Shown: in pieces, positions 1-64,000 of the stretch
How the letters are laid out: every line of letters begins with the position of its first letter
Numbering within the stretch: position 1 is the stretch's first letter
Assembly: GCA_006226595.1 (NCBI GenBank)
Contig: SBGP01000081.1
Span: 1-64,000, forward strand
DNA length: 64,000 nt
Source: Deltaproteobacteria bacterium
Lineage (GTDB): Bacteria > Myxococcota_A > UBA796 > GCA-2862545
Direction: 5' to 3'
Program-made: the position numbers and the translations under genes
Notes under the pieces: generated by a model
Told to the model about the DNA's origin: nothing
The model's database searches: none
Seen by the model: only the letters and a program-made list of their open reading frames with translations

Positions 1-189
1 GCGGACGCGGATACCGATGCGGACGCGGATACCGATGCGGACGCGGATACCGATGCGGACGCGGATACCGACGCGGACGCGGACACCGATGCGGACGCGG
101 ATACCGATGCGGACGCGGACACCGACGCGGACACCGACACCGACACGGACGCGGACACCGACGCCGACGCGGACACCGATACGGACCCG
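1..189 (+). repeat. 18-bp tandem repeat encoding an Ala/Asp/Thr linker
   Basis: Seven 18-bp units lie end to end from position 1 to 126 (unit GCGGACGCGGATACCGAT with single-base variants). A decayed GAC-ACC-rich tail continues to about 189. The repeat is in frame with the metalloprotease gene and encodes Ala-Asp-Ala-Asp-Thr-Asp units, so each copy adds six residues. The array probably begins before the window. Such acidic linkers commonly separate a lipid anchor from a folded domain in surface proteins of this kind of bacterium. Confidence 0.95.
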
Positions 190-1776
190 GCATGCACGGT
201 GGTCGCCGTCGCCGACCACGTGTTGGTCGCGTCCGGCGATCGCTGGTCCTGGGACACAGGCACGGACCATGGAACAGCGTGGCGTGTGCTCGGCTTCGAC
301 GACTCGCTGTGGGCGAGCGGCGCGAGCGAGCTTGGCTACGGCGACTCCGACGAGACCACGCCGCTCCCGGCATCCGCACAGGGGGAGCCGTCGTACTACT
401 TCCGTCGCGAGGTCTACGTGGACGGGGTGGCGACGGGAGCCACCCTGGATGTCGTCTTCGACGACGGCATCGCCGTGTGGGTCAACGGCACCCAGGTTCT
501 CGCCGAGAACGTCGACGACGGCGTGGACTATGCGGCCTGGGCCTCGACGACCTCGGCGGACAACCAGGCGGCTTCCGCGAGCCTGAGCGACGGCCTGCTC
601 GTCGATGGGCTGAATCTCGTGGCGGTCATGGTGAAGAACCGCAGCGCGGCCTCCAGCGATCTGTCCTTCGACCTCACGCTCACCGCTGACCTCGACACCT
701 GCTCGAACGCGGGCATCACCGGAGCCTTTGCGCCGGTCGGCTGCCCACCCGCGGAAGCCCCGTCCCTGTCGGGCGCCGGTCTACCGCTCCTCGAGAGCAA
801 TCCCGGGGCGCCGGTTGCGCTGTACCTCGACTTCGACGGCGGTGAGTACCTGAACAGCAGCGGCACACGCGTTCCGTACGCTGGCTACGACACCGATGGC
901 GACGCGACGACCTTCAATGCCTCCGAGCAGGCGGACATCGCGCAGTCCTGGGAGCACGTGACCCGGTACTTCGCGATGTTCGACGTCAACGTCACCACCG
1001 ATGACGCAGCCCGCGCCGCGTCGACGGGATGGGCGTGGATCCTGATCACCGAAGAGGCCAGTGGAGGCTCGGGCGTGCTCTCGAGCAGCGCCGTGGGCAC
1101 CCCGCCCACCGCTCGCTCCTACGTCGGCGCGAGCTCGGTCCGCGATGCCGACCGAAGCCGGCGCGTCGCCCACGAGCTCGGCCACAACTTCCGCCTGAAC
1201 CACAACGGCGCCTGGGACGGCACCACCTTCTACAAGTGGGAGGACTTCGCGGGCTGGGACGGGCAGTTCGGCTCGGTGATGGGCGGAGGTGGCAAGGGCC
1301 AGGTGAACGGCTGGGCCCTCGGCGCCAGCTCGGAGGGCACGACCGTCGTGCAGGACTCGATGGCGGTCATCGAGGACAAGGTGCGCTCCGTGGGCGGTGG
1401 GTCGAGTGGCTGGGCCGTGGACGACTTCACGGCACCCGCGCCGATGTGCGACGCGGTCACTCGGCTCGAGCGAACGGGCGTACTCGGTCATCCCCAGGAC
1501 GAAGACCTGTTCGGCTTCGAGTGGCGCGGTGGCAGTGCCATGGTCTCGGTCGCGCCCCTCGGGGTGTCGTCGGTCGACCCGGTCGTCGAGCTCCTCGATG
1601 GCGGCGGCGCCGTGGTCGGCGGCGAGGGGTTCCACGCCGATCTTCCGGCGGGTACGTACCGGGCGCGCATCCGCACGCGCAGCGGGCTCGCGCAGGGGTA
1701 CGACAAGGCCTCGATCAGCGGAAACCAGGACGTGGCGCGCTCCGAGCTCGGCGCGTATCGGCTGGTCATCGACTGA
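1..1776 (+). CDS. Surface metzincin-type metalloprotease with Asp-rich linker (5' end outside window)
   Basis: The reading frame is open from position 1, so the N-terminus (probably a signal or lipoprotein peptide) is missing. Domains in order: the Asp/Ala/Thr linker (about 63 residues); a beta-sandwich-like domain (bases ~199-700) with the W..FDDS.W.....LGYGD pattern seen in secreted proteins; then a zinc protease domain. The zinc motif HELGHNFRLNH (HExxHxxxxxH) is at bases 1171-1203, with a candidate Met-turn (SVMGGG) about 25 residues later; together these define a metzincin. The last ~95 residues resemble a PPC (pre-peptidase C-terminal) domain, with DEDLFGFEW and a final AYRLVI strand. 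It is likely exported and surface-anchored. The substrate is unknown. Confidence 0.85.
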   Translation, partial: ADADTDADADTDADADTDADADTDADADTDADADTDADADTDADTDTDTDADTDADADTDTDPACTVVAVADHVLVASGDRWSWDTGTDHGTAWRVLGFDDSLWASGASELGYGDSDETTPLPASAQGEPSYYFRREVYVDGVATGATLDVVFDDGIAVWVNGTQVLAENVDDGVDYAAWASTTSADNQAASASLSDGLLVDGLNLVAVMVKNRSAASSDLSFDLTLTADLDTCSNAGITGAFAPVGCPPAEAPSLSGAGLPLLESNPGAPVALYLDFDGGEYLNSSGTRVPYAGYDTDGDATTFNASEQADIAQSWEHVTRYFAMFDVNVTTDDAARAASTGWAWILITEEASGGSGVLSSSAVGTPPTARSYVGASSVRDADRSRRVAHELGHNFRLNHNGAWDGTTFYKWEDFAGWDGQFGSVMGGGGKGQVNGWALGASSEGTTVVQDSMAVIEDKVRSVGGGSSGWAVDDFTAPAPMCDAVTRLERTGVLGHPQDEDLFGFEWRGGSAMVSVAPLGVSSVDPVVELLDGGGAVVGGEGFHADLPAGTYRARIRTRSGLAQGYDKASISGNQDVARSELGAYRLVID

Positions 1777-1848
1777 GGCTGCGCCTAGCCCGTCGCGCGA
1801 CGAGTTGGCGGCGGCGCGCGCACATCCGATACTCGTGGGCATGGAGGC

Positions 1849-2271
1849 TTGGTGGATCTGGGGGCGCAGCTGTACGAACGCATCGGCGGGCGACCCGGAC
1901 TGCGTCCGGTGATCGTGCGCTTCTACGAGAAGATGTCCGCGCATCCCGTGCTTGGGCGCTTCTTCGACGATGTCGACCTCGCCCACCAGGCGCAGCGCCT
2001 CGAGGACTTCCTCTGCGACGGGGTCGTCGGCGAGACCCGCTTCGGCGGCACCTACCCGCTGCGCGCCCACGCCCACATGCTGATCACCCAGCCCATGCTC
2101 ATCGAGCGGGTTCGACTGCTGCGTGAGGCCATCGAGGAGCTCGGCCATCCGCCGGAGATCGTGACGCTGTGGCTGCGCGTGGACGCGCTGTGGCACGGCG
2201 CGGTGCGCAAGCACAGCGTCGCGGACTGTCGACCGTCGATGTCGGGCAAGCCCCTCAAGGTGGTCGAGTAG
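1849..2271 (+). CDS. Truncated haemoglobin (group II-like)
   Basis: A 140-residue protein of the truncated 2-over-2 globin family, which binds haem and O2/NO in the cytoplasm. The N-terminus LYERIGGRPGLRPVIVRFYE and the run HPVLGRFFDDVD are the classic helix A/B and CD signatures. The likely proximal haem histidine is H74 or H76 in LRAHAHML. Length is slightly over the usual 120-135. The start is uncertain: a GGAGG at 1843-1847 sits closer to GTG 1852 (spacing 4) than to TTG 1849. The gene stands alone on its strand. The nearby ODP di-iron protein is another candidate gas-binding protein, but I see no shared operon. Confidence 0.88.
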   Translation: MVDLGAQLYERIGGRPGLRPVIVRFYEKMSAHPVLGRFFDDVDLAHQAQRLEDFLCDGVVGETRFGGTYPLRAHAHMLITQPMLIERVRLLREAIEELGHPPEIVTLWLRVDALWHGAVRKHSVADCRPSMSGKPLKVVE

Positions 2272-2451
2272 CGCGCCATTTCGAGTTTGCTTGCGGCCTT
2301 CGCGCGGCGGTTGACGCATCCCTCACTGTGCCGAAGATGCCGCTGTTTCGGTGAATGTTGCGGAGTCGGCGCTTCGCTCTCCCGTCGCTCGGCGACGGCG
2401 TGCTAGCGTCGGAGGGCTCGCCTCTCGATCCGGGGTCGGGCCGGAGGCCTC

Positions 2452-2934
2452 ATGGGCAAGCTCCTTGACCACATGGAGTCCGCGCTCACCGACGCGGGCT
2501 GGCTGTTCGAGCCACTCGATGGCCTCGCGGGCCTGCGCACCATCGTCGAGACCTCCACCGCGCAGTGGCCGGTGCTCGTGCTCGAGTACGCCGAGGAACA
2601 GCAGGTCGTCACCTACTCGGTGATGCCGGCGAGCACGCCGCCCAGCAAGCTGCTGGTGATGATGGAGTTCATCACGCGGGTCAACTACGACCTCCCGGTG
2701 GGCAACTTCGAGCTCGACCTCGACGACGGCGAGGTGCGGTTCAAGAACGCCATCGACCTCGAGGGCGGCGAGCTCACCGACGAGATGGCCAACGTGCTGC
2801 TGTTCACGAACGTCGACACGATGGCCCACTACATGCCTGGACTGGCGGCGGTCCTCCAGGGCACGGCGTCCCCGGCCCAGGCACTTGCGCTGTGCGAGGC
2901 CGAGGACGAGGACGAGGACTGGCTCGAGGCCTAG
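2452..2934 (+). CDS. YbjN-domain protein
   Basis: A 160-residue cytoplasmic protein without signal peptide, preceded by a good GGAGG (ccggaggcctcATG). The pattern of a short helix, a curved sheet (WPVLVLEYAEEQQVVTYSVMP), then a helix MMEFITRVNYDLPVGNFELDLDDGEVRFKNAIDL matches the YbjN family, whose fold resembles type III secretion chaperones. Proteins of this family are usually of unknown or chaperone-like role. The acidic C-terminus EDEDEDWLEA is notable. It stands alone and converges with the MBL-fold gene downstream. No catalytic residues are evident, so a binding or regulatory role is more likely than an enzymatic one. Confidence 0.75.
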   Translation: MGKLLDHMESALTDAGWLFEPLDGLAGLRTIVETSTAQWPVLVLEYAEEQQVVTYSVMPASTPPSKLLVMMEFITRVNYDLPVGNFELDLDDGEVRFKNAIDLEGGELTDEMANVLLFTNVDTMAHYMPGLAAVLQGTASPAQALALCEAEDEDEDWLEA

Positions 2935-2976
2935 TACCGCCGGGTTGCGCCGACCCAGGGACGCGCCGGCCGGGAA

Positions 2977-3747
2977 CTACACCACTGGCGTCGGCTCGGG
3001 CAGGGCGTACACGTCTTCCATCACGTCGATGCCGCACTGCAGCTGCTCGCACCAGTCGAGGAAGCGGTTGCACATCTCCTTGCCGCGGAACATCGCGCCG
3101 TGCTGCGGAGCGATGGTCTCGATGTCGAGCTGGCGGACCATCTTCACCCAGGCACGCAGGGCCGCGTTGCTGCTCATGTAGCGGCGGTGGAAGCCCTCCA
3201 TGAGCGGGATGTGCGCGTCGAAGTCGGGGACCTCGCGATAGGCCTCGCCGAGCGAGGCGCCGAGGTCGCCGGTGTACAGGGTCTTCGAGATCGGGTCGTA
3301 CACGTGGAAGTTGCCGCAGCTGTGCAGGAAGTGGGCCGGCAGGACGAGCAGCTCGGAGTTGCCGAGCGGCAGGACCATGCCGCCGTCGGGGATGCCGCGC
3401 ACGCGCTCGTAGACGAGGCGATCCGACCCGAAGTGCGGCACGAAGCGGCGCCACAGCTCGGAGCACAGGGCTTCGGCGTTGGTCGTCATCAGCCAGCCGT
3501 TCAGTGCGGCGACGATGTCCGGGTCCTGGTGCGACAGGAACACGTACTTGAGCTTCGCACCGCGGGCGGTCTTGGGGACTGCCGCGAACACCTTGGAGTA
3601 CAGCTTGCTCCCGCCGGGGTCGAGAATCATCGACTCGCCGTTGTCGACGATGACGTGCTGGTTGCAGGGAACGCCCTCGCCCGCATCGAACATCTCGAGG
3701 AGGACGTTCTTGTGGCTGTCGGACTCGTACACGGTGATGGCGGACAT
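2977..3747 (-). CDS. Oxygen-binding di-iron protein (ODP-like, metallo-beta-lactamase fold)
   Basis: 256 residues with a metallo-beta-lactamase fold of the flavodiiron/ODP type. Metal-ligand candidates are H73 and D77 in SHQDPDIV (in place of the canonical HxHxDH), H139 and H142 in PAHFLHS, D161 in YTGDLG and H226 in PQHGAMF. The HQDPD variant is characteristic of ODP proteins, which bind O2 at a di-iron site and can act as oxygen sensors rather than hydrolases. No flavodoxin domain is attached, unlike nitric oxide reductases of the flavodiiron family. It is divergent from a PAS-containing regulator (264-bp gap), which suggests the two form a gas-sensing pair. The exact ligand (O2 or NO) cannot be read from sequence. 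Confidence 0.82.
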   Translation of the reverse strand: MSAITVYESDSHKNVLLEMFDAGEGVPCNQHVIVDNGESMILDPGGSKLYSKVFAAVPKTARGAKLKYVFLSHQDPDIVAALNGWLMTTNAEALCSELWRRFVPHFGSDRLVYERVRGIPDGGMVLPLGNSELLVLPAHFLHSCGNFHVYDPISKTLYTGDLGASLGEAYREVPDFDAHIPLMEGFHRRYMSSNAALRAWVKMVRQLDIETIAPQHGAMFRGKEMCNRFLDWCEQLQCGIDVMEDVYALPEPTPVV

Positions 3748-3857
3748 CGAACCTCCAGTTCAGAGCGGGGTTGTCGCGCTCCTGATGCGATGTTGCGCGG
3801 CCGTGTCGCCGCCGTGCGAGATGACACACACTTGGGGTGCGCCTGCGATACGATGAA

Positions 3858-3874
3858 ACAGTGTGAAGCACTGT
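3858..3874. promoter_or_regulatory. Inverted repeat between divergent ODP and regulator genes
   Basis: ACAGTG-TGAAG-CACTGT, a perfect 6-bp inverted repeat with a 5-bp spacer, lies in the 264-bp divergent region. It is 111 bp from the ODP start and 138 bp from the regulator start. The size fits a dimeric helix-turn-helix protein, and the adjacent Fis-type regulator is the natural candidate. No sigma-54 -24/-12 element was seen in the gap. Binding is inferred only. Confidence 0.4.
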
Positions 3875-4011
3875 GTCGGGACGGAGGTCCGCGTGGAAGT
3901 GGCCGCTCGAATGTCTGAGCCGAACGCGCCTTCGGGCGTGATCCTCGGAGTTCGACACGGACGCGTCGCGGGCAGCCTGCCAAAACGGTCGGACGGTGCG
4001 CGGAGGGTGAG

Positions 4012-5238
4012 ATGAGTGCCTGGGTCTCCGAGTTCCTGCGTCAGACCGACGTGATCGAAGCGCTGTCGTCGATGCCGGGCGGGGCCGTGTTCGCCGTGGA
4101 TGCGGACAACGTGGTGGTGTACTGGAGTGCCTCGGCCGAGCGCGAGTTCGGGCAGAAGGCCGAGGAGGTCGTCGGGCATCACTGCGCGCATACCGTTCGT
4201 TGCGCGACGTGTCTGACCGGGTGCGTGATGACCCGCGGCGCCTGCGACGGGACGGTCGATCTGCACTCTCCGCGAGGCTCGGCGCGCTACGAGCGGCGGC
4301 TGATCCCGCGCATCGACGAGAACGGTGGCTTCGGAGGCGGCATCGAGATCCTGCGTCCCGCGGGCGAGGGGATTGCGGTGCCCGCGGATCAGGCTTCGCG
4401 ACATGCCGACCCGGTCGTGGCGCACGCGCTCGATCAGCTCGAGGCGCGCGGCAGCCACCGCGCGCCGGTTCACGTCGCGGCGCCCCACGCGCTGCACGAT
4501 CTGCTGGTCCGCGCCGCCCACGGTCGCAGCGCAGCGGCTCCGAGCTTCCATCCCGCCGCCGAGCTCGATGTGTCGGGACTCCGTGCGCTCGCCGACCGGG
4601 CGCGTACCGACGACTCCGTGCACGGGCCGGCAACGGTGGTGGTGGAAGGCGTCGAGTCCTTGCCGGCGAGCCTGGAGTCGCGGCTGATCGCGACCCTCGA
4701 CGCGTTCTACGAGCGAGCCATGCTCCGCGGACCGGCGCCGCTGCTCGTCACCACCAGTGCGCTTCCCCTCGACCGCCACGTGGCGCGCGGCCAGATCTCC
4801 GCGGCGCTCGCTCGCGTGCTCGAGGTCGGCGCGGTCACCGTGCCGCCGCTCGGCGAGCGCCAGGAGGACATCGAGACCACGGTGTGGGGCGTGCTTCGTC
4901 GCCTCGCCGCGCACGGTCGCCGCAAGGTGACGAGCGTCGAGAAGCCGGCGCTCGCGCGACTGCTCGCCCACGACTGGCCGGGAGACATCACCGAGCTCAA
5001 GGCGGTGCTCGCCCGTGCCTACCACGCGGGCTCGGGACCGACCCTGCTCGCCAGCGAGCTGCCTGCGGTCGACGGCGCGCGCGCCGCACGCGAGCTCGAC
5101 GTGGCCACCGCGCGCGAACAGGCCGACAGCCTGCGCGAGGCTCTCCGCGAGGCCGACGGCAACGCCACCCGCGCCGCCGAGGCCCTCGGCATCAGTCGCT
5201 CCACGCTGTGGCGCTGGCGCCGCAAGTACGGCGTCTAG
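4012..5238 (+). CDS. PAS / degenerate sigma-54-activator / Fis-type HTH regulator
   Basis: 408 residues. An N-terminal PAS domain (about residues 12-110) contains a cysteine cluster C58, C64, C67, C71 and C78. The middle is a worn AAA+ domain. It keeps the order of an enhancer-binding protein (TVVVEGVESLP at the Walker B place, VPPLGERQEDI, WPGDITELKAVL) but has no GxxGxGK Walker A and no GAFTGA loop. The C-terminus is a Fis-type helix-turn-helix (NATRAAEALGISRSTLWRWRRKYGV). It should bind DNA and sense through PAS, but by family knowledge it cannot hydrolyse ATP or remodel sigma-54 holoenzyme. It therefore probably acts as a simple activator or repressor. It is divergent from the ODP di-iron protein, its likely partner or target. 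A GGAGGGTGAG ribosome site precedes the ATG. Confidence 0.85.
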   Translation: MSAWVSEFLRQTDVIEALSSMPGGAVFAVDADNVVVYWSASAEREFGQKAEEVVGHHCAHTVRCATCLTGCVMTRGACDGTVDLHSPRGSARYERRLIPRIDENGGFGGGIEILRPAGEGIAVPADQASRHADPVVAHALDQLEARGSHRAPVHVAAPHALHDLLVRAAHGRSAAAPSFHPAAELDVSGLRALADRARTDDSVHGPATVVVEGVESLPASLESRLIATLDAFYERAMLRGPAPLLVTTSALPLDRHVARGQISAALARVLEVGAVTVPPLGERQEDIETTVWGVLRRLAAHGRRKVTSVEKPALARLLAHDWPGDITELKAVLARAYHAGSGPTLLASELPAVDGARAARELDVATAREQADSLREALREADGNATRAAEALGISRSTLWRWRRKYGV

Positions 5239-5258
5239 CGCGGGTCACATCGCGGCGA

Positions 5259-6176
5259 CTAGCGCCGCAGGCGGCAGAACTGCATCGAGACCTGGGGAAA
5301 CGCGAGCTCGCGAAACAGGTCGGGGCAGTGGGCATCGCGTCGCCCGAAGCTCGCGGCGCTCTCCCAGGCCGCGAGGTCGAAGTCCTCGAGCCACAGGCGC
5401 GCCAGCCACCGTGCGGCGGCGAACGGGCCGTCGGCGGTCCACGGCGCGAGGGCGGCGGCGTAGCCCTCGGCGACGGCTTCCGGAGGCTGGCCCCAGCGGT
5501 GAAGTACCAGGGCGACGGTGCCGGCGTACAGCGTGGCCTGCTCGTCGCGGGTCGCCTCGGCCTCGTCCATCAGCGGGTGGACGGCCGCGGGAAGCTCGGT
5601 GAACCGGGCGCCGGTGAGCAGCCCGCGCAGCGCGTGGCCGAGCTGCTCGGTGTTGCCGATGTGTTCGCAGTGGACCACCGCGGTCAGGCGCTCGCGCGCG
5701 CAGTCCTCGACGCTGTGGTGCGAGTCGCGTCGCATCGCGAAGGCCACCGCGGTGCCGCGGGTGGGCTCGTGCCATCGGGTGGTCTCGGCGCCTTGCGGGT
5801 CGGGGTGCACCGCGAAGCGGCCGCCGTCGCCGGGCTGCCAGCCCTCGGTGAGCTGCACGACCAGGCGCACCGATTCGTATCCGAGGAGCGGGCGATCCGT
5901 GTGAGCGGTGGCGCCGTCACCGGGCGCCATGCGCTGCAGGGTCAGCCGCGTGCGCGGGGTGAGCGGCACGCCCGTGAGCTCGGTGAGCGTCTCGGGCAGC
6001 GTGCGCGTCAGGGCCATCGGAACCCGCGCAATCCAGCACCGGTAGAAGCTGTCGTAGCGCTCCCACGCCAGGTCGCCGCGTGCCGCGTCGGTCAGGGCGT
6101 CGACGAGGGACGGGTCCACCCGGCCGATGCGGACGTACGCGAAGGGGTCGTCGTAGTGGGTGAGGTCGTCGAGCAC
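5259..6176 (-). CDS. 2-oxoglutarate/Fe(II)-dependent oxygenase-like protein
   Basis: 305 residues. The N-terminal ~175 form a double-stranded beta-helix oxygenase of the prolyl-hydroxylase-like class. H92 and D94 (TAHTD) and H154 (SHHSVED) form the iron triad, and R163 is the 2-oxoglutarate ligand candidate. The segment VRLVVQLTEGWQPGDGGRFAV is the usual strand-turn before the third ligand. The C-terminal ~130 residues are Ala/Trp-rich and helical, with no family I recognise. The substrate could be a protein side chain or a small molecule. There is no signal peptide, so it is cytoplasmic. It converges with the PAS regulator, with only 20 bp between the stops. Confidence 0.8.
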   Translation of the reverse strand: MLDDLTHYDDPFAYVRIGRVDPSLVDALTDAARGDLAWERYDSFYRCWIARVPMALTRTLPETLTELTGVPLTPRTRLTLQRMAPGDGATAHTDRPLLGYESVRLVVQLTEGWQPGDGGRFAVHPDPQGAETTRWHEPTRGTAVAFAMRRDSHHSVEDCARERLTAVVHCEHIGNTEQLGHALRGLLTGARFTELPAAVHPLMDEAEATRDEQATLYAGTVALVLHRWGQPPEAVAEGYAAALAPWTADGPFAAARWLARLWLEDFDLAAWESAASFGRRDAHCPDLFRELAFPQVSMQFCRLRR

Positions 6177-6458
6177 AGCTCCTGCTATCCGACTTCAGCC
6201 TTGTGTGAGCTTCCAGGCGACCGTGCACTGCGCGCCGCCCGACACTGACTCGACGAGCTGGACGCCAGCGACGTTCTGCCACACCGGTACTCGGAGACGA
6301 GCGCCGCAGCGGGCCGACGCCGAGTCCCAGCCCGAGCATCGAGCGCTGCGCACCGCGGCGCCGGTGCGCACGCTGACGAGGGTGGCTGTTCGAGCACCGG
6401 GCGGGTCATCGCGCCTTCGCGTCGTGCAGATTCACCTCGCGGGCGGTCGGCGCTTTCC

Positions 6459-6812
6459 GTGGCCGTGAATCGCGCGTTCATCGTCCTCCGTGGGCTTCGT
6501 TCGCCGAGACGTGGCGTCGCCGCGACGAACCGTTTACACACGACCGTCACGTATCTGGAGTCCACCCTGACCCGCTTCTCCGAATGGCTGCACCGCGAGC
6601 TGGATCCGCGCCTCGATCGCGAGGCCGAGGCCGCGTTTGGACTGCCTGGAGAGTGGAGTCGCGAGCACACCCAGGAGGTGATCACGCTGGCTCCTGCGGG
6701 TGAGCGCCACCACGCCCCCGAGGTGGACGAGCTCCACTCGCCGCGGGTCCTGGCGCTCAGCGTGAGTGTGCTCGCGGCTACCCTGTGGCTCGGACAGCTG
6801 CTCGCCGCCTAG
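6459..6812 (+). CDS. Small hypothetical protein with C-terminal membrane anchor
   Basis: Up to 117 residues from GTG 6459 (GTG 6465 is equally possible); no clear ribosome site precedes either. The credible part starts near residue 33: an amphipathic, acidic region (RFSEWLHRELDPRLDREAEAAF) followed by a C-terminal hydrophobic stretch VLALSVSVLAATLWLGQLLA ending almost at the stop. That shape fits a tail-anchored inner-membrane protein. No family recognised. The start and the existence of the gene are both uncertain. Confidence 0.4.
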   Translation: MAVNRAFIVLRGLRSPRRGVAATNRLHTTVTYLESTLTRFSEWLHRELDPRLDREAEAAFGLPGEWSREHTQEVITLAPAGERHHAPEVDELHSPRVLALSVSVLAATLWLGQLLAA

Positions 6813-6859
6813 CTCCTCGCGTCGGTGCCGGTGATACGGTGCCCGGGCTGGAGGTGTGC

Positions 6860-7702
6860 ATGCGCGCGTGGATTCTCGCGGTCGGCCTGGTGGTGGCTTC
6901 GCCGTCGATGGGACAGGAGTGTCAGCCGAGCGGCACCCGCGGTCCGGTCCGGCTGCTGAGCTGCGGCGAGCACGAGCTCGGGCTGCTCGAGATCCTGGGC
7001 GAGGAACAGGCGCCTCCCGCGGAGCTTCTCGCGATGGGCCTCGCGGCCATCACCCCGCCCGACCGCAAGCGCAAGAAGCCGAAGGAGGTGCCGGTGGCGG
7101 GCGGACGCACGGCGATCGTGTGGCCGCTGAAGGGCGGTGGCGTGGTCGCCCGCCTCGTCGATGGCGGCAACGCCCGCTTCGTGTCCTGCACGGACAAGGG
7201 CTGCGCCGACCTCGCCGGGCAGCTCATCGCGACGGGTCTGCCGACGCCGCGCCCGACCTTCCTCCATGAAGAGGTCCCCGTTCCCGCGGGCTGCGAGCCG
7301 CTCGAGAACGGCTATGGCTGCGGAGAGGACGCCCTGGTCTGGGCCGACGGCGCGCCGCTGCCGATTCCCGAGCCCGACGAGTTCGCCGCGCTGAGCCTCC
7401 ATCCGCTTCGCTCGGCACTCGGCGTCGCACCCGACTCCGGCGTGCTCATCACCTGGAGCTGTACGCTCGCGGGACATGCCGGCTCGTGCATCCGCCTGGA
7501 CGTCGACACGCCGCGAGGCCCGATCACGGTGTGGTCGACGGCCGTCGAGGGCCACCGCGACGGCTCGATGCTGACGTGCATCACGCCCGACACCGGTCCG
7601 TCCATGCCGGACACGTGCCGCCCGATGTTCGCCGAGGCGGTGGACGCCCAGGGGCGCGCACCCGCGCCGGAGCCCGTGGACGACGCGCCCTCCGAGGAGT
7701 GA
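6860..7702 (+). CDS. Exported hypothetical protein, Cys-containing
   Basis: 280 residues. The ATG at 6860 follows GGAGG by a few bases and starts a clean signal peptide (MRAWILAVGLVVASPSMGQ), so I prefer it to the longer upstream reading. The mature part contains about a dozen cysteines in loose pairs (CTDKGC, CEPLENGYGC, CTLAGHAGSC), which suggests disulphides in the periplasm or outside. An internal basic/Pro patch DRKRKKPKEVP is unusual. No domain is recognised, and the C-terminus is Pro/Glu-rich and probably disordered. It stands alone, 111 bp ahead of a lipoprotein gene on the same strand. Confidence 0.7.
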   Translation: MRAWILAVGLVVASPSMGQECQPSGTRGPVRLLSCGEHELGLLEILGEEQAPPAELLAMGLAAITPPDRKRKKPKEVPVAGGRTAIVWPLKGGGVVARLVDGGNARFVSCTDKGCADLAGQLIATGLPTPRPTFLHEEVPVPAGCEPLENGYGCGEDALVWADGAPLPIPEPDEFAALSLHPLRSALGVAPDSGVLITWSCTLAGHAGSCIRLDVDTPRGPITVWSTAVEGHRDGSMLTCITPDTGPSMPDTCRPMFAEAVDAQGRAPAPEPVDDAPSEE

Positions 7703-7813
7703 TGTCCGTCGATGCGCTCGCGGTGGGAACTCGCGATTTTGCCGCCGCTTTCGCGGATTTCATCGCCGCTTTCACGCCTTTGGGGGGCGAGTCGGGCGGG
7801 CTAGCCTCAGGCC

Positions 7814-9067
7814 ATGAGACTGATCTTCCCCGTGCTGTGGCTCGCGTGGGCCACGGCCTGCGGCTCGGGTGAGCGCGGACCCGGCATCACCGGCGACTAC
7901 TTCGTGCGCTTCGAGGCCGTGAACGGCGACGCCATCGAGGCGGACAACGTCGCGAACCTGGGACAGCTCCTGTGGTCCGCCGGCTCCGGGCGCTGGGTCG
8001 TCGACTTCGGCGATGACGGGGTGCACCTCTACGACAGCGTGGCGGGCACCAGCCTGTTCGCATTCACGGAGCTGCCGGTGAGCCAGGTCGGTGAGGGCTT
8101 CGTGCACCAGCCCACGCGCGCTGGCCCGCTGTCCTACACGGAGGACGGCAGCACGTGGACGGAGGTCCCGCTGCCGGAAGACGTGCAGATCACCGAGGTG
8201 ATCGCGGACCCGTTTGGAGGAGCGGTGTACGTCGCTGGCGTGTCGACCGCGCCCACGCCGAGTCCGATGGGTTCCGTGTTGCGCTCCGAGGACCTCGGAC
8301 AGACCTGGCAGTCGGTCGCGGGGGGCCTGATGCCGGCTCAGGGCACGCTCGCCAGCGTCACGTTCGGCAGCGCGATCGGCTATCCGGACGTGCTCGCTTG
8401 CCCCGCGGACGGCGTGTTCGTCGGGCCCGTGTGCCGGCGCTATCGCGTGATCGGCGACACGGTCGCGCAGATGGCGGACGGCAACCAACCGAACGCGGTC
8501 GGGCTCGACGCGGACGGACGGGTGGTGGGCCGGGCGCGTCGCGACCGCGGCGGGCGCGTCGGCATGGACCTGGTGCTCTACGACGTCGACCAGGCCACGC
8601 AGGACGGCGCCTGGCTCGATCACTTCCACACGCCGTTCGCGGTGAGCCCCGCCTTCGATCACATCGATGTCGACGGGGTGATGTGGGTGACGGGCTGGGG
8701 AATCGGCCAGTGGAGCTGGTGGCGAACGACGGAGCCGCTGGGCCGTGCCCACGACCAGCGCTCCGAGGTGCTCCAGGGACACCGCTGCGCGCGCTACTTC
8801 ACCGACGACATGGACGGCGGCTACGACGGCGATCCCATCGACATGCCGATCACCAACACCCTCGACGAGCCCCTGTACGTCGTCAGCGTCCGCAACTACA
8901 CGCCCGAGGTGCCCTACGAGTTCGGCATGGACGACGTGCGCATCGAGGCAGGCGAGACCCGCACGTTCACGCCCAACGACGAGCACTGGTACATGGCGAT
9001 GACCGAGGACGGTCGGTGCATGGGCTACGGCATGGCGAAGCAGCTCGCCGGTCGGAGCCTGCCATGA
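7814..9067 (+). CDS. Lipoprotein with BNR/sialidase-like repeat motifs
   Basis: 417 residues. The N-terminus MRLIFPVLWLAWATAC is a lipoprotein-type signal with a slightly weak lipobox. The body shows at least two beta-propeller turns with the BNR-like pattern: YTEDGSTWTEVPLP, and RSEDLGQTWQSV some 50 residues later. A propeller-like extracellular domain is therefore likely. The last ~90 residues (DMPITNTLDEPLYVVSVRNYTPE...) form a separate beta-rich segment. Function is unknown; binding is more likely than catalysis. Its stop overlaps an ATG (ATGA at 9064), but the more credible downstream start is at 9184. Confidence 0.65.
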   Translation: MRLIFPVLWLAWATACGSGERGPGITGDYFVRFEAVNGDAIEADNVANLGQLLWSAGSGRWVVDFGDDGVHLYDSVAGTSLFAFTELPVSQVGEGFVHQPTRAGPLSYTEDGSTWTEVPLPEDVQITEVIADPFGGAVYVAGVSTAPTPSPMGSVLRSEDLGQTWQSVAGGLMPAQGTLASVTFGSAIGYPDVLACPADGVFVGPVCRRYRVIGDTVAQMADGNQPNAVGLDADGRVVGRARRDRGGRVGMDLVLYDVDQATQDGAWLDHFHTPFAVSPAFDHIDVDGVMWVTGWGIGQWSWWRTTEPLGRAHDQRSEVLQGHRCARYFTDDMDGGYDGDPIDMPITNTLDEPLYVVSVRNYTPEVPYEFGMDDVRIEAGETRTFTPNDEHWYMAMTEDGRCMGYGMAKQLAGRSLP

Positions 9068-9183
9068 GCGAATCCACCGACGATCTTCGCGATGCGCGCA
9101 ATAAATCTTCGCTCTCGCGCGAACCACATGGGGACTCGGGACACATGCAGTCCGAGGCGTTGGGGGGAGCGATGGAAGATCGC

Positions 9184-9399
9184 ATGTCGACCTGGGTGGC
9201 CGTCATCGGGCTCGGGCTTGTGTTGGGGCTGGTGGCCGCGGCGACGGCGACGGCGCGCCCGAACGACGCAGTGGTGTGCCAGGCCTTCGAGGACGGCGCT
9301 CCCGCCGAGGAGCGTGCTGCGTGGATGGGGCAGCGGCTCGCGGAGGGTCGCTCGGAGTTCTTCGTGTGGGGCGGAACGCCGTACGTCTGCGCCTGGTAG
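9184..9399 (+). CDS. Small exported or membrane-anchored protein
   Basis: 71 residues from ATG 9184, preceded by GGAAG at spacing 5. ATG 9172 (after GGGGGGAG) and ATG 9064 (overlapping the previous stop) are in the same frame. The N-terminal hydrophobic stretch TWVAVIGLGLVLGLVAAATATA is a signal peptide or anchor. The short remainder has two cysteines and ends WGGTPYVCAW. No family recognised. Confidence 0.5.
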   Translation: MSTWVAVIGLGLVLGLVAAATATARPNDAVVCQAFEDGAPAEERAAWMGQRLAEGRSEFFVWGGTPYVCAW

Positions 9400-9461
9400 C
9401 GCCACGGTCGGGTCGGACCCCGACGAGCAGAGGCGGATCCAACCCGCCGTGAGGCGGAGGC

Positions 9462-10574
9462 GTGCGACTATCTTCGGGTCGAGGAGTTTCGCTGGACGCG
9501 CGAGTTGCTGCATCGCTGTTCCTGGTGGCTTGCGCGGGTGGAGAGCCCAGCGCCACCGACGATCGGGAGGAGACCGGCGATCCCGGCACGCTCGACACGG
9601 GTGCGCTGCAGGCGCTGCTCGACGAGGCGCTCCCGGAGGCGCCCGCCGGCGTCGAGGGGCTGTTGCTGGTCGTCCACGCCGATGACGGCCGGCGGCTGTT
9701 CACGCTGCGGAGCGGTCAGATCGAGACCACCGACCGCCTCGCGATGGCCTCGGCAAGCAAGCTGGTGTCGAGCCTGGTGTTCCTGCGGCTGGTCGAGGAA
9801 GGTGCGCTGGCCCTCGACGACACCGCCGGCGACGTGCTCGGGTGGACCGGCGACCACGGCGCGATCACCGCGGACGCGCTCGGCGCGTTCGCATCGGGTC
9901 TTCCGGGGGATGCCCCGTGCACCCTCGAGCTCCAGACACCGCTCGCGGACTGCGTCGCCACGTTCCCCTCGCTCGCGCTGCTCGGGGCGCCCGGCGAGGT
10001 CTTCGACTACGGACCCACCCATCAGCACGCGCTGGCGGCGATGGCTCAGGCGCGCACCGGCGAGACCTGGGCGCAGCTGTTCGACACGCGGCTCGCGTCG
10101 CCTCTGGGGCTCGCCGACGACGAGCTCCGCTACGTGACCTACCCGCAGGCGGGGCTCGGGCAGGTGAACCCGCTGGTCGCTGGGGGCCTGCTCGCCACGG
10201 TCGACGAGTACGCGGAGATCCTCGGCCTGTTCTACCGCCGCGGGGAGCTCGACGGGCGGGCGCACATCGCGGGCGAGCTCGTCGATCGCATGGGCCGCAA
10301 CGCCTACCCGGACGCGACGCTCGCAAACTCGCCGATGGCCCTGTATGGCTACGACGCGCGCTACGGCTTCGGGGCGTGGCTCGAGTGCCCGGATGCCCCG
10401 GAGACCTGCGCGATCGTCAGCTCTCCCGGCGCCTTCGGCACGACGCCGTGGGTGGAACGGGAGCACGGCTACTACGCCATCCTCGCCATGGAGGCGTCGA
10501 CGACCGGCGCTGCGGGCTTCTCGATGGGCCTCACCGTGCAGCTGCGGCCTCTGATCGAGGAACTCGTCGAGTAG
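9462..10574 (+). CDS. Serine hydrolase of the class C beta-lactamase / penicillin-binding-protein fold, lipoprotein
   Basis: 370 residues. The lipobox LVAC (C24) anchors it to a membrane. The SxxK motif is S97-A-S-K100 (MASASKL). The next motif, normally YxN, reads FDYGPTHQHALA, so Asn is replaced by Pro. A KTG-like triad is not obvious (SSPGAFGTTPW occupies the region). The fold is that of beta-lactamase-related esterases and D-Ala peptidases; true beta-lactam hydrolysis is unlikely given the changed motif. Length (~370) is normal. The GTG start has GGAGG only 1 nt away, so the exact start is open, but the signal sequence fixes it to within a few residues. Confidence 0.8.
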   Translation: MRLSSGRGVSLDARVAASLFLVACAGGEPSATDDREETGDPGTLDTGALQALLDEALPEAPAGVEGLLLVVHADDGRRLFTLRSGQIETTDRLAMASASKLVSSLVFLRLVEEGALALDDTAGDVLGWTGDHGAITADALGAFASGLPGDAPCTLELQTPLADCVATFPSLALLGAPGEVFDYGPTHQHALAAMAQARTGETWAQLFDTRLASPLGLADDELRYVTYPQAGLGQVNPLVAGGLLATVDEYAEILGLFYRRGELDGRAHIAGELVDRMGRNAYPDATLANSPMALYGYDARYGFGAWLECPDAPETCAIVSSPGAFGTTPWVEREHGYYAILAMEASTTGAAGFSMGLTVQLRPLIEELVE

Positions 10575-10648
10575 CGCTCCGCGATTGGTAGGCTGCCTCC
10601 GAGGTCGTGGCCCTGCGGGTCGCGGCGGCACGCCTGCCTGGAGGCCCC

Positions 10649-11182
10649 GTGAGCATCCTTGGTCGCTCCGAGATCTTGTCCGCCCTCGCCGATGGCTCCA
10701 TCAAGGTCGACCCCTACGACCCGGAGTGCGTCGGGCCGGCGTCCATCGACCTTCACCTGTCCCGCGCGTTTCGCCTGTTCGTGCGGCTTCCGATGCACGT
10801 TCAGGTCGAGGACGACATCGACTACAAGGACCACACCAAGGGCATCTGGATCCCCGAGGGACAGCGCTTGATCATGCGCCCGGGCGAGACCGTGCTCGGC
10901 ATCACCGAGGAGCGCATCACGCTCTCCCCGAACTACTGCGGCTGGCTCGAGGGCCGCAGCCGCTTCGCGCGGGTCGGCCTGCTCATCCACATCTCGGCGA
11001 GCTTCATGCAGCCCGGCATCGACAATCACCAGGTCCTGGAGATGTCGAACTTCGGCCACCTCGACCTCGAGATCGCGCCGGGCACCAAGATCTGCCAGTT
11101 CATCTTCCAGCGCATGCAGGGCGAGGGGAAGTACGCCGGCCGCTTCTCGGGTCAGACCCCGGACACCTTCTGGCGCGACTAG
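10649..11182 (+). CDS. dcd: dCTP deaminase
   Basis: 177 residues from GTG 10649, which follows GGAGG. Converts dCTP to dUTP in pyrimidine deoxynucleotide synthesis (cytoplasmic homotrimer). Diagnostic segments: GPASIDLHLSRAF near the N-terminus, the nucleotide-site region LEGRSRFARVGL, and HISASFMQPGIDNHQVLEMSN, where the Glu is the expected catalytic residue. Length is close to the usual 175-195. Whether it also has dUTPase activity (bifunctional type) cannot be decided by eye. A MazG-like pyrophosphohydrolase lies just downstream, so two nucleotide-pool enzymes sit within 1.3 kb. Confidence 0.9.
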   Translation: MSILGRSEILSALADGSIKVDPYDPECVGPASIDLHLSRAFRLFVRLPMHVQVEDDIDYKDHTKGIWIPEGQRLIMRPGETVLGITEERITLSPNYCGWLEGRSRFARVGLLIHISASFMQPGIDNHQVLEMSNFGHLDLEIAPGTKICQFIFQRMQGEGKYAGRFSGQTPDTFWRD

Positions 11183-11204
11183 CGCGCCCGCCGCGCAGCA
11201 CCCG

Positions 11205-11537
11205 CTACCAGGTGAAGGTCCACGCCTTGCGCACGGTCTCGAGGAACTCCTCTTCGGACGGGTCGAGGCCGTCCGCGGAGCCCATGTCGTAGAGCATCGT
11301 GAGGATCAGGTCGCGGGTGGTCTGGCGCACGACCTGGCTGATGCCGGCGAGCGCCTCCTCGCGGGACTTCTTCTGGGCGCGCTCCATGGCCTGGGCGAAG
11401 TCGTCACCGAACTCGATGCCGAGTTCTTCGAGCTCCCGAAGCTCGTCGAAGCTGATCTCGCCGTCGGCGTACATCATCTGCGCCACCAGATCGGCGAACA
11501 CCTGCAGCTCTTGTTCGTCGAAGCTCTCGAGGTCCAT
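11205..11537 (-). CDS. TerB-like helical protein
   Basis: 110 residues. The ATG at 11537 follows AGGAG and is preferred over the longer, Arg-rich upstream reading. The all-alpha, acidic sequence ADLVAQMMYADGEISFDELRELEELG has the metal-binding-like loop typical of the TerB/tellurite-resistance-related fold (helix, DGEIS, helix). A second acidic loop, GSADGLDPSEEEFLETV, follows near the C-terminus. The two-fold pattern of DGxxxxxE loops fits TerB. Proteins of this family are often stress- or membrane-associated, but no specific role can be assigned. It lies opposite to and between dcd and the MazG-like gene. Confidence 0.6.
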   Translation of the reverse strand: MDLESFDEQELQVFADLVAQMMYADGEISFDELRELEELGIEFGDDFAQAMERAQKKSREEALAGISQVVRQTTRDLILTMLYDMGSADGLDPSEEEFLETVRKAWTFTW

Positions 11538-11652
11538 GCAGCCACTCCTGTTGCGGGGCAGCCTACCAGCGCGGAGAGAGCGGCGGTATCCCCTTGGTGC
11601 GCACGTCGCACAGTTGCCGTCCGGCCGATACGTGGCGCCCACGGGAGACGCG

Positions 11653-11991
11653 ATGATCGAGCTCGAAGACGGGGCGCCGATGCGGGCGTATCAGAACTAC
11701 ATCCACGAGCTGGAGGCCTTGCACGGCTGGCTCGACGTGGACCTGGTGCACAACTGCTTTCTCATGGGTGAGGAAGTGGGCGAGCTGTTCAAGGCCGTGC
11801 GCAAGGTGAACCGGCTGTTCGACCAGGCCGAGGCGCCGGTGGAGCAGCGGGAAGCCCTGGTCGCACACGTCGGTGAGGAGCTCGTCGACGTGCTCAACTA
11901 CCTGCTCGCCATCGCCAACCGCCTCGACATCGACGTCGAGGAGGCCTTCCGCGCGAAGAACCTGCGCAACCAGACCCGCACCTGGGGCTGA
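11653..11991 (+). CDS. MazG-like nucleotide pyrophosphohydrolase
   Basis: 112 residues, a single all-alpha NTP-PPase domain (house-cleaning of (d)NTPs to NMP plus pyrophosphate). Magnesium ligands are visible as GEEVGELFKAV (ExxE) and GEELVDVLNYLLAIANRL (ExxD). Length fits short MazG/iMazG proteins rather than two-domain MazG. GGGAG sits 5 nt before ATG 11653; an in-frame ATG at 11683 is a possible shorter start. Proximity to dcd supports a role in deoxynucleotide pool control. Confidence 0.82.
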   Translation: MIELEDGAPMRAYQNYIHELEALHGWLDVDLVHNCFLMGEEVGELFKAVRKVNRLFDQAEAPVEQREALVAHVGEELVDVLNYLLAIANRLDIDVEEAFRAKNLRNQTRTWG

Positions 11992-12036
11992 GCACGGCGG
12001 CTCCCGGCCTGCTACCGTCCCTGTCGAGGTCGTCGC

Positions 12037-13116
12037 ATGGATCCCGAACATCTGGTGTCCGAGGGAGCCGGGCGCGCGCAGGTCACGCCCACCGCGCTGC
12101 TCACGGCCTTCGTGTGCTTCGGGCTCGGGGCCAGCGTGAGCCTGGCCGCGCTCCAGACGACACCTGCCGACGTGGATGCACGCGAGATCGAGGTCTACGG
12201 GGAGAAGCTCGCGTTGCTTCGCACGTGCCCGGGACCCTACGACCTCGTGGTCGTCGGCAACAGTCGCGCGTACCGGGCGGTCGCGAGTCCCATGCTCGAG
12301 ACCGCGCTCGCCGAGCGCGGCGAGCCCGCTCGGGTCCTGAATCTGGCGGCGCCGAGCCTGCTCGAGTCCGAGCTTCACCTGCTCGTCGATGCCCTTGCGG
12401 CCTGTCCGCAGCCTCCCGGGCGCGTGCTCATCGACCCGGACCTCGCGCTCTATGACCTCGACAACTGGTCCGGCGAGCGACGGATGTTCGGCCAGACCTG
12501 GGATCGCGCCGGCCACTGGTCCGCTCGCTCCGTCGAGCTCGTCGGTGTGGGCAGCGCGGGGCTCCGGACCCGTGCCGAGGCTGCGGGGGGCGCGGTCTCC
12601 CACCTGGGCACCGCGGCGGCGCGGAGCGGTCGCTTCGGCCGCGGCGCACGCTGGGTGTTTCCGGAGGTGCCTGGCGCGATTCCCGAGTACGCGACGCCCC
12701 CCGCCCATGGCTGGCTTCCGCTCGAGGACGAGCTGAGCGACCTCGGCATCCGGCGTCGCAAGCGCTTCGTCGAGCAGCAGGAGGACTTCCTCGCCGACGT
12801 GGCGCGCCCGGTCGGCGAGGACGACGAGCACTTGCTTCCGGAGGAACGAGCGGACCTCGAGCGGCTCGTCGCGACGATTCGCGGCATGGGCGCCGAGCCG
12901 GTGTGGCTGCTCACCCCCGCGTCGACGGTGCCACGCCGCCGCCGGGCGCTGCGCAACGACCTTCCGGGGCTGGGCGCGCCGCTGCTCGACTACACCCGCG
13001 GCGAGACCAACGCCGACCTGTACGCGCTCGAGCTGTGGCACGACCGCTCCCACCTGAACCAGCACGGTGCCGAGCACTTCGCGACCGTGCTCGCCGACGA
13101 CCTCGTCGCGCTCTGA
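12037..13116 (+). CDS. SGNH-like membrane-anchored acyl-transfer partner of MBOAT
   Basis: 359 residues with one N-terminal membrane segment (ALLTAFVCFGLGASVSLAAL) and a periplasmic domain. S76 in VVGNSRAYR and D336/H339 in HDRSHLN match the GDS-like block and the Asp-x-x-His block of SGNH hydrolases, so a Ser-Asp-His triad is plausible. Immediately followed by an MBOAT gene, it resembles the AlgI/AlgJ-X and PatA/PatB arrangement. In those systems the MBOAT moves acetyl groups across the membrane and the SGNH partner places them on a polysaccharide. The target polymer here is unknown; no glycan synthesis genes are adjacent. Confidence 0.72.
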   Translation: MDPEHLVSEGAGRAQVTPTALLTAFVCFGLGASVSLAALQTTPADVDAREIEVYGEKLALLRTCPGPYDLVVVGNSRAYRAVASPMLETALAERGEPARVLNLAAPSLLESELHLLVDALAACPQPPGRVLIDPDLALYDLDNWSGERRMFGQTWDRAGHWSARSVELVGVGSAGLRTRAEAAGGAVSHLGTAAARSGRFGRGARWVFPEVPGAIPEYATPPAHGWLPLEDELSDLGIRRRKRFVEQQEDFLADVARPVGEDDEHLLPEERADLERLVATIRGMGAEPVWLLTPASTVPRRRRALRNDLPGLGAPLLDYTRGETNADLYALELWHDRSHLNQHGAEHFATVLADDLVAL

Positions 13117-13126
13117 CGGACTGCCC

Positions 13127-14533
13127 TTGCTGTTCATCGAGCTGCGCTTCTTCGTGTTCTTCGCCGTGGTCCTCGCGGTCGCGTGGGGACTGCGTGGCCA
13201 TCGGGCGCACAAGGCGTGGCTGCTCGCGGCGTCGTACGTGTTCTACGGCGCGTGGGACTGGCGCTTCCTGAGCCTGGTGTGGGTCAGCACCCTCGTCGAC
13301 TACGAGGTCGGCCGACGCCTCGGACAGACCGAGGACGATGCGGCTCGCAAGCGGCTGCTGTGGGTCAGCCTCGTCTGCAACCTCGGCCTGCTCGGCTTCT
13401 TCAAGTACTTCAACTTCTTCATCGAGTCGGCGGCGACCGCCTCGGGGTGGCTGGGGCTGCCGCTGTCGGTGACCACCCTGTCGGTCATCCTCCCCGCGGG
13501 CATCTCGTTCTACACGCTGCAGACGCTGTCCTACACGATCGACGTGTACCGCCGAAAGCTGGTGCCGACCTCGGATCTGCTCGACTTCGCGCTGTTCGTG
13601 GGCTTCTTCCCACAGCTCGTTGCGGGTCCCGTGGTGCGGGCCTCCGACTTCCTGCCGCAGCTCGATCGGCGACCGGTCGCGACCCACGTGCACGTCCAGG
13701 GCGCGGTGCTGCTCTTCGCCCTCGGCTTCTTCAAGAAGGCCTGCGTCGCCGACAACGTCGCCCCGTTCGTCGATGCCTACTACGCTTCGCCGGAGACCTG
13801 GGACGCGGCGAGCGGCTGGCTCGCGACCCTGCTGTACGCGGTGCAGATGTACGGCGACTTCTCCGGCTACTCGGACATGGCCATCGCCTGCGCGGCGCTG
13901 CTCGGCTACCGCCTGTGCCTGAACTTCGACCATCCGTTCTTCGCGCCGGGACTCGCGCAGTTCTGGGCGCGGTGGAACATCAGCGTGTCGCTGTGGCTGC
14001 GGGACTACCTGTACATCTCGCTCGGCGGAAACCGCGGCTCCAAGCTGTTCGCGTACCGCAACACCATGATCACGTTCGTGCTCGGCGGCCTGTGGCACGG
14101 CGCGTCGTGGAACCTCGTGATCTGGGGCGCGATGCATGGGCTCGGCCTGGTCATTCAGCGGGAGGCAGCCCACCGCTTCGGGCATCTGCGCGCCTACCGG
14201 GAGATGCCGCCGTTCGTGGGCATGCTGCTCATGCTGTGGTGGGTCACCGCGTCGTTCGCGATCTTCCGCGCTGAGAGCTTCTCGGACGCGCTGCTCGTGC
14301 TGCAGAGCTACCTGTGGTTCGCCTCGCACGGACCCGAGCACCTGCCGTCGGTGCTGTGGGCCTACCTCGCGGGCCTGCTCGCGCTTCACGTCGCGTTCTT
14401 CGGAGGTGCTCTGTTCAAGCGCCTCGAGGCGCTGCCGGCCCCGGTGTTCTACACGCTGACCGGCGTCGCGGCGGTCGGCATGTTCACGCTGATCCCGACC
14501 GAATACCGGCCGTTCATCTACTTCCAGTTCTAG
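13127..14533 (+). CDS. MBOAT-family membrane O-acyltransferase (AlgI-like)
   Basis: About 468 residues, roughly ten membrane segments. The family signature is clear: YTIDVYRR, GFFPQLVAGPVVR, QMYGDFSGYSDMAIA, RWNISVSLWLRDYLY and GGLWHGASWNLVIWGAMHG. The catalytic His is H324 and a second conserved His is H337 (counted from TTG 13127). It should transfer acyl groups, normally acetyl, from the cytoplasm to a periplasmic acceptor. The start is uncertain: TTG 13127 gives the expected N-terminus (LFIELRFFVFFAVVL) 10 nt after the SGNH stop, while GTG 13067 would overlap that gene by 50 bp. Coupled with the upstream SGNH gene. Confidence 0.88.
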   Translation: MLFIELRFFVFFAVVLAVAWGLRGHRAHKAWLLAASYVFYGAWDWRFLSLVWVSTLVDYEVGRRLGQTEDDAARKRLLWVSLVCNLGLLGFFKYFNFFIESAATASGWLGLPLSVTTLSVILPAGISFYTLQTLSYTIDVYRRKLVPTSDLLDFALFVGFFPQLVAGPVVRASDFLPQLDRRPVATHVHVQGAVLLFALGFFKKACVADNVAPFVDAYYASPETWDAASGWLATLLYAVQMYGDFSGYSDMAIACAALLGYRLCLNFDHPFFAPGLAQFWARWNISVSLWLRDYLYISLGGNRGSKLFAYRNTMITFVLGGLWHGASWNLVIWGAMHGLGLVIQREAAHRFGHLRAYREMPPFVGMLLMLWWVTASFAIFRAESFSDALLVLQSYLWFASHGPEHLPSVLWAYLAGLLALHVAFFGGALFKRLEALPAPVFYTLTGVAAVGMFTLIPTEYRPFIYFQF

Positions 14534-14545
14534 CAGGCTGCGGGC

Positions 14546-15178
14546 CTACCAGAAGTCGATCACCACCCAGCCGCCCTGCTCGCTGAAGCCGCATGCGACC
14601 TGGGTGAAGTAGTCCGCGTTCATGTTCACGTAGTGGCCGCAGACGTCGCCGGTGTTCCGGCCGTAGAAGTCGCAGTCCGGGCAGTCGGGGTTGTACGACC
14701 CGGAGCAGGCATCGCAGCCCGAGCAGCCCGCCTGGAGGCGCTCGTCCCACATGTTCTGCAGGCAGCTCTCGACCCCGGTCGTGCCGTGGCCGAGGCACTC
14801 GTTCTGGCCGCTCTCGCCGCAGTCGCCGAAGGCGCTATGCGCGCCACCGCCGCTCTGGTCGGTGGTCGCCTGCGTGTCGAGGCAGGCCTCGGACGAGGTG
14901 CGGCGGGTGAGCGCGGGCTTGCCGTTGCTCGCGCGCAAGGCGTTGATCTTGGCGACGCAGGTCGCGCGCGCCGCTTCGAGCGGGTCCGCGTCGGTGTCGG
15001 CGTCGCTGTCCGCGTCGGTGTCGGCATCCGCGTCGGTGTCCACGTCCGAGTCGGCGTCGGTGTCCGTGTCCGTGTCGGTCTCGACGCTGGTGTCGCCGGA
15101 GTCGTCCGTGACGGCGTCACCCTCGACGCCACAAGCGACGAACAGGGCGAGGCAGAGGGGAATGGCGAACAGGCGCAT
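14546..15178 (-). CDS. CAP-domain (SCP/PR-1) lipoprotein with Asp/Thr-rich linker
   Basis: 210 residues. Lipobox LFVAC after MRLFAIPLCLAL, then about 40 residues of Asp/Thr/Ala/Ser/Val repeats, then a CAP domain. CAP features: an opening helix CVAKINALRASNGKPAL, a GAHSAFGDC loop (His candidate), W in QNMWDERL, and the closing GHYVNMNADYFTQVACGFS. Ten or so cysteines (CSGCDACSG..CPDCDF) point to a disulphide-rich outer-surface domain. CAP proteins bind lipids or act as surface adhesins or toxins; the specific role is unknown. GGAG precedes the ATG. Divergent from the GbsR-like operon. Confidence 0.8.
   Translation of the reverse strand: MRLFAIPLCLALFVACGVEGDAVTDDSGDTSVETDTDTDTDADSDVDTDADADTDADSDADTDADPLEAARATCVAKINALRASNGKPALTRRTSSEACLDTQATTDQSGGGAHSAFGDCGESGQNECLGHGTTGVESCLQNMWDERLQAGCSGCDACSGSYNPDCPDCDFYGRNTGDVCGHYVNMNADYFTQVACGFSEQGGWVVIDFW
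14984..15086 (-). repeat. Degenerate Asp-X repeat in CAP lipoprotein
   Basis: A six-nucleotide-periodic, imperfect array (GTC/GTG/GCG alternating on the plus strand) encodes Thr-Asp, Ala-Asp, Ser-Asp and Val-Asp dipeptides. It separates the lipid anchor from the CAP domain. It resembles the linker of the metzincin at the window start in amino-acid plan but not in exact DNA unit, so the two probably arose independently or have diverged widely. Confidence 0.85.
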
Positions 15179-15279
15179 GAGGACTCCACGTTCGGATGCG
15201 ATCGAAGGATCGATCAGCCCTGCCAGTCCGTGGGTCGAGATCGCGTAAAGAGGCAGTACGAGCGCATTTGTCGAGAAGG

Positions 15280-15309
15280 TTCGACAGGACGCCCCTCCGG
15301 GCATACGAT
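15280..15309 (+). promoter_or_regulatory. Candidate sigma-70-type promoter of the GbsR/Lol-like operon
   Basis: TTCGAC at 15280-15285 and TACGAT at 15304-15309, spaced by 18 bp, on the plus strand ahead of the GbsR-like gene (start 15356). A 6-bp inverted repeat TGTCGA/TCGACA (15269-15286) overlaps the -35 element. The tandem operator lies directly downstream of the -10. Confidence 0.5.
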
Positions 15310-15316
15310 AGAAGTG

Positions 15317-15348
15317 TTCTGAAAGTTCAGTATGTTCTGAACGTTCGG
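15317..15348 (+). promoter_or_regulatory. Tandem palindromic operator ahead of GbsR-like gene
   Basis: Two related sites 18 bp apart: TTCTGAAAGTTCAG (15317-15330, containing CTGAA-AG-TTCAG) and TTCTGAACGTTCGG (15335-15348, containing the palindrome GAACGTTC). A third palindrome, GTTCATGAAC (15352-15361), covers the start codon at 15356. The sites sit just downstream of the candidate -10, where a bound MarR/GbsR dimer would block transcription, so autorepression is likely. Confidence 0.55.
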
Positions 15349-15355
15349 AGAGTTC

Positions 15356-15823
15356 ATGAACGCTCACACCGACTTCGAGCACCACTTCGTCGAGGAGTGG
15401 GGCCTGATCTTTGCCGCCTCCGGGGCTGCGCCGATGATGGGACGCATCCTCGGCTACCTGTTGATCTGCGACCCGCCCGTGCAGTCTTCGGCACAGCTCG
15501 CCGAGGCCCTCGACGCCAGCAAGGGCTCGATCAGCACCGCGACGCGTCAGCTGCTCCAGGCCGAGCTCATCGAGCGGGTGCCCGTGCGCGGCAGCCGCGC
15601 GACCCACTTCCGGCTGCGCGACAAGGCCATGGAACAGCACATGGAGTCTGATCTCGCGCGGCTCGCCGTGATGATCCGCCTGCTCGACTCCGGGCTCGAG
15701 CGCTACGGCGACGACCCCGACCGCGTCGCGCGCATGGCCGCGTTCCGAGATTTCTACGCCTACCTGCTCGAAGAGCTTCCCGCGCTGTTCGAGCGCTGGT
15801 CCAAGCAGAGGGAGTCGCGATGA
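15356..15823 (+). CDS. GbsR/MarR-family transcriptional regulator
   Basis: 155 residues, a winged-helix regulator. The recognition region is SSAQLAEALDASKGSISTATRQLLQAELIERVPVRGSRATHFRL. The GbsR subgroup is suggested by the opening FVEEWGLIFAASGAAPMMGRILGYLLIC. No extra domain is present, and the C-terminal helices should form the dimer interface. It is the first gene of a run of six on the plus strand, overlapping the next gene by ATGA. Palindromes at 15317-15361 are its likely operator. The ligand is not predictable. Confidence 0.85.
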   Translation: MNAHTDFEHHFVEEWGLIFAASGAAPMMGRILGYLLICDPPVQSSAQLAEALDASKGSISTATRQLLQAELIERVPVRGSRATHFRLRDKAMEQHMESDLARLAVMIRLLDSGLERYGDDPDRVARMAAFRDFYAYLLEELPALFERWSKQRESR

Positions 15824-16578
15824 CCCTGTTTCCGAACCTCCGCCGTACGCTGGTCGCGTGCCTGCTCACCACGGGCCTCGCCGGTCCCGCGATGGCCGAC
15901 GACCCCACCATCGAGGAGCTGCTGCTCGCCACCGACGACGCCCAGCGCGGCGAGTCGAGCCACGCGGTGATGGTGATGGGCGTGAAGACCAAGCGCTACG
16001 AGCGCTCGATGCGCATGGAGGCCTGGTCGCTCGGCACCGAGAAGAGCCTGATCCGCATCCTCGAGCCCGCCAAGGACGCCGGCATCACCACGCTCAAGGT
16101 CGAGGACAACCTGTGGAACTACCTGCCCAAGGTGGACCGCACGATGAAGGTCCCGGCCGGCATGATGAGCGGCAGCTGGATGGGCAGTCACTTCTCGAAT
16201 GACGACCTGGTCCGCGAGAGCCGGCTCTCCGACGACTTCAGCTGCGAGTTCACCGCGAAGCCCGAGGGCGGGGCCGGCAACTACGTGATCGCGTGCACGC
16301 CCCGTGAGGACGCGGCGGTCGTGTGGGGCAAGCTCGTCGCCACCGTGCGAGCCGACAAGGTGCCCGTGTCCATCGAGTACTTCGACGAGGACGGCGAGAA
16401 GGTCCGCACCATGACCTACTCGGACGTGCAGGAGATCGCGGGCCGGCTCACGCCGATGACCATGGAGCTCGTGCCGCACGACAAGGAAGGGGAGTTCACG
16501 CGCATCTCCTTCGAGACGCTCGAGATCGACGTGCCCCTCGAGGACAAGCTGTTCACCCTCCAGGCGCTGAAGCAGTAG
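15820..16578 (+). CDS. Outer-membrane lipoprotein-sorting (LolA-like) periplasmic protein
   Basis: 252 residues. Signal peptide ending GLAGPAMA-DDP. The mature part follows the LolA-related pattern, an incomplete beta-barrel with alternating short strands: SSHAVMVMGVKTKRYERSMRMEAW, then LIRILEPAKDAGITTLKVEDNLWNYLPKVDRTMKVP, a signature of the 'outer membrane lipoprotein-sorting protein' group distinct from canonical LolA. In such operons it is thought to carry a lipid or lipoprotein between an ABC transporter and the outer membrane. ATGA overlap with the regulator gene; the porin-like gene follows after 2 bp. Confidence 0.8.
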   Translation: MTLFPNLRRTLVACLLTTGLAGPAMADDPTIEELLLATDDAQRGESSHAVMVMGVKTKRYERSMRMEAWSLGTEKSLIRILEPAKDAGITTLKVEDNLWNYLPKVDRTMKVPAGMMSGSWMGSHFSNDDLVRESRLSDDFSCEFTAKPEGGAGNYVIACTPREDAAVVWGKLVATVRADKVPVSIEYFDEDGEKVRTMTYSDVQEIAGRLTPMTMELVPHDKEGEFTRISFETLEIDVPLEDKLFTLQALKQ

Positions 16579-16580
16579 TC

Positions 16581-17945
16581 GTGGACCGCTGGCTTCCCGC
16601 CTGCGCTGCGCTGGCCCTCGGGCTCGCCGCGCCCGCGCTCGCCGACGAGGTCGAGGCGGAGCTTCACGGCGACGTGAAGCTGTTCTCGGTGGCCAGCTTT
16701 CCGTTCGCGTGGTTCGCGCCGCCGGAGATCCCGCCCGAGGCGGAGCCGTTCCTGCCCGACGACTTCGACCCACAGACGCTGCTCGACGAGGCGGGACTCG
16801 GGACCGATGCCTCCCTCACCGGGGCGGCGGATCTGCGGCTCAAGGGCGTGCTCCGCGCGGGTCGGTCGCGCCTCGAGGTGCACCACGCGCTGACGTTGCA
16901 GGACCAGGGCGCGTCGACGGGGCTCGGCAGCAGCTCGGGCGTTGGCCGCTCGGCGCCGGAGTTCCTCGACCTGTCCTACACCCCGGACATCGGGGCGAGC
17001 ACGCGGCTGCAGGCGCGCATCGACCGCCTGCTGTGGGCCTACGGCGCCGATGGCGTCGACGTCACCGTGGGTCGCCAGCCGGTGACCTTCGGCAGCGGGC
17101 TGATCTTCACCCCGATGGACGTGGTGAACCCGTTCTCCCCCGCCACCATCGACACCGAGTACAAGCCAGGGGTCGATGCGCTCCGGGTCGATGCCTACGC
17201 GGGCCTCGGCGGGCGCGTCACCGGCGTGGTCGCGTGGGCGGGAACCTACGGGCCGCTCGCCGATGATGCCGACAACATCGAGCTCGCCGACGTGATTCTC
17301 GCCGCGAATGGCCAGGCGACCCTCGGCGTCACCGACGTGCAGGCGCTGCTCGCCGTCGCTCGCGGCGAGCCGGTGTTCGGCCTCGGCCTGGTCAGCGCCG
17401 TCGGTCCGATCGGCGTGCACGGGGACGTGACCCTGACCCTGCCCGCGGACGACGCGGACGAGGAAGACCCGTTCGTGCGCGCGGTGATCGGCGCGGACGG
17501 CCGACCCACCGGCACGACCAGCATCTCCGGCGAGCTGTCCTACCAGGGCTGCGGGGCTGCCGACCCCGGCGACTACCTCGAGGTCGCCCAGGGCCAGCGC
17601 TTCGCGCGTGGCGAGACCTGGCAGATGGGGCGCTACTACGGGGCTCTTGCCGTGAGCCAGGAGATCACGCCGCTGCTCGTCGGCAGCGTGGCTGTCATCG
17701 CGAACCTCGGTGACCCCTCGGCCCTGCTCGCGCCCAACGTGTCGTGGTCGGTGGGCGAGAACAGCCTCGTCGCCGCTGGCGGCTACGTCGGACTCGGCAA
17801 GCGCCCGGACGCGGTGCCGCTGGGCTTCGACCCCACCACCTTTGCCATCTCCGAGCCGAGCGCCGACGCGCTCGCGGCGTCGGTGAACAGCGAGTTCGGC
17901 CTCGTGCCGGTCGCCCTGTTCATCTCGGCGCGAAATTACTTCTGA
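16581..17945 (+). CDS. Outer-membrane beta-barrel protein
   Basis: 454 residues from GTG 16581. Signal peptide MDRWLPACAALALGLAAPALA, then a long beta-rich sequence with alternating polar and hydrophobic strands (RVDAYAGLGGRVTGVVAWAG, YYGALAVSQEITPLLVGSVAVIANL). It ends with the aromatic terminal residue of an outer-membrane protein (ALFISARNYF). Motifs such as RIDRLLWAYGADGVDVTVGRQPVTFGSG are typical of barrel proteins in this operon type. It is the likely outer-membrane partner of the LolA-like protein and the ABC transporter encoded alongside. No plug or peptidoglycan domain seen. Confidence 0.75.
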   Translation: MDRWLPACAALALGLAAPALADEVEAELHGDVKLFSVASFPFAWFAPPEIPPEAEPFLPDDFDPQTLLDEAGLGTDASLTGAADLRLKGVLRAGRSRLEVHHALTLQDQGASTGLGSSSGVGRSAPEFLDLSYTPDIGASTRLQARIDRLLWAYGADGVDVTVGRQPVTFGSGLIFTPMDVVNPFSPATIDTEYKPGVDALRVDAYAGLGGRVTGVVAWAGTYGPLADDADNIELADVILAANGQATLGVTDVQALLAVARGEPVFGLGLVSAVGPIGVHGDVTLTLPADDADEEDPFVRAVIGADGRPTGTTSISGELSYQGCGAADPGDYLEVAQGQRFARGETWQMGRYYGALAVSQEITPLLVGSVAVIANLGDPSALLAPNVSWSVGENSLVAAGGYVGLGKRPDAVPLGFDPTTFAISEPSADALAASVNSEFGLVPVALFISARNYF

Positions 17946-18001
17946 GAGGAAGCCATGGACCGAACTCGGCGCATTCCCCTCGTTCCCTCCGGGAGGTCGC
18001 G

Positions 18002-19225
18002 ATGATCATCCTGAAGATGGCGTGGCGAAACGTGTGGCGAAACTCCCGTCGCTCGTCGATCACCATCGCGGCGATGACGCTCGCGCTGTTCGTCGAGCTG
18101 CTCTACGCCGGCATGGTCGCGGGGCTCGTGTACGGCATGGAAGAGGACGCCACCGCCTACGAGCTCGGCGACGTGCAGGTGTTCTCGGAGGGCTACCTCA
18201 CCAAGCCGTCGCTGTACGACGCGGTCGAGGACGACGAGGCCATCGTGTCGCGGCTGCGCGAGGCGGGCTTCCGCGCCACGGGACGGCTGTATTCCGGCGG
18301 TCTCGGGGCCGCGGGCGAGCTGTCGAGCGGCGTGGCCCTGGTCGGCATCGACCCCGAGGGCGACGCGGCGACGATGGAGCTGCACGCCGCGATCGGCGAG
18401 GGCGAGTGGCTCGATGCCGCCGATCCCAAGGGCATCGTCATCGGACGCGGCCTCGCGCGCACCCTCGCGCTCGGGCTCGGCGACGAGCTCATCGTGCTCG
18501 GCCAGGCCTCGGATGGCAGCGTCGCGAACGAGGTGTACAAGGTCCGCGGCATCCTCATGTCCGTGGCTGCTGGCCTCGACCGCGGGGGCGTCCTGCTGAC
18601 CGAGGGCGAGTTCCGCGAGCTCATGGTGTTCCCGACGGGCTCGCACAAGATCTTCGTGCGCAAGCCGGTCGAGCAGCCGCTCGATCTGGCCAGGGACGAG
18701 ATCGCCGCGCTCGTGGGCGCCCGCGACGGGGTGTCGGTGAAGACGTGGAAGGAGGTGAGCCCCTTCCTCGCGCAGTACATCGACAGCGTCGCCGGCGTCA
18801 TCGTCGTCGTGTACCTGATCGTGTACCTGGCGGTCGGCATCCTCATCCTCAACGCGATGCTCATGGCCGTGTTCGAGCGCATCCGCGAGTTCGGCGTGCT
18901 CAAGGCCATCGGCTACGGCCCGGGCCAGGTGCTCGGGATGATGGTCGCGGAGGGCATGCTCCAGGCGGTGGTCGCCACCGCGCTCGGCGTCACCCTCGCG
19001 CTTCCGGTCGGCTGGTACCTCCAGGAGGTCGGCGTCAACGTCGGCACCCTCGGCGGCATGCAGATGGCCGGCATGACCATGCCTCCGGTGTGGAACGCCT
19101 ACTACACGCTCGAGACCACGCGCGTGCCCGTGATCATGCTCTTCGTCATCGTGCTCGGCGCGGTGATCTACCCGGCCGTGAAGGCTGCGTGGATCAGCCC
19201 TGTCGAGGCGATGCACCACCGATGA
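18002..19225 (+). CDS. FtsX/LolE-type ABC transporter permease (first copy)
   Basis: 407 residues. ATG 18002 follows GGGAGG. Topology: one N-terminal membrane helix (SITIAAMTLALFVELLYAGMVAGL), a ~230-residue periplasmic MacB_PCD-like domain, then three C-terminal helices. The FtsX signature FERIREFGVLKAIGYGPGQVLGMMVAEGMLQAVV is the coupling region to the ATPase, and the C-terminus AAWISPVEAMHHR is typical. The MacB/LolCDE class uses ATP in the cytoplasm to drive movement of lipids or lipoproteins held in the periplasmic leaflet; it is not a conventional importer. The second permease follows after 10 bp. Confidence 0.88.
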   Translation: MIILKMAWRNVWRNSRRSSITIAAMTLALFVELLYAGMVAGLVYGMEEDATAYELGDVQVFSEGYLTKPSLYDAVEDDEAIVSRLREAGFRATGRLYSGGLGAAGELSSGVALVGIDPEGDAATMELHAAIGEGEWLDAADPKGIVIGRGLARTLALGLGDELIVLGQASDGSVANEVYKVRGILMSVAAGLDRGGVLLTEGEFRELMVFPTGSHKIFVRKPVEQPLDLARDEIAALVGARDGVSVKTWKEVSPFLAQYIDSVAGVIVVVYLIVYLAVGILILNAMLMAVFERIREFGVLKAIGYGPGQVLGMMVAEGMLQAVVATALGVTLALPVGWYLQEVGVNVGTLGGMQMAGMTMPPVWNAYYTLETTRVPVIMLFVIVLGAVIYPAVKAAWISPVEAMHHR

Positions 19226-19235
19226 GGAGGTCGCC

Positions 19236-20486
19236 ATGAACGGACCCGGACTCGTCTCGCTCGCCTGGCGCAACTTGTGGCGCCAGAAGCGACGCACCAT
19301 CCTCACCCTGATCTCCATCGCCTTCGGCGGCTTCCTCGCGGTGATGATGACCGCGATGCAGGACCGCTCGTTCGCGGACTTCATCGACAACGCCGCCCGC
19401 TTCGGAGCGGGCCACGTGACCATCCAGCACCCCGAGTACCGGGACCGCCCGACGCTCACGCGCTCGGTCACCGATGCCGACGCGGTTCGCGAGGAGGCGG
19501 AAGCCGACCGCTACGTGGTCAAGGTCGTCGACCGCACCTCGGGACAGGCGATGCTCGCCACCGCCAAGGACAGCTTCGGCGCGTTCTTCATCGCCTATGA
19601 CCCGGCCCTCGAGACCGAGGACACGATGGAGTTCACCCAGGGCCTCGTCGCGGGCAAGCTCTTCGAGAGCGCAGACGACAAGGGCATCATCCTCGGGCAC
19701 GTGCTCGCGAAGAACCTCGGCGCCGAGCTCGGCGACAAGGTCGTGTACACCCTCACCGACCGCAGCGGCGAGATCGTCTCGGGCATGCAGCGGCTCACGG
19801 GCATCGTGAACACGGGCTCGGTGAGCACCGATGCCGCGCTGATGCTGCTTCCCATCGGCACCGTGCGCGACGTCATCGGCTACGAGCCCAACGAGACGAC
19901 CCAGGTTGCGGTGTTCCTCGAGGACGGCCGCAACGCACCCGGGGTCGCGATGCGGCTCGGCAAGCAGGTCGGCGACGACAAGACCGTGCTCACCTGGGAC
20001 GAGCTGCAGCCCGAGATCAAGGCCTTCGTCGCGATGAAGATCGGCGGTGGCCGCGTGTTCGAGATCGTCATCGGCGTGCTCGTCGCCGCGGGCATCTTCA
20101 ACACCATCTTCATGTCCGTGCTCGAGCGCACGCGCGAGTTCGGGATCATGCTCGCCATCGGCTACTCGCCGCGGCAGGTGTTCAGCATGGTCATGTGGGA
20201 GAGCGTGTTCCTCGCGGGCCTCGGCCTGCTCGGAGCCATCGCAGTCACCGCGCTCCCGTACTGGTACATGCACGGCACGGGCATCGACCTCACCGAGGTC
20301 TACGCGCAGCAGGGCGGCGTGGACATCGGCGGCGTGGGCATGGACCCCATCCTCCGCATCGGCATCTACCCCGAGAACGCCCTGATCATCGCGCTGGCCA
20401 TCGTCGGCGCCACCATCCTCGCCGGGGTGTACCCGGCCTGGCGCGCTGGGCGGGTCGATCCCGTCGAGTCCATCAACCTGGTGTGA
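19236..20486 (+). CDS. FtsX/LolE-type ABC transporter permease (second copy)
   Basis: 416 residues, preceded by GAGGAGG. Same plan as its upstream neighbour: N-terminal helix after WRNLWRQKRRTILTLISIAFGGFLAVMM, a large periplasmic domain, three C-terminal helices. Signature LERTREFGIMLAIGYSPRQVFSMVMWESVFLAGLGLLG and terminal WRAGRVDPVESINLV. The two permeases are clearly paralogous but divergent, so a heterodimer like LolC/LolE is more likely than two homodimers. Its stop is 7 bp before the ATPase gene. Confidence 0.88.
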   Translation: MNGPGLVSLAWRNLWRQKRRTILTLISIAFGGFLAVMMTAMQDRSFADFIDNAARFGAGHVTIQHPEYRDRPTLTRSVTDADAVREEAEADRYVVKVVDRTSGQAMLATAKDSFGAFFIAYDPALETEDTMEFTQGLVAGKLFESADDKGIILGHVLAKNLGAELGDKVVYTLTDRSGEIVSGMQRLTGIVNTGSVSTDAALMLLPIGTVRDVIGYEPNETTQVAVFLEDGRNAPGVAMRLGKQVGDDKTVLTWDELQPEIKAFVAMKIGGGRVFEIVIGVLVAAGIFNTIFMSVLERTREFGIMLAIGYSPRQVFSMVMWESVFLAGLGLLGAIAVTALPYWYMHGTGIDLTEVYAQQGGVDIGGVGMDPILRIGIYPENALIIALAIVGATILAGVYPAWRAGRVDPVESINLV

Positions 20487-20493
20487 GGCTGAC

Positions 20494-21234
20494 ATGACGT
20501 CCAACGGCACCCCCATCCTCCAGCTCGACGGCGTGACCAAGGTCTTCCACCAGGGAGACATCGAGGTGCGCGCGCTTCGCGGGCTCGACCTCGCCGTGAA
20601 CCAGGGCGAGTTCGTCGCCCTGTGGGGCCCCTCGGGCTCGGGCAAGACCACCGCGCTCAACTTGATCGGCGCGCTCGACTCGCCGACCGAGGGCTCGGTG
20701 AAGCTCGAGGGACGCGAGCTTTCGAAGCTGTCGCGGCGGGAGCTCTCCGCCATGCGTCGCGACCGCATCGGCTTCGTGTTCCAGGCCTACAACCTCATCC
20801 CCGTGCTCACCGCCTACGAGAACGCGGAGTCGGTGATGGCGCTGCAGGGCGTGCCGCCGAAGGAGCGTCGCGACCGGGTGATGAAGCTGCTCGCCGACGT
20901 TGGCCTGGGCGGCATGGAGCACCGGCGTCCCCACGAGCTCTCCGGCGGCCAGCAGCAGCGGGTGGCGATTGCCCGCGCCATCGCGAGCAATCCGGCGGTC
21001 GTGCTCGCCGACGAGCCCACCGCGAACGTGGACTCGGCCACGGCCGAGAAGCTGCTCGACATCATGGCCAAGCTCAACGCGGAGCAGGGCGTCACCTTCG
21101 TGTTCTCGACCCACGACCCCCGCGTAATGCGCTACGCAAAGCGCCTGGTGGGGCTCGTGGATGGCGCCGTCGACACGGACATCGAGAAGGCCCAGGGCGA
21201 GCTCGATCCGGAGATGGTCGCGCTCGGCGGCTGA
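20494..21234 (+). CDS. LolD/MacB-type ABC ATPase
   Basis: 246 residues with a complete ABC nucleotide-binding domain: Walker A GPSGSGKT (residues 45-52), Q97 in VFQAYN, signature LSGGQ (149-153), Walker B VVLADEPT with E174, and the H-loop in FSTHDP. The 'YNLIPVLTAYENAE' stretch is characteristic of the LolD/MacB subclass. It energises the two upstream permeases. It is the last gene of the operon; its TGA abuts the stop of the convergent deiminase gene (TGATCA at 21232-21237). Confidence 0.93.
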   Translation: MTSNGTPILQLDGVTKVFHQGDIEVRALRGLDLAVNQGEFVALWGPSGSGKTTALNLIGALDSPTEGSVKLEGRELSKLSRRELSAMRRDRIGFVFQAYNLIPVLTAYENAESVMALQGVPPKERRDRVMKLLADVGLGGMEHRRPHELSGGQQQRVAIARAIASNPAVVLADEPTANVDSATAEKLLDIMAKLNAEQGVTFVFSTHDPRVMRYAKRLVGLVDGAVDTDIEKAQGELDPEMVALGG

Positions 21235-22500
21235 TCAGCGCTCGGGGACGGTCGCGGCCACGCAGTGCGGGCCGCCCTCGAGCTCGGCGAGGCCGGTCGC
21301 GGGAATGGGCACGAGCTTGCGGCTCGGCCAGGCGTCCTGCAGCCCGAGCCACAGCCGCGCGTCCATGCTCCCGAGGTCGGGCACCATGACCACGCCGTTG
21401 AACAGCATCACGTTGAGCTGTGGGGCGATGGGACGGCCGGCGGGCACGGGCACGCGCAGGACCTCGCCGTACGGGGCGAGGCGACGAGCGTTCTCCTCGA
21501 GGGCGCCGTGCATCTCGGGGTCGGCTTTGGCGTCGATGTCAGCGAGCACGAAGCCCGTGCGTCCATCGGGGCGCGGGTCGGTGACCGCCATGAACGGGTC
21601 GAGGTGCGGGATGCTGTCGGGCATCGTGAGCAGCCACACGGTCTCGTCGCAGCCGAGTGGCTTGAGCGCGGCGGCGGCGGCGGCGGGCGACAGGTCGTTC
21701 TCGGAGGCGACGATGTCGGCGACGAAGCACACCTTGCCGTCGGTGAGCAGGCTTCCACCCTCGACCCACAGTGGCACGCGGACCACGGGCTCGATGCTCG
21801 CCGGAAAGCCGTCGTCGACGACACAGTCCACCGTGTAGTCGAAGTCCAGGCGGGCGGGGCCAGAGGCCGTGCTCACCGGGTGCCCGCCGAAGTCCCGCAG
21901 CCAGATGCCCTCCGGGGGGACCCCCTCGGAGATGCGCCCGTTGCCCCTGGCGAGGGTGTCGAGCAGGCGCTGGGCGACCGGGCGGTCGACGGCGTCGCGC
22001 ACGTGGAGCACGACGGTGCCGTGCGGTGAGGCCGCCGAGACCATCGCCCGCATCGCGCCGCGCACCAGCGGGTCCTCGTCGAAGACGAGGTGCAGTTCCT
22101 TCTGCTGGGCAGTGTCCGGGATCAGCCGGATGTCGGCCGGCAGCGTGCCGTAGCCGTAGCGGTCGGGTCGCGCGGCACGCCACTCGAGCAGCTCGTGCGC
22201 GAAGTGGTCCGGCGGCTCGCCCTCGGCGTAGGCAATCGGACTCTCGCAGTGGCCGAACTTCAGCGCACCGCTGGGGAGCGGGTGGGCGCTGGGCGCCACC
22301 TCGGCGGTCGGTGCGGGCGGGGTGGGTGCGGACACACCCGCAGCGGTCGGCTGGGCCGCGGCGCTGAGGGGCGAGAGAGCAGCGAGGAGCAAGGCTCGCT
22401 GAAGGCGCGTGGGGAGCGTGGCGACACCCGAAAGCGACGGAGATTCGTCTCGCGTCCCCTCTAATTCGCGGTTCGGCGAGTCGCCGCGTCCCGAGGGCAC
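21235..22500 (-). CDS. Exported agmatine deiminase / peptidylarginine deiminase-family protein
   Basis: About 385-421 residues, depending on start. Family motifs: WLRDFGGHP (plus-strand bases ~21882-21908; WxRDxGP class) and VEGGSLLTD. Near the C-terminus (bases ~21261-21275) GGPHC carries the catalytic cysteine. The family hydrolyses guanidino groups (agmatine, peptidyl-arginine). The hydrophobic stretch ALLLAALSPLSAAAQ and a Pro/Ala-rich spacer (STPPAP type) indicate export, which is unusual for agmatine deiminase. It therefore looks more like the extracytoplasmic PAD subgroup. The start is unclear: GTG 22500 gives a long n-region, TTG 22392 a short signal peptide, and neither has a good ribosome site. 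Confidence 0.72.
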   Translation of the reverse strand: MPSGRGDSPNRELEGTRDESPSLSGVATLPTRLQRALLLAALSPLSAAAQPTAAGVSAPTPPAPTAEVAPSAHPLPSGALKFGHCESPIAYAEGEPPDHFAHELLEWRAARPDRYGYGTLPADIRLIPDTAQQKELHLVFDEDPLVRGAMRAMVSAASPHGTVVLHVRDAVDRPVAQRLLDTLARGNGRISEGVPPEGIWLRDFGGHPVSTASGPARLDFDYTVDCVVDDGFPASIEPVVRVPLWVEGGSLLTDGKVCFVADIVASENDLSPAAAAAALKPLGCDETVWLLTMPDSIPHLDPFMAVTDPRPDGRTGFVLADIDAKADPEMHGALEENARRLAPYGEVLRVPVPAGRPIAPQLNVMLFNGVVMVPDLGSMDARLWLGLQDAWPSRKLVPIPATGLAELEGGPHCVAATVPER

Positions 22501-22568
22501 TTTCGCGCGAAAAAGTGCGCGGGTGCCGTTCGCAGGCTTATCCTCACGGACAGGGCCACGAGTGGAAC

Positions 22569-24023
22569 TCAGAAGGCCTCGAAGCCCTCGGTGAGGGCAC
22601 GCACGGCGGCGGGGGCACGCTTGCCGTACCAGCCGGCCATGCCGCCGCAGGTCAGGGAGCGCCTCAGCCACGGCACGAAGCGCAGGCTCTCGGTCCCGCC
22701 GAGCACGGGGTCGAGGCTTCCATCGAGGGGTGTGGTGATGCCGCCGTCGATCAGCGGGTCCTCGCCCTGGACCTGGGCGAGCTTGTCCTCGTCGGTGGGG
22801 GAGAGTGCGAGCTCGTCCTCGGCCTCGTACAGGGCATCGGCCCAGCACGCGGCCCACGGCGCGACGACGAGCGGGTCGCGCGAGCCCCCCGGGCAGATCT
22901 GCGGGTGCTGACCGAGCAGATCGACCTGGCCCACCTCGCGAATGAACGCGGCGACCGACACCGGCACGCGACCGTCGAGCACGGCGATGTCCTCCGGGTC
23001 GGGAGGCACCCGGGTCGGGCCCGCCACCGGCGCCTGAGCGCCCTTCGGCTTCAGGCCGAGCAGCGCGCCGAGGTCGACCTGCTGCGCGTTCGGCCCGATC
23101 GCCATCACCAGGCCCGTGGTCGTGGCGGGTGCCCCGGGGCCGAAGCGATAGCCGGCGGCCTCGAGGCGCGGCACGAGGAGGTCCAGGTTGCGTCGCACGC
23201 GGACCATGGTCTCGGTCGCGACGGCCTCGGCGAGCGCCCGGTTCGGAGCGGTCCTGCGCGCCGCGCCGATCTCGGCCCACACCTGCTCGTGGGCGCCGGC
23301 GAGGTAGCGCTCGAGCCAGGTCTCCGGCTCGATGTCGACGACAGGCGCCTCGACGGGTGCCGCATCGCGCTCGACCCGCTCCCAGCCCTTGGGCCAGTCG
23401 GTGAGCACGCCGACGGGCGAGCCATCGACGAGCAGGGTCCACGGCGCGTGCTCGGGGAAGTCCTCGAGTCGCAGGCGAAGGGCTCGTCCCGCGTGCTCCG
23501 CGGCCCATGGCTCGTCCGGGTCGTCGGTCAGCATCCACGCGAGCTTCGCCCGGCGAAACGTCGCGGGAATCGCGGTGCCGAGCGGCGCGAGCGGCCGCTG
23601 ATTCCATTCGGTCAGGTGGTCGATCACGCCTTGGATGCCTCGTCCGCGAGCCTCGCCTTCGAGCCACATGCGCCGCAAGCTCGGGCCGAAGCGCGGCGGG
23701 CCGTTGCGCGGGGCGCCGGCGAGGTGCTCCATGTGGGAGGTGACCATGCTGATTGCCTCGGGCCACGCGACGGCGCCGGGCACGCGGGCGTCGTGTCGGG
23801 CCGCGCGCTCGACGAGGGCGGCCTTGAGCCAGTCGTCCGCGCTGGTCAGGCTCTCGATGATGTTGCGACGCTGCTGGACCCGCAGGGCGAAGTGCACGAC
23901 GGCGGTCCGCAGGAAGTCGTCCTCGGTCTCGTCGAAGCTGGGGACCTCCACGTCCCGGTATTCTTCGATGCGCTGGCGGTATCGCTCGAACATGCGCTGG
24001 ACCCAGGGGGACTTTCGCGCCAT
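22569..24023 (-). CDS. Hypothetical 484-residue protein with C-terminal SMI1/KNR4-like segment
   Basis: Good start (GAGGTGAG before ATG 24023). The N-terminal half is helical and rich in Arg/Glu/Trp with no family I recognise. A short Pro-containing linker (PKGAQAPVAGPTRVPPDPED) precedes a C-terminal part resembling SMI1/KNR4-like proteins: IAVLDGRVPVSVAAFIREVGQVDLLGQHP followed by RDPLVVAP. Those domains occur in bacterial immunity and signalling proteins. There is no signal peptide or membrane helix, so it is cytoplasmic. It is followed on the same strand by the exported deiminase after about 70-180 bp, but a functional link is not evident. Confidence 0.55.
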   Translation of the reverse strand: MARKSPWVQRMFERYRQRIEEYRDVEVPSFDETEDDFLRTAVVHFALRVQQRRNIIESLTSADDWLKAALVERAARHDARVPGAVAWPEAISMVTSHMEHLAGAPRNGPPRFGPSLRRMWLEGEARGRGIQGVIDHLTEWNQRPLAPLGTAIPATFRRAKLAWMLTDDPDEPWAAEHAGRALRLRLEDFPEHAPWTLLVDGSPVGVLTDWPKGWERVERDAAPVEAPVVDIEPETWLERYLAGAHEQVWAEIGAARRTAPNRALAEAVATETMVRVRRNLDLLVPRLEAAGYRFGPGAPATTTGLVMAIGPNAQQVDLGALLGLKPKGAQAPVAGPTRVPPDPEDIAVLDGRVPVSVAAFIREVGQVDLLGQHPQICPGGSRDPLVVAPWAACWADALYEAEDELALSPTDEDKLAQVQGEDPLIDGGITTPLDGSLDPVLGGTESLRFVPWLRRSLTCGGMAGWYGKRAPAAVRALTEGFEAF

Positions 24024-24139
24024 GGACTCACCTCGGGCTGCGTCCGATCGAGTGTACCGCTGGCTGTGCCGTGTCGAACCTGGCGACGGGCAGCCGGTGA
24101 GTCGAGCTGCCGCGGCCGAGGTGCTCCGTTCGGATCCGC

Positions 24140-24982
24140 CTAGGCAGACTCGGGCGTGTCCTTGAACAGGGGCATCGTCAGGATGATCAGCGACCACTCG
24201 TTGGCGTAGAAGCCGAGGTTCAGCGTGATCTCCAGGCTCAGGTGGAACACGAGCAGGCCGAAGCCGAACACGGGCCGGCTCACCTTCCACGGCAGGCCGA
24301 GGATGCCGAAGGTCTCGAGGAACAGGACGATGGCCATGCCCATGCCGGCAAACCAGGGGGTCTCGGCGATGAACGCGCCCACCGGGCCGAAGCCGAAGCG
24401 GGCCATCCACAGCTGCAGCGACTCGGCGTTGGCCCAGCCGATGCCCGAGGTGGCGATCTTCGAGATGCCCGACACGGTGTAGTGCCAGCCCATGTAGCCG
24501 AGGGTCGCGTACTCGACCCAGCGCGGCAAGAGGGTGTCCTGCCACACGGTGCCGCGGGCGATGGCCTCGGCGATGCGCTTTCGATCGATGAGGGTCCACG
24601 CGGCGAGCACGAAGCCGATCTGCGTCGGCATGAAGCCCTGGTGCCGCGTGTAGAACATGTGCTCGACGTCGTGGGTGTACACGAGCAGCATGCCGACCAG
24701 CGTGACGATGGGCGCCACCCGCAGGCCGCGCCCCGCGAGCCAGGTGACGGCTCCGCCCGCCATCATCAACCACGCCGTCCACCAGTACACGGGGTGGTCG
24801 AGCACCGCCTCGGGGATGACGTAGCCGAGCACCGCGAGGTGATGGATGCGGGTGCCGGGTGGGTGGGGGACCGGGTTGTTGAACGCGAAGCTGGTCGCGA
24901 TGAACAGCAGCCCCGCGAGCAGCGTCCAGTAGCGGCCGATTCGCACCCGCTCGGTGAGGTGGGCCTCGATGCGCGCGATCAC
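24140..24982 (-). CDS. Multi-pass membrane protein, HTTM-like
   Basis: 280 residues from GTG 24982, preceded by GGAGG and overlapping the upstream stop as GTGA. Six to seven membrane helices, with conserved-looking polar residues in VLDHPVYWWTAW, THDVEHMFYTRHQGF, YMGWHYTVSGISKI and ALGLVFHLSLEITL-type segments. The distribution of His in helices (WHYTVSGISK, FHLSLE) resembles HTTM/vitamin-K-carboxylase-like membrane proteins, but I cannot confirm the family. Translated together with the upstream membrane-anchored protein. Confidence 0.6.
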   Translation of the reverse strand: MIARIEAHLTERVRIGRYWTLLAGLLFIATSFAFNNPVPHPPGTRIHHLAVLGYVIPEAVLDHPVYWWTAWLMMAGGAVTWLAGRGLRVAPIVTLVGMLLVYTHDVEHMFYTRHQGFMPTQIGFVLAAWTLIDRKRIAEAIARGTVWQDTLLPRWVEYATLGYMGWHYTVSGISKIATSGIGWANAESLQLWMARFGFGPVGAFIAETPWFAGMGMAIVLFLETFGILGLPWKVSRPVFGFGLLVFHLSLEITLNLGFYANEWSLIILTMPLFKDTPESA

Positions 24983-25434
24983 GGGGCCTCCACGGACCAC
25001 GCGTCGGTCTGCTCGGTGTGCACCTTGCCCTGGTCGTCCCGGTACATGCGCATCTGGCGGATCGACAGCGTCTCACCCGGCGCCATGCGCGGGAGGATGG
25101 TGTCGCGCACTTCCTGCTCGGTGAGAGGCTCGCCGAGGAAGCGCACCAGGCCGTCCGCCTGCATGCCCGGCCGCACGTGCGGGTTCGCGAGGTAGTGGTT
25201 GTGCACGCCGTAGGCCGCCGGCTTCACGCGCTTGCCGTCGGCATCCTCGAACTCCACCCACGACAGCGAGGTCGGGCGGTGGCTGAACATCGTGTACGCG
25301 GAGAAGGGGTACAGGTCGGCAAAGAACGCCGGGACCAGCAGGTTCGCGACCACGAAGACGGCGAGAAAGGCCCGCTCGGCGGGCCGGAGGCGGGATGGCG
25401 TCTCGGCGCCACGACCGGTCTGGGGCTCGGGCGT
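24979..25434 (-). CDS. Membrane-anchored hypothetical protein with apparent ACG start
   Basis: The first conventional start in frame is GTG 25353, which would cut the likely membrane segment (ERAFLAVFVVANLLVPAFFADLYPF) in half and has no ribosome site. Further upstream, GGAGG at 25441-25445 is followed after 6 nt by ACG at 25434, exactly where ATG would be expected, and no ATG, GTG or TTG lies between. From ACG the product is 151 residues: a short basic N-terminus, one membrane helix and a ~100-residue domain (WVEFEDADGKRVKPAAYGVHNH..). Either ACG is used or the start has mutated. Overlaps the next gene as GTGA. Confidence 0.6.
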   Translation of the reverse strand, partial: TPEPQTGRGAETPSRLRPAERAFLAVFVVANLLVPAFFADLYPFSAYTMFSHRPTSLSWVEFEDADGKRVKPAAYGVHNHYLANPHVRPGMQADGLVRFLGEPLTEQEVRDTILPRMAPGETLSIRQMRMYRDDQGKVHTEQTDAWSVEAP

Positions 25435-25571
25435 GGGGTTCCTCCGGAAGAGGCGATCGTAGCACGGGGGGAACGCGTGGTTGCCCCATGGACGGGCCCT
25501 CGCGGCGAATTGGCCGTCGGCCGCTTCAGGTATGCTGCCCGCGGGGATGCCCCCGAGCGAGGTGGCCGCGC

Positions 25572-26906
25572 GTGAGCACCGAGGAAGAGCCCGAGGACCT
25601 CGTGGTGCGCGTGTTCGCGTGGCTGCTGCCCGCGCTGGTCGCCGGCTCGGTCGTGCTCGCGTTCCACCCGGGCTTCGCGGCGCCGCTGCTCGACCCGGAC
25701 CTGTGGTGGCAGCTGTGGGCGGGCGAACAGATGCTCGATGGGCAGTTTCCGCGCGAGAACGGGCTCGCGTGGACGGCGCCGCACACGCCTTGGGTGAGCC
25801 ACGAACCGCTGGTCGCGCTGGTCTACGGGCTCGTGGGTCTCGAGGGTCTGTGGCTGGTGAAGGGGCTGCTCGTCAGCGGCGTGGGCCTGCTGCTCGTCGC
25901 GCTCGGATGGCGTGAGGAGAGCGTGTGGGCCAGCGTGCTCGCGGTGTTGTGGGCCCTGCTGCTGTATCGCTTCGGCTTCTCGCTCCGCGCTCTGACCTGG
26001 GGCAACTTCATGCTCGGCGCGTGTGTCGCGGTGCTCTTCCGGACCGAGGCGCCGGGGCGGCTCCCGGCGGCCACGGCGCTCGTGTGGCTGTGGGCCCAGA
26101 TCCACGGCTCGTTCGTCCTCGGCGTGTTCATGCTCCTGCTCGTCAGCTGGCGGTGGGGGCTCGCCGCACTCGCGCTCACCTTGCTCAACCCGAACGGTGT
26201 CGGGCTGTGGGCGCTGGTCGTCGGCTACGGCGTCGGCGGCGGAAGCGAGGCCCTCGTCCACGCCTTCGTGCAGGAGTGGCACCCGCTGTACGCCGGAGGC
26301 TCGCAGGCCCTGTTCATGGCGGTCGCCATCGCCGCCGCCGGTGTGCTGCTGTTCACAGGCGAGGACCATCGTCCGAAGCTGATCTGGCTGGTGGCCACCC
26401 TGCTCGCGGTCAAGCACCAGCGCTACGTCGACATCGTCGCGGTGGCCTGCCTGCCCTTCGTCGCCGACCGTCTCGCGGAGCTGTTTCCCGCGCGTCGCGG
26501 CGCCTCGGCCCTGCCCATGGCCGCGGTGGGCTTCCTCGCGGTGTGGCTGTTCTCCCCGCGGGCGGCGCCCTACGCGGGCTGGTACCCCCCCGAGCTTCCG
26601 GAAGCGGTGCCGGCGGGCGCACGGCTGTACAACGACTTCCGACTCGGGGGCTACCTCGGTCGCGAGGGCGTGGCGGTGTTCATGGACTCGCGCAACGACT
26701 GCTACCCACCCGAGGTGCTCTCCGACGGGTTCGCCGTGGAGCGCCGGGTCGACGGCTGGCGCGACATCCTCGCGAAGTGGGCGGTCGACCACGTGGCCAC
26801 CGCCCATCCCGAGCTGCAGGAGGGACTGGCCGCCGAGGGCTGGACTGTCCTCGGTCGCTGGGAGGCCGACGGCGAGGCGCCGATCGAGCTGCTCGCCGCG
26901 CCGTAG
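25572..26906 (+). CDS. GT-C-like polytopic membrane protein
   Basis: 444 residues from GTG 25572. About ten membrane helices, then a soluble C-terminal part of ~110 residues. The first extracytoplasmic loop carries the acidic motif DPDLWWQLWAGEQMLDGQFPREN, followed by WTAPHTPWVSHEP. This D-x-D/WW..L..G pattern is typical of large uncharacterised GT-C glycosyltransferase-like membrane proteins. The C-terminal segment (ARLYNDFRLGGYLGREGVAVFMDSRNDCYPPEVL) is the form often found at the end of such proteins. It would use a polyprenyl-linked donor if it is a transferase; no acceptor is known. Divergent from the preceding membrane-protein pair. Confidence 0.65.
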   Translation: MSTEEEPEDLVVRVFAWLLPALVAGSVVLAFHPGFAAPLLDPDLWWQLWAGEQMLDGQFPRENGLAWTAPHTPWVSHEPLVALVYGLVGLEGLWLVKGLLVSGVGLLLVALGWREESVWASVLAVLWALLLYRFGFSLRALTWGNFMLGACVAVLFRTEAPGRLPAATALVWLWAQIHGSFVLGVFMLLLVSWRWGLAALALTLLNPNGVGLWALVVGYGVGGGSEALVHAFVQEWHPLYAGGSQALFMAVAIAAAGVLLFTGEDHRPKLIWLVATLLAVKHQRYVDIVAVACLPFVADRLAELFPARRGASALPMAAVGFLAVWLFSPRAAPYAGWYPPELPEAVPAGARLYNDFRLGGYLGREGVAVFMDSRNDCYPPEVLSDGFAVERRVDGWRDILAKWAVDHVATAHPELQEGLAAEGWTVLGRWEADGEAPIELLAAP

Positions 26907-27002
26907 ACCGGCGGATGTGCGAATCGAACGGCCCGGGCCCGCCGCCTGATCGAGCCTGGTTCGCGGCCTTCCCCCTCCGGTATGGTGCGCGTGGAGGTGA
27001 GG

Positions 27003-28040
27003 ATGAAGGTTCTCGTGACCGGTGCGAATGGGCACCTCGGCGCCAACCTGGTGCGGGTCGCGCTCGCGGAGGGCCATGAGGTCCGGGCGATGGTCCGGGC
27101 GACCTCGGACACCACGTCCCTCGACGGCCTGGAGGTCGAGCGTGTGCTCGGCGACATCCTCGACCCCACCTCGCTTCCCGCGGCGATGGCCGGCGTGGAC
27201 TGGGTTCTCCACGCGGCGGCGGTGTATCGCAACTGGGCCGCGGACCCTGAGAAGGCCATCCTCGAGCCGGCGGTGAAGGGCACCGAGAATGTGCTCCGCG
27301 CGGCGAGCGTGGCCGGTGTGAAGCGGGTGGTGCTCACGAGCAGCATCGCCACCGTCGGCTATGGCGAGGACCGGGCGGTGCTCGACGAGAGCCACCACAT
27401 GCAGGACCCCCAGAGCGCCTACATCCGCGCGAAGTGCGACCAGGAGCGGGTCGCGCTCGCCCTCGCCGAGGAGCTCGGTCTGGAGCTGGTCGTCGTGTGT
27501 CCGGGCGGCAACCTCGGGCCCTGGGACGTCGGCCTCACCCCGGCGACGCGCTCCGTGGTGAACCTGTGCACGGGCGATCCGGCGCCGCTCGACCTCTGCG
27601 TGACCCACATCGAGGACATCGCGCGTGGGCACCTGCTCGCGGCGGCCAACGGCGAGGCGGGCGAGCGCTACCTGCTCACCGGCGACAACCTCACCAACCA
27701 GCAGGTCGCCGAGCTGATGAGCGAGCTCACCGGTCGCAAGGTGCGGGCGATGGTCCCGCCGCGGTGGCTGATGCGCCTCATCGCCTGGAACGAGGTGCGC
27801 AAGGCTCGCAACGGCTCGGTCGACGATGCCGGCATTACCGGGCCCCAGGTGGCCGACGTGTACGGAAAGGCGCTGTGGTACGACAGCTCGCGCGCGAAGA
27901 ACGAGCTCGGCTGGCAGGCCCGGGATGCGCGGAGCACCGTGCTCGACACGCTGTCGTGGCTGGCTTCGCAGGGACACCTGCCCGGGGACGTCGCCGAGCG
28001 CGTGCTCTCCGAGCGCCCGGCGGACCCGAGCTGGCCGTGA
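27003..28040 (+). CDS. NAD(P)-dependent epimerase/reductase (extended SDR)
   Basis: 345 residues from ATG 27003, after GGAGGTGAGG. Extended short-chain dehydrogenase with Rossmann motif TGANGHLG (residues 6-13) and catalytic S113/S114, Y140 and K144 (SAYIRAK). It resembles dihydroflavonol-4-reductase/HpnA-type enzymes, which reduce a ketone or oxidise an alcohol on a sugar- or terpenoid-like substrate. The substrate cannot be deduced. No operon partner: the CoA-transferase gene starts 58 bp downstream on the same strand and may share the transcript. Confidence 0.88.
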   Translation: MKVLVTGANGHLGANLVRVALAEGHEVRAMVRATSDTTSLDGLEVERVLGDILDPTSLPAAMAGVDWVLHAAAVYRNWAADPEKAILEPAVKGTENVLRAASVAGVKRVVLTSSIATVGYGEDRAVLDESHHMQDPQSAYIRAKCDQERVALALAEELGLELVVVCPGGNLGPWDVGLTPATRSVVNLCTGDPAPLDLCVTHIEDIARGHLLAAANGEAGERYLLTGDNLTNQQVAELMSELTGRKVRAMVPPRWLMRLIAWNEVRKARNGSVDDAGITGPQVADVYGKALWYDSSRAKNELGWQARDARSTVLDTLSWLASQGHLPGDVAERVLSERPADPSWP

Positions 28041-28098
28041 TCCCGGGGTGGACGCGCGGCGCGTGGCGCTGCATTAGCCTCACCACAGGGGAGGCTGG

Positions 28099-29364
28099 AT
28101 GCCCGAGATCTGCAGTGCCCACGACGCGGTGGCCCGCATTCCGGACGGCGGCTTCGTGTACATCGCCGGCAACGCCGCGACGCCCAAGGCGCTCGTACGC
28201 GCGCTCGGCGAGCGGCGAGACCTCACCGAGGGCATCGGTCTCGGACACGTGCTCCTCCTCGACGAGCTCGGCACCCTCGACCCCAACGACCACCTGCGCC
28301 ACCGCGCGTGGTTCGTCGGTCCGGGCGACCGCGCCGCGGTGAACGATGGTCGCGCGGACTACGTGCCCGTGCACCTGCACCAGATCCCTGACGTCATCGC
28401 CAAGGGCCCGCCGCCGGATGCCGCGCTGATCAGCGCCTCCCCGCCGGACGCGCACGGGTGGATGAGCCTCGGCGTCGAGGTGCTCGCGAGCCGCGCCGCG
28501 ATTCGCCACGCCAAGCAGGTCATCGTGCAGGTGAACGAGGCGATGCCGCGGGTGCACGGCGATGCATTCATCCACGTCGACGACGTCGACCTGATCGTGA
28601 ACCACACCGAGGCCCTGCCCGAGGTCGCGCCGAGCGCGCCGACCGAGACCGAGTGTGCCATCGCCGGGCACATCACCCCGCTGATCTCGGACGGCGCCAC
28701 CTTGCAGCTCGGCATCGGCGGCATCCCGAACGCGGTGCTCGCGCTGCTGCAGGGGCGGCACGAGCTCGGCCTGCACACCGAGATGGTCATGGACGGCCTG
28801 ATCCAGGCCATCGACGCGGGGGTGATCACGGGTCGCCGCAAGACGCTTCACCCCGGCAAGGCCATCGTCACCTTCGCGATGGGCACGCGGGCGCTGTACG
28901 ACTTCATCGACGACAACCCGCTCATCGAGGCCCACCCGGTCGAGCACGTCAACCACCCGAAGATCATCGCCAAGAACGACAAGATGGTCGCGATCAACAG
29001 CGCGCTGTGCTGCGACCTCACCGGTCAGGTCGTGTCGGACAGCATCGGACGGCGGGTGTACTCGGGCTTCGGCGGCCAGGTCGACTTCCTGCGTGGTGCC
29101 GCGTGGTCCGAGGGTGGCGTTCCCATCGTCGCGTTCCCGAGCACCGCCAAGGGCGGCTCGGTGAGCCGCATCGTGCCCGTGCTCGCGCCGGGAGCCGGCG
29201 TGGTCACCTCACGTGCCGACGTGCACTGGGTGGTGACCGAGTATGGCGCCGTGAACCTCTTCGGACGCTCGATCCGCGAGCGGGCACGCTTGCTCACGAG
29301 CATCGCGCACCCCGACCACCGCGCCGAGCTCGAGGAAGAGGCCGCCCGCCGGGGATGGCGCTAG
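28099..29364 (+). CDS. Acetyl-CoA hydrolase / CoA-transferase family protein
   Basis: 421 residues with a good GGGGAGG ribosome site. Family I-type CoA-transferase domains: GLGHVLLL and PPDAHGWMSLG in the N-half, ATLQLGIGGIPNAV and LHTEMVMDG (Glu is the expected CoA-thioester nucleophile), and GFGGQVDFLRGA in the C-half. This matches acetyl-CoA hydrolases and 4-hydroxybutyrate/succinyl CoA-transferases, which move CoA between acetate or succinate and another acid in the cytoplasm. Distinguishing hydrolase from transferase needs closer comparison. Length is the usual 420-430. Confidence 0.9.
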   Translation: MPEICSAHDAVARIPDGGFVYIAGNAATPKALVRALGERRDLTEGIGLGHVLLLDELGTLDPNDHLRHRAWFVGPGDRAAVNDGRADYVPVHLHQIPDVIAKGPPPDAALISASPPDAHGWMSLGVEVLASRAAIRHAKQVIVQVNEAMPRVHGDAFIHVDDVDLIVNHTEALPEVAPSAPTETECAIAGHITPLISDGATLQLGIGGIPNAVLALLQGRHELGLHTEMVMDGLIQAIDAGVITGRRKTLHPGKAIVTFAMGTRALYDFIDDNPLIEAHPVEHVNHPKIIAKNDKMVAINSALCCDLTGQVVSDSIGRRVYSGFGGQVDFLRGAAWSEGGVPIVAFPSTAKGGSVSRIVPVLAPGAGVVTSRADVHWVVTEYGAVNLFGRSIRERARLLTSIAHPDHRAELEEEAARRGWR

Positions 29365-29431
29365 CCCTCGTCGGAGCACGGTTCACCGGCCGTAAGTGAA
29401 CGCGCAGGGACAACGCCGATAGCCCTCAGGC

Positions 29432-30037
29432 ATGGAGGCTTCGTTGTCCGAGATTGTGAGTGAAGTGAGTTTTCGCGAAGAGGAGGCGCAGGTCGCCCTC
29501 GTCATCGACGAGGAGGTCGTGCACGACTTCGCGTCCGAGCAGGCGGCGTGGACCGTCGCGGCGTGGGTGCGCTACCAGCTGGAGCAGGGTCGCTCGCCCG
29601 ACGAGCTCAAGCGCATGCTGCGTGGAGGGTCCGCCGCCGAGGCCGAGGGTGGGGCTCCAGCGCGCAAGCCCCGCGTTCCCCAGGGGCGTGGGGACGCGAC
29701 ACCGCCACCCGAGCAGTGGCTCGACATCGACACGCTGCTCGATGGGACCGTCGACGAGGTCGAGCAGGCGCTCGCCGGCGGGAACTACGACCATGCGCTC
29801 GACTCCGTGCTGCGCCGCGAGCAGGCCGACAAGGACCGCAAGACGGCCAGGGCCGCCATCGAGGCACGCAGGGCATACGTGGCGCTCGTGTCGGTCCTCG
29901 ACCGGCCGATTCCCGACCTCGAGCAGGCGCTCGCCGATGGGGCGTACGACGAAGCGCTCGATGCGCTGATCGCGGCGGAGTCCGAGGGCAAGCAACGCAA
30001 GGGTGCCCTGGCGGTCCTGGAAGCGCGCGCGGAATAG
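29432..30037 (+). CDS. Hypothetical protein with internal ~45-residue helical duplication
   Basis: 201 residues as read from ATG 29432. The GGAGG at 29434-29438 lies inside this reading and is spaced 5 nt before TTG 29444, so the real start may be TTG. The C-terminal half carries two similar units: VDEVEQALAGGNYDHALDSV with its following helix, and IPDLEQALADGAYDEALDAL with its following helix. This is a tandem alpha-helical duplication resembling TPR-like hairpins. The N-terminal part (VHDFASEQAAWTVAAWVRYQLEQG) is separate. No signal peptide. No known family recognised. Confidence 0.65.
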   Translation: MEASLSEIVSEVSFREEEAQVALVIDEEVVHDFASEQAAWTVAAWVRYQLEQGRSPDELKRMLRGGSAAEAEGGAPARKPRVPQGRGDATPPPEQWLDIDTLLDGTVDEVEQALAGGNYDHALDSVLRREQADKDRKTARAAIEARRAYVALVSVLDRPIPDLEQALADGAYDEALDALIAAESEGKQRKGALAVLEARAE

Positions 30038-30160
30038 CCACGGAACCCCGGATGTCGGGCGCTCGCGAGGGTGTCGGCGACGGGGGAGGTTCGGCGTGGG
30101 ATCCGCGTGAGGTGTGTGTAGGCGCCTCGTGGGCTTCACTGGGAAACCTCGGAGGTTCCC

Positions 30161-31657
30161 ATGCGACTCGTCTCGACCCTTGCCATCCTCGCGCTCATCG
30201 CCTGCTCCGGAGGCGGCGAAGAGCCGGAGGACGACTCCGGATTCGTCGCCGAGTGCGCCGCCGGCGACAGCCAGGCGGGTCTCACCGCGTGCGGGCTCAA
30301 CGGGCGCGGGCTGCTCGACGAGACGTGCAGCGACGGCCTGTGGGTCGACAGCGACACCTGCGTCGATCCCGACGAGTGCGCCGACGACGACGCGGACACC
30401 GACGCCTGCTGGGAGGGCCTGGGAACCTGGGACCGCGACTGCGTCACCGGCGCCTGGCAGCCCTCTTCGGCTTGCTTGCTCGACGGTGCGGTGCTCGCCA
30501 GCGTCTCGAGCGACGGCACGCAGGGCGACGGGCACGTCTCGCAGATCGACCTGTCGCGCGACGGGCGCGTGGTCGTGTTCGAGACCACCGCGACCAACCA
30601 CGTCGCCGGCGACACCAACGCGCAGATCGACGTGTACCGCCACGACCTCGAGACGGGCGAGACGACGCGGGTGAGTGGTGACGGTACCGCCAACGGCCGC
30701 TCCACCTGGCCTTCCGTGTCGGGCGATGGTCGCTTCACGGTGTTCAACTCGGCGGCGACCAACCTCCTCGGGACCGATGCCAATGGCACCGGCTACGACG
30801 TGTTCCGCCACGACGCCGAGGACGACAGCCTCGAGCTGGTGAGCGTGACCGACGCCGGCACCCAGAACGACGGCACCGCCCCGGAGCCCCCGTCGATCAG
30901 TGACGATGGCCGCTACATCGCATTCTCGGCGACCTCGACCATCCTGCCGGTGGACTCCGCGGGTTCGTTCCACGTGTACCTGCGCGACATGGACCAGGGC
31001 ACCACCGCGCTCATCTCGGCGGGGGGCGGTGTGGCGCCGGTGATCTCGGCGAACGGCCGCTTCGTCGCCTACCAGATCGGCGGCTTCAGCGGGGCCCGCG
31101 CCATCGTTCCTTCCGCACCCGTGCAGCTGTTCGTGTACGACTCCCAGGACGCGTCGACGACCCAGGTCTCGCTCGACCCCAGCGGCGCCGAGGCCAACGG
31201 CTCGTCCTACGTCGGTGCCGTCTCCGACGAGGGCGACGTGGTGTTCTACAGCCAGGCGACCAACCTCGTCGCCGACGACACCAACGGCGTGAACGACCTC
31301 TTCCTCTACGACTTCGCGACGGGCGACATCACCCGCGAGTCGCTGGCCACCGACGGCACGCCGGGCAACGACCACGTGTTCGAGTCCGACATCACGCCGG
31401 ACGGCAGCTTGATCGTGTTCCGCTCGGGCGGCACGTCGCTGTCGACGAGCGTGAGCACCTGGAAGGACAACGTGTACCTGCGCGACGTGACCGCGGGCAC
31501 GACCACGGCGATCACCGACGACAGCGTCGACGGCTCCGGGTACTCGGTGAAGATCTCCGGAGACGGGCGCCACCTGGCCTTCCAGACCGGAAGCACCAAC
31601 CTCGTGACCTCGGACACCAACGACGCCTCGGATGCACTGGTGATGCCGGTTCCCTAG
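30161..31657 (+). CDS. Lipoprotein with TolB/PD40-like beta-propeller
   Basis: 498 residues. Lipobox LIAC in MRLVSTLAILALIACSGGGEE. A Cys-rich, Asp-rich stretch follows to about residue 110 (disulphide-rich spacer), then a six-blade-like repeat region of ~55-residue units. The recurring signature is S.DGR.VVF.......A.DTN...D.Y..D...G.T..VS, as in VVVFETTATNHVAGDTNAQID, FTVFNSAATNLLGTDANG and VVFYSQATNLVADDTNG. That is the PD40/TolB propeller pattern. The role is probably binding at the cell surface; no enzyme motif is visible. Confidence 0.82.
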   Translation: MRLVSTLAILALIACSGGGEEPEDDSGFVAECAAGDSQAGLTACGLNGRGLLDETCSDGLWVDSDTCVDPDECADDDADTDACWEGLGTWDRDCVTGAWQPSSACLLDGAVLASVSSDGTQGDGHVSQIDLSRDGRVVVFETTATNHVAGDTNAQIDVYRHDLETGETTRVSGDGTANGRSTWPSVSGDGRFTVFNSAATNLLGTDANGTGYDVFRHDAEDDSLELVSVTDAGTQNDGTAPEPPSISDDGRYIAFSATSTILPVDSAGSFHVYLRDMDQGTTALISAGGGVAPVISANGRFVAYQIGGFSGARAIVPSAPVQLFVYDSQDASTTQVSLDPSGAEANGSSYVGAVSDEGDVVFYSQATNLVADDTNGVNDLFLYDFATGDITRESLATDGTPGNDHVFESDITPDGSLIVFRSGGTSLSTSVSTWKDNVYLRDVTAGTTTAITDDSVDGSGYSVKISGDGRHLAFQTGSTNLVTSDTNDASDALVMPVP

Positions 31658-31791
31658 GCGCGACCGCCCCCCGTCATCGCGTGTGATGCGCTGTGATGGG
31701 GGTTGCTCCGGCGATGCGCTCCAATGACGACACCACACCGAAGCCGGTCATCAGGCGACCGGAACCGGAGTGTGGGTCGATTGGAGTTTCC

Positions 31792-32469
31792 ATGCGCTTC
31801 GCTCTTCCTCTCTTCGTCCTCGTCGCGTGCAGCACCGATCCCGAGCAGGACGGGCCGAACATCGACGACACTCCCCGCGATGAGTCGGGGCCCTTCGATC
31901 TGGCGCATACCTGCCCCGGCAACGTGGACTCCGTCGTCCTCGGCGAGCCCGGCGAGGAGCTGCACTGGCTGGCGACGGGCCTCCCGTACGACGCACAGAC
32001 GCTCGCCGGCGATATCGACACCATCACCTACAGCGTGAGCAAGGACATCGCGCAGACCATCGAGAACGCGACGTTCACCTGTGGGGTGGAGCGCCCGCAC
32101 CAGGTCGCGATCTGGGTGCAAGACCGGGGACGCCCGGTGGAGCAGCCACAGGACGTGATCCTGCGCGACGTCAGCCCAACCCCGGTCGAGGAGGAGGTGG
32201 GCTGGTCGGTCGTTCAGATCGACATCCGCGACGAGGGGCTCACCATCGGACCCGGCGAGGCGTTGTTCGTGGCGGTGCACAACAACGCGACGTGGACCGA
32301 GAACCAGGATGGCACCTTCACCGGCGAGACGCTGTGCTTCCAGGCCTGCGAGAACGGCGGCGACCACAGCTGGTGGAGCACCGCCGAAGAGATGCCCTTC
32401 GACTTCACGGCATTTCCGTCGCTGGGGCTCCCGGTGGACCTGTTCGTGGTGGCGTCGGGCAACCGGTAG
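31792..32469 (+). CDS. Hypothetical lipoprotein
   Basis: 225 residues. ATG 31792 follows GGAG and opens MRFALPLFVLVAC, a clean lipobox (LVAC); a longer upstream reading lacks any signal. The mature part has a beta-rich, domain-like character: SVSKDIAQTIENATFTCGVERPHQVAIWV, then SVVQIDIRDEGLTIGPGEALFVAVHNNA. The latter recalls jelly-roll proteins that meet an aqueous surface. Four cysteines are present. No family recognised. It follows the PD40 lipoprotein on the same strand by 134 bp. Confidence 0.7.
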   Translation: MRFALPLFVLVACSTDPEQDGPNIDDTPRDESGPFDLAHTCPGNVDSVVLGEPGEELHWLATGLPYDAQTLAGDIDTITYSVSKDIAQTIENATFTCGVERPHQVAIWVQDRGRPVEQPQDVILRDVSPTPVEEEVGWSVVQIDIRDEGLTIGPGEALFVAVHNNATWTENQDGTFTGETLCFQACENGGDHSWWSTAEEMPFDFTAFPSLGLPVDLFVVASGNR

Positions 32470-32552
32470 GGCGTGAACGGGTATCCTTCGACCCGGGCAA
32501 TGGGTCCGCCGGCGGACGACCGCACGCGGACCGACGCCACCCCGGAGCATCC

Positions 32553-33467
32553 ATGACCTCGATGATCGCGCAGGGCCTCACCGGCCTCGCTCTTCTCGTC
32601 CTGCCGCTCACCGCGACCGCCGGCACGGTCGAGACTCTCGCCGACGGGACGAAGTTCGAGCTGGTGAAGGCCGGCAAGGGCAAGAAGGAGGTGCTTCGCT
32701 ACACACCCGTCGTCGGCGCGGACGAGACGCTGGAGCTGCGAACCGACGTGGAGATGTCGATGAGTTTGGGGGGCATGAGCATGCCGAACATGCCCATCCC
32801 GACCTCGGTGCTTCCCATGGATGTGCACGTCGATGCGATCGATGGCGACGGTGTCATCCGGTATTCCTACGTCATCCGGGAGCCGCGCATCGAGGCGGCC
32901 CCAGGTACGCTGCCCGACGTCGCCGCGGCCGCCGCACAGAGCCTGGCGGGGGTGGCTGGCAGCAAGGGCCGCGGCACGATGTCGCCGCGCGGTGAGTCCC
33001 TCGGTGAGGTGCTCGAGCTGTCGGAGGCCGCGAGCCCCTAGATGAAGGCGAGCGTCGCGAACAACCCCACCTAAAGCAACGCCATCTTCCCAGCAGATCC
33101 GGTCGGTGTGGGTGCGATGTGGACACTCGAGCACACGTTGGAGGCCAATGGTCTGCAGCTCAAGCAGACGACGACCTACACCGTCGACCGCTGGCAAGGC
33201 TCGGTCGTCACCCTGTCGGTCGCGGTCGAGCAGGTGCCGATGTCCAAGGAGTTCGCGGTGTCGGACCTGCCGCCCGGCACGACGGCCTCGCTCGAGCACT
33301 TCGCCGCGTCCGGTACGGGCACCGTGGTGCTCGACCTCACGAAGGTGACCCCGCGGCAGAGCATGACGACCATGAACTCGGCCATGGGGATGGTCGTGTC
33401 CGCGCAGGGACAGGAAACGAGGACCGACACCAAGATCAAGGCCGTGAGCACCGCCACGGCGAAGTAA
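32553..33467 (+). pseudogene. DUF6263-like exported protein interrupted by two in-frame stop codons
   Basis: One reading frame runs from ATG 32553 to TAA at 33465-33467, broken at 33039-33041 (TAG) and 33072-33074 (TAA). The first part has a signal peptide (MTSMIAQGLTGLALLVLPLTATA) and a Met-rich stretch (VEMSMSLGGMSMPNMPIP). The second part resumes without any frame change at NAIFPADPVGVGAMWTLEHTLEANG, which reads as the direct continuation of such proteins: the 'PVGVGAxW' turn normally follows the linker at this place. Both stops would be Gln codons if T were C. The N-terminal part may still be made. Full length would be ~304 residues. Confidence 0.72.
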
Positions 33468-33596
33468 GCACCCCACTGGGCCCGCACACCCGGGCTCGCT
33501 GCCCCTTCGGGAGCGTGGTCCAACCGCGACGGCATCGGGGACCCGCTGAGACCCCATCGCCGGTATGATGCGGCGTACCCCTCGTTCGGAGGCCGC

Positions 33597-34943
33597 ATGC
33601 GCTCTCTGCTCCCTGTGTTGGCCCTGTGTGCCGGCTGCTCGTCCACCATCACCTGCAAGAAGGTGGACCGCGCGACCTGCGTGGAGATCGAGGACGGCGA
33701 CGTCGCCGGGCTGCAGGACGCGGCGAACACCCTCGACGACGACAGCGCCATCGTGCTCGCCGAGGGCACGTGGGAGCTCGACAACGCCGTGACCTTCCGC
33801 AACGCGAACGGGGTGACGCTCATCGGGCAGGGCATGGGCGTGACCGTGCTCGACTTCGGCATCAACGAGAACCAGACCAACGGGGTGGACGTCATCGCCG
33901 ACGACTTCCACATCGAGGGGCTGACCATCCTCGACGCCCCCAAGGACGGCCTGCGTATCGAGGACAGCGATGGCATCGTGATTCGCGGCATCGAGGTCAC
34001 GTGGAGTGAAGAGGACAACCCGGAGAACGGCGCCTACGGCATCTACCCGGTGAAGGTCCAGCACGTGCTCATGGAGGACTCGGTCGCCTCGAACGCCTCG
34101 GATGCGGGCATCTACGTGGGCCAGTGCCAGCACGCGGTGGTGCGCCGCAATCGCGCCGAGAAGAACGTCGCCGGGCTCGAGATCGAGAACACGCAGTTCG
34201 CCGAGGTGTACGAGAACCAGGTCGAGGACAACACCGGAGGGCTCGTGGTCTTCGACCTTCCGGGCAACCCGGTGGTCGGCCGCGACATCCACATCCACGA
34301 CAACGTGATTCGAGACAACAACCGCGCGAACTTCGCACCGGGCGGCGTGGTCGCACAGATCCCCGCCGGCACCGGCACCTTCGCGATGGCCAGCCGCCGG
34401 GTGGTGATCACCGGCAATACCTACGAAGAGAACGACAGCGTCGACATCGCCATCATCTCGGGGCTGGTGATCGAGAGCGACGAGCAGCAGTGGTTCACCA
34501 CCGATGCCGAGCTGGTCGGCGACATCGACGGCCTCGACCTCGAGACCGGCACCGGCGGCGTGTTCAACTACCGGACCTCGGATGTGTGGGTGTACGGCAA
34601 CACACACTCCGGCAGCGGGACCGACCCCGACATGTCGAGCCTCGAAGAGCGCGAGCTCGGCTTCCTCATGGGCATCCTCTACGGGCAGGAGACCGTGGAC
34701 ACGGTGATCTACGACGCCATCGGCGAGAGCGGCCACTCACCGACCGATGCCTCGGCGAACACCAACGACAACCACATCTGCGTGGGGGCGGACGTGGGCA
34801 GCTTCGCGAGCCTCAACCTCGAGGTCCTCGCGGCGATGACCATCCCGAGCCTCGACGAGGTCTTCCGTCCGGATGCGCCCTTCGCGCCCTTCAACTGCAC
34901 GGGCCAGACGCCGATTGCCCCGGACGTCGAGGTCGAGGAGTGA
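33597..34943 (+). CDS. Parallel beta-helix lipoprotein (TIGR03805-type)
   Basis: 448 residues. Lipoprotein signal [15 protein letters not shown] right-handed parallel beta-helix follows: turns such as [99 protein letters not shown]. From family knowledge, this beta-helix family regularly occurs next to a dihaem-cytochrome-like family of unknown function, as here: its TGA overlaps the next GTG by 2 bp plus one shared base (GTGA). It probably sits at the outer surface or periplasm and binds or cleaves a polymer. No catalytic residues assigned. Confidence 0.85.
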
Positions 34944-35977
34944 GGCGCGCACTCCTCCTCGTCGCCCTGGTCGCGTGCGGCCCCGGCGAGACCCCGGAAG
35001 AGACGCCGACGCTGGCGGACTACGGCGTGCTCGGGTGGGACGGCCAGGAGCTGAGCTACGTCGACGACATCGTCACCTACGAGCTCGCGACGCCGCTGTT
35101 CAGCGACTACGCGGCCAAGCGGCGGGCGATTCGCCTGCCCGAGGGCGAGGCGGCGGCCTACGTCGAGGGCGATGCGGTGCTCGACTTTCCGGTCGGCACG
35201 CGCATCTTCAAGACCTTCCTCATGCCGGCGGACCTGAGGGCGCCGGGCCAGGACCTGCGCATCCTCGAGACCCGCGTGCTCACGCGGGACGCGGATGGCT
35301 GGGACACCGAGCCGTGGCTGTGGTCCGAGGACGGCTCGACCGCCGAGCTCGCCCCGTCCGGGGCGGCGATGACCCTCGAGGTCACCGGGCTCGACGGCCA
35401 GCCACAGACGATCCACTACCTCGTGCCGCAGCGAAACCAGTGCGTGGACTGCCACGAGCTCAAGGATGGCGAAGACCGCTACATGACGCCCATCGGGCCG
35501 AAGGTCCGGCACCTGCATCGCGACGCCCAGCTCGCGGACTTCGAAGCGCAGGGGCTGATCACCGGGCTGCCCGCGAATCCCGAGGCCGCCAGCGTGTGGG
35601 ACGAGGCGGTGGACCCGACGACGCTCGACGACGTCAGCCTCGACGCGCTCGCCCGCGACTACCTCGACATCAACTGCGCCCACTGCCACAACCCCAACGG
35701 CACCGAGGGCGTGAGCAGTCAGCTGTTCCTGCACCGCGGCGAGACCGATCCCTTCGCCCTTGGCGTGTGCAAGCGGCCGGGAAGCGCGGGGGCCGGGACG
35801 GGCGGCCTGACCTTCGACATCGTGCCCGGTGACCACACCCAGAGCATCCTGTGGTTCCGCATGCAGACCGAGGAGACGGGCGCGATGATGCCGGACATCG
35901 GCCGCAGTGTCGCGCACACCGCAGGCGTCGACGTGATCGCCGAGTGGATCGACCGCATGCCGGGAAGCTGCGACTAG
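34940..35977 (+). CDS. Dihaem c-type cytochrome-like lipoprotein (SO2930/HNE_0200 type)
   Basis: 345 residues from GTG 34940. Signal [13 protein letters not shown] with a lipobox (LVAC). Two CxxCH haem sites: CVDCH in QRNQCVDCHE, and CAHCH in DINCAHCHN ~85 residues later. The N-terminal domain shows the family pattern YELATPLFSDYAAKRRAIRLPEG, FPVGTRIFKTFLMP and ILETRVL. Proteins of this kind pair with the beta-helix family encoded directly upstream. Two haems imply electron transfer in the periplasm or at the surface. GTGA overlap indicates translational coupling. Confidence 0.88.
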   Translation: MRRALLLVALVACGPGETPEETPTLADYGVLGWDGQELSYVDDIVTYELATPLFSDYAAKRRAIRLPEGEAAAYVEGDAVLDFPVGTRIFKTFLMPADLRAPGQDLRILETRVLTRDADGWDTEPWLWSEDGSTAELAPSGAAMTLEVTGLDGQPQTIHYLVPQRNQCVDCHELKDGEDRYMTPIGPKVRHLHRDAQLADFEAQGLITGLPANPEAASVWDEAVDPTTLDDVSLDALARDYLDINCAHCHNPNGTEGVSSQLFLHRGETDPFALGVCKRPGSAGAGTGGLTFDIVPGDHTQSILWFRMQTEETGAMMPDIGRSVAHTAGVDVIAEWIDRMPGSCD

Positions 35978-35997
35978 TCTGCAGGAAGGATCCCAGC

Positions 35998-36177
35998 ATG
36001 GTCACGGTGGAACAGCGTCGTCATCCGCTCGCGCTTCGAGGCGTGGAAGCGCTGCTGCGTCGACTCCCGCAGCCCGAACTCTCCGCCACGGCGCTGCATG
36101 CCGCCGCCGAGCGTTCCGCCAGACGTGCGGGCGCGATGGCGGCCCAGTGGTCACTGTCGGTGGAGTCGGCGGGATGA
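35998..36177 (+). CDS. Small coupled protein upstream of AIR-synthase-like gene
   Basis: 59 residues, preceded by AGGAAGGA. The sequence is helical and basic, rich in Arg/Ala/Leu (HPLALRGVEALLRRLPQPELSATALHAAAERSARRAG). The stop overlaps the next start as ATGA at 36174-36177, so translation is coupled. It lies 20 bp after the cytochrome gene and may also be on that transcript. No family recognised. It could be a binding partner of the downstream protein or a translation-coupling leader. Confidence 0.5.
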   Translation: MVTVEQRRHPLALRGVEALLRRLPQPELSATALHAAAERSARRAGAMAAQWSLSVESAG

Positions 36178-37121
36178 GTCGCGAGTTCGCGCGGATTGCC
36201 GCGCTCCGGGCCCGGGTGGGGGCCGGGCCCAGGACCCAGCGCAATGCCCCGTTCGAGTCGGACTGCGAGCTCCTGCAGCTCGGCGAACAACTCCTGGCGC
36301 TCACCGTCGACACGCTCGGGGACGAGCTCCGCGAGGGCCTGGTGGCCGACCTGTACAGCGTGGGCTGGCTCGCGGCGGTCGCCAGCCTCTCGGACCTCGC
36401 GGCGGTCGGGGCGCGGCCGGAGGGCCTGCTGTGCTCGCTGTCGCTCCCGGAAGAGGACAGCAGCCGCCTCGACGCGGGACTCGCGGATGCGCTGGCTGCC
36501 CACGGCGTGGGGCTGCTCGGTGGGGATCTGCAGTTCGACAGCCAGCTCAGCGTGACCACCGTCGGCGTGGGCACGGTCGCGCATCCGCTCACTCGGCGCG
36601 GCACCCGCCCTGGAGATGTGCTGTTCGCAGCGGGGGCCTTCGGCGCCGGCAACCTGCTCGCACTGACCCACCTGCCCGAGCACGAAGCCGCCTATCGTCC
36701 GCGTGTGGACTTCGACCGGTGGCTTGCGCACGTGCCCCGCGTCCGCGCGTGCACGGACTCCAGCGACGGCCTGCTCGGAGCACTGCACAACCTCGCCGAT
36801 GGCGTGGGCTTCGAGGTCGACCTCGAACGCGTGCCCTTCGTCGACGCGGTCCGCGAGGTCTGCGCCGTCACCGGACTTCCGCTCGCTGGCTTCGCCGCCG
36901 GCGTGGTCGGCGACTACGGGCTCGTGTTCACCGCGGCACCCGCGCACGGCGCTGCGCTCGAAACCGCCGGGTTCGCGCGCCTCGGTCGGGCGGTGGAGGG
37001 GCCGCACCGGCTGGTTCACGGGGAGGCGCTGTGGGTCGTCGACGAAGCCTCGGTCGCGTCACTCGCCGAGGCGCGCTCGGCGGAGGCGCTGCTCGCGGGA
37101 CTCGCGGCCTGTCGTCGCTAG
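36174..37121 (+). CDS. AIR-synthase-related (ThiL/PurM-fold) protein
   Basis: 315 residues. PurM-like two-domain fold as in ThiL and SelD: VGWLAAVASLSDLAAVGARPEGLLCSLSLP, GLLGGDLQ, then RVRACTDSSDGLLGALHNLADGVGFEVDLERVPF (DSSDGL is the family's second metal/phosphate site) and GDYGLVFT. The normal N-terminal GDDxA metal motif is replaced by ESDCELL, so ATP-dependent kinase activity is doubtful without experiment. It could be a thiamine-phosphate kinase relative of altered function. It converges tail to tail with the P-loop kinase gene, sharing CTAG at 37118-37121. Confidence 0.75.
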   Translation: MSREFARIAALRARVGAGPRTQRNAPFESDCELLQLGEQLLALTVDTLGDELREGLVADLYSVGWLAAVASLSDLAAVGARPEGLLCSLSLPEEDSSRLDAGLADALAAHGVGLLGGDLQFDSQLSVTTVGVGTVAHPLTRRGTRPGDVLFAAGAFGAGNLLALTHLPEHEAAYRPRVDFDRWLAHVPRVRACTDSSDGLLGALHNLADGVGFEVDLERVPFVDAVREVCAVTGLPLAGFAAGVVGDYGLVFTAAPAHGAALETAGFARLGRAVEGPHRLVHGEALWVVDEASVASLAEARSAEALLAGLAACRR

Positions 37122-37714
37122 CCACGTCCCGTCAGCCGCTCGACGATGCGGGCGGCGTTGTCCTCGGGGGGCGCGGTGCCGTCGAGTGCGGTCCACGGGC
37201 CGTGAGCCCGCTCGATCTCGGCCCATAGCGGCGTCATCTTCGCCTGGAATCGCGCGAACGCGGCCTCGGCCTCGGAGTGCCCGCGCTCGTAGGCAGTGCT
37301 CTCGGTCTTGCGGGTGCGCGCGACCTCGTCGGGCACGCGGAGCACGAAGGTGTGCTCGGGCACCGGAAACAGCGTGGGGCACGCGTCGAACAGCGCGGCC
37401 GGACCGCCGTGTGCGCGCTCGGACACCGCGTACTTGTACCAGTAGCCGTCGAGCACCACGACCTCCGCGCCGGAGGCCATGCCGAGCTGGAGCGAGCGTG
37501 CCAGCCCGTGGAGGAGCAAGGTGCCGCGTCCGAGGTGGTCGAGCTCCCGCAGGTAGGTCTGCGCTTCACCGCGGCGCAGCAGGTCCCCGAGGGCGTCCCA
37601 GATCTGCACCACACGGGCGGAGGTGTTTCGGGCGTCGAGGGCCTCGACCACCGCGTTCGCGAGGGTCGACTTTCCGGTGCCGTCGGGGCCGGTGAGGGCG
37701 ATCAGTCGGGTCAT
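37118..37714 (-). CDS. Thymidylate-kinase-like P-loop kinase
   Basis: 198 residues. P-loop GPDGTGKS (residues 9-16) in MTRLIALTGPDGTGKST. A DGYWYKYAVSERAHGG segment follows a beta-strand in place of the usual DR motif of dTMP kinase. The lid region shows RVPDEVARTRKTESTAYERGHSE. The family phosphorylates nucleoside monophosphates, but variants of this type act on other substrates or in natural-product clusters. It is the last gene of a four-gene operon, with its ATG overlapping the previous stop (ATGA at 37714-37711). Confidence 0.72.
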   Translation of the reverse strand: MTRLIALTGPDGTGKSTLANAVVEALDARNTSARVVQIWDALGDLLRRGEAQTYLRELDHLGRGTLLLHGLARSLQLGMASGAEVVVLDGYWYKYAVSERAHGGPAALFDACPTLFPVPEHTFVLRVPDEVARTRKTESTAYERGHSEAEAAFARFQAKMTPLWAEIERAHGPWTALDGTAPPEDNAARIVERLTGRG

Positions 37715-39024
37715 TCGAGGATCCGCAGCAGCTCGGCGGCCGGGTGGTCCTGCAGTCGCTCGCCGCCGAGACCGAGGGCGTGCTGGACCCCGGAGACGCC
37801 GAGCACGCCGAAGGCTGCGACGAGGATGGCGACCAGGGTGCCATGGCCGTGGTCGAGGGCGAGACCGTGCCAGATGCGGCGCGAGGCGGAGACGCGGTCG
37901 GCCATGCGCCCGAGTCTTCCGGTCCGGGGGGCACGGCCGATGAGGCGCTCGCGCTCGTCCGCGTCGGGGCGAAGCCAGCGCCGCCAGATGCCAAGCCACG
38001 CCTCGGAGCGCTCCCCGAAGTCGCCGGAGAGCAGGAAGATCACCTGCTCGCGCTCGATGTCTGCGAGGTGCACGGACCGGGAGCGCACGAGGCGGTCGAC
38101 GTCGGCGAGGCGGGTGTCCACGTCCTTGCGCGTGAACGCCGTGGATGCCCTTCGCCAGCGCGTGCGCAGGTCTTCGGGAATGCCGATCGGCTGCATGGCG
38201 TCGGCGAGCGACAGCACCCGGTACACCGCATCCTCGGCGCCCGCGGTCCGCACGCGGGCCTCGAAGCGCTCCCAGTCGACGCCCGGGCCGAGCACGAGGT
38301 TGTACACGTCGGCGAGCTCGCGCACGCCGGTCTTGAAGTAGGGCAGGTGAATCGCGAGGTGCAGGAGGTTGTCCTCCCACGACATGCGCCAGGCGCGGGT
38401 CGTCGCGAAGTCGACCTCGACCGCGTCGCGCCAGATCGCGTCGAGGTCGGGCTGGAACGGGCTCTTCGGTGACACGAGGCCCCAGTGCGTGCCCACCACG
38501 CATGCACGGTCGGGTGACAGGTATGGCGGGCAGTGGTGCGAGCTCTCGGGGAAGATGGACACGCCGAACAGGTCGGTCACGCACACGAAGCCGAGCTCGG
38601 CGAGCACGGCCTTGAAGCCGTCCACGTCCTCGGGGCGCACCAGGATGTCGCTGTCGTTCATGCGCTTGTACGTGGGCTCGGCGTACAGCGTCTCGGCGAA
38701 GCCGATGCCCTTGAGGAGGATGACGTCGATGCTGCGCTCGCGGCAGCGTTCGAGGAAGCGCTCGGTCCACGTGCGTCGGGCGAGGTTGACCTCGGCGATG
38801 TGGGCCTCTTCGGCCTGCCAGCGCGCGAGGACCTCGGCGGGAAGCTGCTCGTCGAGTCCGAGGGCGCGAAGGTGCTTCAGGGCGAGGGGAATCGTGCGGT
38901 TGAGGTCGGCCAGCGCGTCGAGTTGGGCCAGGTCCCCGGCGGGCCACAGCGCGCGCACCCGGGCCTCGATGGCCGCGACCTGCGCGCGGCCGAGCAGACA
39001 CACGAGCTCGGAGGTCGGGTTCAT
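37711..39024 (-). CDS. NTP_transf_5-type nucleotidyltransferase family protein
   Basis: 437 residues. The motif LLKGIGFAETLYAEPTYKRMNDSDILVRPEDVDGFKAVLAELGF matches the uncharacterised nucleotidyltransferase family (LLKG, then R-D-x-D with the two Asp as metal ligands: NDSDIL). Around it are long helical regions, including one with LHLAIHLPYFKTGVRELADVY. The C-terminus has a hydrophobic stretch (TLVAILVAAFGVLGVSGV), which suggests membrane association. The family is found beside phosphotransfer and modification enzymes, with unknown substrates. Both ends overlap neighbours by ATGA: start 39024 over the lipid kinase stop, stop 37711 over the P-loop kinase start. Confidence 0.75.
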   Translation of the reverse strand: MNPTSELVCLLGRAQVAAIEARVRALWPAGDLAQLDALADLNRTIPLALKHLRALGLDEQLPAEVLARWQAEEAHIAEVNLARRTWTERFLERCRERSIDVILLKGIGFAETLYAEPTYKRMNDSDILVRPEDVDGFKAVLAELGFVCVTDLFGVSIFPESSHHCPPYLSPDRACVVGTHWGLVSPKSPFQPDLDAIWRDAVEVDFATTRAWRMSWEDNLLHLAIHLPYFKTGVRELADVYNLVLGPGVDWERFEARVRTAGAEDAVYRVLSLADAMQPIGIPEDLRTRWRRASTAFTRKDVDTRLADVDRLVRSRSVHLADIEREQVIFLLSGDFGERSEAWLGIWRRWLRPDADERERLIGRAPRTGRLGRMADRVSASRRIWHGLALDHGHGTLVAILVAAFGVLGVSGVQHALGLGGERLQDHPAAELLRILE

Positions 39025-40007
39025 GGACACATCCTCACCGCCTTGGGGAGCACGCGGGCGACGACGTGGCGGGCGGTGCGCGACTCCCCGTCGACCTCGA
39101 CGGTCCGGGCTCGGTCGAGGCGAATGTCGACGAGGTTCGCGGGCTGACTCGCGGTGCCCGAACACTCCGAGAACTGTCCGCCGTGCAGCGCGGCAAGTGC
39201 GACCAGCACCTCGCGACGGCCGACGTCGCCACACAGGTGGAGCCCGAAGTGGCCGTCGTCGGGGAGGGTGGCAAGGTCGAAGCGCATGTCGCCGCCGAGC
39301 CAGGGCGTCTTGACCACCGCGAGGCTCGCCATGCGCCCTCGTGCGAAGGGCTCGCCATCGGCGAGGACCTCGCCCCGCAGCGGGTCGAAGTGAGCGAGCA
39401 CGCGCAGGCCAGCGACGACGAACGCGGCGTCGACCCAGCGTCGCTTCAGCGTGCGAAGCAGGCCTCGCGAGCGGTGCACGCGCTCGTTGCCGTCGGCGGT
39501 GAGCCCGAGGCTTGCCGCGGCCAGGAACCACACGGGTGGGGCGTCGTCGAGGTGCAGCTCGCCGACATCCATGGGCCGGGCGGCCGCGAAGTCGAGCCGG
39601 TGGGGCACCCCTTCCGCACGCAGAGGCTTGTGGAGGTCGTTGGAGGAGCCGAGCCCCACGGCGCCGAGGGTGAGGTCCTCGAGGCGCACGCCGGTGGTGG
39701 GAAGCGCGACGCGCAGGGCATTGAGCAGGGTGTGGACGGTGCCGTCGCCGCCCGCCGCCACGAAGCGCCGCGCCCCGGCGAGCAGGCGGTTCACCACCCA
39801 CGCGTGGACGACGGGCTCGAGGACCTCGCCGTCGAGGCGCTCGGGATGTGCGAGGGTCGCGCAGTGTGCGAGCCCCGCCTGCCGCGCGGGCTCGGAGGTG
39901 AGGAAGGAGCGCCAGCGCGTGGCTCCGGCGCCGGCATTGCAGTGCGGGTTCACGAACACCGCATCGGCGACGAGCGCGTTCTCGCTCGGTGTCACCGGTC
40001 GAATCAT
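39021..40007 (-). CDS. Diacylglycerol-kinase-like lipid kinase (YegS/DagK family)
   Basis: 328 residues from ATG 40007, whose first bases overlap the previous stop (ATGA); ATG 40016 is an alternative. GGDGT at residues 86-90 is the ATP-binding signature, preceded by AVFVNPHCNAGAG, a variant of the usual NPxSG strand. GLGSSNDLHKPL follows at the usual place of the family's GTxND motif. The family uses ATP to phosphorylate a lipid hydroxyl: diacylglycerol, sphingoid base or a prenol-like alcohol. As second gene of the four-gene operon, its substrate may be the product of, or related to, the fused kinase upstream. Confidence 0.85.
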   Translation of the reverse strand: MIRPVTPSENALVADAVFVNPHCNAGAGATRWRSFLTSEPARQAGLAHCATLAHPERLDGEVLEPVVHAWVVNRLLAGARRFVAAGGDGTVHTLLNALRVALPTTGVRLEDLTLGAVGLGSSNDLHKPLRAEGVPHRLDFAAARPMDVGELHLDDAPPVWFLAAASLGLTADGNERVHRSRGLLRTLKRRWVDAAFVVAGLRVLAHFDPLRGEVLADGEPFARGRMASLAVVKTPWLGGDMRFDLATLPDDGHFGLHLCGDVGRREVLVALAALHGGQFSECSGTASQPANLVDIRLDRARTVEVDGESRTARHVVARVLPKAVRMCP

Positions 40008-41452
40008 CCCATCCACCCGTACAGCGCGAGTCCGGTGATCGCGCCGGTGAGCGACCCGAGCAGGTTCACCGCGTCATTCGTCATCCATCGGGGCCCGTGG
40101 GTGTGGTGGCCGATGACGCCGCAGTGCACGTGGTCTTCGGTGTCCGCCTCGCAGGCCGTGCATCGGTAGCGAGCCTGCCACAGGTCGCCGATGACGCTGT
40201 CCGCGGTCGAGCCGGCCATCCCGCCGATGCCGCCCGCGAGCACGAGGGCGGGTGCGAAGGACCCGGTTGCGGCGAGGTAGCCCGCGGTGGGCAGCACGCC
40301 GCCGAGCAGGGCCGCACCGTAGCCAGCGACGGTCACGCCACCGCTGGTTCCGGGGGCCACCGGCTGGAGCGAGGTGATGCGGCGCGGGGTCTCGGGCGAG
40401 AGCACGCCCAGCTCCGAGGCCAGGGTGTCGGCGGCCGCGGCGCCGAGGGCACCGGCGTAGGCCCACAGTGCCGCAGGACTGCCGGTGAGCCCGAACACCA
40501 GCGCGGCGACCCCTCCGAGGCCGACGTTCGCGAAGATCTGCAGGTGGTCGCGGCGAGCGCCCTTGCCCTGCAGCGGCTTGTGTCCGTGAGCGACGCGCGA
40601 GGCGAGGTTCACGGCGACGAAGACGAGCAGCAGCGCGCCGAACCAGCCCCCGCCCCCGCACGCGAGGACCACGAAGCCCATGAGCCATGCCGCGAACGCA
40701 CCGGTGGCGGTGAGGTGCGCGCGCCACACGCTGATGCCGACGATCGTGGCGCTAAGCCCCGCTGCCGCGAGGTGAGCCATCAGTGCCGGCATGTCCAGGT
40801 CGGCGGTGGCCGCCAGGTAGGCGCCCGCGACCACGGGCACGAGCACGTTGTCGGTCCCCCACGGCGACATGCCCTCGACAGCAGTGACGAGTGCGCCCGC
40901 GACCAGCCCGATCACGCAGGCGGCGAGCGGTGGCGCGAGCCCGAAGCCGACCAGGCAGCCGACGACGGCGAGCCACGACACGACGAAGGCGGTGGCGCTG
41001 CCCTCGATGGTACGGGTGCTGCCGTGCACCGGGTAGCTGCGGCGGCCGAAGCGCCGGCCCACCAGTGCCGCGAGCCCGTCCGAGAGCGCGAGGAGAAGCA
41101 CCGTGGCGACGAACAGCCCCGGTTCCCGCCAGGTGAGCAGCCCCGCGAAGTACACGCCGGCCGGGTACCAGGCGGCGCCGTGCCCGGAGCGGTCGACCGC
41201 GTGGATGGACTGCAGCCAGCCGAAGTGACGGGTGACGAGCAGGAGCACCGCGAACATCGCGCCGAGCAGGCCGACGGAGTGCACGCTCGTGAACAGCCAC
41301 GGGAAGCCCAGGATCCACGCGCCGCACGCGATGTGGCTGAACTTGCGCGTCGCCTCGTTGCCGGCACCGCGCGCGCGGCCGACCTCGCCGAGTGCGAGCA
41401 GCGACAGCAGCACCACCGCGGTGAGGAGCATGCCGGGGATGTCGTGTTCCAC
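40004..41452 (-). CDS. Fusion of phytol/dolichol-kinase-like domain and DUF92 (VTE6-like) domain
   Basis: 482 residues from GTG 41452, after GGAGG. Residues ~1-230 form a polytopic prenol-kinase-like domain (VTE5/SEC59/CDP-DAG-synthase fold) with KFSHIACG, LSDGLAALVGRRFGRR (S124-D125-G126) and STRTIEGS. From ~240 on, a DUF92/VTE6-like membrane domain shows LTATGAFAAWLMGF, NLASRVAHGHKPLQGKGARRD, AAAADTLASELGVLSPETPRRITS, VAPGTSGGVTVAGYGAALLGG and STADSVIGD. In cyanobacteria and plants, VTE5 makes phytyl phosphate from phytol and VTE6 makes the diphosphate. The fusion would perform both steps on a prenol. First gene of the four-gene operon. Confidence 0.85.
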   Translation of the reverse strand: MEHDIPGMLLTAVVLLSLLALGEVGRARGAGNEATRKFSHIACGAWILGFPWLFTSVHSVGLLGAMFAVLLLVTRHFGWLQSIHAVDRSGHGAAWYPAGVYFAGLLTWREPGLFVATVLLLALSDGLAALVGRRFGRRSYPVHGSTRTIEGSATAFVVSWLAVVGCLVGFGLAPPLAACVIGLVAGALVTAVEGMSPWGTDNVLVPVVAGAYLAATADLDMPALMAHLAAAGLSATIVGISVWRAHLTATGAFAAWLMGFVVLACGGGGWFGALLLVFVAVNLASRVAHGHKPLQGKGARRDHLQIFANVGLGGVAALVFGLTGSPAALWAYAGALGAAAADTLASELGVLSPETPRRITSLQPVAPGTSGGVTVAGYGAALLGGVLPTAGYLAATGSFAPALVLAGGIGGMAGSTADSVIGDLWQARYRCTACEADTEDHVHCGVIGHHTHGPRWMTNDAVNLLGSLTGAITGLALYGWMG

Positions 41453-41594
41453 GGCGCCTCCACTGGGACGCAGGTGATCGGACGGGCCGACGGGCGAGGA
41501 AGAGACGGGCTCGCGCCTCGCGTCGAGCCTACCCGAGGCGAGAGGACTGGCGTTGCACAGGAACCTTCGCGGTAGCCTGTGCCCGGAGGTCGCC

Positions 41595-42104
41595 GTGGCC
41601 GTCCTGCTCCTCCTCGCGCTTTCCGCGGGGGCACAGCCCATTGCCGAACAGCCCGATCGCGCGCTGTGCGGCGAGGTCGCGCTCGCCCACGTGGGCCCTC
41701 CGTACGGTCGACGCCTGCTCGCCGACGACACTGAGATGCCCGCCGAGGGGCTGCTGTTCGTGGAGGCGCCGATCCCGAGCAACCTGCAGCTGTGGTTCCG
41801 ACGTCGCGATCAGACCGGACTGCCGGCTCTCGCCACCACCCTGACCTTCGACCCACCCGTGCGGGTGGAGGGCTTCGATGCCGTGCGCGTGCCCGAGGGC
41901 CTCGGGCCTCGGTTCACGGTGGGTGTGCAGCGCTGGGACGAGACCTGCGTGCTCGACGCGACGCCGTTCGCGCTTCGGTCCGGGGATGCGACGGAGCAAG
42001 GCATCGGGACGGGCGTCGTCGCCGCGGTGATCGGCGCCACCGTGCTCGTGGTCGCGACGGGGGCGGTGGTCGCGGTGCAGCGCTGGCCCGGCCGGCTGTG
42101 GTGA
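41595..42104 (+). CDS. Exported hypothetical protein with C-terminal membrane anchor
   Basis: 169 residues from GTG 41595, which has GGAGG 5 nt upstream. Signal peptide MAVLLLLALSAGAQ, then a beta-rich domain with two cysteines (ALCGEVALAHVG, DETCVLDATP). The C-terminal hydrophobic segment GIGTGVVAAVIGATVLVVATGAVVAV is followed by a short basic tail (QRWPGRLW). That C-terminus recalls sorting signals or single-pass anchors. No family recognised. Divergent from the prenol-kinase fusion gene. Confidence 0.65.
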   Translation: MAVLLLLALSAGAQPIAEQPDRALCGEVALAHVGPPYGRRLLADDTEMPAEGLLFVEAPIPSNLQLWFRRRDQTGLPALATTLTFDPPVRVEGFDAVRVPEGLGPRFTVGVQRWDETCVLDATPFALRSGDATEQGIGTGVVAAVIGATVLVVATGAVVAVQRWPGRLW

Positions 42105-42108
42105 CGCG

Positions 42109-43326
<1,218 letters not shown>

Positions 43327-43335
43327 GGCGCCGGA

Positions 43336-44328
43336 CTATCCGGAGGCGGCCTCGGACGCATCCGTCGGCGGCGGGAGTAGCGGCTCCGCGTGGGCGAGCA
43401 GCTCGGCGCGGGCGGCGCGGGCCACGCTCACCAGCTCGTCCCGGAACCAGCGATGCGCGGGATCGGCGTCGAAGCGCCGGTGCCACAGCAGATCTTCGCG
43501 GTACGTGACGGGTCGAAACGGCGATGCGAGCACGCTCACCGGGTGGTGGAGGACGGCCCACGCGGCCATCGTGCGCGGGAGCATGGTCACGAGGTCGGTG
43601 GCCAGGACGGTGTGGAGGGTGCCGAAGAACGAGCGCTGACGCACGGCGATGCGACGGCTCGCCCCGACCTCGCGCAGGGCGAGGTCCACGAAGGTGTCGG
43701 CGGGGTCGTAGGTGTCTTCGAGCCCGACCAGTGCGTGGGGGTAGGCGCCATAGTCGGCCACGGTCGGCTGGTTGCGGGCGAGGGGATGGGCCTCGCGGAC
43801 GAGGACGACGAGGTCTTCCCGGTACAGACCGAGGCGACGGACGCCGGGCCGGTCGGGCACGACGCCCCCCACCGCGCAGGTCAGCGCGCCCGTCTCGAGT
43901 CGCCACGCGTTGTCGGCGCGGGCGCTGGGCAGCACGTCGAGCATGAGCTGGCTGCCGAGGGCCTCGAGGCGGGCGTAGATCCGGGTGCCAAAGAGGTGCC
44001 CCAGGAAGTCGGGGATGGCGAGCACGAACAGACCTTCGGCGGTTGCGGGGTCGAAGGACTCGGCCTGCAGCGCATCCTCGAGCTCGCGAAGGGCCAGGCG
44101 CAGCGGCTCGCGCAACGCGTCGGCGCGCGGCGTCGGCGTCATCCCGCCGGTCCCGCGCACGAGCAGGGGGTCGTCGAGCAACTCCCGCAGCGTGCGCAGG
44201 TTGTGGCTGACCGCCGAGGGCGTGACCGCGAGCTGCTGGGCGGCCTCGCCTACGCTGTGCGTCTGCAGCAGGGCGTCGAGCACCAGGAGCAGGTTGAGGT
44301 TGATCTGGGAGAGTTGAATGCCGCTCAT
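43336..44328 (-). CDS. LysR-family transcriptional regulator
   Basis: 330 residues. N-terminal winged helix with LLVLDALLQTHSVGEAAQQLAVTPSAVSHNLRTLRELLDDPLLVRGTGGMTPTPRA (the PxPRA end is classic). The effector-binding domain follows with the usual 'FLGHLFGTRIYARLEALGSQLMLDV' strand. NodD/PcpR-like length. It lies 20 bp downstream of an SRPBCC gene on the same strand and is probably cotranscribed. A T-N11-A palindrome at 44888-44904, upstream of the SRPBCC gene, is the expected LysR site. Ligand unknown. Confidence 0.92.
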   Translation of the reverse strand: MSGIQLSQINLNLLLVLDALLQTHSVGEAAQQLAVTPSAVSHNLRTLRELLDDPLLVRGTGGMTPTPRADALREPLRLALRELEDALQAESFDPATAEGLFVLAIPDFLGHLFGTRIYARLEALGSQLMLDVLPSARADNAWRLETGALTCAVGGVVPDRPGVRRLGLYREDLVVLVREAHPLARNQPTVADYGAYPHALVGLEDTYDPADTFVDLALREVGASRRIAVRQRSFFGTLHTVLATDLVTMLPRTMAAWAVLHHPVSVLASPFRPVTYREDLLWHRRFDADPAHRWFRDELVSVARAARAELLAHAEPLLPPPTDASEAASG

Positions 44329-44347
44329 CTCGCCCAGACTACACCGC

Positions 44348-44749
44348 TCAGGCCTCGAGGTGCGCGCGCGCTGCCTCGAGTCCCGCGGCGTACAGTCCGC
44401 GCAGCATGCCCTCGATCTCGTCGCTGGGACCGAGGGGCTCGAACTCGGAGGTCCAGCGGAGCACGCAGCCCTCCGCGGAAGGCTCCACGGCCAGGGTCGA
44501 GCGGTAGTTCGCCACCGGCAGCGGGCCGTCGGTGATCTCGTAGGTGTAGTGCATCGCGCCGTCGTCGTGGGCGAGGATGCGCTCGCGGATCTGCGCGCCA
44601 TCGGCCAGATGACACGTCCGCGCGTCGCCCTCGGTGGGGGACGCGGTGACGGCGGGATGCCACGCGGCAAAGCCGCTCGGATCGCCGACGAGCTTCCAGG
44701 CGGCGGACGGGGACACGGAGACAGACTGCACGACGGCGATACGGGACAT
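44348..44749 (-). CDS. SRPBCC-family (START-like) protein
   Basis: 133 residues, ATG 44749 preceded by GGAGG. The START/polyketide-cyclase-like pattern is clear: VSPSAAWKLVGDPSGFAAWHPAV, GDARTCHLADGAQIRERIL, MHYTYEITDGPLPVANYRSTLAVEP, LRWTSEFEPLGP and a C-terminal helix LRGLYAAGLEAARAHLEA. The fold binds small hydrophobic molecules; many members have no known enzyme activity. First gene of the SRPBCC-LysR pair and the likely target of LysR control. Confidence 0.85.
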   Translation of the reverse strand: MSRIAVVQSVSVSPSAAWKLVGDPSGFAAWHPAVTASPTEGDARTCHLADGAQIRERILAHDDGAMHYTYEITDGPLPVANYRSTLAVEPSAEGCVLRWTSEFEPLGPSDEIEGMLRGLYAAGLEAARAHLEA

Positions 44750-44839
44750 GGGTCCTCCACAGGCAAGGCGGTGGCTCGAAGGAGCCGTTGATGGGGTTGG
44801 CCGGCGGTTTCGCGTCGTTGCGTCGCCGCTGGTGTCCTC

Positions 44840-44868
44840 ATCATAGGCAGCCCTGGGGGGCATGCCAT
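44840..44868 (-). promoter_or_regulatory. Candidate promoter of the SRPBCC-LysR operon
   Basis: On the minus strand TATGAT (plus-strand ATCATA, 44840-44845) fits a -10 with five of six bases. At 17 bp upstream only a weak -35 (ATGGCA) is present, as expected for an activator-dependent promoter. The predicted transcript start is near 44833, so the LysR box centre (44896) lies near -63. Confidence 0.5.
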
Positions 44869-44887
44869 GGATACGTTCTCAGGCCCA

Positions 44888-44904
44888 GTTGAGGCTGCCT
44901 CAAC
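44888..44904. promoter_or_regulatory. LysR-type binding site (T-N11-A palindrome)
   Basis: GTTGAGGC-T-GCCTCAAC, perfect 8-bp arms with a 1-bp centre, contains TGAGGCTGCCTCA (T-N11-A with dyad symmetry), the canonical LysR recognition pattern. It sits about 63 bp upstream of the predicted transcript start of the SRPBCC-LysR operon, the usual place for the LysR recognition site. Confidence 0.7.
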
Positions 44905-44964
44905 AAGGCCGTAGTCCTGCCTGCCGTGCGGGTCGCGGGCTTGCGCGTGCGCCGCGGAAGCCGC

Positions 44965-46578
44965 CTATTGGCACTGAATGGCGACGCCGTAGGTCACCTC
45001 GACCGTCGAGCCCGCGGGGGGACTGACGTCGAAGACGATGCTGTTGGTGGCCGCGTCGTAGTGCCAGCCGGTCCACGGAGCGCCGTTCACGAGGACCTGG
45101 ATCTGCGTGGGGTCGGCGATCTGCGTGAGCTCGTGGCGTCCGATGCCGGCGAGGCTCGCCGTCGCGAGCTCCTCGACCTGCTGGCCCCAGTCGGACGCCT
45201 CGATGTCGAGGCGTACGCCGTGACCGATGGCGACCGCGTCGAGGTACTCGCCGGCGGTGCCGTCGGTGTAGGTGTTGCCGTTCGAGTCGAGGCAGCCGGA
45301 GTCGGGGCACACGATGCCGGACATCTTCACCGCGCTCGCGGTGCCCTTGGCGGCGATGGCGTGATCGAGCATGTCCTGGGCGGACATCGGTCCCTGCTCC
45401 CACTCGTCGGAGACGAACACGATGTGGAGCAGGGCGCCGTTGCGCATGAAGCCGCTGTTGCAGCTGGCGTCGAGCGCATCGCGCGCCATCGTGAACAGGC
45501 GCTCGTCGTTCGACACGGAGAGGTCGTTGCCACGCACCACCGCGTCCTGGAACAGCTGGGCGTGGTCCGGGTCGGTGATCTCGATGAAGCCGGAGTTGAA
45601 GCAGCCACCGTCGAGGGTCGCCACGCCGATACGCCAGTCCGTGGTCACCGAGTTGATGGTGCCGATGAAGGTCGAGAAGTTCGCCTGGAGGTTCGCGAGC
45701 CGCGCGTCCATGGAGCAGGACTGGTCGATGGCGAAGAGGATGTCGACCGGGACTTCGTCGGGCTGCACGAACTGGTCGGTCTGGGTCAACGCGTGGGCGG
45801 TGTCGGCGTACTGGACCGCCTCAACCACGCCGCGCGGGTCGTTCGAGGTCACCGAGAGCGTGGCCTGGGCACTGTCCGCGTGGGCGGCGTCGAAGGTCAC
45901 CGTGGCGGTGGTGTGGGCGCCAGGCGCGAGCGTCAGGGGGAGGACCGGGCTGTCGGTGAGTGTGATCAGACCGGAGGGATCGACGTGATCGATGCGGCTG
46001 ATCACGAGGTCCTCGAGCCCGGTGTTGGTCAGCGTGAGCACCTGGTCCTCGAGGCACTCGAGCCCGACGTACTGCGTGCCGAAGTCGTGGGGGTCCGGGC
46101 TCACGGTGAGGAAGGGCGCCGAGGAGTGCGCGGCGAGGGCGACCGGCACCTGGGCGTCGACCTCGTCGTTCGAGTTGACCAGGGCCTGTGCGGTGACGTC
46201 GGCGTCGGCGAGCGGCGAGTACGCGACATCGATCACGGCGATGGCGTCGGGGTCGTCGTCGATGGGTGCGAGCTCGAAGGCAAGCGTCTCGCTCAGCAGG
46301 GTGAACCCGCCATTGCCGACGAGGTCGATGCTGTCCACGACCAGCGTCGCGTCTCCCACGTTGGTCACGGTGAACTGGCGGACCTCGGACTGACCGTCGG
46401 CGACCGAGCCGAAGTCGATGGACAGCGGTTCGACGAGGATCGCGGGCTGCGGCCCTCCGCTGACCTGGCCGAGCGAGGTCAGGTCCTGGTCCGAGCAGCC
46501 GCCGAGCAGCGCAAGGGCCAGAGAAGCGTGGACGAGCGAGCCCGAGAAGGGAACGACAGACGGCGACGAACGGAGCAT
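44965..46578 (-). CDS. Lipoprotein with HYDIN-like Ig domains and a von Willebrand-type domain
   Basis: 537 residues. Lipobox LLGGC. Two 'choice-of-anchor D'/HYDIN-like Ig domains come first (EPLSIDFGSVADGQSEVRQFTVTNVGDATLVVDSIDLVG; VSPDPHDFGTQYVGLECLEDQVLTLTNTG). Then a von Willebrand A-like domain: VDILFAIDQSCSM has the DxSxS metal site, with ANFSTFIGTINSVTTDWRIGVATLDGG and LLHIVFVSDEWEQG. A beta-rich tail ends VTYGVAIQCQ. Similar lipoproteins are frequent in Myxococcota; the role is adhesion or matrix binding by inference. Promoter at 46608-46636. Confidence 0.82.
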   Translation of the reverse strand: MLRSSPSVVPFSGSLVHASLALALLGGCSDQDLTSLGQVSGGPQPAILVEPLSIDFGSVADGQSEVRQFTVTNVGDATLVVDSIDLVGNGGFTLLSETLAFELAPIDDDPDAIAVIDVAYSPLADADVTAQALVNSNDEVDAQVPVALAAHSSAPFLTVSPDPHDFGTQYVGLECLEDQVLTLTNTGLEDLVISRIDHVDPSGLITLTDSPVLPLTLAPGAHTTATVTFDAAHADSAQATLSVTSNDPRGVVEAVQYADTAHALTQTDQFVQPDEVPVDILFAIDQSCSMDARLANLQANFSTFIGTINSVTTDWRIGVATLDGGCFNSGFIEITDPDHAQLFQDAVVRGNDLSVSNDERLFTMARDALDASCNSGFMRNGALLHIVFVSDEWEQGPMSAQDMLDHAIAAKGTASAVKMSGIVCPDSGCLDSNGNTYTDGTAGEYLDAVAIGHGVRLDIEASDWGQQVEELATASLAGIGRHELTQIADPTQIQVLVNGAPWTGWHYDAATNSIVFDVSPPAGSTVEVTYGVAIQCQ

Positions 46579-46607
46579 GGGGACCTCACCGGTTGAACGG
46601 CGAGGGG

Positions 46608-46636
46608 AGCCTAGAGTCCAGTTGAATACCGATCAA
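46608..46636 (-). promoter_or_regulatory. Candidate promoter of the von Willebrand-type lipoprotein
   Basis: On the minus strand TTGATC (46631-46636 on plus) and TAGGCT (46608-46613) with a 17-bp spacer, about 30 bp before the ATG at 46578. The -35 overlaps the T-run of the ilv operon terminator, so terminator and promoter are packed into 70 bp. Confidence 0.45.
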
Positions 46637-46674
46637 TAAAAACATACGCCACCGTATCCATACGGTTGCGTATG
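46636..46674 (-). terminator. Intrinsic terminator of the ilv operon
   Basis: On the minus strand a 15-bp arm (CATACGC-A-ACCGTAT) faces its partner (ATACGGT-G-GCGTATG) with one mismatch and a GG centre, followed directly by TTTTTATT. Stem and T-run lie 79-117 bp beyond the ilvA stop at 46753. It is the strongest terminator-like element in the window. Confidence 0.8.
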
Positions 46675-46752
46675 GTAGCCGCGAAGGCTGTTTTTGGGCA
46701 TGTGTCAACTCGGTGTCGCGACCCCGGGCGGGCGGGTGCCAGCGGGGATCGC

Positions 46753-47631
46753 TCACGCGGCTCGCGCGGTCGTGACGGCTCGGAACAGCGACAGGTCGAT
46801 GTTTCCACCGCTCACCACGGCTACCCTTCGCGACCCGTGGACCCTGGCCAGTCCGGCCACGGCGACCGCGCCGGCCCCCTCGGTGATCAGCCCGTCCTCG
46901 ACGTACAGGCGTCGCATCGCGCTGCGCACCTCGGCATCGCTCACCGTGATCAGCTCGTCGAGATGCCTGTGGAGCAGGCGGGCATTCAGGTCTCCGAGGT
47001 GCTGAACCCGCACACCATCGGCGATCGACGTCATGCGCTCGCTGCGCCTGACGCGTACCCCGACCACGCGCGTACCGCGACCGGCGAAGGCGATGGCGAC
47101 GCCGGCGGCGAGTCCGCCCCCGCCCACCGGCACGACGACGACGTCCGGAGCGTGGGGCCACAGCTCGACACCGACGGTGCACTGTCCGGCGACGATGTCG
47201 GGATCGTCGAAGGGATGCAGCAGGCGCCAGCCTCGCTGCGCAGCGAGTGTCCGCGCGTGCGCCGCGGCGGCCTCGAAGCTGTCGCCGTGTCGGATCACGC
47301 GTGCGCCGAGCGCTTCGGTACGGGCGACCTTCGTGGCGGGTGCGTCTTCGGGGACCACGGCCGTGGCGTCGAGTCCGAGCGCACGCGCCGCCCACGCCAT
47401 GCCGGCAGCGTGGTTGCCAGCCGACGCCGCGATCACGGGTCGATGATCGCCGCGCTCGACCTGCGCGGTCAGCGCCGCGAGCGCCCCCCGGACCTTGTAC
47501 GCGCCGGTCTGCTGGAGGCACTCGAGCTTCAGGCTCGCGCCCGCCCACGACGAGCGCACCAGCGGCGTCGGGGCCAGGTGTCGGCGAACGGCGCGGTACG
47601 CGCAGCCCAGATCTAGACGTACGTGAGCCAT
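46753..47631 (-). CDS. ilvA: Threonine ammonia-lyase (threonine dehydratase), short form
   Basis: 292 residues. PLP enzyme of the fold-type II family. The lysine that binds PLP is K46 in QQTGAYKVRGA (usual TGSFK, here TGAYK). Phosphate-binding SAGNHAAG, glycine loop VGGGGLAAG, terminal SGGNID. It deaminates threonine to 2-oxobutyrate, the committed step to isoleucine. It lacks the C-terminal regulatory domain of biosynthetic IlvA, so isoleucine feedback through that domain is absent; length is that of short or catabolic-type enzymes. Its operon position (last gene, overlapping ilvE by 19 bp) argues for biosynthesis. Serine dehydratase activity is also possible. Confidence 0.88.
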   Translation of the reverse strand: MAHVRLDLGCAYRAVRRHLAPTPLVRSSWAGASLKLECLQQTGAYKVRGALAALTAQVERGDHRPVIAASAGNHAAGMAWAARALGLDATAVVPEDAPATKVARTEALGARVIRHGDSFEAAAAHARTLAAQRGWRLLHPFDDPDIVAGQCTVGVELWPHAPDVVVVPVGGGGLAAGVAIAFAGRGTRVVGVRVRRSERMTSIADGVRVQHLGDLNARLLHRHLDELITVSDAEVRSAMRRLYVEDGLITEGAGAVAVAGLARVHGSRRVAVVSGGNIDLSLFRAVTTARAA

Positions 47632-48497
47632 GGCTCCGCCTCCGGCGAGCGTCCGTGCACGACGTCCTGGTAGAGCTGGCGCAGCTCACGCGTCACCGGC
47701 CCGACCCCGAGTCGTCCGCGTCCATCGAGCCGTGTGACCGGAGCGACCTCCGCGCTCGTCCCCGTGAGGAACACCTCGTCGGCGTCATACAGCTCGTCGA
47801 GGTGGACCTTGCGGCGCTCGGCGCCGGCCAGCTCGGCGACCGTGTCACGGGTGATGCCGGGCAGCGCGTCCTCGTGGTCCACGGCCACCACCTGGCCGTT
47901 CCGCACCAGGAAGACGTTCTCGCCGGTCGCCTCGACGACGAAGCCCTCGGCATCGACGAACAGGGCCTCCTCGAAGCCCGCGCGCACCGCCTCGAGCTTC
48001 GCCACGCACGCGTTCGCATACATGCCGGTCAGCTTGAGCGGGGGGAGGGCCCGCGAGGAGATGCGTCGATACGGAGACACGCGCACGGCGACTCCCCGGT
48101 CCGCGGCGGCATCACCGAGGTGGCTGGTCCACGGGAGCACCGCGACCGCCTGGGTCGCGGTGAGCGCGCCGAGGTCGAGCCCGAGCCCGCCGCCGCTGTA
48201 GAACGCCACCGGTCGAACGTACGCATCGGTCAGGCGGTTCTTGCGAAGCAGGGGGCCGATCGCGGCGGCCATCGCCGCGCTGTCGACGGTCATCGCGAGC
48301 ACCGCGGCGCCGCGGTCGAGTCGCTGCATGTGGGCGTCGAGACGGAACACGGCCGGACCGCGCTCGGTGTCGTACACCCGGATGCCCTCGAACACGCCGG
48401 TGCCGTAGTGCAGGCCGTGGGCGAGGAGCGGAGCGACGGCGTCCGAGGCGGCCCGCAGGTCACCGTCCATCCAGAACGACGAGACTTCGGCGCTCAT
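47613..48497 (-). CDS. ilvE: Branched-chain amino-acid aminotransferase
   Basis: 294 residues, fold-type IV PLP aminotransferase. The PLP lysine is K155 in PPLKLTGMYANAC. Other family marks: HGLHYGTGVFEGIRVY, YVRPVAFYSG, EEALFVDAEGFVVEATGENVFLV and TGTSAEVAPVTRLDGR. It transfers the amino group from glutamate to the three 2-keto acids as the last step of Val/Ile/Leu synthesis. Length is normal (~300). Start overlaps the ilvM stop (ATGA at 48497-48494). Confidence 0.94.
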   Translation of the reverse strand: MSAEVSSFWMDGDLRAASDAVAPLLAHGLHYGTGVFEGIRVYDTERGPAVFRLDAHMQRLDRGAAVLAMTVDSAAMAAAIGPLLRKNRLTDAYVRPVAFYSGGGLGLDLGALTATQAVAVLPWTSHLGDAAADRGVAVRVSPYRRISSRALPPLKLTGMYANACVAKLEAVRAGFEEALFVDAEGFVVEATGENVFLVRNGQVVAVDHEDALPGITRDTVAELAGAERRKVHLDELYDADEVFLTGTSAEVAPVTRLDGRGRLGVGPVTRELRQLYQDVVHGRSPEAEPWLTYV

Positions 48498-48736
48498 GCG
48501 GACACCTCCCGCAGCTCGGGCGCGACGTGAACGTGGGCCACCTCGTGGAGGCGGGAGAGCTGGCGGGTGAGCAGGTCGATGCGTCCCGTTCCCCGGACGG
48601 TGAGGTCCACCGCGAGGCGGTCGGCGTGCGACCGCGCGTGGACGGCCACCGCACGCCAGCCGCGGCGTTCAGTGGTCCCGAGCAGGCGCAGCAGCGCGCC
48701 CTCGAGATCGGCGAGATCGATGGTCAGGCGGTGCAT
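48494..48736 (-). CDS. ilvM: Acetolactate synthase small subunit, ACT domain (IlvM-like)
   Basis: 80 residues, a single ACT domain: beta-alpha-beta-beta-alpha-beta with HRLTIDLADLEGALLRLLGTTERRGWRAVAVHARSHADRLAVDLTVRG and a final LHEVAHVHV strand. Size and position match IlvM (the short small subunit), not the longer IlvH/IlvN. It should pair with the large subunit encoded immediately upstream. It shares one base with the ilvG stop (TGATG) and overlaps ilvE by ATGA, so the three are translationally coupled. Confidence 0.82.
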   Translation of the reverse strand: MHRLTIDLADLEGALLRLLGTTERRGWRAVAVHARSHADRLAVDLTVRGTGRIDLLTRQLSRLHEVAHVHVAPELREVSA

Positions 48737-50406
48737 CACGGCTTCTCCTGGACCGCGGGCTGGGGGGCCGAGCGGTCCATCATGTGGTGGTTGGGCGCGC
48801 CCGGCGGCACGAAGGGCCACACGTTGGCCTCGCGCTGCAGGCGCACGTGGACGAGCAGTGGACGGGTGGTTCCCGCGACGCGGGACAGCGCTTCGGGCAC
48901 GTCCTCGAGTTGATCGACGCGCACGGTGTCCAGCCCGAACGCGTCCGCGACCCGCACGAAGTCGGGGTTGTCGGAGAGATCGATCTCGCTGTACCGGCGG
49001 TCCGCGAACAGCTCCTGCCACTGGCGCACCATGCCCAGGCACTGGTTGTCGAGGACCACCACGGCGATGGGCAGACCGTAGCGGGAGAGGGTGGCCAGCT
49101 CCTGCAGGTTCATCTGGATGCTGCCGTCGCCGGACACGCACACGACGCGGGCGTCAGGTCGGGCAAGCTGCGCGCCGATGGCGGCGGGAAGGCCGTAGCC
49201 CATGGCGCCCAGGCCTCCCGAGGTCAGGTGATGGCGGGGGTCGAAGAGCTGCCAGTGCTGTGCCACCCACATCTGGTGCTGGCCGACGTCGCAGGCGACG
49301 AGGGCCTCCGGTCCCACGGCCTCCGACAGCGCGCGGAGGAAGCGTGGGCCGTCCAGGCCGTCCTCCGCGTAGTGCCACGCGTGGTCGCGCCGCCAGGTGG
49401 CGCAGCGCACCCGCCAGGCGTCGCTGCCGAGACTGGGGCCGGTGAGACCTCGGAGGGAGGCGCGCAGGTCGCCGAGCACGCTCACGTCCGGTTCGCGGCG
49501 CTTACCCACCTCCGCGGGGTCGACGTCGAGGTGCACGACGCGCGCATCCGGCGCGAAGGTGGCGAGCTTGCTGGTCACGCGGTCGTCGAAGCGTGCGCCG
49601 ACGACGAGCAGCAGGTCGCACGACTGCACCGCGTAGTTCGCGGCCTTGAGCCCGTGCATGCCGAGCATGCCGAGAAACAGCGGGTGATCGGCAGGCAGGC
49701 TGCCGAGGGCCTGGAGGGTGCACACGGTGGGGATGCCGCTGGCCGCGACGAAGGCGCGCAGCTCGGCACTGGCGCCGGCGATGCGTACCCCGCCGCCCGC
49801 GTAGATCAGCGGGCGCTCCGCGGCTCCGAGCAGCTCCAGAGCGCGGTCGAGCGCCGCGGCGCAAGGGGCGGGCACGGGCGCTGGGGCCAGGGGCTCGGCG
49901 ACGGCCGTGCACTCGGCGAGCAGCACGTCCTTGGGGAGGTCGACCAGCACCGGACCGGGGCGACCGGAGCGTGCGATGTGGAAGGCTTCGTGGATGGCGC
50001 GCGGCACGTCGTTCGGGTCGCGTACCAGCACGTTGTGCTTCACCACCGGCATGCTCATGCCGACGATGTCGACCTCCTGGAAGGCGTCGGTTCCGAGGAC
50101 GCTGCTCGGCACCTGGCCGGTGAGCGCGACCAGCGGCACCGAGTCGGCCATGGCATTGGCAATGCCCGTGAGCAGGTTCGTCGCGCCCGGGCCACTCGTC
50201 GCCACGCACACGCCGACGTTGCCGGTGACGCGCGCGTAGGCGTCGGCGGCGAAGGCTGCGCCCTGCTCGTGGCGAGGCAGGATGTGGCGCAAGGGTGCGT
50301 CGACCAGCGCGTCGTAGAACGGGAGGATGGCGCCGCCCGGGTAGCCGAAGACGGTGTCCACGCCTTCGTTCACCAGGGCCATGACGAGAGCTTCCGCGGC
50401 GTTCAC
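48736..50406 (-). CDS. ilvG: Acetolactate synthase large subunit
   Basis: 556 residues from GTG 50406 with a strong GGAGGGGG. ThDP-dependent enzyme: catalytic Glu E47 ([16 protein letters not shown]), [32 protein letters not shown], and the ThDP/Mg motif [22 protein letters not shown] ending in N (VVLDNQ). It joins two pyruvates, or pyruvate with 2-oxobutyrate. Length is typical (550-570). GTGA overlap with ilvC. I use ilvG because an IlvM-type partner follows; IlvB/IlvI homologues are otherwise similar. Confidence 0.93.
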
Positions 50407-51344
50407 GCTGCCCCCTCCAGCCACGGCATGCGCGCGCGGAGGCGGGCACCGACGGCTTCCATCGGGTGTGAGAGGTCGCGCTGGAGCATCGACCGGTACG
50501 AGGGCTGGCCGGCGGCGTGCTCCTCGGCCCACTCCTCGGCAAAGCGCCCGGAGCGGATGTCGTCGAGCACCGCGCGCATGCGGTCTCGGGTGGTCTCGTC
50601 CACCACTCGCCGGCCTCGGGTCAGGTCCCCGAAGCTCGCGGTCTCGCTGACGTAGCGGTGCATCCGGGCGAGGCCGCCCTCGTGGAGCAGGTCGACGATG
50701 AGCTTCAGCTCGTGCAGGCACTCGAAGTAGGCGAGCTCGGGGTTGTAGCCCGCCTCGACGAGGACCTCCCAGCCCGTGGTCACGAGCTCCGTGACCCCGC
50801 CACAGAGCACGGCCTGTTCGCCGAAGAGGTCGGTCTCGGTCTCTTCGGCAAAGCTCGTCTCGAGCACGCCGGCGCGCGTCCCGCCGAGGCCGTCGGCGTA
50901 GGCCAGGGCACGGGCCCGCGCGCTTCCGGTGGTGTCTTGATGCACGGCGAGCAGGCAAGGCACGCCGTGTCCGGCCTCGAACTCGCGACGCACGAGCGCT
51001 CCGGGCGCCTTGGGTGCGACCAGGGCGACGTCGAGGTCGGCGCGCAGCGCCGCGCGGCGGTAGTGCACGGTGAAGCCGTGCGCGAAGAGCAGCAGGGCGC
51101 CGGGTTCGAGGTGCGGAAGCACGTCGGCGAGCACGGCAGGCTGGGCCATGTCCGGCACCAGGACCGAGACGACGTCGGCGCCGCGTACCGCTTCGGTGGG
51201 AGGAAGGGGAGCAAAGCCGTCGGCCACGGCTCGATCCCAGGACGGGCCGTGGCGCAGCCCGAGACGTACGCGCACGCCCGAGTCGCGGAGGTTGAGTGCA
51301 TGCGCGCGGCCCTGGCTGCCGTAGCCGAGAACAGTGGTGGTCAT
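50403..51344 (-). CDS. ilvC: Ketol-acid reductoisomerase (short N-terminus)
   Basis: 313 residues. Rossmann motif GYGSQG is at residues 7-12, starting at once. Most KARIs have about 15-20 more residues before it. GGAG lies before ATG 51344, so this start looks genuine. The C-terminal knotted helical domain has [22 protein letters not shown] (metal ligands around D172/E176), H89 in AHGF, and [25 protein letters not shown]. It rearranges and reduces acetolactate to dihydroxyisovalerate. Class I length. Third ilv enzyme step, overlapping ilvG by GTGA. Confidence 0.92.
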
Positions 51345-51397
51345 GAGAGTCTCCAGGAGCGTGAGGTTGCGGAGCGGCGCAGACGTGCGCGTTCCGA

Positions 51398-53023
<1,626 letters not shown>

Positions 53024-53033
53024 GGTCGCTCCA

Positions 53034-53056
53034 GCGCGTGGAGCGGGCCCACGCGC
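53034..53056 (-). promoter_or_regulatory. GC-rich hairpin next to the ilvD ribosome site
   Basis: GCGCGTGG-(7 nt)-CCACGCGC, a perfect 8-bp inverted repeat, ends one base before the GGAG (53029-53032) of ilvD. As RNA it would place the ribosome site at the foot of a strong stem, so it could modulate ilvD translation or act with the leader ORF. There is no T-run, so it is not an intrinsic terminator. Confidence 0.45.
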
Positions 53057-53102
53057 GGTCAGGTGATCCGCGGGGGCCGGGGCCGGTCGAAGCGCTCGTC
53101 GC

Positions 53103-53210
53103 TCAGCCGGACGCACCCCCGCGCCAAATTCGAATCGCCGTCCGCTCGCACACCAGGGCCGTCGCGAGGAGCTCGCTGGGGGACGTGGCGCGGGTCAGGC
53201 GGACGGGCAT
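53103..53210 (-). CDS. Candidate leader peptide upstream of ilvD
   Basis: 35 residues from ATG 53210, ending 80 bp before ilvD. The middle reads SELLATALVCERTAIRIW: six Leu/Val/Ile residues in 18, enriched but not a run of branched-chain codons. In-frame ATG 53303 gives a 66-residue alternative. The ribosome site is weak (GGTG). It lies with hairpins in a 316-bp leader with no other gene. It could be a leader for attenuation or only a chance open frame. Confidence 0.3.
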   Translation of the reverse strand: MPVRLTRATSPSELLATALVCERTAIRIWRGGASG

Positions 53211-53260
53211 TCGAGGCACCGGGGTGAAGGTCGTGGTCCCGGAGTATGTCGAATCATGTG

Positions 53261-53286
53261 TGAGCAAAATCGAAACGTTTTGCTCA
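53261..53286. promoter_or_regulatory. Perfect 9-bp inverted repeat upstream of ilvD
   Basis: TGAGCAAAA-TCGAAACG-TTTTGCTCA, perfect 9-bp arms with an 8-bp spacer, in the AT-richer start of the leader. A second repeat, GGTTCA-(7 nt)-TGAACC, follows at 53290-53308. On the minus strand the stem has no T-run behind it, so an operator for an ilv regulator is more likely than a terminator of the upstream kinase gene. A weak -10 (CATACT) lies on its ilvD side. Confidence 0.45.
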
Positions 53287-53339
53287 GTTGGTTCAGTCTT
53301 CATGAACCATGGCGCCGTCGGTGAGGGGCCCTGGCCCCG

Positions 53340-55898
53340 TCAGCGTGTTCGCGGAATGAAGTGGGAGCCGCTGATGTCCTCGTTCGGATGCCAGTCTGGC
53401 TCGCGCTCCTCCCGAGAGGCGAGCCCCGCGAGCAGCGCCATGCGCATCACCTCGACGGTGGACCACCGCTTCTCGGGGACCGGGTGGAGAGCCCGCTTCA
53501 CGATGTCCGAGAGCCACGACGGCAGCTCGTTCGCGGCGCGGTCCCGGTCGGCGGGCACGGTGCCGTAGGCCGCGTGGAGGAGCATCACGCCCACGCCGTA
53601 GATGTCCGCCCGGGCGTCGACCTCGCGGCCTTCGAGCTGCTCCGGGGCCATGAACGCCAGGGTGCCGAGGGTGTCCGCCGTGCGGAAGCGATGCTGGATC
53701 GGGGAGGAGATGCCGAAGTCGAGGAGCACCACTCGCTCGCCCGCGTGGAGGTAGGGCGCGGGCTCGACGCTCTTGTCGTGCGCGATGACCACGTTGTTGC
53801 TCTTCACGTCGCAGTGGACCACGCCGACGGCATGCGCCTGGTGCAGGACGTCGAGCACGGCCGCGGCGACCGCGACGGCCCGTTCGAGCTCCACGCCCCG
53901 GCGGTCCTCGATCTCCTCGGAAAACAGCGGGCCGTAGAGGCGCTCCATCGCGAGGTACAGCCGCCCGTGCTCGTTGAAGCCATAGTCGAGCACCTTGACG
54001 ATGCCGGGGTGCACGATGCGCGCGGTGAGGCGGCACTCCTCGTACAGGCGCTCGACATAGGCCGGGTAGTCCGAGAGCTCGCCGCGCAGGACCTTCACCG
54101 CGGCCGACTCGCCGGTCTCGACGTGGGTCGCCGAGTAGACGACGCCGAACCCGCCTTCGCCCAGGGGCGCGCCGATTGTGTAGTCCCCGAAGTGCTCGCC
54201 GAGCTCGGGGCTCGCCTCCTGCTCGTGGGGAGGGGCCGCGGGGAGCGCGGTGAACGCGCCATAGGACATGAGTTCGAGCCCCTCGAGGATGCCCTTGCAC
54301 TCGGGAGCTTCGAGGACGGAGGAGGTGATGAGGAAGCGACCGGCGCCCGCCGCCTGCGCCGCGTCTCGTGCGGAGGCCGCAGCTACGCCGCCAATCGCGG
54401 CGTCGCCGACCTCGAGCACGATACCCACGGCCATGCCGACGGACATCGCCGGGAAGCGGGCCAGGGCGAGGGCGGCTCGCAGGGCCTGACCCGGGTCACC
54501 CCAGTACGCGGTGATGCGCAGCGGGCCGCTCTGGAGGCGGTTTGGCTTGAGCGAGGAGAGGACCTTGTCGAGCTCGTCGCGGTCGACGCCGCGGAGCAGG
54601 TCCATGGCGAGCACGGCGCCGCGGCGGCTCTCGACGCGCAGATCCGGCGCGATGGCGTGCTCCGGAAGCATGCGACGCGCGCGCTTCTCACTCAGGAAGC
54701 GGGCGGCGGTGAGGATCGTCGGACCCCAGTCGCGAGCCTGCACGTGGACGTAGTCGGCGGTGGCCCGCTTGGAGCGCACGGCGATGTGCCGGCGGCCCGG
54801 GCTGACCCGGAGTCGCGGCGGCAGCACCCCACGCTCGGTGAGGTCGAAGACGAGCTCGGTCTCCGGGGCGTCCTCGACGACCTCGATGGTGCCGGCGCCC
54901 TCGAGGCGATCGCTCTCGATGCGGTAGGTGCCTGGCTCGAGTGCGAGGGTGAGGTCGAGACGTCCGCCGGGAACCAGCAGATCGCGGGCGAGCACGTGAG
55001 GCGTGCGGTTGGGGCCCATGAGACAGGCCGCCGGCATGTCAGTGGCCCGGATCTCGGGCACGGGCTTGAAGTTGATGGCGCAGGCGTCGAGGAATCCGCC
55101 GTCGTAGCGGATGTTGCACGAGCCGCAGTGCGCGGCGACGGGCCCGGCCGGTAGCTGCTCGACGACGACCTCTCCGCCGCGGCAGTTCGGGCAGAGCAGC
55201 TCCCACGAGAGCTTGAGCACTCCGGCGCGGGTGGCCGAGAGGAACCCGTCGATGGCCGTGTCGTCGTCGATACCCCACACTCGCCCGAGGAGCAGCGGGG
55301 ACAGCCGCGACTGACGGTAGGTGGGGGTATGGCGGATGTAGTCGCCGAGGGGGCCGGCGATGGGGCTGTCCACCTCGCGCAGGCGCTCTTCGAGCAGGTT
55401 GTCGCCCTGGTCGCTGAGCGGCTCCGCTTCGGGCTCGTAGGAGTCCTCTCCGTCGTCGAGGTGTGCGATGGCCCGAGTGAGCGTGGCCAGCGACGAGCGC
55501 TCGAAGCCGCGAGTGCGCACGAAGACGATGGGCCACCACAGCGCGTTGCGGGGAACGAGGGTGGCGGTGAACACGACCTCGGTGCCCTGCTCGACCTCGC
55601 GCAGCGCGAGGTTGATGAACAGGCCCTCGACGGGGCCGTTGTCGTAGTGGCGCTCGGTGAGCAGCCAGTGGGGGGCGACGAACTGCCGGGGTTGCTCGGT
55701 CCACGTGATGGTGAGGCCGCTCGTCTTGAGTACGCCGACCGTGGTCACCCGGCCGTCGGGCTGGCGCTCTCGCCGCATCTCCGCACCCGTGTCGAGCATG
55801 CGGTTGAAGCGGTCCGTGTCGGAGAGCACTCGCCAGGCCTTCTCGATCGGGGCCCGCGTGACCCACTGATGGCGAAACGTGTGCGAAGGCAGGAGCAT
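53340..55898 (-). CDS. SRPBCC / DUF5939 / degenerate nucleotidyl-cyclase / Ser-Thr kinase fusion
   Basis: 852 residues from ATG 55898. Residues ~1-150: SRPBCC domain (APIEKAWRVLSDTDRFNRML). ~170-400: DUF5939-like region with two CxxC pairs (C236/C239, C258/C261; zinc-ribbon-like). ~425-530: a class III cyclase fold that is degenerate. VLAMDLLRG stands where the metal-binding FxDIxGFT should be, while ITAYWGDPGQALRAALAL, VGIVLEVGD and ARDAAQAAGAGRFLITSSVL keep the cyclase order. ~572-830: kinase with Gly loop GEGGFGVV, K602, catalytic loop H695-C-D697 with K699 and N702, DFG 727-729 and APE 751-753. The kinase is probably active; the cyclase probably is not. DUF5939 usually precedes active cyclases in myxobacteria. 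Confidence 0.85.
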   Translation of the reverse strand: MLLPSHTFRHQWVTRAPIEKAWRVLSDTDRFNRMLDTGAEMRRERQPDGRVTTVGVLKTSGLTITWTEQPRQFVAPHWLLTERHYDNGPVEGLFINLALREVEQGTEVVFTATLVPRNALWWPIVFVRTRGFERSSLATLTRAIAHLDDGEDSYEPEAEPLSDQGDNLLEERLREVDSPIAGPLGDYIRHTPTYRQSRLSPLLLGRVWGIDDDTAIDGFLSATRAGVLKLSWELLCPNCRGGEVVVEQLPAGPVAAHCGSCNIRYDGGFLDACAINFKPVPEIRATDMPAACLMGPNRTPHVLARDLLVPGGRLDLTLALEPGTYRIESDRLEGAGTIEVVEDAPETELVFDLTERGVLPPRLRVSPGRRHIAVRSKRATADYVHVQARDWGPTILTAARFLSEKRARRMLPEHAIAPDLRVESRRGAVLAMDLLRGVDRDELDKVLSSLKPNRLQSGPLRITAYWGDPGQALRAALALARFPAMSVGMAVGIVLEVGDAAIGGVAAASARDAAQAAGAGRFLITSSVLEAPECKGILEGLELMSYGAFTALPAAPPHEQEASPELGEHFGDYTIGAPLGEGGFGVVYSATHVETGESAAVKVLRGELSDYPAYVERLYEECRLTARIVHPGIVKVLDYGFNEHGRLYLAMERLYGPLFSEEIEDRRGVELERAVAVAAAVLDVLHQAHAVGVVHCDVKSNNVVIAHDKSVEPAPYLHAGERVVLLDFGISSPIQHRFRTADTLGTLAFMAPEQLEGREVDARADIYGVGVMLLHAAYGTVPADRDRAANELPSWLSDIVKRALHPVPEKRWSTVEVMRMALLAGLASREEREPDWHPNEDISGSHFIPRTR

Positions 55899-56112
55899 GG
55901 CCGACTCTACCTTCCCGGAGGTAGGTCGTGCTCGCCTCGTTGGCAAGTGTCGGCGGGAACCCGCTTGTCATGCGGGACGACGGACCTGCCGCTCGGCGTC
56001 GACCATTTCCTCCGGTGTGTGGCGATGTGGCGGACATCGCGATCCAGGGCGGTTCGAGCGACCGCCGCGCTAGACTTGGCGCGGCTCGCGGTCGGGCCCA
56101 CGAGGACGTCGG

Positions 56113-56475
56113 ATGAACACGCGCACCCTTCGCATGCTCGCCTTGCTCGGCTTGTCCGGATGCGGATGGCCGTCCTCCGCCGAGTGCGAGGCCGTGCGCT
56201 CCGAGTCCTGGGAGGCCTGCGACGGAAGGACGGCCACCGTCTCCGGCAGCCTGGTCGCTGGCTCCACGCCGAACGTCCCGCTCACCGAGGTCTCGCCGAA
56301 GGGGTTCAGGACCCAGGTCGCCATCGACGGCAGCGGTTCCACCTTCCTGGCCGAGACTCAGGAAGCGCTGCGATGTGACGGCGTGGCCTCTTTCACCGGC
56401 CTTCTCACCACCGAGCTCGATCCCGACGGCACCCGCCGCTCGGTGATGAAGGACGCGGTGGTCACCTGCGAGTGA
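56113..56475 (+). CDS. Small lipoprotein
   Basis: 120 residues. Lipobox-like GLSGC after MNTRTLRMLALL. The mature part has four further cysteines and an OB-like beta pattern (CDGRTATVSGSLVAG, KGFRTQVAIDGSGSTFLAET, CDGVASFTGLLTTELD). Divergent from the large kinase gene. No family recognised. Confidence 0.65.
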   Translation: MNTRTLRMLALLGLSGCGWPSSAECEAVRSESWEACDGRTATVSGSLVAGSTPNVPLTEVSPKGFRTQVAIDGSGSTFLAETQEALRCDGVASFTGLLTTELDPDGTRRSVMKDAVVTCE

Positions 56476-56563
56476 GCGGGCGTCGCCCGCTGAAACGCCG
56501 AGGGGCGCGGCGGCGTAGCTGACGTCGCGCTCTTCGTGGTTCGGACGGGCGTATACTCGGAGC

Positions 56564-59500
56564 ATGCGCGTCGAACTGGGAGCCTTCGAGCTGGTCGAGC
56601 CGCTGGGTGCGGGGGGCATGAGCGAGGTGTGGCGCGGCGTGCACCGGGCCAGCGGCTTGCCGGTCGCGGTGAAGATGCTCCACGCGCGCGGATCGACCGC
56701 CGAGGAGCGCGAGGCGCGCTTCACGAGCGAGGTGCGAGCGGCCGCCCGACTCGACCACCCGGGCATCGTCACGGTCCTGGACTACGGCGTGATCCGACCC
56801 GCGCAGGCGGATGCGAGCCAGGGCCTCACCGCGGGTCGGCCATACCTCGTCATGGAGTACGCCAGCGGGGGCACCGTGCTGGGCCGCCACCATCCACAGT
56901 CGTGGCCCGAGCTGCGCGCGATGACCGCCCGCGTGCTCGAGGCCCTCGCGCATGCCCACGCGCGCGGAGTGCTCCACCGGGACGTGAAGCCCGCGAACAT
57001 CGTCGTCAGTGCGTGGAACGACCCGCGACCGGGGCCAAAGCTGACCGACTTCGGCATCGCCACGCTGCTCGACGAGCGGGCTGTACCCCGCCGCGCAGGC
57101 ACCGCGCACACCATGGCGCCGGAGCAGATCCGCGGGCAACATGCGGAGTACGGGCCGTGGACGGACCTGTACGCGCTGGCGTGCACGGTGTGGCAACTGG
57201 TCACCGGGGCGCCGCCGTTCCCCGGTGGCGACGTCGATCGGGTGCTGTCGCGCCAGCTCACCGCCGCCCCGCCCGACTTCCGGCCGCGCTTCGCCGTGCC
57301 CCAGGCCCTCGAGGAGTGGCTGCGCATGCTCCTCAACAAGGCACCCGCGCATCGCCCGCAGTTCGCCGCGGATGCGCTGGCGGAGCTTCCTTCGGGAGAG
57401 GCCAACAGCGAGGCCTTCGGGGCGCGACACAGTGCGCCGCTCGCGACCACCGCGTCGACCTTCTTCCTCGAAGGGGATGGCTCGGCCCTGGTCACCGACG
57501 AGGTCCAGGTGTTGGTGCCTGCCGACCATCTGCCCGAGGTGCCCGAGCACTGGGGGGAGTCCGCGCCCGCATTGCCCCTGGCGCTGCACGATGCGGGGCT
57601 CGGGCTGCTCGGCACCCGACCGCCGCCGCTGATCGGGCGCGATGGCGAGCAGGAACAGCTGTGGGGGCTGCTGCGCGAGGCCGTGCGCCGCGGGCGGCCT
57701 CGTCTGGTGGCCTTGCTCGGCTCGGGAGGCACCGGCAAGACCGCCCTCGCGAGGTGGTTGGGGACCGCGGCGCACGAACTCGGCATCGCCTGGCACGTGC
57801 ACGTGCGCATGACCGCCGAGGTACTCCCAGCTCGGGCTGTGCTCGCCGCGCTGACCGGCACCGGTCTCGTCGACGAGACCGAACGCGCGCGGGTCGTCCG
57901 TCGCTGGGGGCGCGCGCGGGCGGTGGACGAGGCCATCATGGACCTCGCGACGGACATCGTCCTCGAGCGACGCGAGGTGTCCGCGGAGGATGCGGCGTGG
58001 ACGGTGGCGCAGTGCCTGGTCGCGGCCTCGGCTGCGCGTCCGGGCGTGCTGATCCTCGACGACGTCGAGCAGATGCCGGCGATGCTCGACCTCGTAGAGC
58101 GTGTCGCACGGCGCCCGGGGGCTCGCTACGCCCTGGTGGTGGTGCTCTGTGCGCGGTCGGAACCGACGGAGGCGAGCGCGTTGCTCACGGCCGAGGTGGA
58201 GGCGCTCGTCGCGCGACACCGTGCATGCGTCTGCGTGCTCGACCGGGTGGCGCCGGCGTTTCACCACGAGCTCGTACGGGCCGTACTCCCCGTGGACGAG
58301 GTGCTGTGCCATCGGGTCGCCGAGCAGACGCGTGGCCACCCGAGCTTCGTCGTGGAGGTGCTGGCGGACCTGGCGCGCCAGGGTCGCATCGAACCGACGG
58401 AGGGCGGCTTCACGCTTTGCGGTGAGGGGCCGGTGGTCCTCCCCCGAGAGGTCGACGAGGCCTTTCGCTCCCGCATCCAGGAAGTCCTCGCAGCCCTCGG
58501 TACGCCACCCGAGGCGCTGTACCTCGCGGCGCTCCTCGGACCGGAGGTCGAGCTCGCGACCTGGCGCCGTGCCTGCCAGAGCCTGAGCGTCGATCCCGGC
58601 GCGATGGTCGCGGAGCTGAGCCGCATGGGCGTCGCGGCCTGGGGACTGCCCGGGTCGACGCTGCGCTGGTACTTCACGAGCGAGCTGCTCCGCGAGGCCG
58701 CGATCGCGCAAGCGCGGACCACACCGTCCTGGCCCGCGCTGCACCGCGCCTGTGCCGAGACCTTCGAGGCGGCGTCGCGGACGCCAGCCCGCCTTCGCGC
58801 CGCCGTCCGCCATCGCCTCGAGGCCGGAGACGTCAAGCAGGCTGGAGAGCTGGCGCTGTATGGGCTTCGGGTGCAGCACGACCGCCATCGGCCGCACCAG
58901 CGCTTGGAGTTGTGCGATGCGGTCATGCATGCGGCACGGGCCGGGCAGGGCCAGCCAAGCTGGCGCGTCGAGGCCTTGCGGCACCGCGCCTCGGCGCTCA
59001 CCACCCTGGCGCGGTTCGACGAGGCCATGGAATGCCTGGAGCAGGCCGAACCCGAGGCGCGGGCACTGGGTATGTCCGAGCTCGAGGCTCAGCTGCTGCG
59101 CAATCGGGGCACCCTGCTGCGGGTTCGAGGCGACATGGAGGGCGCCCAGGGAGCGCTTACGCGCGCGGTGGCGCTGGTGCGCTCCGATCCCGAGGCGCGC
59201 GGGACCCTGGCCTGGGCCCGGTGGAGTCTGGCGCGGCTGCAGCTCGAGAGTGGTGACGTGGACGCGGCCATCGCGTCCTACGAGCTGGCACTCGGCGACA
59301 TGGAGACCGCGGGGGATCCGCGTGGGCGAGCCTCCGTGCGCTCGCACCTGGCACTCGCCCTCGCCGCCGCTCAGAGACCGCGCGACGCCATGGCCCATGC
59401 GCGAGAAGCGGTGGCGATTGCCGAAGAGGCGGGCCAGCCCGAGCTGATCGGGGACGCTTCGCACCTGCTCGGCGAGCTCGCCAAGAACCTCGGAGAGCTC

Positions 59501-59896
59501 GACGAGGCCGAGGAAGCGTGCATGACCTCGGTGGCGGTGTACCGCCGACTCGGCTCGCGCAGCGCGTTCTTCCCACTGGTCAACCTGGGCACGGTGCTTC
59601 GCCGGCGCGGCGACCTCGTCGGCTCCCGGCAGTCCTTCGACGAGGCCATGCACGTGCACTCGCCAGGACCCGTGTTCGACACCATGTGGGCACTGGCGCT
59701 GCCGACCCTCGGCGCCCTCGGGGACTGGTCGGCCTGGGACCGGGCACTGGCGCGCTTCGGACAGGCACGGGCCGAGGGCTACGTCGAGCAGGAGCTCCTC
59801 GATGCCCTCGACGAGGCGGCGACCCAGGCGGCCGAGCTCGGCCAGGCGCGTCGTGCGGAAGAGGTGCGTCTGCTGCTCGAAACCGGCGAACGCTAG
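56564..59896 (+). CDS. Ser/Thr kinase - NTPase - TPR signalling protein
   Basis: 1110 residues, cytoplasmic, architecture like PknK. Kinase (residues ~7-270): GAGGMSEV loop, K37, H138-R-D140, K142, N145 and D162-F-G164; all catalytic residues are present. After a linker, a MalT/PknK-like NTPase follows with Walker A GSGGTGKT (386-393), RPGVLILDDVEQMP (Walker B) and ALVVVLCARSEPTE (sensor-like). A helical region and ~8 TPR-like hairpins form the C-terminus (FDEAMECLEQAEPEARALG, GDVDAAIASYELALGDMETAG and others). Expected behaviour: the TPRs sense a ligand, the NTPase switches, and the kinase reports by phosphorylation. An adjacent gene has the same plan. Confidence 0.85.
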   Translation: MRVELGAFELVEPLGAGGMSEVWRGVHRASGLPVAVKMLHARGSTAEEREARFTSEVRAAARLDHPGIVTVLDYGVIRPAQADASQGLTAGRPYLVMEYASGGTVLGRHHPQSWPELRAMTARVLEALAHAHARGVLHRDVKPANIVVSAWNDPRPGPKLTDFGIATLLDERAVPRRAGTAHTMAPEQIRGQHAEYGPWTDLYALACTVWQLVTGAPPFPGGDVDRVLSRQLTAAPPDFRPRFAVPQALEEWLRMLLNKAPAHRPQFAADALAELPSGEANSEAFGARHSAPLATTASTFFLEGDGSALVTDEVQVLVPADHLPEVPEHWGESAPALPLALHDAGLGLLGTRPPPLIGRDGEQEQLWGLLREAVRRGRPRLVALLGSGGTGKTALARWLGTAAHELGIAWHVHVRMTAEVLPARAVLAALTGTGLVDETERARVVRRWGRARAVDEAIMDLATDIVLERREVSAEDAAWTVAQCLVAASAARPGVLILDDVEQMPAMLDLVERVARRPGARYALVVVLCARSEPTEASALLTAEVEALVARHRACVCVLDRVAPAFHHELVRAVLPVDEVLCHRVAEQTRGHPSFVVEVLADLARQGRIEPTEGGFTLCGEGPVVLPREVDEAFRSRIQEVLAALGTPPEALYLAALLGPEVELATWRRACQSLSVDPGAMVAELSRMGVAAWGLPGSTLRWYFTSELLREAAIAQARTTPSWPALHRACAETFEAASRTPARLRAAVRHRLEAGDVKQAGELALYGLRVQHDRHRPHQRLELCDAVMHAARAGQGQPSWRVEALRHRASALTTLARFDEAMECLEQAEPEARALGMSELEAQLLRNRGTLLRVRGDMEGAQGALTRAVALVRSDPEARGTLAWARWSLARLQLESGDVDAAIASYELALGDMETAGDPRGRASVRSHLALALAAAQRPRDAMAHAREAVAIAEEAGQPELIGDASHLLGELAKNLGELDEAEEACMTSVAVYRRLGSRSAFFPLVNLGTVLRRRGDLVGSRQSFDEAMHVHSPGPVFDTMWALALPTLGALGDWSAWDRALARFGQARAEGYVEQELLDALDEAATQAAELGQARRAEEVRLLLETGER

Positions 59897-59959
59897 CGCT
59901 GCCACGCCACGCCCCGCCGCGGGAACTCGGCGCGGATGCGATGATGACCGAGGAGGCAC

Positions 59960-62900
59960 ATGCTGGAGCAGGGGAGTCGGATCGGGCGCTACGAGCTCGC
60001 GCGCGTCCTGGGACGAGGCGGCATGGGCACGGTGTACGCCGCGGAGTTCGTCGGTCCCGGAGGCTATCGCAAGCCCGTCGCCATCAAGGTCCTCGAGCAG
60101 GGTGCGGAGGCCCTCGAGCGCGAGGCGCGACTCGGCGGACTACTGCGTCATCGCAACCTCGTGGATGTCTACGAGGTCGGCGAGGAAGATGGGCGCTGGT
60201 TCGCCGCCATGGAGCTGTGCCCCGGCGGGACGCTGTCCGCGCACCTGCCGCTTCCGCCGACCGCGGTTGTCGACGTAGCCCTGCAGGTCTGCGCGGCCCT
60301 GGCCTACGCCCATGACGAGCTCGGCCTGGTGCACCTCGACCTCAAGCCGGACAACCTGCTGCTGACCGTCGACGGCACGGTGAAGGTGGCGGATCTGGGC
60401 ATCGCGCGCGCCGAGGGATTTCGCGAGGACGGCCGGATTCGCGGCACCCTCGGCTTCATGCCTCCAGAGCAGGCGAGGGGAGAGCCGCTGGACGCCAGGG
60501 CCGACATCTACGCCCTGGGGAGGACCCTCCTCGAGCTCGCCACCAGCGGGCCGACCCGCTCGAGCGGCACCCTGTCCGTCGACGAGCTGGTGGAGGGCTC
60601 GGCCAGCGGTCAGGAGACGCTCGATTTCGATCGGATCGCGACCCTGGAGCCGACGGTGGCACCGGTCGGCGTGCCCCCAGAGCTCGGCGCGGTCATCGAG
60701 CGGTGCACGGCGCCGAACCCGGACGACCGCTATGCGTCGATGGCGGACCTTGCCTCGGCGCTGCGAGCGCTCCCCGCGTACGGGCCCGGGCTACGCGAAG
60801 CACTCGGCGTGGCGGCGGTGGCGGTCGAGCAGGACCGGGACGGGCTCCCGGCTCCCGGAGACGCCTTCTTCGGACGAGGCGCGGACCTGGTCTGGCTGGC
60901 GCAGGCGCTGGCCCGACCTGGGGTCACCCTCGTCAAGGGAACCGCCGGCATCGGCAAGTCTCGCCTGGCCCTCGAGGCGGCCCTCCGCTGGCGCGAGGAG
61001 ACCGGCGGGCCCGCGTGGTGGCTGCCCGTCGCCGAGCTCCGGACCCTCGACGGCCTGCTGATCGCCGTCGCCACGGCGCTCGACGCGCCGCTCGCCCGCG
61101 GCGGTCGTGAGGACCACATCCGACAGCTCGGCCATGCCATTGCCGCGCGCGGGAGTCTGCTGCTGGTGTTCGATGGCTTCGACCCGTTGGTGGACCTCGC
61201 CCCGGTGATCGAGCGGTGGAGGGGGGCTGCCCCGGACGCGCGGCTGCTCGTGACCTCGCGGAGCGCCATGGCCCTCGATGCCCAGGTGCGGTCCCTGGCA
61301 CCGCTCAGCGTCGAGGCGTCCCGGGAGCTGCTCGTCGCGCGAGCAGAGCGACGCGGTGCCGCGATTGCTCGGGAACCCAGGCTCGGGGAGCTGGCTTCGC
61401 GCCTCGACGGTCTCCCTCTGGCGCTCGAGCTCGCCGCTGGACGTCTCGGCGTGCTCACGGTCGACGATGTGCTCGAGCGGCTCGGCTTGTCCCTGCTTCG
61501 CGCGGGCACGGGGGACCGTCACGACACCCTCCGCGCGGCGCTCGACTGGAGCTGGGAGGCGCTCAGCACCGAGGAACAGCGCGGGTTGGCGGAGCTGTCC
61601 GTGTTCTCCGGCGGGTTCACACTCGAGGCCGCCGAGTCGGTGCTGCGCGTCGGCGACCCGGTGGCGCTCCTCGGGCGACTCATGGACCACAGCCTCGTGC
61701 TCACTCCGGAAGACGCGCGCTTCGGGCTGCTGTCCAGTGTGCGCGAGTATGCGGGCGAGAAGCTCGGTCCGGCCGATGGCGATGCCGCCCGCGCCCGACA
61801 CGGTCAGTGGTTCGCTCGGCTCGGTGCGCGCCTGGGACCCATCGGGAGCGCTCCCCGCCTCCGCACGCTCACGAGCGAGCTGGACAACCTCGCCACGGCC
61901 TGCCGCACCGCCGCGGTCAGCGGCGCCGAGGAGGTCGCGGCGGCGACGCTCAAGGCGTGCTGGGAGGTCATGGAGATGGCGGGTCCCTACGTGGCTGCCG
62001 TGGAGCTGGCGGCGCACGTCGCCGAGTCCGCCACCTCGCCGGAGCCCCGCGCTCGTGCGCGTCGCATCCACGGGGCGGCGCTGCGGCTCGTCGGAGAGCT
62101 CGACGAGGCCCGCGAACAGCTCGCTGGCGCCGTCGCCGATGCCCGAGAGGCGGGCAGCCGGGCATTGGAGGGGGCCGCGCTGGGTCGCCGTGCGGTGACG
62201 TTGTGGCTCGGCGGCGACACGCCCGGAGCCGAGGCCGACTATCGGCGGGCCGCGGCGCTGGCGCGCGAGACCGGCGAGCGGAGGCTTCTCCCGACCGTGC
62301 TCGCGAACCTCGGTGTGCTGCTCGCGGGTCGCGGAGCAATGGACGAGAGCTGGAAGGCACTCGACGATTCGCTCCAGGAGGCCCGGAGCACCGGCAACGT
62401 CCGCGCGGAAGGCGTCACCGTCGGCTTGCTGGCGACGATGCACCACGAGGCCGGGCGACTGGCGAAGGCCGAGACGCTCTACCGGCGGGCCATCGAGGTC
62501 TCGCGCGGAGTGGGGGATCGCCGCAACGAGGCGGCGAGCGTGGGCAACCTCGGGATCTGCCTGCGCCAGCAGGGCCAGATGGACGCCGCGTTCACCTGCT
62601 ACCAGACCGGGCTCGCGCTGGCGCGGGAGCTCGGCAACCGCCGCACCGAGGGCCACATCCTCGGCAACCTGGGCGTGTTCCGGTTCGGGCAGGGAACGCA
62701 CGACGAAGCCCGGGCCTTCTACCTGCAGTCTCTGGAGGTCGTCCGCGAGGTCGGGGACCGGCACTACGAGGCACTCGTGCTCGGCAACCTCGGCGAGATG
62801 CACGCGGCCGCAGGGGAGGAGGACGTGGCGCGGGCACGGTTCATGGAAGCCCTCGCGGTCCATGCCGAGGTCGAGAACGCGCGGATGCTCGGCTGGACCC

Positions 62901-63166
62901 TGGTGCAGCTCGGGCGACTCGATCTGCGCGCGGGGGCGCTGGATGCCGCACTCGAGCGGCTCGCGCGTGCCGAGGATGTGCTGGTGCCGGACGACGCGCC
63001 CTTCCTCTGCGACCTGTGGACGGTGCGCGCGCTGACCCGCCATGCGCGCGGTGAGACGCTGCTCGCGCGGGAGGCGCTCTCCCGCGCGGAACAGGTGGCG
63101 CCCGAAGACCACGTGGACTCGGCGTCTCGCCTGGCGGAGGCCCGTGCGGTGCTCGCTGGCGGGTGA
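59960..63166 (+). CDS. Variant Ser/Thr kinase - STAND NTPase - TPR signalling protein
   Basis: 1068 residues. Kinase (residues ~10-270) with GRGGMGTV and K43. The catalytic loop is H125-L-D127 (Arg of HRD replaced by Leu) with K129 and N132, and the activation motif is D145-L-G147 instead of DFG. An NB-ARC/STAND-type ATPase follows: Walker A GTAGIGKS (327-334), Walker B LLLVFDGFD, LLVTSRS and LDGLPLALELAAGRL. Then a winged-helix-like segment and C-terminal TPRs (AGRLAKAETLYRRAIEVSRGVGDRRNEAASVGNLG repeated with variation). Full-length kinase geometry is kept, so activity is likely though regulation may differ. It follows the PknK-like gene after 63 bp, probably a transcription unit. Confidence 0.85.
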   Translation: MLEQGSRIGRYELARVLGRGGMGTVYAAEFVGPGGYRKPVAIKVLEQGAEALEREARLGGLLRHRNLVDVYEVGEEDGRWFAAMELCPGGTLSAHLPLPPTAVVDVALQVCAALAYAHDELGLVHLDLKPDNLLLTVDGTVKVADLGIARAEGFREDGRIRGTLGFMPPEQARGEPLDARADIYALGRTLLELATSGPTRSSGTLSVDELVEGSASGQETLDFDRIATLEPTVAPVGVPPELGAVIERCTAPNPDDRYASMADLASALRALPAYGPGLREALGVAAVAVEQDRDGLPAPGDAFFGRGADLVWLAQALARPGVTLVKGTAGIGKSRLALEAALRWREETGGPAWWLPVAELRTLDGLLIAVATALDAPLARGGREDHIRQLGHAIAARGSLLLVFDGFDPLVDLAPVIERWRGAAPDARLLVTSRSAMALDAQVRSLAPLSVEASRELLVARAERRGAAIAREPRLGELASRLDGLPLALELAAGRLGVLTVDDVLERLGLSLLRAGTGDRHDTLRAALDWSWEALSTEEQRGLAELSVFSGGFTLEAAESVLRVGDPVALLGRLMDHSLVLTPEDARFGLLSSVREYAGEKLGPADGDAARARHGQWFARLGARLGPIGSAPRLRTLTSELDNLATACRTAAVSGAEEVAAATLKACWEVMEMAGPYVAAVELAAHVAESATSPEPRARARRIHGAALRLVGELDEAREQLAGAVADAREAGSRALEGAALGRRAVTLWLGGDTPGAEADYRRAAALARETGERRLLPTVLANLGVLLAGRGAMDESWKALDDSLQEARSTGNVRAEGVTVGLLATMHHEAGRLAKAETLYRRAIEVSRGVGDRRNEAASVGNLGICLRQQGQMDAAFTCYQTGLALARELGNRRTEGHILGNLGVFRFGQGTHDEARAFYLQSLEVVREVGDRHYEALVLGNLGEMHAAAGEEDVARARFMEALAVHAEVENARMLGWTLVQLGRLDLRAGALDAALERLARAEDVLVPDDAPFLCDLWTVRALTRHARGETLLAREALSRAEQVAPEDHVDSASRLAEARAVLAGG

Positions 63167-63404
63167 CTGGACGGAAGGTGTCGAGCGAGGCACCGGGCGG
63201 CTCAGGGTCGGGCACGGTCAGCAGCGGGCGGTGGCTGCCTTGCGGCTGGCAGCTGGGAGGCCTTCGTCGCGACGTCAATCGTCGAGCTGGCCACGGACGG
63301 GGGGGGACAACCCCTGCCCCTAGGCCTCGTCGATGTCGTGCTCCTGGGCCACTCATCGGGCGGTCCCGGAGTGCGCTTGACGAGTGGGGTCGTCAGGCGT
63401 CGCG

Positions 63405-64000
63405 TCAGTGCCCGGCCTTGTCGCCCCACAGCTGCTCGAGCCGCGCATCGCGCCCGCAGCCCTTGCGGTAGCTGTAGTAGCGCTCAGGGCTCTTCTTGTA
63501 GAAGTCCTGGTGGTAGTCCTCGGCGAGCCAGAACGTGGCCGCGGGCCGGATGTCGGTGACGATGTCGGCCTTCAGCGTCTTGCCCGCCTGCTTCTTCGTC
63601 TTCTCCGCGAGCTTCTGCTCTTCCTCGCTGCCGTAGAACACGGCGGTCGTGTACTGGTGGCCCTTGTCGCAGAACTGGCCGTTGTCCTGGGTCGGGTCGA
63701 TGTTGTGCCAGAACACGTCGAGGAGCTGCTCGTAGGTGACCACCGCGGGGTCGTACACGACGCGGATGGCCTCGAGGTGCTTGGTGCGGTGCATCGACAC
63801 CATCTCGTAGGTCGGCCCCTCGATCTCGCCGCCGGTGTACCCGCTCTCCACGGAGTCCACGCCCTCCACCCGCTCGAACGGTGTCTCCATGCACCAGAAA
63901 CAACCGCCGGCGAACACCGCCTCCTTGCGGCCTTCGGGGACGGGAGCGGCCGCGGGCTGACCCTTGCGGACGGCGGCGGGAGCGTCCGTGGGCGGCTTCG
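63405..64000 (-). CDS. msrA: Peptide methionine sulfoxide reductase MsrA, exported form (5' end outside window)
   Basis: At least 198 residues; the frame is open to the window edge. Catalytic motif GGCFWCMETPFERVEGV (bases 63868-63911 region), followed by SGYTGGEIEGPTYEMV and HLEAIRVVYDP. WHNIDPTQDNGQFCDKGHQY completes the MsrA fold. C-terminal SYRKGCGRD carries a resolving-cysteine candidate. It reduces methionine-S-sulfoxide in proteins. The N-terminal extension inside the window is Pro/Ala-rich (GQPAAAPVPEGRKE), as in secreted MsrA after a signal peptide. An internal GTG at 63917 is not the real start because it lies within the catalytic region. Confidence 0.93.
   Translation of the reverse strand, partial: KPPTDAPAAVRKGQPAAAPVPEGRKEAVFAGGCFWCMETPFERVEGVDSVESGYTGGEIEGPTYEMVSMHRTKHLEAIRVVYDPAVVTYEQLLDVFWHNIDPTQDNGQFCDKGHQYTTAVFYGSEEEQKLAEKTKKQAGKTLKADIVTDIRPAATFWLAEDYHQDFYKKSPERYYSYRKGCGRDARLEQLWGDKAGH

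Follow-up and report, generated by a model that had tools for sequence, protein, structure and literature searches.

The gene at positions 40004 to 41452 (minus strand) of the window, the whole 64,000-nucleotide stretch of DNA analyzed here, raises the question of whether a single bacterial protein can carry out both phosphorylations that lead from a prenol to its diphosphate. In plants, VTE5-type and VTE6-type domains are separate vitamin E salvage enzymes. Here, a GTG start at 41452 and a TGA stop at 40004 to 40006 delimit one frame of 482 amino acids in which two successive kinase-family domains are joined, as an earlier note had claimed from the sequence; this was borne out by a DUF92 profile match in the second half and by the motif pattern of the first. 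The motifs quoted in that note were located at residues 124 to 126 (SDG), 150 to 152 (EGS), and approximately 366 to 374 (APGTSGGVT). The GC3 of the gene (0.90) was as expected for a window of 70.6% GC, and its contig measures 147 kb, in a genome of 7.2 Mb. We rejected the idea that the fusion arose from a frameshift or from faulty assembly, since the 482 codons run without interruption and the same junction is found in relatives. The AlphaFold model of the whole protein was one confident fold (pLDDT, 94; pTM, 0.91).

For the C-terminal half, the Pfam profile of DUF92 (PF01940, COG1836/VTE6) matched residues 234 to 471 (40040 to 40753, minus strand, as are all the features of the protein given below) with an E value of 3e-50 and a score of 171 bits (cut-off, 27.5). 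The match spanned profile positions 3 to 251 of 251, in agreement with the proposal of a complete domain. An alignment of 17 stand-alone DUF92 proteins has 44 conserved columns, of which the window protein retained 38. The motif D342-T-L-A-S-E347 (40412 to 40429), usually DTWATE, has its D, T, and E invariant in those 17 sequences, and the DUF92 alignment also identified G368-T-S-G-G-V (40334 to 40351) and W456-M-T-N459-D460-A-V-N463 (40064 to 40087). For its part, the cluster C431-x-x-C434...E439...H443-C444 (40121 to 40162), common to many stand-alone DUF92 proteins, may be a metal site. The departures from the family are mild, namely, DTLASE for DTWATE (W to L) and ANVG for ANGG. The half resembles VTE6/DUF92/COG1836 proteins (phytyl-phosphate kinase) in its whole domain and conserved columns, whereas it differs from them in forming part of a larger protein, in these two substitutions, and in its score with the TIGR00297 equivalog model of NCBIfam (99.4 bits, below the cut-off of 205.85). 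DUF92 is also common in nonphotosynthetic Paenibacillus and present in archaea; to our knowledge, no archaeal DUF92 protein has a tested substrate.

While the domain search placed the second half in a Pfam family, the N-terminal half alone (residues 1 to 221; 40790 to 41452; domain model pLDDT, 92.6) matched no Pfam or NCBIfam family, and a sequence comparison with the PDB gave no useful match. The commonest weak match among relatives was to PF01148 (CTP_transf_1), in 4 of 27 sequences (best E value, 0.0011), with none for the window protein. The half was therefore assigned by pattern. An alignment of 27 sequences, which takes in stand-alone proteins of the phylum, together with the profiles of relatives, yielded the motifs R36-K37...H40 (41333 to 41347), S-D125-G-L-A-A-L-V-G132 (41057 to 41083; D125-x-x-A-x-x-x-G132), E150-G151-S152 (40997 to 41005; S152 nearly invariant), and E193...D201-N202 (40847 to 40876). 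All eight invariant positions (R36, H40, D125, G132, G151, E193, D201, and N202) are present in the window protein, so that, with the 38 DUF92 columns, family residues occur in both halves, as the earlier note had supposed. We take the set RK..H, D..A...G, EGS, and E...DN to be the pattern of the VTE5/dolichol-kinase/DGK1 family, whose superfamily includes the dolichol kinases. The half is like VTE5 and FOLK (SEC59/DGK1 family) in its RK..H, D-x-x-A-x-x-x-G, (K/R)(S/T)-x-E-G-S, and E...DN elements and in being an integral membrane protein, membership being by pattern, and unlike them in its fusion to DUF92 and in an RT before EGS where KS is usual. Elsewhere in the genome (L131, 5170 to 6408, minus strand) lies a gene for another kinase of this superfamily, which is DGK1-like and carries a long extension at its N terminus.

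On these grounds, it seems reasonably probable that the protein is a bifunctional integral membrane enzyme that converts a prenol, most likely of C15 to C20, to its monophosphate and then to the prenyl diphosphate, with CTP as the likely donor. The VTE5/dolichol-kinase-type half would phosphorylate the prenol, for example farnesol or geranylgeraniol, and the DUF92/VTE6 half would put the second phosphate on the monophosphate. The diphosphate would then go back to isoprenoid metabolism, for instance, to menaquinone or another UbiA-type transfer. Two-step phosphorylation with channelling is a plausible prediction for such a fusion. VTE5 and VTE6 act successively and favor CTP (PMC9782597), they can also use geranylgeraniol and geranylgeranyl phosphate (PMC13415981), and a plant-prokaryote comparison tied COG1836 to phytol-phosphate metabolism (PMC3223725). 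In the literature surveyed, no bacterial protein with such a fusion had a measured activity. Gene-association evidence was reportedly used in the original papers on VTE6 and PlantSEED.

Comparison of the model with known structures suggested another assignment for the second half, that of a cytidylyltransferase that would turn the prenyl monophosphate into CDP-prenol instead of phosphorylating it. In the full-model comparison with VIA-align, the N-terminal half was closest to the CDP-diacylglycerol synthase CdsA (4q2g; Z, 8.8; rmsd, 4.1; 158 aligned) and the C-terminal half resembled the archaeal membrane-lipid enzyme 5guf (Z, 7.2; rmsd, 4.6; 125 aligned), although both Z values are within the range reached by common helical arrangements. 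We take 5guf to be CDP-archaeol synthase. The N-terminal half alone gave a Z of only 6.1 with CdsA, the same level as unrelated channels, and Foldseek returned no significant match. Since plant VTE6 has, in addition, been reported as a kinase (PMC9782597), formation of CDP-prenol appears very improbable. The resemblance of the modeled halves to CdsA and the archaeal enzyme would fit a shared CTP-using ancestry, with the N-terminal half alone at background.

The relatives pointed to a further alternative to a bifunctional enzyme. Among 113 related genomes searched, 20 gave matches, one of them being the genome of the window itself. In 13 relatives of the same order, the same N-terminal domain (31 to 37% identical to that of the window) keeps its motifs and is followed, at the same junction, by a DUF92 half that has lost the catalytic segments and retains only 3 to 10 of the 44 conserved columns. 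Profile comparison (hhalign probability, 97; P, 1.8e-10) still relates this decayed half to the initial part of DUF92. The matches not of this type were the adjacent genes of one member of the order, G022, and a few partial or distant ones. In G022 (L068/L113), the kinase and DUF92 (37 of 44 columns) are neighboring separate genes in different frames. In the G022 kinase frame, a single in-frame TAG (L113, approximately 1954 to 1956) replaces the E of EGS, either a nonsense change or a sequence error. Within the set of 113 related genomes, DUF92 above the cut-off was found in just two, the window genome and that of G022; across the phylum, it was found in 6 of 379 genomes.

The decayed forms thus offer a model in which only the first half works, as a prenol, polyprenol, or diacylglycerol kinase, and the second is structural or regulatory. 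For the window protein we consider this unlikely, given that its 38 conserved columns, with D342, E347, N459-D460, and the C-x-x-C/H-C cluster all in place, would not be expected in a relic. The loss does indicate that the second step is dispensable in the relatives of this order, and it weakens the general claim that fusion means channelling, most of these relatives being devoid of the second active site.

The decayed fusions (L054 to L067) also differ from that of the window in their GNAT and AMP-binding enzyme neighbors, which are absent at the window locus. At the decayed loci (L074 to L087), a GNAT-like gene and an AMP-binding enzyme are often downstream, and a divergent gene for an exported protein of unknown family lies upstream. 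In the N-domain tree, the window gene fell outside a well-supported clade (100/99) made up of 15 decayed forms, among them a copy from the same genus, and the gene order at the window locus and the relatives' loci had nothing in common beside the gene itself, with weak matches only between far-off genes. Hence, the window gene and the copy from the same genus are not related by vertical orthology, and the presence of the window gene would be compatible with either horizontal transfer or descent as an old paralogue. A possible history, which we put forward tentatively, is that the fusion was an old bifunctional prenol-to-prenyl-diphosphate enzyme whose second active site was lost across the order. 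What remained would be a membrane kinase whose second half is a pseudo-enzyme, encoded in another cluster (GNAT plus acyl-AMP ligase), while the window genome would hold an intact form that it probably reacquired by horizontal transfer or retained as an old paralogue. What is new here is the fusion as a variant of known enzymes, and the decayed second half of the nearest relatives is the more unusual point.

Intact fusions were also found outside the order, the earlier note having suggested a screen for them. When named genomes of bacteria and archaea were scanned with short peptide patterns, a method that will have missed other fusions, 51 loci were returned, 2 of them with full fusions: L039, from an Ignavibacteriota genome, and L034, on a 6.3-kb contig of a Chitinophagaceae metagenome-assembled genome. 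The only match among plasmid records was partial. Both full fusions share with the window protein the domain order, a similar length, and both motif sets (DUF92 columns, 38 of 44 in L039 and 41 of 44 in L034), whereas they are only 27 to 29% identical to it in the N-terminal half and 32 to 35% in the C-terminal half and have different gene neighbors. The existence of these full-length homologues, together with that of the relatives with a decayed second half, argues that the two-domain layout is not due to chance. The DUF92 tree was unresolved, and a topology grouping the window protein with L039 and L034 in one clade was not rejected (AU test, p = 0.276).

The neighbors of the L034 fusion bear on its product. 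Two genes away, in divergent orientation, is a homogentisate phytyltransferase gene (1113 to 2036, minus strand; 310 bits against an equivalog cut-off of 226). Since the substrate of that enzyme is phytyl or geranylgeranyl diphosphate, the gene position fits a prenyl-diphosphate product. The enzyme is unexpected in a nonphotosynthetic member of the Chitinophagaceae, and contamination of this assembled genome is possible.

In the window, the fusion heads a run of four minus-strand genes (37118 to 41452) linked by ATGA overlaps, three of which encode kinase-type enzymes. Its stop overlaps the start of a DAGK_cat/YegS-type lipid kinase gene (Pfam; 39021 to 40007), which is followed by genes for an NTP_transf_5 nucleotidyltransferase-like protein (37711 to 39024; Pfam E value, 1.7e-46) and a thymidylate-kinase-like P-loop protein (37118 to 37714). 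No sigma-70-type promoter was found at the locus. A gene for a ThiL/AIRS-type protein (36147 to 37121, plus strand) is convergent with the run, with an overlap of 4 bases between it and the last gene of the four, and further along the window a PALP-family enzyme and a class IV aminotransferase are encoded by overlapping genes (46756 to 48497, minus strand).

The lipid kinase directly after the fusion and the NTP_transf_5 protein beyond it could be read as signs of undecaprenol-type carrier salvage, in which the first half would supply polyprenyl phosphate for cell-envelope glycan synthesis and the second would produce the diphosphate. The presence of dolichol kinases in the N-domain superfamily agrees with such a role, as does the gene for the undecaprenyl-diphosphate phosphatase BacA three genes from the L039 fusion. 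However, the L039 neighborhood is mixed (FtsK, cyclophilin, and DNA polymerase delta), so the proximity of BacA may be accidental, and the phytyltransferase near the L034 fusion points to C20 substrates. Carrier salvage therefore seems improbable.

Phytol, the prenol singled out in the earlier note, found no support, so that the interpretation given there holds in outline but is overly specific on this point. No photosynthetic reaction-centre genes were found in the genome, so that, as far as this search goes, the host is nonphotosynthetic, as had been assumed. Nor did the genome contain a match to homogentisate phytyltransferase (NF009525; E value threshold, 0.001), the enzyme that a tocopherol-type phytol salvage pathway would require. 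Its five UbiA-family matches were heme O synthase, an MqnP-like enzyme, decaprenyl-phosphate phosphoribosyltransferase, and two without an assigned function, so the assigned ones serve other purposes. The MqnP-like gene adjoins one for an aminofutalosine-deaminase-like protein, and this UbiA set makes the menaquinone route a possible consumer of the product.

Taken together, conversion of a C15 to C20 prenol to its diphosphate is backed by the DUF92 match and its conserved columns, the eight N-domain positions, the layout of the L039 and L034 fusions, the adjacent genes of G022, and the L034 phytyltransferase. Counted against it are the lost second active site of the relatives, the missed TIGR00297 cut-off, and the occurrence of DUF92 in nonphotosynthetic Paenibacillus and in archaea.

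In 2022, the prenol salvage pathway was described as missing outside photosynthetic organisms (PMC9782597), and a malaria-parasite prenol kinase has been found since then (PMC10849223). Prenol salvage genes are known in only a minority of organisms. If the proposed function is true, one bacterial protein that carries out both steps would serve as a simple reagent with which to turn prenols into prenyl diphosphates, and it would make it possible to test whether the second step is faster in a fused protein. For its part, the natural series in which the second half is intact, adjacent, or decayed permits a direct test of which residues are important.
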